A stretch of 39,912 bases of DNA from NCBI GenBank assembly GCA_014859345.1, contig JACUUL010000015.1, positions 1 to 39,912 of the forward strand, in the 5' to 3' direction. The stretch is from Thermoleophilia bacterium (GTDB taxonomy: Bacteria > Actinomycetota > Thermoleophilia > BMS3ABIN01). Shown in pieces: positions 1-39,912 of this stretch (position 1 is its first letter; the number at the start of each line of letters is the position of its first letter). The notes below the pieces were generated by a model that worked only from the letters and a program-made list of their open reading frames with translations, did not search any database and was not told the DNA's origin. Made by a program: the position numbers and the translations under genes.

Positions 1-58
1 ATCACGGCCCGTAAAGGACTTGCACCTCCTAGAGCAGCGCCATGCCTGGCGCACAAAC

Positions 59-89
59 AGGAGGGACGCGGCCTGGCCGCGTCCCTCCT
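59..89 (-). terminator. Hairpin downstream of fhs, candidate terminator
   Basis: A perfect 14-bp inverted repeat (59-72 paired with 76-89) encloses a 3-nt loop. It lies about 90 nt beyond the fhs stop codon. Read on the minus strand, the stem is followed by TGTTTGTG, a weak and interrupted T-tract. It could therefore be an imperfect intrinsic terminator for fhs, or simply a stable 3' structure that protects the transcript. The stem is clear; the function is inferred. Confidence 0.5.
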
Positions 90-178
90 CCCGCTAAAAT
101 GCGATCTTACGTCCTCGCTTTGCTCGGGCACAGGATGGCGCTCTTTTCGTTTCGCTCCAGTTTGGACGAGAACCGGGG

Positions 179-1882
179 CTAGAACAGCCCCTTGATCCTC
201 CCGGTCTCCACGTCGATGTCCACGTCCACGGCGGCCGGGCGCTCCGGCAGGCCGGGCATGGTGCTCATGGTGCCCAGCAGCGGGTATAGGAAGCCGGCGC
301 CTATGCTCGGCCGGATGTCACGGATCGGCACCCTGAAGCCGGTGGGCCGGTTCTTGAGCGCTGGGTCGTGCGACAGCGACAGGTGCGTTTTGGCCATGCA
401 GATCGGCAACCTGTCGTAGCCAGCCTCGGTGAACATCTTTATCTTCTGCTCCGCCTCGGGCAGGTAGTCTACGCCGTCGGCTCCGTATACCTTGGTGGCG
501 ATGGTTTCGATCTTCTCCTTGATGGAGGCGTCATCCGGATAGAGGAACTGGAAGTTGCTGGGGCGGTCGCAGGCATCGACCACCGCGTTGGCGGCCTCGA
601 TGCCGCCATCGCCGCCGTGCGCGTGCACTGTGATCGGGTTGCAGGCCTCGGCGCCGAACTCAAGCGCCTTCCTCTGCACCAGCTCGACCTCGGCGTCGGT
701 GTCGGAAGCGAACCTGTTCACAGTCACTACCACAGGGATGCCAAACAGCTTCATGTTCTCGATCTGCTTTGCCAGGTTCTGGCACCCCTCCTCCAGCTTC
801 TCCAAATCCTCCTTCTCGAGCTCGGAACGGTCGACCATGCGGCCGTGACCATGCATTTTGAGGGCGCGGATGGTCGTGGTGATATTCACGCAGCTGGCCT
901 CAAAGCCGCCGTAGCGGCAGGTGATGTCCATGAATTTCTCGGCGCCCAGATCAGCACCGAAGCCCGATTCCGTGACCACGTAATCGGCCAGCTTCAGGGC
1001 CACCTTGGTGGCCAGCACCGAGTTGTTGCCGTGGGCTATGTTGGCGAACGGCCCGGCATGCATAAAGACCGGGCCATGCTCCAGGGTCTGGATCAGGTTG
1101 GGTTTGAGCGCGTCCTTCATCAGGACGGTCATGGCGCCGGCAGCGCCGATGTCTTCGGCTGTCAGGGGCTGGCCGTCGCGGCTGTATGCGAACACGATGC
1201 GGCCCATGCGCTCTCTGAGATCCTTTAGATCGGTAGCCAGCGCCAGGATGGCCATTACTTCGGAAGCAACCGAGATATCGAAGCCGGTCTCCCGCGGCGT
1301 GCCATTCAGGTATCCGCCCAAACCCACTACCACGTGCCTGAGCACCCTGTCGTTCATGTCGACCACACGGCGCCAGCTGACGGAGAGCGGGTTGATGTTG
1401 AGCTTGTTGCGCCCTTCCATCAGCTCGGTGTCGATCATGGCCGCCAGCAGGTTGTTGGCCGCGCTTACCGCGTGAATGTCGCCGGTGAAGTGCAGGTTGA
1501 GGTCCTCCATGGGGACGGCCTGGGCGTATCCGCCTCCCGCGGCGCCGCCCTTGATGCCGAACACCGGTCCCAGGGAAGGTTCCCTGACACAGAGGATGAC
1601 CTTCTTGCCGATTTTTCTCAGCGCCTGGGCCAGGCCCAGCGAAGTGACGGTCTTGCCCTCGCCCCAAGGGGTCGGAGTAATGGCGGTGACGTCGATAAGC
1701 TTGCCGTCCGGCTTGTCCTTGAGCCGGTCGAGGATGGACATGTAGTCTACCTTTGCCTTGTAATTGCCGTAGAGTTCCAGCTCTTCCTCGAGGATCCCGG
1801 CGTCGGCCGCGATCTCGGTGACGGGCTTCATCTCCGCAGCCTGGGCGATCTCGATGTCTGATGGGATGGTGGTTCCAGCCAC
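179..1882 (-). CDS. fhs: Formate--tetrahydrofolate ligase
   Basis: This enzyme makes 10-formyltetrahydrofolate from formate, tetrahydrofolate and ATP in the cytoplasm. The reaction feeds C1 biosynthesis and is the formate-activating step of the methyl branch of the Wood-Ljungdahl pathway. The 567-residue length fits the family (about 555-560). The nucleotide-binding loop TPTPWGEGKT is near residues 69-78. The glycine-rich family signature IKGGAAGGGYAQ is near 110-121, and a second signature-like stretch, TTTIRALKMHG, lies further on. I chose the GTG at 1882 because AAAGGAG lies 7 nt before it and the family-typical N-terminus starts there. The frame stays open upstream to 2005, but that extension spans the promoter and looks unlike the family. 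No other Wood-Ljungdahl gene is in the window, so an acetogenic role cannot be claimed from here. Confidence 0.97.
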   Translation of the reverse strand: MAGTTIPSDIEIAQAAEMKPVTEIAADAGILEEELELYGNYKAKVDYMSILDRLKDKPDGKLIDVTAITPTPWGEGKTVTSLGLAQALRKIGKKVILCVREPSLGPVFGIKGGAAGGGYAQAVPMEDLNLHFTGDIHAVSAANNLLAAMIDTELMEGRNKLNINPLSVSWRRVVDMNDRVLRHVVVGLGGYLNGTPRETGFDISVASEVMAILALATDLKDLRERMGRIVFAYSRDGQPLTAEDIGAAGAMTVLMKDALKPNLIQTLEHGPVFMHAGPFANIAHGNNSVLATKVALKLADYVVTESGFGADLGAEKFMDITCRYGGFEASCVNITTTIRALKMHGHGRMVDRSELEKEDLEKLEEGCQNLAKQIENMKLFGIPVVVTVNRFASDTDAEVELVQRKALEFGAEACNPITVHAHGGDGGIEAANAVVDACDRPSNFQFLYPDDASIKEKIETIATKVYGADGVDYLPEAEQKIKMFTEAGYDRLPICMAKTHLSLSHDPALKNRPTGFRVPIRDIRPSIGAGFLYPLLGTMSTMPGLPERPAAVDVDIDVETGRIKGLF

Positions 1883-1939
1883 TAAAACGCTCCTTTCTGC
1901 TGTCAAGCTTGTGAATAAATGAACAAAGTCGGAAAACGC

Positions 1940-1968
1940 ATTATATGCGGCACAGGAATAAGCGTCAA
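1940..1968 (-). promoter_or_regulatory. Housekeeping-type promoter of fhs
   Basis: On the minus strand, TTGACG (-35, 1963-1968) and a perfect TATAAT (-10, 1940-1945) are separated by exactly 17 nt. Transcription would start near 1933, giving a leader of about 50 nt before the GTG of fhs. It is one of the two best sigma-70/SigA-type promoters I found in the window, and it implies that fhs is transcribed separately from larC. Confidence 0.8.
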
Positions 1969-2032
1969 TCCGTTTACTGATCATATAAGAGTTTGGCGGA
2001 AACAACCGTCCATGTCATAACCAAAAGGCAGG

Positions 2033-2056
2033 CTTCCGGATTTATCCTTCCGGATT
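2033..2056. repeat. Direct repeat CTTCCGGATT x2 between larC and fhs
   Basis: Two copies of the 10-mer CTTCCGGATT (2033-2042 and 2047-2056) are separated by 4 nt. Each contains the palindrome TCCGGA, so the pair can also fold into a 6-bp hairpin. It lies about 50 nt past the larC stop codon. It may be a weak 3' structure of the larC transcript. There is no adjacent long T-tract, so I do not call it a terminator. Confidence 0.4.
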
Positions 2057-2105
2057 GTTTGATAAAGCTGCCCTGAAATCGGGGAGCATAAAGACGAAAA
2101 CCGCT

Positions 2106-3302
2106 CTAACGGACCGCGGCCCTGGCCGCGTCGTAGACATCCGAGATGGCGACGCCGTGCCTGGCGGCCGCCCGTCTGCAGTCTTCATATTCAGGAGAAA
2201 CGGAGACCTGGCGTCCCCGCCAGACGCCCACTTTCACCCGCACCTCTCCGTAAGCTGTCCCAACCGTCAATTCTCGCCTCTGCAGGCAATGACGCTCGAG
2301 ATTGCGCGCTCTCACTCCGAACGTGGACGACTCCCGGAAAATCAAGTCAAGCAGCCGGTCCGCGTCTCCGGGCCGGCCCAGCACCGACAGCGTCACTGCC
2401 GGCCTTCCCTTCTTCATGATTACCGGGGTCAGCCAGGCATCGGCGGCGCCAGCATCAAGCAGCCGCTCCGCCAGGTAGGCAAGCTGCTCAGGGGTGCTGT
2501 CGTCTATGTTGGTTTCCAGCAGCACCTGCGAATCAATGTCGCCCCCGGCTTCCCCGCCGGTGTCCGCGGCGGCCAAACTCCACGGCTTTCCCAGGATCAT
2601 CCTCAGCAGGTTTGGGCCCCGTGTCTCGCGCGTGCCGGCCCCGTAGCCTGCGCTGTCGAGCCTGATATCAGGCAGAGGTCCGAAAGAGTCGGCAAAATAT
2701 GAAACCAGGGCGGCGCCCGTCGGGGTGGCCAGCTCCTGGTGTTCCGACCCCTGCCGCACCGGGACACCCGCGAGCAGGATGGCAGTCGCCGGCGAGGGCA
2801 CTGGCATGATGCCGTGCCGCGTATCTACGGTGCCGGACCCCAGCGTCACCGGCGAGCAGATCACCCTCTCCGGCGACAGCTCGGCAACCAGCAGGCAGGA
2901 GCTGACAATGTCGATGATACTGTCAACCATCCCCACCTCGTGAAAGTGCACAGCCTCCAGGGACTGGCCATGCGCCCTGGCTTCAGCTTCGGCCAGACGG
3001 CCGAATACTGCCAGGCTGTGGGATCGAACAGTTTCCGGCAGCCGCGCGGCCGCCAGCAGCTTCCGGATCCCGCTGAAGCTTCGTGGCTGCTGCTCTTCCG
3101 CGGTCTCCACCCGGAACCGGGTGGCCGCCAGGCCGGATGCTTTTGTCTTCTCCGAGGCTATAGACCAGCCATCCAGGCCCAAGCCATCCAGTGATTCTTC
3201 AAGGAACTCCACTGAGCCGGCTCCCAAATCCAGGAGCGCGGCCACGAACATGTCGCCAGAGACGCCGGAAAAGCAATCTATGTAAAGGATTTTACCTGGC
3301 AT
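2106..3302 (-). CDS. larC: Nickel-pincer cofactor biosynthesis protein LarC
   Basis: This belongs to the LarC (formerly DUF111) family. LarC inserts nickel into pyridinium-3,5-bisthiocarboxylic acid mononucleotide to complete the nickel-pincer cofactor of lactate racemase and related LarA enzymes. The N-terminal DCFSGVSGDM motif, the internal ETNIDDSTPEQ stretch and the C-terminal RVKVGVW region follow the family order. At 398 residues it is full length. It is one uninterrupted frame, unlike the programmed-frameshift larC1/larC2 arrangement of Lactiplantibacillus plantarum. The ATG at 3302 gives the family-typical start; the frame is open further upstream to 3338. No larA, larB or larE is in the window, so this is an orphan cofactor gene whose client enzyme must lie elsewhere. 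Confidence 0.93.
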   Translation of the reverse strand: MPGKILYIDCFSGVSGDMFVAALLDLGAGSVEFLEESLDGLGLDGWSIASEKTKASGLAATRFRVETAEEQQPRSFSGIRKLLAAARLPETVRSHSLAVFGRLAEAEARAHGQSLEAVHFHEVGMVDSIIDIVSSCLLVAELSPERVICSPVTLGSGTVDTRHGIMPVPSPATAILLAGVPVRQGSEHQELATPTGAALVSYFADSFGPLPDIRLDSAGYGAGTRETRGPNLLRMILGKPWSLAAADTGGEAGGDIDSQVLLETNIDDSTPEQLAYLAERLLDAGAADAWLTPVIMKKGRPAVTLSVLGRPGDADRLLDLIFRESSTFGVRARNLERHCLQRRELTVGTAYGEVRVKVGVWRGRQVSVSPEYEDCRRAAARHGVAISDVYDAARAAVR

Positions 3303-3309
3303 GGCTGCG

Positions 3310-3338
3310 ATTTTATTCCCGAACCGGCGGCAGCTCAA
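3310..3338 (-). promoter_or_regulatory. Promoter of larC, leaderless geometry
   Basis: On the minus strand, TTGAGC (3333-3338) and TAAAAT (3310-3315) are spaced by 17 nt. Only 7 nt separate the -10 hexamer from the larC ATG at 3302, so transcription should start at or next to the A of the start codon. No Shine-Dalgarno sequence precedes that ATG. Together these indicate a leaderless mRNA. Confidence 0.7.
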
Positions 3339-3386
3339 GCCCGGCGCGGAAAGGGTTTTGGGCCGGCAAAGCGAAATTCGAGAAGC

Positions 3387-4445
3387 ATGAGATTTCAGAG
3401 GTACAAGGCGCCTTCCCCGCCTCCCTTCGACTACACCGGGCTGATCAAGGACACCCTGGGCATCACCTGGCGCCGCCGTTATCTGTGGTTTTTCGGCCTG
3501 TTCGCTTTTGGCAGCGTCAACAACCTGAGCGGTTTCAACGCCGGTTTCGACCTTCCTCCCGGAAGCTGGTTCAGCGAGCCCGGCGGTCTCCAGCCCGCGG
3601 GGGGCGGCGATGAACTGCGTGATCTCATCAGTGCCAACCTGGGCCTGATCACCGCGGCTGTGGCGGCGTTTTTCATCCTGGCTATTCTCATCTGGCTATG
3701 GTCGCTTGTTTGCCGGGGCGCCGTAATCGGCGCGGTCGCTGACATCAGGGAAAACATGACATCCGGTTTCGGCTCGGCCTTTGCCCACGGCAGGCGCAGC
3801 ATGGGCCGCCTGTTACTCCTGGATCTGCTTCTGCTTGGTATAGGGATTGGATTTTTCATCATTTTCGGCGCCGCCGGTTTGCTTTTTATATTCCTGATGC
3901 TATCGGGAGACGCGGGCCAAACCATCGCTATCACCGCGCTGACGCTTGCCGGCCTGGGTCTTGCCGGCCTGCTGCTGACGGGGCTGGGTTACCTCACATG
4001 TTTTACTATTTTTATTGCGATAGGCTTCGTGGTAAATGTCCTTCTGATTTACGCGACGCGCGCCATCGTGCTTGATGGAGACAGGCCGATCAGTGCTTTG
4101 CGCCGCGGCTGGCGGCTCATGATGGACAACCTGACGCGCACTATCCTGCTGTTCCTTCTGGGAACCGGACTCGGCATCGCCGCCGGCATTGGCGCGTTCA
4201 TGGCTATTGGAGCGGCGGCTGTTCCGGCCATCGCTGCCTGGGTCGTGACCGGCGCCGGCGGCTGGCATCCGGCCGGAATCGTGATGTCCGTTCTCCTGAC
4301 ATTCGTGCCGATCGCCGCCGGATTGCTGGCTACCGCGCTGATCAACACCTACTTCACGACTTACTGGACGATTGTCTGGCGCCGGCTCTCCGACCGCGAA
4401 CCAGTGACGGCCGCGGCTCTTTTAAGAACCAACGCAATTGGCTAG
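3387..4445 (+). CDS. Multi-pass membrane protein of unknown function
   Basis: This 352-residue protein has roughly seven to eight long hydrophobic segments rich in Gly, Ala, Leu and Ile. The first lies near residues 30-50 and the last near 305-340, separated by short polar loops. A cytoplasmic-looking stretch, IVLDGDRPISALRRGW, recurs in a broad group of uncharacterised membrane proteins related to the DUF975 and glycerophosphodiesterase-membrane-domain families. The sequence shows no catalytic motif. The start at 3387 has only a weak GAGAAG ribosome site. It is divergent from larC, sharing an 84-bp intergenic region. A role in membrane organisation or small-solute handling would be a guess, so I leave the function open. 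Confidence 0.8.
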   Translation: MRFQRYKAPSPPPFDYTGLIKDTLGITWRRRYLWFFGLFAFGSVNNLSGFNAGFDLPPGSWFSEPGGLQPAGGGDELRDLISANLGLITAAVAAFFILAILIWLWSLVCRGAVIGAVADIRENMTSGFGSAFAHGRRSMGRLLLLDLLLLGIGIGFFIIFGAAGLLFIFLMLSGDAGQTIAITALTLAGLGLAGLLLTGLGYLTCFTIFIAIGFVVNVLLIYATRAIVLDGDRPISALRRGWRLMMDNLTRTILLFLLGTGLGIAAGIGAFMAIGAAAVPAIAAWVVTGAGGWHPAGIVMSVLLTFVPIAAGLLATALINTYFTTYWTIVWRRLSDREPVTAAALLRTNAIG

Positions 4446-4484
4446 TATTCACTAATCGCCTTATCCAGTTCAAGGAGGAGATTC

Positions 4485-5486
4485 ATGCCCAAGCTTTCCG
4501 ATCCTCTCGTGATAAAGAATATGGAGCTTAAAAACCGGATCGTCATGCCGCCGATGGCCAACGATTTCTCCGGTCCTGAAGGCGAGGTCAATGACCGGCA
4601 TCTCGAGCATTACCGCCGCCGGGCCGAGGCAGAGGTAGCCCTGATGATAGTCGAGCACAGTTACGTCACGCCGGAGGGCAAGCTGTCCGCCAGGCAGCTG
4701 GGCATCTATGACGATAGCCTCGTTTCCGGCCTGAGCATCCTCGCTGAGGCTATCCGCGGGGCAGGCGCCAAAAGCACGATCCAGCTGACTCACGCAGGCG
4801 CGAGCACCACCGATGAGATCTGCGGCTGCCAGCCGGTGGGCCCGTCCGATGTGGCCGTGCCCGGGCGCGGCGCGATTCCCCGACCTCTCGGAATCGATGA
4901 GATAAAGGATCTGACCCGCGCCCACCGCGAAGGAGCGAGGCGGGCGAAGGAAGCCGGCTTCGATTCCATCGAGATCCACGGCGCCCATGGCTTCCTGCTG
5001 AATCAGTTTGTTTCGCCCTACACCAACCGGCGTACAGACCAGTACGGGGGCACAACCGGAAACCGGCTGCGCTTAACCCTGGAAGTGATTGCCGCGGTGC
5101 GCGAAGAAGTTGGCCCTGGCTACCCCCTTTTCTACCGCTTCGGCGCCAGCGATTTCATGGAGGGAGGCCTTGCCATCGACGAGGCCCGGCTGATCGCTCC
5201 CATGCTGACCGAAGCCGGAATCGATGTCCTCGATGTATCCGGCGGACTCTGCGGCTCCAGGCCCAAGGAATTCGCGGGGGTGCCCGGTTTCTTCGTCCCC
5301 CTGGCCCAGAGCATCAAGGAAGTGGTCGATGTTCCGGTCATCGCCGTGGGAGGCATCGTCGAGGCCGCTTTCGCCAACAGCGTGATCGAGGAGGGGAAAG
5401 CAGACCTGGTGGCCGTAGGCAGAGCCTTGCTCAAGAATCCCGATTGGGCCCGGCAAGCCCTCCAGGAGCTCAAGGGCAACGCCTAG
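4485..5486 (+). CDS. NADH:flavin oxidoreductase, Old Yellow Enzyme family
   Basis: This is a single-domain (beta/alpha)8 FMN-dependent ene-reductase of 333 residues, about the length of YqjM. The N-terminal KNRIVMPPM motif, the active-site EIHGAHG pair of histidines, the NRRTDQYGG loop and the C-terminal ADLVAVGRALL phosphate-binding region appear in family order. There is no C-terminal FAD/NAD domain and no [4Fe-4S] cysteine cluster, so it is not a full-length 2-enoate or dienoyl-CoA reductase. The cysteine of YqjM that follows its N-terminal MSPM motif is not conserved here. Such enzymes reduce activated C=C bonds with NAD(P)H; the substrate is unknown. The strong AAGGAGGAG site 5 nt before the ATG fixes the start. 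It follows the membrane gene by 39 nt and may be co-transcribed with it. Confidence 0.92.
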   Translation: MPKLSDPLVIKNMELKNRIVMPPMANDFSGPEGEVNDRHLEHYRRRAEAEVALMIVEHSYVTPEGKLSARQLGIYDDSLVSGLSILAEAIRGAGAKSTIQLTHAGASTTDEICGCQPVGPSDVAVPGRGAIPRPLGIDEIKDLTRAHREGARRAKEAGFDSIEIHGAHGFLLNQFVSPYTNRRTDQYGGTTGNRLRLTLEVIAAVREEVGPGYPLFYRFGASDFMEGGLAIDEARLIAPMLTEAGIDVLDVSGGLCGSRPKEFAGVPGFFVPLAQSIKEVVDVPVIAVGGIVEAAFANSVIEEGKADLVAVGRALLKNPDWARQALQELKGNA

Positions 5487-5694
5487 GACCGCGCCCGGCT
5501 CTCCGGGGTCCGCATGCCGGCTCATGCCGCCCAGGACACGTACAGATAAACGGGAGATTTTACGACTGGCTTGGCGAACAAAAAGCTGAGGGCTGTATCC
5601 GTCCGTGGTGTCGCTCGTTTTAACCGGAGAACTGGACTTTGTCCTGTGATTGCGGTTTAATCTTGGATTACACTCGAAGAAGGTGACTTCGTCT

Positions 5695-5946
5695 ATGCAA
5701 ATCTCTTTAGAAGCAATCTGCAAGGAGTTCGATATCCGGCCTGAAGAGATCTTCGCCTTTATGGACGAAGAGAACATCCACCTGGGCGGCAGCCTGATGC
5801 ACGACATCTCCATCGACCTGGTAGACTTCCGCAAGTTTGTCGAGTATCACCGGCGCCAGCTGGCAACACGGCTTGAGATGACCAGGCGCGAGATCGATGG
5901 GCTCGACGGCAAGGTTGAAGATTTTCTGAAGGTGCGCCGGCACTGA
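5695..5946 (+). CDS. Small acidic/amphipathic protein of unknown function
   Basis: This 83-residue protein is not one I recognise. The N-terminus (LEAICKEFDI..EEIFAFM) looks like a short helix-turn-helix-sized helical unit. The C-terminal half is charged and probably a helix or coiled coil (residues 45-83, rich in R, E and K). I chose the ATG at 5695 because AAGGTGA lies about 8-9 nt upstream. An in-frame TTG at 5650 would add 15 residues but has no ribosome site. It stands alone, 208 nt after the oxidoreductase gene, and I found nothing identifiable in that gap. Confidence 0.6.
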   Translation: MQISLEAICKEFDIRPEEIFAFMDEENIHLGGSLMHDISIDLVDFRKFVEYHRRQLATRLEMTRREIDGLDGKVEDFLKVRRH

Positions 5947-6114
5947 CTCGGAAGCGTCCCACCCCTTTCGCCATACTTCCTCTCCTTATCCCATCGCCTT
6001 CCTGGCATGCCGGGTAAAGCTCATGACTGAGAACAAATAGCGCCTCGCTGGTTGCCGCCTGCCCAAAACGGGAACACTCATATCAGGCCGGCGAATTCCA
6101 TGCAGGAGGTTTCC

Positions 6115-6318
6115 ATGAGCGGAAAGGGATGGGGCAAGAAAAGAAACCGGGCCGCTCAGAGCGAGCAGCACGGCTTTCAACAGCCGCCGGCGGAACAGGC
6201 CGCCCAGGCCGACACGGGCAGGGCAGGCACGAGCGCCGAAAAAACCACTATCAGGCAGCGGGTGCTTGATAAAATCCGCATGCTGGAGCAGCGGCGCCGC
6301 GACCAGGGGCAAAAGTAG
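6115..6318 (+). CDS. Small basic hydrophilic protein of unknown function
   Basis: This 67-residue protein is very rich in K, R, Q, A and E and has no hydrophobic segment. The N-terminal SGKGWGKKRNR is strongly basic, the middle is low-complexity and Gln/Ala-rich, and the C-terminus (RVLDKIRMLEQRRRDQ) is a probable basic amphipathic helix. AGGAGG 5 nt before the ATG strongly supports the start. Nucleic-acid binding would fit the composition, but that is only a guess. It ends 3 nt before the stop codon of the convergent uracil-DNA glycosylase gene. Confidence 0.6.
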   Translation: MSGKGWGKKRNRAAQSEQHGFQQPPAEQAAQADTGRAGTSAEKTTIRQRVLDKIRMLEQRRRDQGQK

Positions 6319-6321
6319 CAG

Positions 6322-6984
6322 TCACACAAGCCTGTCCCTTGCCATCTTTATATCCTGGAGCAGGAGCTCCTCCAGATTCCGCCCCTGGGCTACAGAACCT
6401 TTCCAGCGCCCGGCGTAGGCCGGGTGGAAAGTGGCCATCAGTTCCGAGCTGAATGGCCCGGGAAAGAACTTTCCCCTTTGTTCGGTAAGCCTGAAACCCG
6501 GATCGATGACCCCCCTGGCTGCCGATCCGCCCAGGCACAGGATGATCCGGGGCCTTATGATCTCGACCTGGCGCGTCAGATACGGACGGCATGCCCCGAT
6601 TTCCCATTTCAGGGGAGCGCGGTTACGCAGCTTCGCCCCCGCCCGGTCCGCCGAGCGGCATTTGACGATGCTGGTTATGAAGACGTCTTCCCGGCGCAGA
6701 GATGAAAGGTTAAGGACCCGGTCGAGCACGCCGCCCGACCTGCCTACGAAAGGACGCCCCACGGCGTCCTCGGATGCGCCCGGACTCTCTCCTACCATCA
6801 TGAGGCGGGCCGTGGCGCTGCCTTCTCCGGGAACCGCGTGAAGGCGGCGATCGCTCAAATCGCAGCGAAGGCACCGCCGCACATGAGTGGCGATAATCTC
6901 GAGCCGGCCCTCCCGGGAAGCTTCCGCCTCCATCTCGCGATCCAGGGAAGGGAGTTTGTCGGTATTTCTGGCAAGAAGCGACAT
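6322..6984 (-). CDS. Uracil-DNA glycosylase, family 4 (Fe-S)
   Basis: This enzyme removes uracil from DNA as the first step of base-excision repair. The 220-residue sequence has the family 4 motif A variant GESPG at residues 65-69, followed by EDAVGRPFVGRSG, and the catalytic-domain HPAY motif at 187-190. Four cysteines (38, 41, 109 and 132) match the [4Fe-4S] ligands of UDGa enzymes. The gap between the third and fourth cysteine is 23 residues, somewhat longer than in the best-known family 4 enzymes, with a basic insert (AGAKLRNRAPLKW). The GESPG motif argues against family 5 (GLAPA). The KRRIH motif of UdgX is absent. The gene is divergent from the DUF3786 gene. Confidence 0.92.
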   Translation of the reverse strand: MSLLARNTDKLPSLDREMEAEASREGRLEIIATHVRRCLRCDLSDRRLHAVPGEGSATARLMMVGESPGASEDAVGRPFVGRSGGVLDRVLNLSSLRREDVFITSIVKCRSADRAGAKLRNRAPLKWEIGACRPYLTRQVEIIRPRIILCLGGSAARGVIDPGFRLTEQRGKFFPGPFSSELMATFHPAYAGRWKGSVAQGRNLEELLLQDIKMARDRLV

Positions 6985-7074
6985 CAGGTATCGTACTCAT
7001 ACCACCGTCGCCGGAAATCATGCCTGCCGGCGGGAAGAGCACCGTCGCATGTGGTCGCGGGCGCCTTCATCTGT

Positions 7075-7080
7075 TAATCT
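7075..7080 (+). promoter_or_regulatory. -10 element of the DUF3786 gene, leaderless geometry
   Basis: TAATCT matches TAnnnT and ends 9 nt before the ATG at 7090. The -35 region 17 nt upstream is poor. No Shine-Dalgarno sequence precedes either the GTG at 7081 or the ATG at 7090. This spacing matches other genes in the window and supports the ATG at 7090 as a leaderless start. Confidence 0.45.
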
Positions 7081-7089
7081 GTGCCGATC

Positions 7090-7704
7090 ATGCTGGCCGG
7101 AGAAAAAGAAGCCTGGAAAAAACTGGCGTCGCTTGACCCCGACCGGGTCGTCGAGTGCACCGGCGCCGAGTACTGGGAGGAGGAGGACGTATATGCCGTC
7201 CTGGTTTTCGGCAAGCCCTACCTCGTGGACTTCATCGAACGGCAGATCCGCGAGATCGGACCGGAGTACCACTTCCATTTCCAGCACGCCACCCATTTCA
7301 ACCTTCTGGTGCCGCTGTACCTGGCATCCTGCCCAAAAGCCGAGCCTTCCGGCCACCTTGTCTCCCCCAGATCGCTGCCTCAGGGAGAGGCCTTCTTCAA
7401 GGGCCCGCACGAGCTGCCCGAGGAGGTGCTGGCGCACCATTTCGGCTCCAACCCGGACAGGCTGGTGGAAACAGCCAGGAAGCTGGGCGGCACCCGCACG
7501 GAAGGCGGCGACGCCGCCGTCATAATCCCTGTCTTTCCGAAGCTGCCGGTCACGGTCATCCTTTGGGTGGGAGATTTGGAATTCCCGGCGCGGGCCAAAA
7601 TGCTGCTGGATGAAACCGCCGCGCGGCTTCCCCTTGATGCCCTCTGGGCTCTACTGATGATGACTGCCGAGGCAATGACGCAGGTGGCAGGCCACCATCA
7701 CTGA
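7090..7704 (+). CDS. DUF3786 domain protein
   Basis: This 204-residue soluble protein matches my memory of DUF3786, a family found mainly in anaerobes. Its function has not been established to my knowledge. Family-like features include the FGKPYLVDF stretch near the N-terminus, the central GEAFFKGPHELP segment, GGDAAVIIPVFPKLPVTVILWVGDLEFPA in the C-terminal half (about residues 137-165) and a following helical LLDETAARLPLDALWALL. An in-frame GTG at 7081 would add MPI. I prefer the ATG at 7090 because a TAATCT -10 element lies 9 nt upstream. It is followed after 87 nt by the superoxide reductase gene in the same direction, so the two could share a stress or redox context. Confidence 0.75.
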   Translation: MLAGEKEAWKKLASLDPDRVVECTGAEYWEEEDVYAVLVFGKPYLVDFIERQIREIGPEYHFHFQHATHFNLLVPLYLASCPKAEPSGHLVSPRSLPQGEAFFKGPHELPEEVLAHHFGSNPDRLVETARKLGGTRTEGGDAAVIIPVFPKLPVTVILWVGDLEFPARAKMLLDETAARLPLDALWALLMMTAEAMTQVAGHHH

Positions 7705-7791
7705 GCAAAGAGCGCCTTCGTTTAAGACTCGATCTCGACGGGTAATTCGATAGTATCACTGCAGTTTTATCCAGCCCGGAGGTATATAGCC

Positions 7792-8145
7792 ATGGAGTCA
7801 GTTTCGACCATCAACACGGCCAAAGACATCGCCAATATGAACGAACTCGAGAAGAAGCATGTCCCGATGATCCACATCGGCGGCACGCCCGAACAGGGCA
7901 AATACTTCGAAGTAACCGTATGGCTCGGCGAGGACATGCCGCATCCCATGGAGATGGAGCATCATATCGAGTTCATCGACCTGTATCTCGACGACATGTT
8001 CATAACCCGCTGTGACCTGGCCTGGCAGAATTCATATCCCAAGTGCAGCTTCAACATCAAGCTGGACAGGCCCGGCAACCTCAGGGCTTTTGAACGCTGC
8101 AACGTTCACGGCGACTGGACCTACAGCACCGAGATAAGGTTTTGA
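7792..8145 (+). CDS. Superoxide reductase, one-iron (neelaredoxin-like)
   Basis: This protein reduces superoxide to hydrogen peroxide at a mononuclear His4-Cys iron, without making oxygen. It is a typical anaerobe defence against oxygen. The 117-residue length and the lack of an N-terminal desulforedoxin domain make it the one-iron type. The expected ligands are all present: His23 (KKHVP), His51 and His57 (HPMEMEHH) and Cys103/His106 (RCNVHG). Lys22 matches the catalytic lysine, but the residue just before it is Lys21. The usual Glu-Lys-His is therefore Lys-Lys-His, with the nearest Glu one position earlier. GGAGGT 8-9 nt before the ATG supports the start. Rubredoxin or another electron donor is not nearby. 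Confidence 0.93.
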   Translation: MESVSTINTAKDIANMNELEKKHVPMIHIGGTPEQGKYFEVTVWLGEDMPHPMEMEHHIEFIDLYLDDMFITRCDLAWQNSYPKCSFNIKLDRPGNLRAFERCNVHGDWTYSTEIRF

Positions 8146-8190
8146 CGGCTTCGCCGCCGGAGCACCCGGTGGCCCGGGAAATTAACCTGC

Positions 8191-8206
8191 GCATCCGAAA
8201 GGATGC
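8191..8206 (+). other. GNRA-capped hairpin in the superoxide reductase 3' region
   Basis: GCATCC, GAAA and GGATGC form a perfect 6-bp stem closed by a GAAA tetraloop, 21 nt upstream of the terminator stem. GNRA loops are typical of structured RNAs. It could be part of a structured 3' UTR of the superoxide reductase mRNA or part of a small RNA ending at the terminator. I could not match it to a known riboswitch class. Confidence 0.45.
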
Positions 8207-8227
8207 CTGTGGAGGGCAAGTGCAAGG

Positions 8228-8259
8228 AACCTTCGCCGGCTCGCCGGTGGAGGTTTTTT
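8228..8259 (+). terminator. Rho-independent terminator after superoxide reductase
   Basis: AACCTTCGCCGG pairs with CCGGTGGAGGTT as a continuous 12-bp RNA stem that includes two G-U pairs. The loop is CTCG, and the 3' arm runs into a run of six T. It ends the superoxide reductase transcript and insulates the phosphatase gene at 8356. Confidence 0.85.
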
Positions 8260-8318
8260 GCTGCTGATTGAGCGCCTCGACAGAGTACATGGGAAGCGGT
8301 AACGCAATGTATTAATGT

Positions 8319-8346
8319 TTGGCTTCCCGGCCCTATGGCGTAGAAT
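8319..8346 (+). promoter_or_regulatory. Promoter of the MASE3-GAF-PP2C gene, near-leaderless
   Basis: TTGGCT (8319-8324) and TAGAAT (8341-8346) are spaced by 16 nt; reading the -35 as TTTGGC gives 17 nt. The -10 ends 9 nt before the ATG at 8356, so the leader would be only about 2 nt. No Shine-Dalgarno sequence precedes the ATG. Confidence 0.6.
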
Positions 8347-8355
8347 AACCGCGAG

Positions 8356-10947
8356 ATGGCCCGTTTTTTTGACACCTCCGCGCCCACCGGCCGCGGCAAA
8401 CTGCTGTGGCTTGGCGCAGCCGGAGCAGCCTGCGCCATCGGCCTTTTCATGATCGTGACATGGCACGATTCGTTCTTTTCTCTTTTTCCCGAACAAGCTC
8501 ATCTCGTGTTTCACATCTTCGCGGAATTCACCAGCATTGTACTTAGTTTTGCCATTTTCGCCATTGGCTGGTACGGCTACAAGCAGCGCTCCGACACCCG
8601 AAACCTGACCTTGGCGCTGACCTTCTTCGCCGTTGGCCTCCTTGATTTTGCCCACGCTTTCTCCTTCCCGGAAATGCCTGACTTCCTTACTGAAAACAGC
8701 CTGGACAAGGCAACTACCTTTTTTGTCACAGCGCGGTTGCTCGGGGTGGCCGGCTTGCTGGTTGTCACCCTGGTTCCACCGCGGCCGCCTCGGTGGTTAA
8801 AACCGTATTTCTTGCTGACGGTAATCGCCGGCCTGGTTCTGGCAACAATCCTGATCGAGAGCTACCATCCCCAGGTCATCCCGGCCGTGCTTACCGCGGA
8901 AGGGAACTTCACGGGCTTCTTCATGCTGGCAGAGGGAGCAGAGATTGTAATCGCGGCCGCCGTCATCGTTATTTTGCAGGGACGCCAGGTGTTCAATCGC
9001 CAGTCCACCCTGTTGCTTCAGGTGGCGATGCTGGTATCGATATTCTCAGACCTGCCATTCATCCTTATTACTGAACCAGTGATCGAGGGATACTTCGCCA
9101 GTCACATCTTCAATGCCGCCGCCTATTATTTCGTCCTGCGGGCCATCTTCGTATCCGCTCTGAAACAGCCCTATCAGGAACTGCGTAAAACCAGGGAAGA
9201 CCTGGAGCGCTCCTTCGGCAACATAGGCGCCGCGCTTACGTCCAGCCTCGAACTCAACAAGGCGTTGTCGCTAATTACCGTGCTGGCTTCGGACCTGCTC
9301 GATTCGCCGCATGCGCTGGTGGCGCTCAAGAAAGAGGGCGAGGACAGCCTGGTGGTGCATGCCACCCGCGGCATAGACAACCCTCCTGAGGAGATCCGCC
9401 TGGAAGACAACCTGGCGGGGCTTGTCTGGCGGACCCGCAAGCCGGTCGTCATAGATGACGTTCTTGAACCCTCCCATCCGTACCGTTCTGAGATCGCCGC
9501 AGCCGCGGGCCTGCGTTCCGCCGTGGCCGCGCCCGTCCTCAAGGATGACACGATACTGGGTGGAATAGCTGTCTATTCAAAAAGCAAGCGGTCATTCGAT
9601 GATTCCGACGCCAGGCTGCTGGCAGCGTTCGCCCGCCAGGCGGCGGTGGCCATCGAGAACGCCCGTCTGTTTGAGAGTGAACTTAAATCCAGGGAGAGGA
9701 TGGAAGGCTACGCCGCGCAGCTGGCGGTTCTCCACAGCATCAGCCTGCGGCTCAACCGGGAAACCGATACCAACCGCCTGCTGGAGACGGTATTGCGGGG
9801 AGCCATTCAGCTTACCTCGGCCGGCGTAGGATTAATGACTCTGATCGAGGATAACAGAACCGAGGTGGTGGCGCTTCAATACGCCGACTGGTACGAATCC
9901 CGTTGCAACATCGAGGGCGACCTGGAGCATCTTCATTCTCGAATCGAACAGATCCTTTCCGGCCATGAAAGGGGGTCGCTCCGGGTCCACGATACCACAG
10001 AGGCGGCACAGAAGCTGGAACTGCCCGCCGGCCACCTTGATCTGAGAGGGCTGGTGGTGGGCAGCATTCGCGATACCCGGGGCCGGATCAAGGGCCATTT
10101 CATGCTTAGCGACAAGTATGGAGACTCAGATTTCACCATTCAGGACGAGGAAGTCATCTCGCTGCTGGCGGCCCAAAGCTCCGTGGCACTCGTCAGCGCC
10201 GAGAACTTCGAGCGCGAGCATTATGTGGCCGAATCGCTGCAATCGGCCCTGCTTCCCCCGGTCCCCAGACGCGAAGATATGGAGATCGGGATTCTTTACC
10301 GCTCAGCGGGCCCCTACGGCAAGGTGGGCGGCGATTTCTATGACTTTCTGGAGCTGGGCGGCAGCAGAATTGCGGTAGCAGTTGGGGACGTCTGCGGCAA
10401 GGGCATCGAAGCGGCCACTTATACCGCCATGATCAAGTACATGCTCAGGGCATACCTGGGAGAGGGATATTTTCCTGGCGACTGCCTTACCAGGCTTAAC
10501 GTGAATATCGCCTCCCAGCTTTCCGCGGAGAGATTCATCACCGCCTGCCTCGCGATCATCGACACCAGTTCCCGTGTCATGATCTACTCGTCGGCGGGGC
10601 ATCCCCCGCCTGTCATCTGCCGTCCCGGCCATGCCAGCATCGTGAAAACGCGAAGCGCCGTCCCCTTGGGCGTACTGCCCGACCAGCAGTACCTGTCCTC
10701 GCAGCTGCCGCTTGACGACGTCTGCCAGGTCATCCTGTATTCTGACGGGCTCATAGAGGCCCGTCCGGAAGGCGGCGAGCCTTTCGGCGAGGCACGCCTG
10801 GCCCAGGAAGTAACCGATACCTGCAAACGACCGGCCCAGCATGTAGCCGACGACCTGGCAGCCGCGGCCGTTTCGTACTCCGAAAGCAGGCTCAAGGACG
10901 ATATCGCTTTGCTCGTCGTTCGCCTGCTTCAATCTCAGGATTCCTAA
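8356..10947 (+). CDS. Membrane sensor PP2C phosphatase (MASE3-like/GAF/GAF/SpoIIE)
   Basis: This 863-residue protein has three parts. Residues 1-270 form about seven membrane segments resembling the MASE3 sensor domain (FHIFAEFTSIVLSF, a DFAHAFSFPEMPDF loop, then TARLLG). A short linker helix leads to GAF domains at about 290-440 and 460-620. A SpoIIE/RsbU-type PP2C serine phosphatase follows from about 625 to 860. The metal-binding motifs are intact: GGDFYD near 658, GDVCGKG near 677, SDGLIEARPEGGEPFG, and DDIALLVV at the end. Such phosphatases usually dephosphorylate STAS-domain anti-sigma antagonists, but none is in this window. The membrane domain suggests sensing of a membrane-proximal cue. 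The second GAF and phosphatase are closely related to the C-terminus of the protein at 13576-17430, which indicates duplication. Confidence 0.92.
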   Translation: MARFFDTSAPTGRGKLLWLGAAGAACAIGLFMIVTWHDSFFSLFPEQAHLVFHIFAEFTSIVLSFAIFAIGWYGYKQRSDTRNLTLALTFFAVGLLDFAHAFSFPEMPDFLTENSLDKATTFFVTARLLGVAGLLVVTLVPPRPPRWLKPYFLLTVIAGLVLATILIESYHPQVIPAVLTAEGNFTGFFMLAEGAEIVIAAAVIVILQGRQVFNRQSTLLLQVAMLVSIFSDLPFILITEPVIEGYFASHIFNAAAYYFVLRAIFVSALKQPYQELRKTREDLERSFGNIGAALTSSLELNKALSLITVLASDLLDSPHALVALKKEGEDSLVVHATRGIDNPPEEIRLEDNLAGLVWRTRKPVVIDDVLEPSHPYRSEIAAAAGLRSAVAAPVLKDDTILGGIAVYSKSKRSFDDSDARLLAAFARQAAVAIENARLFESELKSRERMEGYAAQLAVLHSISLRLNRETDTNRLLETVLRGAIQLTSAGVGLMTLIEDNRTEVVALQYADWYESRCNIEGDLEHLHSRIEQILSGHERGSLRVHDTTEAAQKLELPAGHLDLRGLVVGSIRDTRGRIKGHFMLSDKYGDSDFTIQDEEVISLLAAQSSVALVSAENFEREHYVAESLQSALLPPVPRREDMEIGILYRSAGPYGKVGGDFYDFLELGGSRIAVAVGDVCGKGIEAATYTAMIKYMLRAYLGEGYFPGDCLTRLNVNIASQLSAERFITACLAIIDTSSRVMIYSSAGHPPPVICRPGHASIVKTRSAVPLGVLPDQQYLSSQLPLDDVCQVILYSDGLIEARPEGGEPFGEARLAQEVTDTCKRPAQHVADDLAAAAVSYSESRLKDDIALLVVRLLQSQDS

Positions 10948-10995
10948 AGCGGCGGCCGGAGATGTTGTCGATTTGCAGGCCATAAGCAAATAGAC

Positions 10996-11023
10996 TTGCA
11001 TGATTAAACCGTAGTTCTATAAT
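10996..11023 (+). promoter_or_regulatory. Housekeeping-type promoter of the MEDS operon
   Basis: TTGCAT (10996-11001) and a perfect TATAAT (11018-11023) are spaced by 16 nt. A start near 11030 gives a leader of about 120 nt before the ATG at 11151. The MEDS protein, histidine kinase and REC-phosphatase genes follow with gaps of 65 and 44 nt, so they probably form one transcription unit separate from the first phosphatase gene. Confidence 0.7.
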
Positions 11024-11029
11024 TAACTT

Positions 11030-11150
11030 TCAAGCTTTGTTGTCTTGCGAGCCTGAATCTCCTGGCCTGGGTCCCTTTCGGGTCCGGATGCATGACCGCA
11101 AAAGGTTCCCGGCAGGGCGACCGCAAAGCCTTATCGAACAGGAGGAGAGC
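11030..11150 (+). other. Long 5' leader with repeated GACCGCAAA element
   Basis: Between the predicted start site and the MEDS gene lie about 120 nt. They contain a small CCC-TTTC-GGG hairpin near 11072-11082. Two copies of GACCGCAAA (11094-11102 and 11119-11127) flank a GGTTCCC/GGGCGACC hairpin with a GGCA loop. The leader is also open in frame with the MEDS gene, with an alternative ATG at 11088, so part of it could be translated. The AGGAGGAG at the ATG at 11151 makes that start more likely. I could not assign a riboswitch class. Confidence 0.3.
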
Positions 11151-11768
11151 ATGGAAGCAGCGAGCCAAAAACGGGATTCCGGAATCACGATGGTTGGGAA
11201 TCTTCCCTGGGGGAGCCACTTCTGTCAGTTCTACAAAACCCAGCGAGACCTTCTGGATGTTCTGGTGCCTTACTTCAGGGCCGGACTGGAGAATAATGAG
11301 TTCTGCGTGTGGGTGACTTCGGACTTCCTGACCACCGAAGACGCCCTTAAAGCCATGAAGGAGGGAGTGCCCGGCTTTGAACAGCACATGGAGGAAGGCC
11401 GGATGGAGATCTTCCCCTACACCGACTGGTATCTCAAGGGCGGTGATTTCGACCTGCAGCGGACCCTCAACATGTGGATGGAGAAACACGATGAGGCGCT
11501 GTCCCGGAATTTCGACGGGATGCGGGTCAGCGGTAATCCCTACTGGATCGAAAACAAGAAGGACTGGGATGATTTCGCCGCCTACGAGGCGGCGATCAAC
11601 GATGTCATCGGCGGCACCAGGCTGCTGGTGCTCTGCACATACTCGTTGAACCAGTGCGGCGTTGTGGAGATCCTCGACGTCGTCAAGAACCACGAGTTCG
11701 CGCTGGCCATAAACCGGGGCGCCTGGCAGGTCGTCACCATGCCCGGCGGTCCTCATCCTGGCTCTTGA
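11151..11768 (+). CDS. Stand-alone MEDS-domain sensor protein
   Basis: This 205-residue protein consists almost entirely of one MEDS domain (methanogen/methylotroph DcmR sensory domain). That domain is proposed from DcmR and methanogen regulators to sense small C1 or hydrocarbon-derived ligands. The hallmark WGSHFCQFY begins at about residue 20, followed by LLDVLVPYFRAGLENNE and CVWV. The C-terminal half keeps the core LLVLCTYSL and ILDVVKNHEFAL. There is no DNA-binding, PAS, kinase or membrane segment, so it has no output domain of its own. The N-terminus (KRDSGI..WGSHFCQFY) closely matches that of the histidine kinase directly downstream, which suggests they arose by duplication and may bind the same ligand or each other. 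AGGAGGAG 3-4 nt before the ATG fixes the start. Confidence 0.85.
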   Translation: MEAASQKRDSGITMVGNLPWGSHFCQFYKTQRDLLDVLVPYFRAGLENNEFCVWVTSDFLTTEDALKAMKEGVPGFEQHMEEGRMEIFPYTDWYLKGGDFDLQRTLNMWMEKHDEALSRNFDGMRVSGNPYWIENKKDWDDFAAYEAAINDVIGGTRLLVLCTYSLNQCGVVEILDVVKNHEFALAINRGAWQVVTMPGGPHPGS

Positions 11769-11833
11769 GAGCACCCGGCTGGAAGCAGGTCCCACCAGGA
11801 CAGCCGGTGTGGACAAAGCAATGATAAGCGTGC

Positions 11834-13531
11834 GTGAACATGAACCCTCACAGAATGCAATTCGATAAGAGGGATTCAGGCATCTCCCTGATCGGTGAGC
11901 TGGAATGGGGAAGCCACTTCTGCCAGTTCTACCAGACCAGGAATGACATTCTCGACATACTCCTCCCTTTCTTCCGGACAGGGATTGAAAAAAATGAGCT
12001 CTGCATGTGGGTCATCCAGGACAGTATCGATACCGCGGACATATTGGCGGAACTGACCGGGGCGGACTCTTTTTTCGCCAAGGCCGCAAAAGAGGGGAAG
12101 TTAAGGATAATCCCGATTGCCGGTTGGCTTGCCGGAAGACACGGCATGGATTCAGCCGTAGTTCCCTGGCTCGATGACGCCATCATGAACGGTTTTGACG
12201 GCCTGCGCCTGGCCTGCGAGCCGGCCGCTGAAGGCGATGATGATTGCCTGGATTCGGCAGATGAACTCCAGGTCATAAGCAGGCTGAACGTGCTTGCCAA
12301 CTTCCTGTATCCCCATGACAGTTACGACGCTCCGGGTCTCATGGAAATTGTCAGGAACCACGCTTTTGCGCTGGTCAGAAACGCCGGCGCGTGGGAAATT
12401 GTCGAGAGTTCCGAGGCCAAGGTCATCAGGCATGCCCTGAAGCGAAGCGAAGAGAAACTTCAATCCCTTTTCAGCAACATGTCCGAAGGCTTCTCTTACA
12501 ACCGGATCGTCGTGGATAAGGCCGGCGAGCCTCGCGATTATATAATGCTCGACGTCAACTACGCTTTCGAGCACCTAACCGGCCTGCGCCGCGAGGACAT
12601 AATCGGCAGAAGGGTCACCGAAGTGCTTCCCGGTATAGAGAGTGACCCGGCGGATTTCATCGGCAGATTCGGCCGGGTTGCCGTGACCGGAAAGCCCGAC
12701 CGCTTCGAGAGCTATTCGGTGCAGCTTGACAGATGGTATTCTTGCTCGGCCTTCTGCCCGCACAAGGGATTCTTTGCCGTGACTTTTTCCGAGATCACCG
12801 AGCGCAAGCTAGCCGAGGAGGAGCTGAGGAAGGCGTTGGCCCGCCTGGAGCAATCCAACTCGGATTTACAGCAATTCGCGTACGTGGCGTCGCATGACCT
12901 GCAGGAGCCGCTGCGGATGGTCTCCAGCTACGTGCAGCTCCTTGAACGGCGCTACGGCGACAAACTGGATGCGGATGCAGTCGACTTCATCAATTTCGCG
13001 GCCGACGGCGCCGAGCGCATGCGCGGCATGATACAGGACCTGCTTGCTTATTCCCGGGTAGGCACCCAGGGCGACCGGCTCACGCGTGTCGATTTCGAGC
13101 AGGTGCTCAGCGACGCCCTGGCCAACCTGCAGGTTACCATCAGCGAGTGCGGTGCCGAGGTAACCCACACATCGCTGCCGGAAGTATCCGGTGACCCCTC
13201 CCAGTTGACACAGCTGATGCAGAACCTGATCGGCAACGCCATCAAGTTCAGGGGAGATGACCCGCCACGCGTAACCGTTCAGGCAGAAGCAAAGAATGGC
13301 GAGTGGTTTTTTTCGGTAAAGGATAACGGAATCGGGATCGAGCCGGAATATGCCGAGCGCATCTTCGATATCTTCCAGCGCCTGCATAACCGCCTGGAGT
13401 ATCCGGGCACCGGCATAGGCCTGGCGATCTGCAAAAAAATCGTGGACCGTCACGGGGGCCGCATCTGGGCCGAAGCCCGGGCAGGTGGCGGCTCGATTTT
13501 CAGGTTTACGATTCCGGGTGGCGACACGTAA
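11834..13531 (+). CDS. MEDS-PAS sensor histidine kinase
   Basis: This is a soluble hybrid sensor kinase of 565 residues. A MEDS domain covers about residues 15-195 (WGSHFCQFY at 25-33). A PAS domain follows at about 205-325, ending in the usual SEITERK linker. Next is a HisKA dimerisation helix with phospho-acceptor His354 (YVASHDLQEP), as in phytochrome-like kinases. The ATPase domain has an N box at 464-468 (NLIGN), G1 DNGIG at 497-501, an F box (IFDIFQRL) and G2 GTGIGL at 525-530, so all catalytic motifs are intact. No membrane segment is present. The GTG at 11834 and the ATG at 11840 are alternative starts, neither with a strong ribosome site. The likely partner is the receiver domain of the next gene, 44 nt downstream. 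Confidence 0.92.
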   Translation: MNMNPHRMQFDKRDSGISLIGELEWGSHFCQFYQTRNDILDILLPFFRTGIEKNELCMWVIQDSIDTADILAELTGADSFFAKAAKEGKLRIIPIAGWLAGRHGMDSAVVPWLDDAIMNGFDGLRLACEPAAEGDDDCLDSADELQVISRLNVLANFLYPHDSYDAPGLMEIVRNHAFALVRNAGAWEIVESSEAKVIRHALKRSEEKLQSLFSNMSEGFSYNRIVVDKAGEPRDYIMLDVNYAFEHLTGLRREDIIGRRVTEVLPGIESDPADFIGRFGRVAVTGKPDRFESYSVQLDRWYSCSAFCPHKGFFAVTFSEITERKLAEEELRKALARLEQSNSDLQQFAYVASHDLQEPLRMVSSYVQLLERRYGDKLDADAVDFINFAADGAERMRGMIQDLLAYSRVGTQGDRLTRVDFEQVLSDALANLQVTISECGAEVTHTSLPEVSGDPSQLTQLMQNLIGNAIKFRGDDPPRVTVQAEAKNGEWFFSVKDNGIGIEPEYAERIFDIFQRLHNRLEYPGTGIGLAICKKIVDRHGGRIWAEARAGGGSIFRFTIPGGDT

Positions 13532-13575
13532 AGCACGGCCTGGTCCGGCCGAAGGCAGACCCCGAGGGGACATGA

Positions 13576-16500
13576 TTGGCAACTGATAATGACACACAAG
13601 GATTGCATCCGGTGGAGATCCTGCTCATCGAGGATAACCCCGGCGATGCCAGGCTGGTTGAGGAGTTCCTTTCCGAAGCCTCCGGCGCCGCGTTCGATTT
13701 TGCCTGGGCCGACCGGCTGGACAAGGGACTCCAGATGGTGGCTGAGGGCAACTTCGATGTCGTGCTTCTCGACCTGGAACTGCCGGACAGTCTCGGGCTG
13801 CCCACCGCGGAGCGGGTCTTGAAATCCGCCCCGGACACTCCCGCCATCGTCATGACCAGCCTTGACGACAAGGAACTGGCCATCTCGGCGGTCAAGAAAG
13901 GCGCCCAGGATTATCTGGTCAAAGGCTTTTTGGAGCCCTCCACTTTGGTCAAGTCCATAAATTACGCTATCGAACGGCAGCGGGCCCAGAAAAAGTTGCG
14001 CGAGTCGGAACTGATGTACCGCACCCTGTTCGAGCAGTCGCCGGACGCCATCATCGTGATTGACTTCGAGACCGGCCTGCCCATGGATTACAATGAGGCT
14101 GCCTGTCTTCAGTTCGGATGCTCGCCCGATGAGTTGTCCAAGACGAAACTCGCTGATTTCACTGTTCCTGAAACCGCGGAGGATACTGCCAGAGCTCTGG
14201 AGGAAATCAGGCACAAAGGCCACGCGACTTTTGAAACCAGGCACAGGAACAAAGACGGCGGCATCCGCCATGTTCATGTGTCTGTCCAGGCCATGGACAT
14301 CGATGGCCGAAATGCCGCTCATTGCATCATCCACGACATCACCGAGCGCAAAGAGGCCGAAGAGGAGCTCGGGCAAAGCGAAGCCCGCCTGGCAAGGTCT
14401 CAGGAAATCGCGCACCTGGGCTCCTGGGAGCTCGATCTGGAAAGCAACGCGTTGACTTGGTCGGACGAGGTATACCGGATCTTCGGGCTGGAACCGCGGG
14501 AATTCGAGGCCACCTACGACGCGTTCCTCGAGGCGGTGCACCCCGACGACCGGGCGGCCGTGGATGAAGCGTATTCCGGATCGATCCGCGATGGCCGGGA
14601 CTCATATGAGATAGAGCACCGGGTAATGCGCAAGAGCGGCGAAATACGGTTTGTCCACGAAAAATGTGAGCACATCAGGGACGCAAGCGGGAGGATCATC
14701 CGGTCCGTCGGCATGGTGCATGACATCACCGGATACAGGCAGGCCGAGCATGCGCTGGCCGCGGCCGTAAATCAATCCCGCCGCCGCTTCCGGGAAACCG
14801 ACGCCTTGCTCAGGGCGACCCGGTCGGTAGTAGAGAACCAGGATTTCGAGGAGGCGGCCCGTCCGATTTTCGAGGCCTGCAAGGAGTTGATCGGCGCCAC
14901 CAGCGGCTACGTTGCCCTGCGGGATAGCCAGGGGAATGAAAACAAGGTCCTCTTCCTGGATCCCGGGGAGATGAGCTGCGATGTCAACCCCGGACTGCCG
15001 ATGCCCATCAGGGGTTTGAGAGGGCTGGCATATGACAGCGGTAATACTGTAATAGAGAACGATTTCCTGAACAGCGAATACACCGATCTGCTTCCCGCAG
15101 GCCACGCGCCCCTTGATAACGTGATGTTCGCGCCTTTGATGCTGCTGGACGAACCTGCCGGACTTCTGGGCCTGGCCAACAAACCCGGAGGCTTCAACCA
15201 GAACGATGCGCACCTGGTCAGCGCGTTCACGGAGTTGATGTCGCTGGCCCTGGCCAACAGTCAAGCCTACACTTCCCTGGAAAAGAGCGAAGAGCGTTTC
15301 CGCTCGATCACCGCTTCGGCCAGCGACGCCGTGATTTCAGCGGACAGCCGGAGCCGGATAGCCACCTGGAACGAAGGCGCCCGGGCCATGTTCGGCTACA
15401 CTGCCGAAGAGGCAGTCGGCCAGAAGCTGTCAATGCTGATGCCCGAGCGTTTCCGGGACGGACACCAGCAGGGGGTGGCGAATTTCCTGGCCACGGGAGA
15501 ACCGCGCATCATGGGTGACTCGGTAGAGCTGATGGCAATGGCCAAGGATGGCAGGGAGTTTCCCATCGAGCTGTCGCTGTCCACCTGGCAATCCGGCGGA
15601 GAAACCTACTTTGGGAGCATCATCCGGGACATCACCGAGCGCCGGCGCTTATTCGAAGAAACCGAGCAGGCCCGCCGTCTCAGCGAAGCCCTCAATAACA
15701 TCAGCGTTATCCTTAACTCCACGCTGGACCGGGACGAGATCATGAACAAGTCCATGGCGGCGGCGATGGATGCCCTTCAGGCGGATTCCTCCCAAATCGC
15801 CACGGAGGAGAACGGTTCCCTCAGGATTCAGTTTGCGCAGGGTCTGGCTTCTGATACGCCGCCGGGTTCGCGCTTGAAGCCCGAGATGGCGCCGGTAGCG
15901 GCCCTGGCTCGGGAGGCGCAAAGGACGGTTGCCATATCTGATGCTTTCAATGACGACCGGTTAGACCGTGGAGCCGCTCAGCGCCTGGGCATCGGCGCCG
16001 CGATCTCCACACCGATCCTGAGAAAGGACCGGATTGTCGGCGTTATTTCTTTCTTGTTCGACACCAGGAGGGAATTTGGACCTGCCTATTTCGATTTCAT
16101 GGACAGGTTCTCAAACCTGTTCTTCATGTCCCTGGAGAACGCCAAGCTTTACGAAACAGAGAGGGAAACGAGGTCAATGGTGCAGAGTTACGCGGTGCAG
16201 CTTTCCCTCCTCCATGATATCGGCCTGGCGCTGAACCGGGAGACCGACTGGTCCAGACTGCTTAATATAGTAGTCGAAAGCGCGGCCAATCTTACATCGG
16301 CCGGGCTGTGCATGATGACCCAGGTCGGCAAAGGCGCCACGTCTCCCGCCGTCATTTATCACGCGCCATGGTATCAGAAACAGCTTTTCGGCCTGGAAGA
16401 CGCTATTCCTCTTCTGCATCGGCGGTTGTGTGAGATGATCAGCGACAGCGACCGGTATTGTATCAGGGTCGGTAATCTGGACAGGCTGCCATGGTTCCCG

Positions 16501-17430
16501 GAAACCAATCTGGACGTCCGCGAACTGCTGGCGGGTATCCTCAGGGATGCCCGCGGCCGGATCAGGGGACTGATCATCCTCGGCGACAAGGCCGGTGGCT
16601 CCTCATTCAGCAAGACAGATCAGGAACTGGTGGAACTTCTGGCCGGCCAAAGCTCGGTGGCTCTGATCAGCGCCGAGAATTTCGAAAGGGAGCACTATGT
16701 GGCCGAAACCCTGCAGACATGCCTGTTGCCGGAGGTGCCGGTCCGGGACGACCTCGAGATTGGGCTCATTTACCGTTCCGCCAGCAGCGCCGGCCGGATC
16801 GGCGGCGATTTTTATGACATCATCGAGCTGACGCATGACGTCGTGGCAGTGGTGGTTGGCGATGTCTGTGGCAAAGGTTTGAGCGCCGCCAGCCATACAG
16901 CCATGGTCAAGTTCATGCTCAGGGCGTATCTTGAAGAGGGTCGGCCGCCCGGGGATTGCCTCAGCCTGCTCAACAATGCCGTGTGCAAGAATCTGGCCAC
17001 AGACAAGTTCATCACCCTGGGCCTGGCGGTGGTCGAACTGGAACGGGGCGTCATCTCATATGCCCTGGCCGGCCACCCCCTGCCTGTTATAAGCCGCGGG
17101 AATCAAGTGATCGAACTCGATGTCCCCAATACCATCCCTCTGGGCGTGATACCCGGTTATGACTTTCCTTCGCTGGATACGGGCCTGTCTCCGGCCACCT
17201 CGCTGCTTTTATACACGGACGGGGTCACCGAGGCCAAGTCGCCTGATGGGGAGCAGTTCGGACATCACCGGCTAATGTCCGCAGTTTCCTGCGACCTCAA
17301 GGCCCAGCCGCTGGCGCAGGAAGTCCTGAACAGGGTAATCGAGTTCTCCCAAGGTGGTCTGAGCGACGATGTGGCGTTGCTGGTGCTTCAGACGCCCGCA
17401 GCGTATCCGGATGGAGCAGCCGCGACCTAA
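13576..17430 (+). CDS. Receiver-controlled multi-sensor PP2C phosphatase
   Basis: This 1284-residue soluble protein has many domains. An N-terminal receiver (1-130) has acidic pocket Glu19/Asp20, phospho-acceptor Asp66, Thr94 and Lys116. PAS domains lie at about 147-265 and 272-395, GAF at about 410-560, PAS at about 575-690, and GAF or GAF-like domains at about 704-865 and 878-1030. A SpoIIE/RsbU-type PP2C domain runs from about 1042 to 1280. Its motifs GGDFYD (1076-1081), GDVCGKG, TDGVTEAKSPDGEQFG and DDVALLVL are all intact. The start is a TTG at 13576 preceded by GAGGGGA; the ATG at 13572 is out of frame and stops at once. It is probably phosphorylated by the upstream kinase, linking MEDS sensing to serine dephosphorylation of an unseen target. 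The last two domains resemble those of the 8356 gene product. Confidence 0.93.
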   Translation: MATDNDTQGLHPVEILLIEDNPGDARLVEEFLSEASGAAFDFAWADRLDKGLQMVAEGNFDVVLLDLELPDSLGLPTAERVLKSAPDTPAIVMTSLDDKELAISAVKKGAQDYLVKGFLEPSTLVKSINYAIERQRAQKKLRESELMYRTLFEQSPDAIIVIDFETGLPMDYNEAACLQFGCSPDELSKTKLADFTVPETAEDTARALEEIRHKGHATFETRHRNKDGGIRHVHVSVQAMDIDGRNAAHCIIHDITERKEAEEELGQSEARLARSQEIAHLGSWELDLESNALTWSDEVYRIFGLEPREFEATYDAFLEAVHPDDRAAVDEAYSGSIRDGRDSYEIEHRVMRKSGEIRFVHEKCEHIRDASGRIIRSVGMVHDITGYRQAEHALAAAVNQSRRRFRETDALLRATRSVVENQDFEEAARPIFEACKELIGATSGYVALRDSQGNENKVLFLDPGEMSCDVNPGLPMPIRGLRGLAYDSGNTVIENDFLNSEYTDLLPAGHAPLDNVMFAPLMLLDEPAGLLGLANKPGGFNQNDAHLVSAFTELMSLALANSQAYTSLEKSEERFRSITASASDAVISADSRSRIATWNEGARAMFGYTAEEAVGQKLSMLMPERFRDGHQQGVANFLATGEPRIMGDSVELMAMAKDGREFPIELSLSTWQSGGETYFGSIIRDITERRRLFEETEQARRLSEALNNISVILNSTLDRDEIMNKSMAAAMDALQADSSQIATEENGSLRIQFAQGLASDTPPGSRLKPEMAPVAALAREAQRTVAISDAFNDDRLDRGAAQRLGIGAAISTPILRKDRIVGVISFLFDTRREFGPAYFDFMDRFSNLFFMSLENAKLYETERETRSMVQSYAVQLSLLHDIGLALNRETDWSRLLNIVVESAANLTSAGLCMMTQVGKGATSPAVIYHAPWYQKQLFGLEDAIPLLHRRLCEMISDSDRYCIRVGNLDRLPWFPETNLDVRELLAGILRDARGRIRGLIILGDKAGGSSFSKTDQELVELLAGQSSVALISAENFEREHYVAETLQTCLLPEVPVRDDLEIGLIYRSASSAGRIGGDFYDIIELTHDVVAVVVGDVCGKGLSAASHTAMVKFMLRAYLEEGRPPGDCLSLLNNAVCKNLATDKFITLGLAVVELERGVISYALAGHPLPVISRGNQVIELDVPNTIPLGVIPGYDFPSLDTGLSPATSLLLYTDGVTEAKSPDGEQFGHHRLMSAVSCDLKAQPLAQEVLNRVIEFSQGGLSDDVALLVLQTPAAYPDGAAAT

Positions 17431-17436
17431 TTATCC

Positions 17437-18876
17437 TCAAGGGAATGAGGAACGGAGAGCGACTGCCGCCTCTTCCTCCAGGCCGTCAAATCCTCCCTCG
17501 CCCTCTCCAAAGACCCGCCGGGCCACCGAGAACTCCTGGCTGAATCCATAGATGGTGACGGTATCGGCAGCAACGAGCTTCATCGGCTCCCTCAGGATGT
17601 AGAGAACGTGAAGGGTGCTGGGTGATTCGCTGTTGCCTTCAAAGCCACGCAACCCTCCGGCTCCGGTGGAGCCGGCATCCATGAAGACCGTGCCATCACG
17701 GACGGCGATGCTCTCCTTGTGCGTGTGGCCATGAAGCACCACCGGCACCCTGCCGGCAAGCTGTCCGGCCATTTTGGGATCATGCACCGCGATCATGAAA
17801 GGCGCCGGTTTTTGTTCATCAACCTTGCGGGCGATCTTCTTCGCGGCCTCGGCCAGCTGCCTGTCATCGGCAGGTTCGACCCCGGGGCCTGCCGACGCGA
17901 TGTCGGCAAATCCGCCCATAGTGATGCCGGCAACGGTGACAAAGCCGTCATCGAGCACCGTTACTCCGGGGAACTCGTTCATCGCGCCGGTGATCGTGGG
18001 CGTGTCGTGATTTCCCGCGACCCAGACATATGGCGGAGGCAGCGGTAAATAGGTTGATAGATATCTTGCTTCAAAAGTGGTGCCAAGCTCGGTTGAGTCA
18101 CCGCTATCGACAATGAGATCCACCCGGTAGAGATCGGCAACGGTTTTAACCAGGCCGGCGGCGGCGGTGCTGGCATGCATGTCGGAGATGTGCAAAACCC
18201 GGATCGCGTCATCGCCGGGCGCGTCCGCAGGCAGCCCGTGCAGCTCGTTAACCGTGAGACGCAGACTTTCGGCAATCTCCGGAATGCGGTTCTCGTAAGC
18301 GTCCAGATTGGCCAGGGTCTGCTGGGAAAAGTCGAAGATTTCCGGAGCGTAGGCGAGGTTGCCGCTAAAGCGCGGTTCCCTGAATCCCGACGTGTCATAC
18401 GTCGCGTAGGCGGCGCCGGCGACCAGAGCAGCCGAGGCCAGCCCTACCGCTGCCCCGGCGAGAGCCCAGCGCCAGCGGCGCCTGAGGAGCGCCGCCACCA
18501 GGCCACCGGCGACAGCCGCCAGAGCGCCAGCTCGAATCAGAAATGAATTAAGTTCGCTGCTTACCGGCTCGCGCCAGTTAACCATGGCCTGCCGGGATGG
18601 TGAGCCGGCATCTGTCAACTCCTCTATTTCAGTGACGGTTATCTCCTTGAGGGAGTAAACAGCAGCGGCCGGCGCGATATGGGTGTTCGCCTCCAGGGAG
18701 CCAGCGGGCGGCAGTTCCACGACGGACTTTCCCTGCCAGGACGGCTTGAGAGAAAATTCCACGCGCACGGGCCCCACCAGCACCTCTGTGGGCGATGTCA
18801 GGATCAGGGAGAAGTAGCCGGCCAGAGCGGCGAGAATCACCGTTACTGCCGCGGTGATGATCTGCATGGTCTTCAT
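17437..18876 (-). CDS. Membrane-anchored calcineurin-like metallophosphoesterase
   Basis: This 479-residue protein carries a calcineurin-like catalytic domain in its C-terminal half. The metal-ligand motifs occur in order: HISDMH at about 229-234, GDS near 259, GNHD near 288-291, AVHDP around His365 and GHTH at about 383-386. The N-terminal part has one membrane segment at about 5-27. An extracytoplasmic region of about 100 residues follows, then two close membrane segments at about 114-160. The phosphoesterase domain therefore probably faces one side of the membrane behind a three-segment anchor. The substrate cannot be read from the sequence; lipid-linked or nucleotide phosphates are typical for related proteins. 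The ATG at 18876 begins a normal signal-anchor; the frame is open upstream to 18942. The gene ends 6 nt from the convergent phosphatase gene. Confidence 0.88.
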   Translation of the reverse strand: MKTMQIITAAVTVILAALAGYFSLILTSPTEVLVGPVRVEFSLKPSWQGKSVVELPPAGSLEANTHIAPAAAVYSLKEITVTEIEELTDAGSPSRQAMVNWREPVSSELNSFLIRAGALAAVAGGLVAALLRRRWRWALAGAAVGLASAALVAGAAYATYDTSGFREPRFSGNLAYAPEIFDFSQQTLANLDAYENRIPEIAESLRLTVNELHGLPADAPGDDAIRVLHISDMHASTAAAGLVKTVADLYRVDLIVDSGDSTELGTTFEARYLSTYLPLPPPYVWVAGNHDTPTITGAMNEFPGVTVLDDGFVTVAGITMGGFADIASAGPGVEPADDRQLAEAAKKIARKVDEQKPAPFMIAVHDPKMAGQLAGRVPVVLHGHTHKESIAVRDGTVFMDAGSTGAGGLRGFEGNSESPSTLHVLYILREPMKLVAADTVTIYGFSQEFSVARRVFGEGEGGFDGLEEEAAVALRSSFP

Positions 18877-18952
18877 GGTTCCATGAACAATGTAGCAGAA
18901 GGAGGCAGATCGTGTAACCCCGCCCCCCTGAAAATCCGGCATATGCCTGAAT

Positions 18953-18979
18953 AAAAAAAGAGAGCCGCCGGAGCGGCTC
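18953..18979 (-). terminator. Rho-independent terminator of the TPATG protein gene
   Basis: On the minus strand, GAGCCGC (18973-18979) pairs with GCGGCTC (18962-18968) around a 4-nt loop, followed by TCTTTTTTT. The stem is perfect and G+C-rich with a clear T-tract. It lies about 30 nt after the stop codon of the small gene and separates it from the metallophosphoesterase gene. Confidence 0.88.
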
Positions 18980-19010
18980 CCTAATATTCATCTATTTTTT
19001 GTATCAGCGC

Positions 19011-19229
19011 TTATGCCCTGGATCTCCTGGCCAGGAGATATCCAGCGCCGATCATGCCGGCTCCCGCGACGGCAAATAGTGCAAGATCAATGCCGGTAGC
19101 AGGTGTGCCGGGAGCTCCGGGAGCGCCGTAACCAACCTGGGCGTACGCTGTGACATTGAGCGCCAGCACCAATGTGGTGGCAACGACAGTACCTAGAACA
19201 AACAACAAACCAATCCTTCTCTTGCTCAT
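19011..19229 (-). CDS. Very small secreted protein with sortase-like TPATG tail
   Basis: This 72-residue protein has a signal peptide (1-30, ending AYA), a 15-residue Gly/Pro/Ala-rich segment, the pentapeptide TPATG at 42-46, one hydrophobic helix (about 47-66) and a basic tail ending RRSRA. That is the layout of a cell-wall sorting signal, with TPATG instead of LPXTG. If a sortase cut after Thr45, only about 15 residues would be displayed. It may instead stay in the membrane as a two-helix peptide. AGGAGG 5 nt before the ATG at 19229 is a strong ribosome site, and the gene has its own terminator and a TATAAT upstream, so it is probably well expressed. No sortase gene is in the window. Confidence 0.75.
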   Translation of the reverse strand: MSKRRIGLLFVLGTVVATTLVLALNVTAYAQVGYGAPGAPGTPATGIDLALFAVAGAGMIGAGYLLARRSRA

Positions 19230-19290
19230 ATCCACCTCCTCTCACGCATCATGCCATTCGTGGGTGATCAATCTTTTCTTGTTTAACAGG

Positions 19291-19317
19291 CCCCCCCCTT
19301 GTTAGCCGGTTATTATA
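19291..19317 (-). promoter_or_regulatory. -10 box and G8 tract upstream of the TPATG gene
   Basis: On the minus strand, a perfect TATAAT (19312-19317) lies between the glycosyltransferase stop codon and the small gene. The -35 region is weak. A run of eight G (plus-strand C8, 19291-19298) sits in the predicted leader, about 60 nt before the ATG, flanked by the short inverted repeat TAACA/TGTTA. Confidence 0.45.
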
Positions 19318-19349
19318 ATCCGAGATTGACGCGAATGCTATAGGAACTT

Positions 19350-21110
19350 CTATCCGTTTTCAACCTCGAGGCTGCTTTCCCTTTTACCCGATAACCTGTC
19401 CAGTAAACTCTCGATATGTCCCTTTTGGGGCGGCACCACCTCGTATACCAGGAACTCTTCGACATTGCCCGATGCCAGGGAAAAAGGCAGCAGGCCCCAA
19501 AAATGGCCATAAAAACCGGCATGGGCGGCAAAACTCGTCACCCTGATGGGCAAAACACTTCCGTAACTAATCGTTTCGACAAGTTTCACCTTGTCCTTGA
19601 GCTCATCAGAAAACAGCCGCGGATCGGCTAAGGGAGACTGAATGATCACGTCCCCGGCCGGAACTTCCGTATCCTCCGGCAGCTGGGTGAAGCCCTGCTG
19701 TTCCATGTAATATCTGAATCCGAATTCACCAACGTACCAGAGACGGCCGCCCCCGGCGGCCGTCTCCATCCCGATTCCGGCCGCGTCCCTGCCGGCGAAT
19801 TCCTTGTTCACGCTGGCCAGATGGTAATCGGCGCTGGCTAACAGAAGGCCCATTACAGCAGTGGTGAAAACTCCAGTCCACAGGATATTCCGCAATACCT
19901 CCGGCGATTGACTGAATCTTTCTCCGGCCAGGCGGATAAAAAAAAGGATCAGTGGCGGAAACAGGGGCAGCAGATACCTGACGGAGGCATAGGGGAGTAT
20001 CACGGTCACATAGAAAAGGACCCCGGCCAGCCACAGCACGAGCAAAAGATCTTCCGCCGGCCGTTCCCGGCCGAACTGCCATGCCTGTCTGATACGGGAC
20101 CACGCATCGGCAAACAGGCGATAAAGCATCAGCATGCCAAGGGGCATTAGAACGATGGTCATCACGGCGGCGGCGGTTCCATAACCGCCATAAAAGTACT
20201 GGAAGAGGATAGCCACCCACAACGGCGCCAGCAGGAACTGATAAACCGTGAAGTCCCACTTGCGCGCCAGCAGCACTCGCATGACCACGCCAATAAATAT
20301 CACAGCCCCGGCTACAATCATCGTGGCGCTGGCGCCTTTCTGCACAATCGAATGCCAGGCCATGGGCTCTCCTACCCCGTACGAAAACCGCGGCAAGTCA
20401 CCGATCACAGCCAGATGCCAGACCGCATAGCTAAGAAAGGCGCTTATGGGCAATGCAAAAGGCAGGATCGAGAGCAGCGAAAGCTTGCGGCGCAAGACGA
20501 CATAAGCCAGCAACAGCGGAATGACGCTCAGGACCTGATACGAAGTGAAGACCCCGATGGTTATGACCAGGCCGCAAAGAGCCATCATGCCCTGACTGCG
20601 GCGCTGAAGTCCGTATACATACAGGGTCACCCCTGACAGCCAGAACGCGACGCCGGGGACATCGCTCATCAAGCCATGGGACATCACCATCATGCCCGGG
20701 GTGGCCATGAGCAACATCGCGGCCAGCATGGCATAGTTCGTGTAACGGCGGGCCAGAAAGTACATGGCTACGGCTGCTATCAGGGGAAAGGCAAGAAAGC
20801 CCGCGTGCAGCACGGGTTCTGACTCGGCGCCCGCCAAATTGATGAGAAACGCCAGATAGGACGAGATCAACGGTGGATGTGTGTCCAGAAATAACTCGTT
20901 CTCCTGGCCAAAGAACGTATAATCGGTGAGCGTCAGGGCCGTCGGGTCTGTCTGCCGGGCGCGGGCCAGCTCCAGAAATCCGGCATCGTCCATATGAAAG
21001 GGCCGGTTGATGAACGGCAGCGTCAGGAGCAGCGTAAACAGAACGACAACGGCAATCTCGGCCTTGATGGACATGCCGCCTGCCAGCATTTTTTTCACTG
21101 ATAACTTCAC
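19350..21110 (-). CDS. GT-C membrane glycosyltransferase (ArnT/PMT-like), copy 1
   Basis: This 586-residue protein has about eleven to twelve membrane segments. After the first, the extracytoplasmic loop contains the acidic pair HMDDAGF, and later THPPL, as in GT39/ArnT-type enzymes that transfer sugars from polyprenyl-phosphate donors outside the membrane. The C-terminal 150 residues form a soluble extracytoplasmic domain (LWYVGEFGFRYYMEQQGF, then GFYGHFWG). It is a paralogue of the next gene upstream, sharing the same order of loops and the EF.(F/W)RYYME motif. The longest frame starts at a GTG at 21110. ATGs at 21089 and 21074 are alternatives, and the latter has AGG 4 nt upstream and starts just before the first helix. 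The acceptor is unknown. Confidence 0.87.
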   Translation of the reverse strand: MKLSVKKMLAGGMSIKAEIAVVVLFTLLLTLPFINRPFHMDDAGFLELARARQTDPTALTLTDYTFFGQENELFLDTHPPLISSYLAFLINLAGAESEPVLHAGFLAFPLIAAVAMYFLARRYTNYAMLAAMLLMATPGMMVMSHGLMSDVPGVAFWLSGVTLYVYGLQRRSQGMMALCGLVITIGVFTSYQVLSVIPLLLAYVVLRRKLSLLSILPFALPISAFLSYAVWHLAVIGDLPRFSYGVGEPMAWHSIVQKGASATMIVAGAVIFIGVVMRVLLARKWDFTVYQFLLAPLWVAILFQYFYGGYGTAAAVMTIVLMPLGMLMLYRLFADAWSRIRQAWQFGRERPAEDLLLVLWLAGVLFYVTVILPYASVRYLLPLFPPLILFFIRLAGERFSQSPEVLRNILWTGVFTTAVMGLLLASADYHLASVNKEFAGRDAAGIGMETAAGGGRLWYVGEFGFRYYMEQQGFTQLPEDTEVPAGDVIIQSPLADPRLFSDELKDKVKLVETISYGSVLPIRVTSFAAHAGFYGHFWGLLPFSLASGNVEEFLVYEVVPPQKGHIESLLDRLSGKRESSLEVENG

Positions 21111-21165
21111 TGTGCGGGCAACGTCGCGCGTCTTGGTTTAATCGAAATGCCGCGCTTCAAATATC

Positions 21166-22815
21166 TCACCAGTCAAGACGGTTCACGGTTATCTCATCCA
21201 GTTTCTCCCGGGAAAAAATCACCGGCACGGGCCCGTGAGGGTTGCCATAAAAGCCGGCCCCGGCCCAGGGGTTCATTATTCTCACCGGGAAACGGTCAGC
21301 GGGCTCGATCCTTGATTCGACCGTGAAGAAGCCTTCGGGAAGCGGAGCAACCAGCCCCTGAGTATGAACCTCGGAAACTATCACCAGATCGCCCGGCCGG
21401 GCTTCTGAATTTACCCCAAGGTATTCGAATCCGTTTTTCTCCATATAGTACCGCCACTCGAATTCGCCCAGCGACCAGACCTTGACCTGGCTGTTGCCGT
21501 ATTCCTGTGCCATCCTGCCCGCAGTTTCACGGTAGAGTCCGGCAGCGCGGTAATCTGCGATCGAGGCCGCCAATGAGAACAGCCCTGTAACCAGGATGGT
21601 GGCCACGATGAAACCGGTCCTCACGCGCGGCAAACGCGGCCACAGCTTCTCGGCCTCCCTGATAAACAGCAAAACCACCGGCGCAAAAAGAGGCAGCAGA
21701 TGACGCACCGCGATAAAGGGGAGCGACGATATCACATAGGCCGACAGGATCGCGGCAAACCAGGCTGACAGGAAGATATTATCAGCGGACAGCTTCCTCT
21801 GCTTTATCAGAATCCAGCCATCACTTGCAGCTCCGGCTGCAAAGCCGTAGATTATCAGAAATCCCGCGCCCGCCAGAAGCGCCACAATAACCCCCTGAGC
21901 CAGATTGAGATCACCCTGGCTCAAAAAGTAGACTGCGGCCCACGTGACCACGGGCGGGATCGCGATGAAACCTGCAAGAAGATCAATCTTCCGGCGTAAA
22001 AAGGCTATCCAGACAGAGACCGGAAATATTATGGCGCCTCCCAGAAACGTCAAGATGTCCCTTGCCTGCAAGTCAAAATTAAGCTCCGCCACGTACGAGA
22101 CGGCGGGCGGGTGGCCTAAACGGAGCTGGACGTAATAACGCCAAAAGGCATAAACCGCCAGCGGTAGCAAGAACGTAAGGAAGACAGGCAACCGCCGGCG
22201 GTAGAGCAAGGCATACAGCACGAGCAAGGGAACCAGGGCGATGGCCTGGGCGAAGGTCAGGATGTCCGCCGCCATGACGAAGCCTGAAAGCAGCAGCAAC
22301 TTCCAGCTGTACCTGTCCACCCCCCGGATAAACAGGGCGGTCGCCGCCAGCCATAAGGAAACGCCTGGGAGGTTTCCCATGACCGTATGGGACATGACCA
22401 TCACGCCGGGAGTTAAAACAAACAGAAGGGCCGCCGCCAGCGGCTGCTGCCCGGTAAAACGGCGCCCAAGTGAATACATCGAGACCGCGGCGATAACCGG
22501 GAAAAAAAGATAAGCCGTGTGTATCAGAGGCTCACTGACGCCGCCGACGCGGATGAACAGGGACATGTAATAGCCGGTTAGAGGCGGATGCCTGAATGGG
22601 TACTTGGGATAGAACCTGCCGAGGGCGCTGTAATCCTCAAGGCGCAGCTTTCCCGGCTCGCGGGCCAGAACTTCCGCCTGTTCGACGAAATCGCGGTCGT
22701 CCCAGCGAAATGCCTGATTTATAAATGGAACCGTGACCGCCAGCGTCACCACGATCAGGATGATGATGTCCCTGACCGGGGCTTCTCTTAATTTATCCAG
22801 ACGTAATCTTGCCAT
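21166..22815 (-). CDS. GT-C membrane glycosyltransferase (ArnT/PMT-like), copy 2
   Basis: This 549-residue polytopic protein shares the plan of the gene downstream. It has a first helix, a catalytic-type loop RWDDRDF near residue 37, an HPPL motif, about eleven membrane segments, and a C-terminal extracytoplasmic domain with LGEFEWRYYMEKNGF and AGFYGNPHG. Such enzymes use lipid-linked sugars to glycosylate lipids, glycans or proteins at the outer face of the membrane. The two copies are separated by 55 nt and were probably formed by tandem duplication. The start ATG at 22815 has no close ribosome site (AAGGGAG is about 15 nt upstream), so translation may be coupled to the hydrolase gene that ends 55 nt before. 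Confidence 0.87.
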   Translation of the reverse strand: MARLRLDKLREAPVRDIIILIVVTLAVTVPFINQAFRWDDRDFVEQAEVLAREPGKLRLEDYSALGRFYPKYPFRHPPLTGYYMSLFIRVGGVSEPLIHTAYLFFPVIAAVSMYSLGRRFTGQQPLAAALLFVLTPGVMVMSHTVMGNLPGVSLWLAATALFIRGVDRYSWKLLLLSGFVMAADILTFAQAIALVPLLVLYALLYRRRLPVFLTFLLPLAVYAFWRYYVQLRLGHPPAVSYVAELNFDLQARDILTFLGGAIIFPVSVWIAFLRRKIDLLAGFIAIPPVVTWAAVYFLSQGDLNLAQGVIVALLAGAGFLIIYGFAAGAASDGWILIKQRKLSADNIFLSAWFAAILSAYVISSLPFIAVRHLLPLFAPVVLLFIREAEKLWPRLPRVRTGFIVATILVTGLFSLAASIADYRAAGLYRETAGRMAQEYGNSQVKVWSLGEFEWRYYMEKNGFEYLGVNSEARPGDLVIVSEVHTQGLVAPLPEGFFTVESRIEPADRFPVRIMNPWAGAGFYGNPHGPVPVIFSREKLDEITVNRLDW

Positions 22816-22870
22816 CAGGGTCGAGGAAAAAACTCCCTTGAAATATTTGCCCGGCGCCCCGTACGGGAAT

Positions 22871-24730
22871 TTAGCGTGGAGATTTTCCGGTTAACCGGGA
22901 AAAGGCTTCATATGAGGGCTTGACGGAAAAATCCTCCCGCACCAAGCCGACCTTGTAGTTCGTGTCGTAAGCGTACCACCAAAAGACCTTCTCGATTTGG
23001 GGAAACTGCGATGCCTCCCTGTAAATCATGTTAAGGGCTTCCGCCTGGCCTGCCTCACCCAGGTGGCCCGCGTAAGCATCGCCATTATCAGAACTGGCAT
23101 AAGTTGTCTCGGTCAGCCAGACTCTCCTGTCATCGTCTCCATAACGGGTCGTAACCTCCACGACATTCGCCAGCCGGTCCCGGTACCATAACGGATCAGG
23201 GAAAGAATACTGGCGGTACATATCCGGCAGCTGGCCTTGAGCGGTTAACATGAACCATTGATAAGTATGGATATTCAGTATGTCGAAGTACTGGTCGATC
23301 ACGCCCGGGTCGCCAGGATGTCTTGCCTGGATCTCCTCATAAAGGTCCTCGACTCCCTGCCACAGGTATTGCCTCCAGCCATTCGGGTCCACCCTGCTGG
23401 TGGCGTATGCCGGAGGCACAGCGTCGGCGACCGCTCCGTTGAGCACAAGGCAGTCCGGGCAAACGTCCTTTACGGCATCGCGGCCCGCCTTCAGCAGATC
23501 CACGTACTGTTGAAGGGTTCCCTGCCAGCCGGAGAAGAATAACTGATCATTTGATTTGTATATCTTGCCAACATTAAATTCATGCCCTATCTCATAATGC
23601 TTTACCCCCTGATCCGAAGGCCATCCCATCTCCCTTGCAAGTTCACCTCCCGGTTTGTACCTGTTGACAGTCTCGGCGACAAATCTCGCGTAGTCTTCAT
23701 TTTTCTCAGGCGGGTAAGAGTAGGAGTCGAACTCGCCCCGGTGTTCCGGCGATACCGCCCAGTTGGGAGCGTAGACCAGGCCCGCGACAAGTTCAATGCC
23801 CCGATCATGCGCGGCGATGGCAAGCGCGTCGGTGGAGTCCCAATAATATGATTCCGGGCCTTCCGGCTGAATATCATTCCAATGCAACATCGCTCTTGCC
23901 GTATGCGCGCCGGCAGCCGCCATTTTGTCGAAGTTATCGTTCATATTTTTAGAGATAGCCCTGCTCGTCAGAGCCTCCCGCCCCAGCAGCACGCTGCCGC
24001 TGTAGACGCCATTCCCTTCATCCATCAGCCAATCCCAGGCTTCTGGATTATCACTCGTCCATCCCTCTGGTTCCACATCGAAGCTTTCCGACAGGATGAC
24101 TTCGCCAGTCCGGTGATCGGTCACCTTGACGTCGTCAAAGAGGGTATGCGCGCCTCTGACTCTCAGCGCCGCTTTACCGGAGCCTGCATCTACGGGATAT
24201 CCTTCCGCGGGCGACTTGCGAGCGCCATCAATGAAAACATGGATTCTTTCTTCGATTACCTCAGCCTTGACCGCGTACCAGCGCCCGAGTTCGAATCCGT
24301 CCGGTTCATAGGCGCTTACGAGGTATGACTGGATTGATGAATCGGTGAGCACCCATCTGTCCTTGTTCGGAAAGATGCCCAGATTATATTGGGCGCCACC
24401 GCCGCTCTGCACAAAAGTGACCCCGGACGTGGCGGTGCCTTCGGAAGTCCTCAGGATCTTCTGGCGGAATTCCAGGGTGAAATTCTCAGGCAGGCTGGCC
24501 ATTTCCTGGTGCCAGGCACGATTTATCCGGAAGATAGCGGAAATTCCGGTATTTACACCATAAAATTCCGCATCCCGAATCAGCGGTTTGCTCGTCTTTG
24601 GAGAATTCCCGGGATTCTGAACCTCCTGGGTCCCGGCGCCGGCACAGGCTACGGCCAGTATTGCGAATGCCTGCAGTAAAAGAACAGAGCCCATCGCTCG
24701 AAGGATCAGTGCGAATCTTTTGCTTTTCAC
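22871..24730 (-). CDS. Secreted clan GH-A glycoside hydrolase-like protein
   Basis: This 619-residue exported protein has an N-terminal hydrophobic signal ending at Cys29 in LAVAC, a lipobox-like but imperfect site. A beta-sandwich of the LamG/sugar-binding type follows at about 80-205. A (beta/alpha)8 domain covers about 260-615. The barrel shows the clan A pattern seen in GH39-like enzymes. A proposed acid/base Glu384 lies in HYEIGHEFN after strand 4, and a proposed nucleophile Glu541 in VWLTETTYA after strand 7. The residue before Glu384 is His383 where nearly all clan A enzymes have Asn. The start is a GTG with no Shine-Dalgarno, but TACTTT lies 8 nt upstream. It heads a minus-strand group with the two glycosyltransferases, suggesting synthesis and trimming of one surface glycan. 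Confidence 0.8.
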   Translation of the reverse strand: MKSKRFALILRAMGSVLLLQAFAILAVACAGAGTQEVQNPGNSPKTSKPLIRDAEFYGVNTGISAIFRINRAWHQEMASLPENFTLEFRQKILRTSEGTATSGVTFVQSGGGAQYNLGIFPNKDRWVLTDSSIQSYLVSAYEPDGFELGRWYAVKAEVIEERIHVFIDGARKSPAEGYPVDAGSGKAALRVRGAHTLFDDVKVTDHRTGEVILSESFDVEPEGWTSDNPEAWDWLMDEGNGVYSGSVLLGREALTSRAISKNMNDNFDKMAAAGAHTARAMLHWNDIQPEGPESYYWDSTDALAIAAHDRGIELVAGLVYAPNWAVSPEHRGEFDSYSYPPEKNEDYARFVAETVNRYKPGGELAREMGWPSDQGVKHYEIGHEFNVGKIYKSNDQLFFSGWQGTLQQYVDLLKAGRDAVKDVCPDCLVLNGAVADAVPPAYATSRVDPNGWRQYLWQGVEDLYEEIQARHPGDPGVIDQYFDILNIHTYQWFMLTAQGQLPDMYRQYSFPDPLWYRDRLANVVEVTTRYGDDDRRVWLTETTYASSDNGDAYAGHLGEAGQAEALNMIYREASQFPQIEKVFWWYAYDTNYKVGLVREDFSVKPSYEAFSRLTGKSPR

Positions 24731-24926
24731 GTTATTTCAAAGTAGGAAGACCGAGATTATGCTACAGGGAGACGGCGCCGGAGGTCGGAGCTTTTCCTGG
24801 GAAGCATTCCGGGAATTTTAACTACATTGTACAACAAGCTGTGCTCCGTGTCTCTGATTCGCGGTCAGGCTGTCGCAACCAGATTTGCCCTCAAGCAGGT
24901 ACTTTTGGGTACACGGGAAGAGCCGG

Positions 24927-27026
<2,100 letters not shown>

Positions 27027-27099
27027 TCCTCATATATACCCGCTCAAGCAAATTTATCCCTTCGCGAATGCTTTCATTCATCTCTCGCGGGCGATCTGC

Positions 27100-27105
27100 T
27101 AGATT
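27100..27105 (+). promoter_or_regulatory. -10 element of the MidA-family gene, leaderless geometry
   Basis: TAGATT ends 9 nt before the ATG at 27115. The -35 region 17 nt upstream (TTCATC) is weak. No Shine-Dalgarno sequence precedes that ATG. An internal in-frame ATG at 27136 has GAAGGA only 3 nt upstream and is a second, less likely start. Confidence 0.45.
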
Positions 27106-27114
27106 CTGAATATC

Positions 27115-28248
27115 ATGACCAACGACGAAGGACGCATGACGTCGCTCAGCGACATCATCAGGGAGAGGATAAGGCGCGAGGGCCCTATCTCGTTCGAGAG
27201 CTTCATGGAGATGGCGCTTTACCATCCGGGCCTCGGCTATTACGCGCGCGAGGTGTCGCCGGTCGGCCGCGATGGCGATTATTACACCGGACCGCACACG
27301 CACGTCCTTTTCGGGGCCATGATGGGAAAGCAGATGGAGGAGATGTGGTCGCTGCTGGATGAGCCCCGGCGCTTCACCGTGGTCGAGATGGGCGCCGGCG
27401 CCGGACATCTGGCCGCGGATCTCCTCGATTATCTGAGAGGCAGGCCGCTTTATGAATGCCTGCGCTACGTCATCATAGAGCCCAACCCTTTTTTCAGGCA
27501 TATCCAGCGGGCGCTCCTGAAAAGTCGGGGCCATCAGGCCTCCTGGCACCGTGAGCCCGGCTCAATGGCCTCCTTCACAGGCTGTTTCCTCTCCAACGAA
27601 CTGCTGGACTCCCTGCCGGTCAGGCTGGTCGAGATGAATGAAGAGCTACTGGAGATATATGTGGACGCCATCGGCGCCGGCCTCAGAGAGCTGAAGCGGC
27701 CGGCGTCGCCGGAGACCAGGCAATACCTGGACGAATTCAGAATCTTCCTGCCTTCCGGATACCGGACGGAGATCAACCTGAGGATCAGGGATCTGCTCAG
27801 CGTGATCAGAGGCCGTTTGCACGCGGGTTTTGTTCTTACCGCGGATTACGGATTCCCGGCGGCGGAGTATTACGGCCCGGCGAGAAACCGGGGCACGCTG
27901 CTGTGCTACCGCCGCCACCAGGCCGGCGAGAATCCGCTGGCATATCCTGGCGAGCAGGATATCACCGCGCATGTCAATTTCTCGTCACTGCATAAATGGG
28001 GCGGGGAAATGGGTTTTGAGACTCTCGGCTACGCGGCCCAGGGTACATATCTGGTATCCATGGGAATCCACGAGCTGCTGCCAGGGTACGTTGGCAATCC
28101 CCCCGACCCGGTGGCCCTGGCCCGGGCCAAGCAACTGATAATGCCTGAAGGGATGGGAGAGACGCACAAGATGATGATTCAGGCCAAAGGTCCCGCAGGT
28201 TTCGAAATCTCCGGCTATGCCCTAAGAAACGAAATGGCTAGACTTTGA
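27115..28248 (+). CDS. SAM-dependent methyltransferase, MidA/NDUFAF7 family
   Basis: This 377-residue protein matches the DUF185 family of MidA and NDUFAF7, arginine methyltransferases that in mitochondria assist respiratory complex I assembly. Family features are visible in order: FMEMALYHPGLGYYA near the N-terminus, the DYYTGPH segment, SAM-binding VVEMGAGAGHLAADLL at about 90-103, YVIIEPNP, the GCFLSNELLDSLPV acidic motif, LTADYGFPAAEYY and the C-terminal HKMMIQAKG. The sequence appears complete. Bacterial members are widespread but their substrates are mostly unknown. No complex I subunit is in the window. It faces the Ca2+-type ATPase gene convergently with a 30-nt gap. Confidence 0.9.
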   Translation: MTNDEGRMTSLSDIIRERIRREGPISFESFMEMALYHPGLGYYAREVSPVGRDGDYYTGPHTHVLFGAMMGKQMEEMWSLLDEPRRFTVVEMGAGAGHLAADLLDYLRGRPLYECLRYVIIEPNPFFRHIQRALLKSRGHQASWHREPGSMASFTGCFLSNELLDSLPVRLVEMNEELLEIYVDAIGAGLRELKRPASPETRQYLDEFRIFLPSGYRTEINLRIRDLLSVIRGRLHAGFVLTADYGFPAAEYYGPARNRGTLLCYRRHQAGENPLAYPGEQDITAHVNFSSLHKWGGEMGFETLGYAAQGTYLVSMGIHELLPGYVGNPPDPVALARAKQLIMPEGMGETHKMMIQAKGPAGFEISGYALRNEMARL

Positions 28249-28278
28249 GGCGGCTCGATATCGGCCTCCTCCCGCCGG

Positions 28279-31050
28279 TTACGGCGCCCTTCTTTCCCTG
28301 ATCCGGTATACCAGTTTTATCAACTCGTCCACCACCAGTACGCTGCTGGCGACCGCGGCAATGAAGAACCAGTCTGTCAGCGCCAGCGGAACAGTGCCGA
28401 AGACCGGCTCCGACCCGGGCAGGTAAACAGCCATCAACTGCAATCCGATACCGGCCGACAGGCCCAAAAGCAACAAGCGGTTGGTAAAAAAGCCGATGGC
28501 AAAGATCGACAGTTTCATCGAGCGGGTGCTCACGGCGCGGAACCACTCAAAGGCCGCCAGCGTGCAGAACGCGACAGTACGCGCGTACTCCTCGGTGTTA
28601 CTGTTGAGCATGTACTGAAACAGGCCCAGGGTGCCGATGGCAATCACCGGGGCCAGCATTATCACCCTCAAGATTGACGTACGGTTCAGTATTCCCTCTT
28701 TGACGGGCCGGGGCGGGTAGCGCAGCAGATCCTCGTGCTTGGGCTCCAGCCCGAGAGGTATCACCGACATGCCGTCGGTTACCAGGTTAATCCAGAGGAT
28801 CATGACCGCTGTCAAAGGCAGCGGCATGCCAAGGATCAGCGCGGCAATCAGCGTCAATATCTCGCCCAGATTGGTCGTGATCAGGAACATGATCACCCGG
28901 CGCAGGTTGCTGAAGATGATGCGTCCCTGCTCTATGGCCCCGACAATAGTGGCGAAATTATCGTCGGTCAGCACCATATCGGCCGCCTCTTTGGCCACCT
29001 CGGTTCCGGCTATTCCCATGGCGACGCCGATATCAGCGCGCTTCAGAGCCGGGGCATCGTTAACGCCGTCCCCGGTGACGGCGACGACTTCCCGTGCCTG
29101 TTCGAGAGCCTCGACGATACGGAATTTATGTATCGGCGAAACCCGCGCAAAGACGCCGATGTCCTTGACTATCCGGCTCAATTCTTCATCCGACATCCCG
29201 TCAAGATCGTTGCCGGTGACAACCCTTTCTCCACGTCTGGTAATGCCGGTCCTGTCGGCGATGGCCGCCGCGGTGGTGCCCTGATCGCCTGTGATCATCA
29301 TGACGCTTATGCCGGATCTCTGGGCCGCCGCGATGGCCTCGATTGCCTCCGGCCTCGGCGGATCCATAAGTCCCCACAGGCCGACGAAGATGAGGCTTTG
29401 CTCGGCCTCGGAGCGCTCAGCTTCTTCAGTGTCTTCCGGCAATTCCCTGTAGGCGCCGCCGATCACTCTCAGGGCATCGGCTGCGTAGCTCTCCGCAGCC
29501 TCCGCGATCTCGTTCCGGATCTCCTCATCAAGAGGCCGCTTCTCCCCGTTTATCTGTATGCTGTCACAGAATTCGAGAATCCGGTCCCAGCCTCCCTTGA
29601 CCAGCAAGCGCGCATCTCCCGTTTCCCGGTTCCGGTTCAGGGTGGCCATGTACTTGAACTTGCTGGAGAACGGAATCTCATCCAGCCGCGGGTTGTCGTG
29701 GTTCGTGTCCACCGGATTCAAACCCAGCTTGTGGGCGGCGGCCAGCAGAGCGCCTTCCGTCGGGTTTCCCTGGACTTTCCACTGTCCGTCATCGAGCTCC
29801 AGGGTGGCGTTATTGGCCAGTACGCCGATGGCCATCAGCATATCGAGATCGGGTGAGCTTCCCGGCTCCATGTTTTTCTCATTGCTTTCCGGCGTTATTT
29901 TGCCCTCGGGAGAAAATCCGTCTCCCGTCAGCCGGTATTCCTGATTCCCCGCGCGAACGCGGGTGGCTGTCATCTCGTTGCGGGTGATGGTGCCGGTCTT
30001 GTCGGAGCAGATGACAGTGGTCGATCCCAGAGTTTCCACGCTGGGCAGCCGGCGGATGATTGCGTTTTTCTCAGCCATGCGGCGCACCCCGACAGCCAGC
30101 ACTACACTGATGACGGCGGGCAAACCTTCGGGTATGGCGGAAACTGCAGCCGCCGCCGCGAAGACCATCATCTCCAGAGCGGTGTAGCCTCGCAGCAGTC
30201 CCAATGAGAAAATGAAGACCGCGACGGTCACCGCGGCGATGCCGATATAGCTTCCGAGCGATGCCACCCGTTTCTGCAGCGGAGTCCGGCCGCGCACTGC
30301 CTTCTGCACTTCTCCAGCTATCTCGCCCAGGGCTGTCTGCATACCGGTCTGCACCACGATGGCGCGGGCCCGGCCGCCGGTGACGCTGGTTGACGACCAT
30401 ATCATGTTTTGCCGTTCTGCCAGCGCCAGCAGGCCATCGAGCTTTTCATGGCTCTTTTGCACCGGCTCCGATTCACCTGTCAGAGCCGATTCGTCCATGG
30501 CAAATTCATGCGACTCAATCACACGCGCGTCGGCCGGCGCCAGGTCGCCTGTCTCCAGCATCAGCACATCTCCCGGGACTACCTGTTCGGCCGGGAGAAC
30601 CTCTATCTCGCCATCCCGCAACACCCTGGCCCTGGGGGCGGACAGCTTGCGCAGCGCTTCCAGGGTTTTTTCAGCGCGCCACTCCTGGCTCACTCCGATG
30701 ACTGCGTTAAGCAGCAGAACCGCCGCAATTACGCCAGAATCGATAAAATGCTGCGCCAGAAGGGAAATAAGCGCGGCGACCATCAGCATGTAGATGAGCG
30801 GGCTTTGAAACTGCTTGAGCGCCAGGCTCGTCAGGGAGGGTCCGCCGCCGCTTTCGATCAGATTCGGCCCGTGTTCCTGCAGGCGGCGCTCAGCCTGGTC
30901 GGCTGTCAGTCCCTCATCATCTGCAGACAGGCGCTGGTAAATCTCGTCCAGCGTCAGCGAATGCCAAGGAATTTCCTCTGTTTTTTGCTCCGCGGGCTGC
31001 GAGGCGCCTCCCTTGCCTTGCATTTTATCGCCGGCGTTCGACGCCGCCAC
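28279..31050 (-). CDS. Cation-transporting P2-type ATPase (Ca2+-ATPase-like)
   Basis: This 923-residue pump has the full P2 layout: a cation-ATPase N-terminal domain (about 28-95), ten membrane segments, the actuator TGES, DKTGT near 350 and GDGVND. The ion-site signatures resemble SERCA: PEGLP in M4, an Asn and Glu in M5 (TTNLGE) and NLVTD in M6. This argues for Ca2+ rather than Na+/K+ or H+ transport and for export from the cytoplasm. The first 27 residues are hydrophilic and vary in such proteins. The GTG at 31050 has AGGA close upstream. An ATG at 31023 would also begin before the conserved domain. It lies downstream of a carbonic anhydrase gene on the same strand. Confidence 0.92.
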   Translation of the reverse strand: MAASNAGDKMQGKGGASQPAEQKTEEIPWHSLTLDEIYQRLSADDEGLTADQAERRLQEHGPNLIESGGGPSLTSLALKQFQSPLIYMLMVAALISLLAQHFIDSGVIAAVLLLNAVIGVSQEWRAEKTLEALRKLSAPRARVLRDGEIEVLPAEQVVPGDVLMLETGDLAPADARVIESHEFAMDESALTGESEPVQKSHEKLDGLLALAERQNMIWSSTSVTGGRARAIVVQTGMQTALGEIAGEVQKAVRGRTPLQKRVASLGSYIGIAAVTVAVFIFSLGLLRGYTALEMMVFAAAAAVSAIPEGLPAVISVVLAVGVRRMAEKNAIIRRLPSVETLGSTTVICSDKTGTITRNEMTATRVRAGNQEYRLTGDGFSPEGKITPESNEKNMEPGSSPDLDMLMAIGVLANNATLELDDGQWKVQGNPTEGALLAAAHKLGLNPVDTNHDNPRLDEIPFSSKFKYMATLNRNRETGDARLLVKGGWDRILEFCDSIQINGEKRPLDEEIRNEIAEAAESYAADALRVIGGAYRELPEDTEEAERSEAEQSLIFVGLWGLMDPPRPEAIEAIAAAQRSGISVMMITGDQGTTAAAIADRTGITRRGERVVTGNDLDGMSDEELSRIVKDIGVFARVSPIHKFRIVEALEQAREVVAVTGDGVNDAPALKRADIGVAMGIAGTEVAKEAADMVLTDDNFATIVGAIEQGRIIFSNLRRVIMFLITTNLGEILTLIAALILGMPLPLTAVMILWINLVTDGMSVIPLGLEPKHEDLLRYPPRPVKEGILNRTSILRVIMLAPVIAIGTLGLFQYMLNSNTEEYARTVAFCTLAAFEWFRAVSTRSMKLSIFAIGFFTNRLLLLGLSAGIGLQLMAVYLPGSEPVFGTVPLALTDWFFIAAVASSVLVVDELIKLVYRIRERRAP

Positions 31051-31368
31051 GTTCCTGCCTTCGCCACCGGCGTGGCGCTAATAATGCGTTTTCCCTATTC
31101 AGCATGACTTGAATCAAATTTGCGGTAGTCTACGCACAAACATGCTCCGGCGCAAATCGCCCTGCCGGCAGCCTGTTCTCCCCGCCGGAGAGATCCGAAG
31201 TAAACAGCTTGCTCACGATGGCTCCGAAAACAGCCGTCCCGGCGCCCACCGCAGATAGGCGGCCATGCCCGACAACTCCACCAGGGTTTGAAATACAATG
31301 GCCACCGCGGCCAGCTCAAATCCTGCCGGCAGCGCCAGCGCCAGTGGCAGCACTCAGCGACCGGCGCG
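31051..31368 (-). other. 318-nt gap between Ca2+-type ATPase and carbonic anhydrase genes
   Basis: No clear full gene lies here. The stretch holds a 46-codon minus-strand frame (31213-31353) that reads like a membrane-protein fragment, described separately. The part nearest the ATPase gene (31051-31212) is non-coding by eye and presumably contains that gene's promoter, but I see no convincing -35/-10 pair. Confidence 0.4.
31213..31353 (-). pseudogene. Short membrane-like frame, possible remnant or small protein
   Basis: A 46-codon minus-strand frame opens with GTG right after an in-frame TGA, 15 nt beyond the carbonic anhydrase stop codon. It encodes a hydrophobic stretch (VLPLALALPAGFELAAVAIV, then FQTLVELSGMAAYL) and ends RWAPGRLFSEPS. 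The composition is that of a real transmembrane helix or two, unlike typical shadow frames. There is no Shine-Dalgarno sequence. It may be the 3' remnant of a decayed membrane gene or a genuine one-helix small protein translated by coupling to the carbonic anhydrase gene. Confidence 0.3.
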
Positions 31369-31998
31369 TCATTCCCCGAAAAAATCCACGACACCCGTCT
31401 CCAGGGAATACTCGGCTCCAGCAATCTTGAGTCCGTCTTGGCCGGCGAGACGCTCAAGTATATCGGAACCGTGCCGGAGATGGCCTACCGAGGCGCGGAT
31501 ATTGGCGCGGATGGCTTCCCTCTTCAGCTTGTCCGGATCCCGGCTTAACTCCGTGTCCAGCAAAGGCTCTATAGACGGCCGCACCCGGTCGATTATGGAC
31601 CGCATATTCCGCGAATGCGCCTCGCCGGGCCGTCGCAGCGCCTCCAGCGTCGCCAGCACCGCGCCACACCAGGAATGACCCATAACCACAACCAGCCTGG
31701 TGCCGAACCTTTCAGCCGCGAACTCGACGCTGCCAACCTGCGACGGAGCGACGATGTTTCCGGCCACCCGGATCACGAACAGGTCGCCAAAGCCCTGGTC
31801 GAAAACCAGTTCCGCCGGCACCCGGGAATCGGAGCAGCCCAGAATGATCGCGAACGGCTGTTGTCCGGCAGCCGGTTCCACGCACAGCGAATCCTTCAAA
31901 AGCTCCCGGCAGGCAGAACGGTTTTCGACGAACCTACGGTTCCCCTCTCGCAGTCGTTCAAGAGCTTCCTTTGCCGTTATGTGGTTGCGGCCGTTCAT
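31369..31998 (-). CDS. Beta-class carbonic anhydrase
   Basis: This zinc enzyme interconverts CO2 and bicarbonate in the cytoplasm. The 209-residue sequence has zinc ligands Cys55, His108 and Cys111 and the Asp57/Arg59 dyad in CSDSR. The VAGNIV strand and the GHSWCGA motif are as expected for the family. The N-terminal 25 residues form the usual helical arm (EALERLREGNRRF). No signal peptide is present. The start ATG at 31998 lacks a Shine-Dalgarno sequence and sits 11 nt behind a TAATAT -10 element. In an organism with formate-tetrahydrofolate ligase it could supply CO2 or bicarbonate to C1 metabolism. Being directly upstream of a Ca2+-type ATPase, it might also influence calcium carbonate equilibrium; both ideas are inference. 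Confidence 0.94.
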   Translation of the reverse strand: MNGRNHITAKEALERLREGNRRFVENRSACRELLKDSLCVEPAAGQQPFAIILGCSDSRVPAELVFDQGFGDLFVIRVAGNIVAPSQVGSVEFAAERFGTRLVVVMGHSWCGAVLATLEALRRPGEAHSRNMRSIIDRVRPSIEPLLDTELSRDPDKLKREAIRANIRASVGHLRHGSDILERLAGQDGLKIAGAEYSLETGVVDFFGE

Positions 31999-32009
31999 TT
32001 CGACACACG

Positions 32010-32039
32010 ATATTACTATGGCTCACTGATCGAGAGCAA
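32010..32039 (-). promoter_or_regulatory. Promoter of the carbonic anhydrase gene
   Basis: On the minus strand, TTGCTC (32034-32039) and TAATAT (32010-32015) are spaced by 18 nt. The -10 ends 11 nt before the ATG at 31998, so the leader would be only a few nucleotides long. No ribosome-binding sequence is present. Confidence 0.55.
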
Positions 32040-32071
32040 AACGGTGTCCACCGCTACAAGGATAATTCGCC

Positions 32072-32108
32072 ATCGTTTATAATTAACGATATCATGAGGT
32101 TTGATATC
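32072..32108. repeat. Two overlapping inverted repeats, candidate operator
   Basis: ATCGTT (32072-32077) pairs with AACGAT (32085-32090) across 7 nt. GATATCA (32088-32094) pairs with TGATATC (32102-32108), also across 7 nt. The two palindromes share the GAT at 32088-32090 and lie in the 174-bp divergent region between the carbonic anhydrase and the membrane glycosyltransferase genes. The first spacer contains TATAAT on the plus strand. Equal spacers and the central position fit a dimeric repressor or regulator site. Confidence 0.4.
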
Positions 32109-32132
32109 ACGCCGTGAATCGACATTGTCACA

Positions 32133-32161
32133 CTGACTCCGCGCTCAATCCCTGATATCTT
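32133..32161 (+). promoter_or_regulatory. Promoter of the membrane glycosyltransferase-like gene
   Basis: CTGACT (32133-32138) and TATCTT (32156-32161) are spaced by 17 nt, and the -10 ends 11 nt before the ATG at 32173. There is no Shine-Dalgarno sequence, so the mRNA would have a very short leader. Confidence 0.5.
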
Positions 32162-32172
32162 TTCATCTTAAA

Positions 32173-33597
32173 ATGGCTTCCGGTAAAAAAGCAGGAACCT
32201 CAAATCGTAAAGAAAAAGGGCGGAGGAAGGGCGATCCCCTGCTAACCGCAGACCGCTCGACTGAACTCCTGATCGATCTGACAATTGCCTCTCTCATCCT
32301 GGCAATTGTCGTGCTTGTCTACAGCATTTCGATGCCGGTGGTCGCGGATTCGCGCTGGTCCGTTCATACGGCTATGAGCGTGATCAAGGAAGGTAACATC
32401 AACCTGAACGAATACCGGCAGGTTCTGGCGGCGAATAACTACTACATGATCGAAAACCACGAAGGCAACCTCTATAACCGTTTCCCGATAGGAGTATCGC
32501 TGATGGTGGTGCCCCTGGTCTTCATCTACGACCGGTTCGCAGGACTTGGCGAGGTGGTAAAAACCACGATTCCCAGTGAAGTCGAACTCTACGCGGCCTC
32601 TATCATCGTGGCAGCGGCGGGCATCTTCATTTTCCTGATTGGAAAGAAATGCACTGGAAAAAGATGGCAGGGCCTGCTTTTGGCGGCTGTCTTTGCCTTT
32701 GCCACCTCTGCCTGGTCGACAGCCGGCCTGGCATTGTGGCAGCACGGACCGACAATGCTCATGCTGTCGGCCGCGCTCTATCTGATCCTGCTGGCCAGGG
32801 AGCGGCCGGCCCTTATCCAGCTCGCGGCGCTGCCCTTGAGTTTTTCATTTATTGTCAGGCCGACCAACGCCATTCCCATCGTGCTGTTTTCCATTTACGT
32901 TTTTCTTGAGCACCGCCGCTACTTCCTCAGGTACGCGTTGCTCGGGATCCTGCTCGCCCTGCCGTTCCTGGCTTTAAATTATTCGATATACGGGCAGCTT
33001 GTCTCGCCCTATTACTCACCCGACCGGCTGGGGACGACCTCCGGCATACCCCGGTTCCTGGTCGGACTGGCCGGCACCACGATTAGTCCCGGGAGAGGTC
33101 TGTTCCTGTTTTCGCCGGTTTTGCTTCTTTCTCTTGCGGGCATCTACCTGAAGGTCAGAAGCAGGCGTTTTTACAGGCTGGATTATTTCCTTGCCGCGAT
33201 TATCTTATTGCACTGGTTTTCGATCTCGTCGGTGATGCAATGGTGGGGGGGTCATTCGTATGGTCCGCGTTTTTTCGCCGACATGATCCCCTTCTTTATC
33301 TACTTTCTGATTCCGGTCTTTGAGAGGATTTCAAGCCTGAAGTCCAGACTCACGACTTCCGCCGCCTGGAGCCTGGTTGCCGTGCTTGTGTTGTTCAGTG
33401 TGTTTGTCCAGTTCCGAGGCGCCACCTGCTCACAGGTCCAGTCATGGAACGTCCGCCCCGAAATCCATGAAAACAGGGAAAGGCTCTGGGATTACGGCGA
33501 TATCTCCTATCTCTCCGGAATCGGCGACAACCTCTTTCGCTGGCATGAAAAATGCTTCGCTGACGACGCTCAATTTTTCATCACACTGCAGCCATAG
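32173..33597 (+). CDS. Polytopic membrane protein, GT-C glycosyltransferase-like
   Basis: This 474-residue protein has a basic N-terminus (about 1-25) and roughly ten to eleven membrane segments. The first extracytoplasmic loop (SMPVVADSRWSVHTAMSVIKEGNINLNEY) resembles the loop after helix 1 in prokaryotic GT39-type proteins and contains an Asp before Ser-Arg. A second loop has ENHEGNLYNRFPIG. The C-terminal tail after about residue 420 is polar and has two cysteines. Family membership is weaker than for the pair at 19350-22815, and no HPPL motif is present. It may transfer sugars from polyprenyl phosphate, or be a related protein without that activity. It is divergent from the carbonic anhydrase gene and convergent with the ABC operon. 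Confidence 0.75.
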   Translation: MASGKKAGTSNRKEKGRRKGDPLLTADRSTELLIDLTIASLILAIVVLVYSISMPVVADSRWSVHTAMSVIKEGNINLNEYRQVLAANNYYMIENHEGNLYNRFPIGVSLMVVPLVFIYDRFAGLGEVVKTTIPSEVELYAASIIVAAAGIFIFLIGKKCTGKRWQGLLLAAVFAFATSAWSTAGLALWQHGPTMLMLSAALYLILLARERPALIQLAALPLSFSFIVRPTNAIPIVLFSIYVFLEHRRYFLRYALLGILLALPFLALNYSIYGQLVSPYYSPDRLGTTSGIPRFLVGLAGTTISPGRGLFLFSPVLLLSLAGIYLKVRSRRFYRLDYFLAAIILLHWFSISSVMQWWGGHSYGPRFFADMIPFFIYFLIPVFERISSLKSRLTTSAAWSLVAVLVLFSVFVQFRGATCSQVQSWNVRPEIHENRERLWDYGDISYLSGIGDNLFRWHEKCFADDAQFFITLQP

Positions 33598-33652
33598 GTT
33601 TCCGGCCCGAAATTGGCAAATGACGCGCATCTCTGATGGCGCAGCCTGCCCG

Positions 33653-34813
33653 TCAGCCGGTAATGGCCCGCCTGAGCCTCCAGGTGGCCAGGGATAGCAG
33701 CACGGCCGCATAAGCCCCGAGCACTGCCAGTTCGGTTATGATCGCGTCCACGCCCTCGCCGCGGCGCACGAGGGCGGTAAATCCGTCCAGGGCCCAGGCG
33801 TGCGGAGTGATGTGGGCCACCTTTCGCATGGTATCGGAAAATGCCTCGAGGGGAACCATGCTTCCTCCCAGGGCGGCAAGCCCCAGGCCCAGCAGCAAAC
33901 CAACCGCGATTGCCTGCTGTTCAGTGGAAAATACAGATCCCAGGAGCATCCCAGCCCCGGCTGCGGTCAGGGAGAAAAGCACCAGAAGGGCTGCCGCCCC
34001 TGCCGGATTTCCCCAGGAGACGCCAAAGACAAGCCAAGAGCCGGCCATGATGAAAGTTCCCTGGATCAGAGCCACCCCCAGGCGCCCCAGCATCTCGCCG
34101 GACACCAGGGTACGGGCCGGCGTGGGCGTCGAGAGCATTCGCCGGGAAAGACCCAGCCGCCGGGTCTCGATTAGGGCCACCGATCCCGTAAGAGAGGTCA
34201 GGAATACAAAGAGCAGCAACTGCGAACTGGCTCCCTGGCCGAACCGGCCCCTGTCCTCAGGGTACAGGGTCTCGCCCGCGGTCCGCACCTCAACCTCAAT
34301 TTCCGGCAAAGCCAGCGCGACCGCGGCCGCTTGAGTTCTGGCCTCGTCGAAGGAAATGCCGGTTTCTCCGGAGGAAAACCTGGCCGCCCGCAGGATGACT
34401 GCCTGCCTGGAGAAGGTTGATTCCACGCTGGTCCGGACCTGCTGGCCCAGCTGATCCGGCCGCAGAAGGTATTCCACCCGGGCCTGGCCTCCTGATCGAA
34501 GTATCCCGCTATACCCATCAGGAAGCAGTACCCCTCCCTGTAGCGTGCCCCGCTCCACGCTTGAACGGACTGATTCGGGCTCTTGGATTCGCGTTATTTC
34601 CAGGTTCCCGCTTCCGGCTAAAGAGCTTACCAGCTCCTCGCCCATGGGACCCGGGTCATCGGCATAAACGCCCACCCTGGGTTTGAATTCTCCACCGAAA
34701 GACACTCCTAGAAGGAGGATGAGCAGCATTGGGAAGATGAACACGAAGAAGATGTTCGACGGTTGCCGAAACGTCCGCCGCAGGTTATTCCCGGCTATGG
34801 TTAGAGATTTCAC
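33653..34813 (-). CDS. ABC-2 type transporter permease, second subunit
   Basis: This 386-residue permease has one N-terminal membrane helix (about 20-40) and an extracytoplasmic domain of about 150 residues. Five C-terminal helices follow, the typical NatB/YhaP-like ABC-2 plan. The TGSVALIETRRLGLSRRML stretch between the soluble domain and the helices is the conserved coupling region that contacts the ATPase. The GTG start overlaps the stop codon of the preceding permease gene (GTGA), so translation is coupled. It probably forms a heterodimer with that permease. The exported substrate is unknown. Confidence 0.88.
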   Translation of the reverse strand: MKSLTIAGNNLRRTFRQPSNIFFVFIFPMLLILLLGVSFGGEFKPRVGVYADDPGPMGEELVSSLAGSGNLEITRIQEPESVRSSVERGTLQGGVLLPDGYSGILRSGGQARVEYLLRPDQLGQQVRTSVESTFSRQAVILRAARFSSGETGISFDEARTQAAAVALALPEIEVEVRTAGETLYPEDRGRFGQGASSQLLLFVFLTSLTGSVALIETRRLGLSRRMLSTPTPARTLVSGEMLGRLGVALIQGTFIMAGSWLVFGVSWGNPAGAAALLVLFSLTAAGAGMLLGSVFSTEQQAIAVGLLLGLGLAALGGSMVPLEAFSDTMRKVAHITPHAWALDGFTALVRRGEGVDAIITELAVLGAYAAVLLSLATWRLRRAITG

Positions 34814-35988
34814 AGCTCAGTCAGCTTCCTCAGCCTGATTAACGCTATGCCGCCGGTGACGGCGGCAAAGGCCAGCATGGCGCCGGTAGCAGGCAGCACC
34901 CCGGCAGGGCCGACTCCGCCCGCCAGGTCGCCGAGACCCCTGAGAAACCAGGAGTGGGGAGTCAGCAGGCTCAGTTTTTCTATAACACCTCCGGCTTGCG
35001 ATACGGGGAAGAAGGTCCCGCCCAGGAGGCCCAGGACCACGGCGATGACCGATTGCCATTGCCCGGCCTGCTCGGCGTTTCTGGCAAAAGTGGCCACGAC
35101 GCCCATGATTCCGACGGCGGCCATCACGCCCGCCGCAACCAGGAGGCCGACCCCGAGGGGATTTCCCCATAAGGCGCCCATCAGCAGCATCGTGGCCAGG
35201 ATGAGCACCGTCATGCTGACCGCGCCGAGGAGGAAACTGGTGAGCAGTTTCCCGCCCAGGATGGCTGACCGGGAGATGGGGGCCGCCACGAGCCGCGAGA
35301 GCGTTCCCTCGTTGCGCTCTTCCAGGAGGCTGGAAACCCCGAATTGCACTGTAAAAAACAGAAAGAACACGGCCATTCCGGCAGCATAGAAAGTATCGGG
35401 ATCGAGTTCCCGGCTGGCGGCGGAGACGTCTTCGAGAAGAACTGGATTGGGAACAGCGGCCGCCCGGGCGGCCAGGGCGGCTGTCTCGCCCTCATCTGCT
35501 CCACCCGCGAGAAAGACGCTGGCCACTCCCACGCGCACAGCGGTAAGCTCGGCGACGAAGGACTCGGCAAGCGAGCGGGCCACCTGGGTGCCGATCGCCG
35601 CGTCGATGTTCCCGATGACCTCCAGCATGGCCGGACCGCCCGCCTGGACACCCCCGGAGAATCCCTCCGGAATGATAAAAGCTGCATCGATTTCACCAGA
35701 AGCCGCCAGAGCCCTCGCCGTTTCGACTGAATCCTCCCGCCGCACCTCGATGAGCCCTTGCCGCTCAATTTCCTTTAGCACAACCCCCGTGAATGTATGA
35801 GCCAGCGGCCCGTTGTCCCGGTCCACCACGGCGTAGGTGAAAGTCATGGAGCCACCCGTGACCCCGGAAAGGACAAGGCTGAAGATGTAGGCCAGGGCCA
35901 GAGGAACCACTATGGCAACCAGTATGGCCGATCTGTCCCGCAATCGTTGCCGGAGATCCTTGACCGAAATTAGGAGGGCGGCGCGCAC
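34810..35988 (-). CDS. ABC-2 type transporter permease, first subunit
   Basis: This 392-residue permease has the same layout as its partner: an N-terminal helix (about 18-40), a soluble extracytoplasmic domain (about 45-170), and then five to six helices. The coupling stretch SSLLEERNEGTLSRLVAAP lies just before the C-terminal bundle. A GTG start lies 3 nt after the stop of the ATPase gene, so the three genes form one tightly coupled operon. Two different permeases with one ATPase imply an exporter with a heterodimeric channel, as in NatAB-like and drug-export systems. Confidence 0.88.
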   Translation of the reverse strand: MRAALLISVKDLRQRLRDRSAILVAIVVPLALAYIFSLVLSGVTGGSMTFTYAVVDRDNGPLAHTFTGVVLKEIERQGLIEVRREDSVETARALAASGEIDAAFIIPEGFSGGVQAGGPAMLEVIGNIDAAIGTQVARSLAESFVAELTAVRVGVASVFLAGGADEGETAALAARAAAVPNPVLLEDVSAASRELDPDTFYAAGMAVFFLFFTVQFGVSSLLEERNEGTLSRLVAAPISRSAILGGKLLTSFLLGAVSMTVLILATMLLMGALWGNPLGVGLLVAAGVMAAVGIMGVVATFARNAEQAGQWQSVIAVVLGLLGGTFFPVSQAGGVIEKLSLLTPHSWFLRGLGDLAGGVGPAGVLPATGAMLAFAAVTGGIALIRLRKLTEL

Positions 35989-35991
35989 GTC

Positions 35992-36936
35992 TTAATCCCT
36001 CAGAGCCTTTCCGGTAAGATGAAGAAAGACAGCCTCCAGGTTCGGTTCAGTGACCTCCACGCCGTTTACGGATGCGCCCGCTTTGGCGGCTTCCTCCAGA
36101 ATCCTGGGCAGCAGGTTGCGGGCCTGGTCCACCAGAAGATGAATGGACTCGCCGCCTGGACATGCCTCGTGAACCGATTCGAGGCTTGCCATTGCCCTTG
36201 CGGCCGCCTCCAGATTACCAGAAGCGGCAAGAGCCACCCGGTCGCGTTCTCCTACCAGGCTGACCAGCTCCCGGCGGGTTCCCTCGGCCATCAGCTGGCC
36301 CAGATCGATGATTCCCACCCGGTCGCACAAACGTTCGGCCTCTTCCATATAGTGAGTGGTGTAAAGAACCGCCATCCCGGCGCCGGCGAGCTCCTCCACG
36401 CTCTCCAGGATGGCGTTGCGGCTTTGCGGATCCACTCCCACGGTTGGCTCGTCCAGGATAAGAAGCCGGGGACGGTGCAGCAGGCCGATGCCGATGTTGA
36501 GGCGCCGCTTCATGCCTCCCGAGTATTCTTTTACCCGGCTGCCCGCGCGGTCCCCGAGCCCGATTATCTCCAGGACCTCCTCCGCCCGGCGCTTCACGTC
36601 AGTGGCCTGCATTCCATAAAGGCGGGCGAAGAACCGGAGGTTCTCCCTCGCGGTCAGGTCGGGATACACGGCGAGCTCCTGGGGAACATAGCCGATGGCT
36701 TTCTTGGCCCTGACGCTGCGGGTGGTCATGGGCATGCCATCCACAAATACCTCGCCCCGGTCTCGCTCCAGCAGCCCGGCGATCATGGAGATTGTGGTGG
36801 TTTTCCCGGCCCCATTAGGGCCGAGAAGGCCATAAGTCTCGCCCTCGCTGATGTGAAAACCGACCCCGCCCACGGCGACCAGGTCGCCGAAGGCCTTTCG
36901 CAGACCGTTGCACTCCAGGATGTTCTGAACGCTCAT
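35992..36936 (-). CDS. ABC transporter ATP-binding protein
   Basis: This 314-residue ATPase powers the exporter encoded by the two following genes. Walker A is GPNGAGKT (39-46), followed by a Q-loop in YVPQE, signature YSGGMKRRLNI, Walker B LLILDEPT and H-loop TTHYMEE. A C-terminal extension of about 80 residues ending EPNLEAVFLHLTG corresponds to the DUF4162-type domain common in ABC-2 export ATPases. The ATG at 36936 has GAGGA 5 nt upstream and is preferred to an upstream GTG at 36957. Lipid, peptide or drug export are all possible; no resistance or biosynthetic gene nearby decides between them. Confidence 0.94.
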   Translation of the reverse strand: MSVQNILECNGLRKAFGDLVAVGGVGFHISEGETYGLLGPNGAGKTTTISMIAGLLERDRGEVFVDGMPMTTRSVRAKKAIGYVPQELAVYPDLTARENLRFFARLYGMQATDVKRRAEEVLEIIGLGDRAGSRVKEYSGGMKRRLNIGIGLLHRPRLLILDEPTVGVDPQSRNAILESVEELAGAGMAVLYTTHYMEEAERLCDRVGIIDLGQLMAEGTRRELVSLVGERDRVALAASGNLEAAARAMASLESVHEACPGGESIHLLVDQARNLLPRILEEAAKAGASVNGVEVTEPNLEAVFLHLTGKALRD

Positions 36937-36966
36937 TTCATTCCTCACTCGCGACACTTTTTTGCT

Positions 36967-36998
36967 AAAAGATCCCTGATCACCCTGATTCGCTCAGG
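36967..36998 (-). terminator. Weak terminator candidate after the ADP-ribosylglycohydrolase
   Basis: On the minus strand, CCTGA-GCGAA-TCAGG forms a 5-bp hairpin, and a second TCAGG that could replace its 3' arm lies 9 nt further on. ATCTTTTAG follows. The stem is short and the T-tract is only four long, so this is a tentative call. Confidence 0.25.
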
Positions 36999-37034
36999 CC
37001 AGGCTGCCATCGGGGCCGCGCCGGTACCGCATGC

Positions 37035-37910
37035 TCACACAGGCAGGGGTTCCCTGCGCTCCAGAAACAAAGGAGGTATTTCGGGCGCCGAAAGGGCGAC
37101 GATCCCTCCCACGATAGCGCAGGTGGTGTCCCGGTCGCCCATGCCCCTGACTGTCCACCACAGGGCTGCTTCAAAGTCATGCAAATGATAGGAAGCGCTC
37201 CATAAACAAAAAGGAACCGTATCCTGCGCCGACACATCGCTGCCCGTGCCCAATTGCTTGACGGCGCCGAGCAGATCATCGGATGCGATCAGCATGGCCT
37301 GCCACATGCGTTCCTTCGTAACGCTGCCGGGCACAAACGGCAGCACAGCTTCGAGGAAGCCAGACCCTGCCGGCGGGCGCTGGCTGGCCGCAATCGCGGC
37401 AGCAACGGCCACGGCGATCGCTCCGGCCTGTCCTTCGGGATGAGCGTGGGTGATCTCTGCCGATGCTTGGGCCTCCCGCGCCGCCCTTTCCAGGTCTTCA
37501 AAGAAGTAACCACCCACCGGCGCCACCCGCATGGCTGCGCCATTGCCATAAGAGCCTCCGCCGAACATGCGCGGCGACAATTTCCGCCAATCGGCTCCCC
37601 CGGCGATCTGGCCGAGCAGGCGCCTGGAGCCGCCGCCGTATCCGCGGTCAGGCTCCTGGGAAAAACGCCGGGCAAACGCCCGGGCCAGGGCGTCCTGATC
37701 GATGCGGCCGCGCGTTTTTAGGATCTCCACCACGGAAAGGGCCATGTGGGTATCATCGGTCCAGGGCCAGGGACCCGGAGGCAAGCCGGCGGCCGAGGTT
37801 CGCCGCGGGGAAAGATGGAAGAATAATTCACCGAAAGCATCCCCCGCCGACAGACCCTCGAGGCTGCGCATTGCGTTTGCGACGGCGAGATCGGGTTTAT
37901 CCATATCCAT
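37035..37910 (-). CDS. ADP-ribosylglycohydrolase family protein (DraG/ARH-like)
   Basis: This family removes ADP-ribose from proteins or small molecules using two Mg2+ ions. The 291-residue sequence has GDAFGE at 23-28, the first metal motif TDDT at 51-54, a GNGAAMR loop near residue 120, THAHPEG, and the second metal motif in GDRDTTCAIVGG near the C-terminus. All key acidic residues are present, so an active hydrolase is likely. The start overlaps the end of the methyltransferase gene by 14 nt, so the two are translationally coupled. No ADP-ribosyltransferase or nitrogenase gene is in the window, so the substrate is open. DraG-type nitrogenase control is one possibility among several. Confidence 0.92.
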   Translation of the reverse strand: MDMDKPDLAVANAMRSLEGLSAGDAFGELFFHLSPRRTSAAGLPPGPWPWTDDTHMALSVVEILKTRGRIDQDALARAFARRFSQEPDRGYGGGSRRLLGQIAGGADWRKLSPRMFGGGSYGNGAAMRVAPVGGYFFEDLERAAREAQASAEITHAHPEGQAGAIAVAVAAAIAASQRPPAGSGFLEAVLPFVPGSVTKERMWQAMLIASDDLLGAVKQLGTGSDVSAQDTVPFCLWSASYHLHDFEAALWWTVRGMGDRDTTCAIVGGIVALSAPEIPPLFLERREPLPV

Positions 37911-38739
37911 TCTTCACCGGCTTGCGAATAGTGATAAGCACCGGCGGCGCCCCGGCCAGGTGGAAGTGCTCGATCGATATTATGCCGGGAAAATGCCTGT
38001 ATTCTTCCTCTCTTACAAGATGTGTACTGAAGAAGCCCCAGGCCCAGTCAGCCACGCTGCCCTGCCATGACTTTGACCTGGTCTCGAACAGCAGAAGCAT
38101 CCTTCCTCCCGGTTTAAGTCCTTCCCATGCCTTGTTGACCACCTCCGTCACATCCTTGAGGTGTTCAAATGCCCAGGTGGAGATAACAAGATCGAAGTCG
38201 TCCTCAGGCAACCGATCGGTTTCAAGATCGAGATTATACCAACTGACAGCCGGCAGGTCAGATTTTTTCCGGGCCTCGTTCAGCATGGCCTCAGATGAAT
38301 CGACCCCGGCGTAAGATCCAAAAGGCAGCTCCAGCCGCAACAGAAGTTCCAGATTGGCGCCGGTGCCGCAGCCCAGATCGAGAATGGCAGCGCCCGGTTG
38401 CACGTACCTGATGAGCGCCTTTTCGAAAGCGGCGTTGGCGTCCCGAAAGAGCCAATTCCGCCATATTGGCGCGGTCCTGTCGAAGTAAGGGGCCACTGTG
38501 CGATACAGGGAGTGAAGACTCACCGGCGCCCGGTGAATAATGGCGAGCCCGAGACCGGCTTCGGCCAGCCCGGCGCCGCGCAAAGTCATGGAGGAACGGG
38601 AAGACCGTTTTTCATTCCCTCCGTAAAAAATGCCGCATACGCAAGCTCCCGGTCCTCGCACGCACTTCCGGCCAAAAACAATAAGCAATACGCCATCGAC
38701 AAACAATAAGGTTCCCAGAAAACGAAAAATTGATTTCAT
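37897..38739 (-). CDS. Membrane-anchored class I SAM methyltransferase
   Basis: This 280-residue protein has an N-terminal hydrophobic helix (about 6-24), a short Cys-containing stretch (CVRGPGACVCG), and a Rossmann methyltransferase domain from about 75. SAM-binding motif I is DLGCGTG at 121-127. Motif II is an acidic GVDSSEAML, followed by DFDLVISTWAFEHL and the post-II LKPGGRMLLLFE. The pattern fits ubiquinone/menaquinone-type or small-molecule O/C-methyltransferases. AAGGTG 7 nt before the ATG at 38739 supports the membrane-anchored form; an internal ATG near residue 51 would give a soluble version. It is followed with a 14-nt overlap by the ADP-ribosylglycohydrolase gene. Confidence 0.85.
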   Translation of the reverse strand: MKSIFRFLGTLLFVDGVLLIVFGRKCVRGPGACVCGIFYGGNEKRSSRSSMTLRGAGLAEAGLGLAIIHRAPVSLHSLYRTVAPYFDRTAPIWRNWLFRDANAAFEKALIRYVQPGAAILDLGCGTGANLELLLRLELPFGSYAGVDSSEAMLNEARKKSDLPAVSWYNLDLETDRLPEDDFDLVISTWAFEHLKDVTEVVNKAWEGLKPGGRMLLLFETRSKSWQGSVADWAWGFFSTHLVREEEYRHFPGIISIEHFHLAGAPPVLITIRKPVKNGYG

Positions 38740-38882
38740 CGCCGGACACCTTTCCGGAAGGGCAGAAACTGCAGCCTGCGACTTTCACGGCGGACAAAGT
38801 GACAGATACCCGGGAGCGCCAAACACTAACTTCTTTGCCGCGAAATTCCGAGCCAAGGCAAAGCATTCCTTTAAAAAGAAAT

Positions 38883-38914
38883 GATGTGAAGCAGACTTGA
38901 TGTGAAGCAGACTT
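38883..38914. repeat. Perfect 16-bp tandem duplication at the ABC permease stop codon
   Basis: GATGTGAAGCAGACTT occurs twice head to tail (38883-38898 and 38899-38914). The second copy supplies two bases of the stop codon of the minus-strand permease gene. It looks like a recent slippage duplication. It leaves the protein end unchanged. Confidence 0.85.
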
Positions 38915-39912
38915 ACGTCAGCGACTTGATGTCCCGGCTCCTGAAGGCAATCAGGCCGATGGCTGTGAGCAAGGCGGCGATCGCGGTCAGAACAACCAAT
39001 GGCATGAGGCGTAAGTTTTCGGCCGGCAGCTTCGGCACGTGCTCGAAAGGCGATAGCCAGTTCATCTGTTCAGGAAGATCGAGCAGAGGTCCGATCACGC
39101 TGACAGTCAGGGCATAGACTACCACCGCCCAGGCCAGCGAGATGGCGCGAGGCAGGAACCCGTATAGCGCGAAGGCCAGGCCTATGATGAGCCAGAGCAC
39201 CGGAACGTATGCGACCGTCGCGGCGACAAGGTCGAGGAGGAGGCCGGTATCACCGGTTGAGGCCGCGGATGTAAGACCCAGGCCCAGGCCGGTAACCAGC
39301 AGAACGAACGCCGAGCCGCCCATCGCCAGGGCGAGGTGGCTTGCCGCCCATCTGGTTCTTGCCACAGCGGTGCTCAATACCGCCTCGGCCCGCCCTGACT
39401 CCTCCTCGCTGCGCGCGCGCAGGATCGCCATGAGCGCGTAGACGGCGGCAACCATGGAAAATATGGCTGTGACGCTGGCGAGGAACGAGTGCGTCAGGGT
39501 TGGGCCCTCGGTTCGGGCATAGAACTCCCTGAGATATTCCTGGTCGGCCATAAAACCCTCTATTTCGCCCACCAGCGTGCCGTAGGCGAGGGCAAACAGA
39601 AACATGGACGCGCACCACACGATCAGCCCGGTTCGCTGGAGCCTCAGCGCCAGCCCGAAAAGCGTTCCCAAAGTCGCCGATGCAGTTGCCGGTCCCGGCC
39701 GCGGCTGTATAAACCCGGCGCCCACGTCACGCCGGTTGCTGAGTAAAAACGCGGCGGCGACAAGCACGGCTGTAAGAACCACGGCTAACCCCAGCGGCCA
39801 CCAGCGGTCATCGACATAAGCACGGGTGGCCTGAGCCCAACCAAAAGGCGACATCCAGGACACAGCTGGCCGGGAAAATCTGGACACTCCAATAAGTGAT
39901 AAAGCTGCTCTA
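38913..39912 (-). CDS. ABC-2 type exporter permease (partial, 5' end outside window)
   Basis: At least 332 codons are present, and the frame stays open to the window edge. The apparent GTG at 39887 is therefore not a convincing start. The sequence WMSPFGWAQATRAYVDDRWWPL is typical of the middle of the roughly 530-residue actinobacterial permeases annotated as polyketide-antibiotic exporters. Those consist of two six-helix halves, so this is the second half. Six or so membrane segments follow, with a conserved EEESGRAEAVLSTAVARTRW cytoplasmic coupling stretch and the end SRDIKSLT. The cognate ATPase gene is expected just beyond the window. The stop codon sits in a 16-bp tandem duplication. Confidence 0.85.
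   Translation of the reverse strand, partial: RAALSLIGVSRFSRPAVSWMSPFGWAQATRAYVDDRWWPLGLAVVLTAVLVAAAFLLSNRRDVGAGFIQPRPGPATASATLGTLFGLALRLQRTGLIVWCASMFLFALAYGTLVGEIEGFMADQEYLREFYARTEGPTLTHSFLASVTAIFSMVAAVYALMAILRARSEEESGRAEAVLSTAVARTRWAASHLALAMGGSAFVLLVTGLGLGLTSAASTGDTGLLLDLVAATVAYVPVLWLIIGLAFALYGFLPRAISLAWAVVVYALTVSVIGPLLDLPEQMNWLSPFEHVPKLPAENLRLMPLVVLTAIAALLTAIGLIAFRSRDIKSLT

Follow-up and report, generated by a model that had tools for sequence, protein, structure and literature searches.

The question raised by this locus is what role could be served by a protein of 72 residues in which only some 15 residues would remain between a signal peptide and a sorting-type tail. The window, which is the whole stretch of 39,912 nucleotides that was analysed, is contig C82 of a source assembly of 2.08 Mb in 122 contigs (genome label G000). 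An earlier note had described the product of 19011-19229 as a miniature sortase-type protein with a TPATG motif, and the open reading frame was found exactly there, on the minus strand. The gene and its signals are organized as follows.

19011..19229, minus strand: mini-peptide gene with an ATG start, 72 amino acids, stop codon at 19011-19013, sortase-type layout
19232..19241, minus strand: strong Shine-Dalgarno sequence GAGGAGGTGG, 5' of the peptide ATG
19140..19229, minus strand: predicted signal peptide, residues 1-30, ending in A-Y-A, with presumed cleavage (sequence and alignment of relatives)
19095..19139, minus strand: predicted mature segment QVGYGAPGAPGTPAT, residues 31-45, with predicted boundaries
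19092..19106, minus strand: TPATG sorting-type motif, residues 42-46 (in the family alignment T-G is invariant and P is not)
19014..19091, minus strand: hydrophobic helix and RRSRA tail, residues 47-72 (sequence, TIGR01167 and alignment)
18959..18982, minus strand: intrinsic-terminator-like hairpin with a T run, 10-pair stem, 28 nt past the peptide stop

The translated product of 19011-19229 is MSKRRIGLLFVLGTVVATTLVLALNVTAYAQVGYGAPGAPGTPATGIDLALFAVAGAGMIGAGYLLARRSRA. The mature product would have 15 residues, as first read, provided that A-Y-A is the signal-peptidase site, which was placed by a simple rule, and T-G the sortase site. This segment is rich in Gly, Ala and Pro and contains two Thr, one of them at the cleavage site, and no Ser; among the complete members of the family it is the shortest, jointly with that of G005, and the lowest in Ser and Thr. 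Polymerization as a pilin was set aside because the segment has no Lys. The strong ribosome site claimed for the gene was found in its place, and GGAGGTG precedes the start chosen for each of the 16 complete members, with a script for choosing starts that favours this sequence. With regard to the claim that the gene has its own terminator, the hairpin and its T run are well placed, but the scan gave two such sites against 1.5 expected by shuffling, a number that is not above chance. A terminator-like hairpin was found by script 3' of the peptide gene in six of the 16 complete members.

The single-sequence search of 99 genomes (E up to 0.01) gave matches in 16, namely 14 of the 19 genomes of the family, the window's own included, and two others. 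The latter, in G087 and G075, proved on reading to be unrelated longer frames and were discarded. A profile built from 13 members (alignment A1) matched 17 of the 19 family genomes at 4.6e-8 or better, 13 of these 17 being in the profile by construction, while the profile search gave no peptide in G013 and G018, whose genomes are 90% and 78% complete. Two full copies are present in G006, a contig-end fragment in G014 and a 46-residue frame without a start in G016. Five residues are invariant in the 13 aligned rows (T45, G46, G56, G63, and R68), and T-G is also present in G012, in both G006 copies and in G016. The motif reads TPxTG in seven of the 16 complete members (G000, G003, G004, G005, G008, G011, and G017) and lacks its Pro in the other nine. 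By a simple rule that seeks such ends, the hydrophobic N-terminus ends in A-x-A in 14 complete members and in S-x-A in two. Their mature segments range from 15 to 70 residues, with 2-41 Ser plus Thr, and in the longer relatives Ser and Thr are abundant (up to 41 of 69). Uncorrected pN/pS was 0.13-0.31 in five comparisons of short members, and 0.52 and 0.74 in two comparisons of long Ser-rich members. It is confirmed that the mini-peptide is a real and conserved gene, which is more than chance would give.

The genes that surround the peptide gene in the window are the following.

19350..21110, minus strand: membrane glycosyltransferase of the PMT_2 type (PF13231), immediately upstream of the peptide gene and on the same strand
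21166..22815, minus strand: second PMT_2 (PF13231) membrane glycosyltransferase (Pfam)
22871..24730, minus strand: putative glycoside-hydrolase-like protein (sub-cut-off Pfam matches only; relatives in the G005, G008, and G009 loci)
17437..18942, minus strand: metallophosphoesterase-domain protein, downstream of the peptide (six other genomes have relatives in their stretches)

The two PMT_2 genes scored 40.4 and 49.7 bits with PF13231, above its cut-off of 26.1; this is a broad family, and no NCBIfam model matched either protein. By their domain they are candidate protein O-mannosyltransferases, the transfer of mannose to protein being a putative activity. Neighbours were counted for the 17 peptide copies that lie in fetched stretches, the contig-end fragment of G014 being excluded. 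A PMT_2 gene lies immediately upstream in the same orientation in 14 of them, with 10-190 nt between the open frames, and it is the convergent next-door gene in two more, both in G006 and one of them a 194-residue frame. For the start-less copy of G016, the surrounding 18-kb stretch contained no PMT_2. A metallophosphoesterase like that of the window is present in seven of the 17 stretches (G000, G001, G005, G009, G011, G015, and G017). The proximity to a glycan cluster and a metallophosphoesterase that had been read from the window alone was thus borne out, by the PMT_2 gene next door to most copies and by the metallophosphoesterase in these stretches. In addition, two large proteins encoded side by side at 11834-17430 of the window resemble sensors when their translations are read by eye; the end of one looks like that of a histidine kinase, and the end of the other like that of a PP2C/SpoIIE phosphatase.

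A second kind of neighbour was found in part of the family. An ECF-sigma/zf-HC2 fusion with an adjoining sortase is present in the peptide locus of G001, G004, G005, and G015, and in that of G008 the sigma gene is present and the contig ends within the sortase. Genes for such a fusion beside a sortase were located at L084:5380-6951, L083:6268-7752, L089:5315-6808, and L094:13966-15408; the zf-HC2 domain was called by Pfam on the L084 protein, and by eye these proteins seem to have a membrane segment and an outer part. When the C-terminal part of the sigma protein was used as the query, nine of the 19 family genomes matched (the outer part only in G003, with stops in G017), and the window genome and nine others did not. 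The sigma/sortase pair is present without the peptide in G013 and G018. A strict peptide-sigma-sortase module was rejected as a rule on these two grounds, sigma being unmatched in 10 of the 19 genomes. Since PMT_2 is kept beside most copies and sigma/sortase beside some, the link to PMT_2 is the rule and the link to sigma/sortase an option. Proteins with LPKTG and LPNTG tails adjoin the operon sortase in G005 and G015, so this sortase may have other clients. It was also observed that a single open frame of 616 residues in G013 (L160:4478-6328, on C39) has matches to the sigma protein as well as to the sortase, as a fusion of the two would.

Regarding the tail itself, the window peptide scored 18.7 bits with the NCBIfam model TIGR01167 (LPXTG_anchor), above its cut-off of 15.9, and 14.3 with Pfam Gram_pos_anchor, below its cut-off of 20. 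In a six-frame control the cut-off of TIGR01167 was also passed in nine of 14 well-known control genomes, and consequently this model alone cannot show a sorting signal. Among three relatives of the same family, one scored above the cut-off (22.1) and two below (15.8 and 14.6). In the window genome TIGR01167 gave seven places at E up to 10, and four of them were above the cut-off: the mini-peptide, a tail on C88 that reads GMPNTG, and two LPSTG tails, one on C96 and one on C52. The best of these matches (L048, G000:C88:25715-25801) is the GMPNTG tail of a 207-residue frame. From the 34 TIGR01167 loci that were read, eight had no clean tail, six were the mini-peptide and 20 were others, whose tails were LPxTG in 18 cases and MPxTG in two. 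A genome-wide DNA scan for P-A-T-G codons was uninformative (229 matches vs. 287 for the reversed control).

The earlier note had proposed a search of the genome for a sortase and for further tails of this type, and had regarded the lack of both as the result that would speak against its reading. One sortase was found, on C9 (PF04203, 8.5e-33), together with the three other tails over the TIGR01167 cut-off, which are LPxTG-like (MPNTG, LPSTG, and LPSTG). No second TPATG tail or peptide copy was found in the window genome by the single-sequence search at E up to 10 or by the family profile. The check thus does not refute the earlier reading, and the interpretation as a sortase substrate is partly supported: it gains from the sortase and the other tails, and loses from a tail that is unique in the genome, a Pro that is not conserved and a sortase with Asp in place of its catalytic His.

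This last trait is general in the family. In the search with PF04203, which matched only three of the 14 control genomes, 31 sortases were over the cut-off in the 19 family genomes, with at least one in each. The count omits five duplicate loci, a sub-cut-off G004 fragment with stops (L078) and the unrecovered class loci L077 and L081. The class relatives used for comparison belong to other families and were drawn from 40 chosen class genomes, 29 of which had a match, and four of the matches had no loci. In the alignment, the column of the catalytic His contains Asp in all 31 family sortases (L001:1066-1884 and 30 others among L055-L080 and L126-L137) vs. His in all 31 class relatives. The Cys is kept in 30 of the 31 family sortases and in all 31 class relatives, and the Arg in all 62; the window genome's own sortase has both Cys and Arg, with Asp replacing the His. 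Another Asp directly follows the Cys position in all 31 family sortases. The family sortase that has Thr instead of Cys (L080, G009:C16:25227-25580) lies on a long branch, and it is perhaps a non-enzymatic copy.

In the sortase tree a single branch (support 100/98) sets the 31 family members apart, and they form three subgroups, the first with the window's own sortase and the second with the operon type. When family sortases were aligned to solved ones by HMMER, the Asp stood opposite the His in the five chains listed, of which 5go5 and 5go6 have nearly the same sequence, and likewise in the two alignments listed from another set. The His of a G-x-G-H motif 18 columns upstream is kept in all 31 family sortases and in 25 of the 31 class relatives; as a guess, it might be a candidate substitute for the missing catalytic His. 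The window genome's sortase and that of G005 scored 138.6 and 111.4 with the class E model NF033747, below its cut-off of 160, and 89.4 and 74.4 with the general sortase model TIGR01076, above its cut-off of 39.35. Among the NCBIfam subfamilies, class E gave the best match for both of these sortases. A single-sequence structure model of the BMS3Abin01 (G004) sortase was set aside as poor (mean pLDDT 50.9). A 2006 paper states that no residues other than His, Cys, and Arg are absolutely conserved among all sortases (PMC1569441). The Asp found in all 31 family sortases touches this claim. An Asp-type sortase, if active, would inform both the sortase mechanism and sortase-based ligation tools. 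No report of these peptides or of an Asp-type sortase was found among the titles and abstract openings of open-licence papers.

Across the class, 299 genomes were searched with the family profile, and at least 57 of them matched at E up to 0.001; the family accounts for 17 of these. Outside the family there were at least 44 matches in at least 40 genomes, some of them in frames of 500 residues or more and probably due to chance; the best, among the matches listed, was 3.6e-8 in one genome. The surroundings of 18 of these matches (the 15 best and three others) were fetched, with genes called by a simple script. All 18 frames are short, 87-200 residues as called; 13 carry LPFTG as their motif, two have VPFTG or FPFTG, and the remaining three have LAxTG. 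The next called gene encodes a Pfam-confirmed Wzy_C (O-antigen ligase) protein in eight of the 18 (G137, G283, G048, G266, G281a, G274, G281c, and G230); in G146 it is a truncated relative of the Wzy_C gene without the domain, and in G023 Wzy_C is 2.4 kb away. Bac_transf is the next gene in seven of the 18 loci (six Pfam-confirmed), and a sortase lies within the fetched stretch in four (G048, G219, G281c, and G147). Short LPFTG proteins adjoining Wzy_C and/or Bac_transf genes can be seen in L235, L236, L238, L240, L245, and L250. Because the scores are weak and in low-complexity sequence, we take these class-wide short LPFTG proteins only as a probable parallel to the window family and not as proof of kinship, the count of Wzy_C neighbours being one without a background rate.

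The gene and its conservation are established, as are the gene order, the layout of signal-like N-terminus, T-G, helix and basic tail, and the presence of a single sortase in the genome. For the role of the peptide, our tentative reading, to which we give somewhat less than an even chance, is that it is a dedicated minimal sortase-type anchor substrate of a surface-glycan pathway and carries glycan. The peptide would be exported by Sec and cut by signal peptidase I after A-x-A, and its C-terminal helix would hold the exported form in the membrane. A sortase of the Asp type, which would have to be active in anchoring, may then cleave the bond between the invariant T and G and attach the very small mature product to the envelope, where the stub would be the small carrier of a sugar built by the neighbouring PMT_2 enzyme. 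We consider the role of anchor stub the most likely because of the pairing with PMT_2, the Ser/Thr-rich relatives, the parallel with Wzy_C and the precedent of GspA, LcpA, and SrtA. The occurrence in 17 of 19 family genomes, the invariant T-G, the sigma/sortase pair in the peptide locus of some relatives and the precedent of sco3736-3738 also count in its favour.

Several observations stand against it. The mature part has just two Thr in the window organism, which speaks against a glycan carrier there. The Pro is lost in nine of 16 members, whereas all 20 other clean tails in these genomes are LPxTG or MPxTG. The sigma/sortase pair is not beside the window peptide, and it occurs in G013 and G018, where no peptide was found. 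Moreover, TIGR01167 is unspecific, the sortase has no catalytic His, PMT_2 is broad and the class matches are weak. The fuller claim, that the family sortases have swapped His for Asp and yet work, with a relaxed T-G motif, so as to fix a tiny glycosylated peptide as a glycan-anchoring stub, is in our view rather unlikely. If it were true, sugar would be anchored through a sortase-cut stub and not directly to peptidoglycan or lipid. A sugar-carrying stub would be the sortase counterpart of the link between exosortase and exopolysaccharide, and a new way to anchor a surface glycan.

The alternative that survives best is that the peptide, with its signal peptide removed or not, stays in the membrane, is never cut at the tail and works through its helix as a small membrane accessory, a subunit or stabilizer, of the PMT_2 enzyme, with a tail that merely resembles a sorting signal. 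We judge it somewhat unlikely, but it agrees with the position of most invariant residues in the helix and tail (G56, G63, and R68), with the dispensable Pro, with a PMT_2 adjacency that is stricter than that of the sortase, and with family sortases devoid of the catalytic His. It leaves the invariant T-G at the outer membrane edge, which fits the need of a sortase, with no obvious subunit role, and sits poorly with a window peptide above the TIGR01167 cut-off and with short class proteins that mostly carry LPFTG (13 of the 18 fetched).

Alternatively, the peptide could be an ordinary displayed one, anchored by sortase and unglycosylated, acting as an element of a coat or of adhesion, the glycan genes sharing its timing and not being its modifiers. 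The sortase-anchored chaplins of Streptomyces coelicolor, as described in part of PMC5148588, and the NCBIfam model of small LAXTG proteins are precedents, and the Gly/Ala/Pro-rich mature segment and the strong ribosome site would suit such a product. We find this quite improbable, given that the mature length of 15 to 70 residues is unlike that of a structural subunit and that the PMT_2 gene order is stable. A released signalling peptide, whose tail is cut by sortase or another protease and which is read by the nearby sensor genes, would account for the very short mature product and for the large proteins, sensor-like by eye, near the locus in the window and in several relatives; it is very unlikely, since neither the length nor the sequence of the mature part is conserved as a signal should be. 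The suggestion of a sorting-tail helper found no support in the analysis. Finally, a spurious or decaying frame, to which the start-less G016 copy, the motif eroded in half of the members and the weaker purifying selection in long members (0.52 and 0.74) might point, has next to no probability and is already refuted for the family by the occurrence in 17 of 19 genomes, the low pN/pS in the five short-member comparisons, and the retained Shine-Dalgarno sequence and gene order.

With respect to known systems, the small size had been called unusual for a sorting substrate, which is partly right: NCBIfam already has a 54-position model, NF058583 (LAXTG motif-containing small protein), for proteins that are likewise small and dominated by a sortase-type tail, and therefore small size alone is not new. 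This model is not among the matches of the window peptide at E up to 10; two of three relatives score 13.5 and 13.0 against its cut-off of 65 and the third gives no match, and the motif is TPATG in the window and TPxTG or Pro-less in the relatives. The interest lies in the glycan setting, which is conserved, and in the Asp-type sortases.

The anchor-stub reading has a close likeness in GspA of Actinomyces oris, a protein anchored by SrtA that receives its sugar from LcpA, an LCP-family transferase encoded next door; its glycosylation is proposed to come first, and its monomer runs near 25 kDa (PMC6381275). The window, in contrast, would have a 15-residue stub, beside PMT_2. The PEP-CTERM/exosortase (EpsH) system, as presented in a section of PMC1569441, similarly ties sorting-tail proteins to exopolysaccharide loci. 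It belongs to bacteria with an outer membrane, its exosortase is not a sortase homologue and its substrates are diverse proteins, in contrast to one conserved stub. The class E sortases of Streptomyces and their LAXTG chaplins, in the part of PMC5148588 that deals with them, resemble the present case in that class E is the best subfamily match and both are actinobacterial. The family sortases are, however, below the class E cut-off and have Asp where SrtE1 has its active-site His251, which follows strand beta-4 in that part of the source (PMC5148588), and none of the four tails of the window genome is LAXTG. Lastly, the genes sco3736-3738 of S. coelicolor, encoding an ECF sigma factor, an SrtE-like sortase and a membrane protein, are given in an excerpt of PMC5882110 as being among the most up-regulated in a mutant without polyprenol-phosphate-mannose synthase. 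By gene description, they are an ECF sigma, a sortase and a putative membrane substrate that respond to the loss of polyprenol-phosphate-mannose (PMC5882110). The sigma protein of our family is distinguished by its fusion to zf-HC2 and an outer part, and its locus by having the PMT_2 genes in it.
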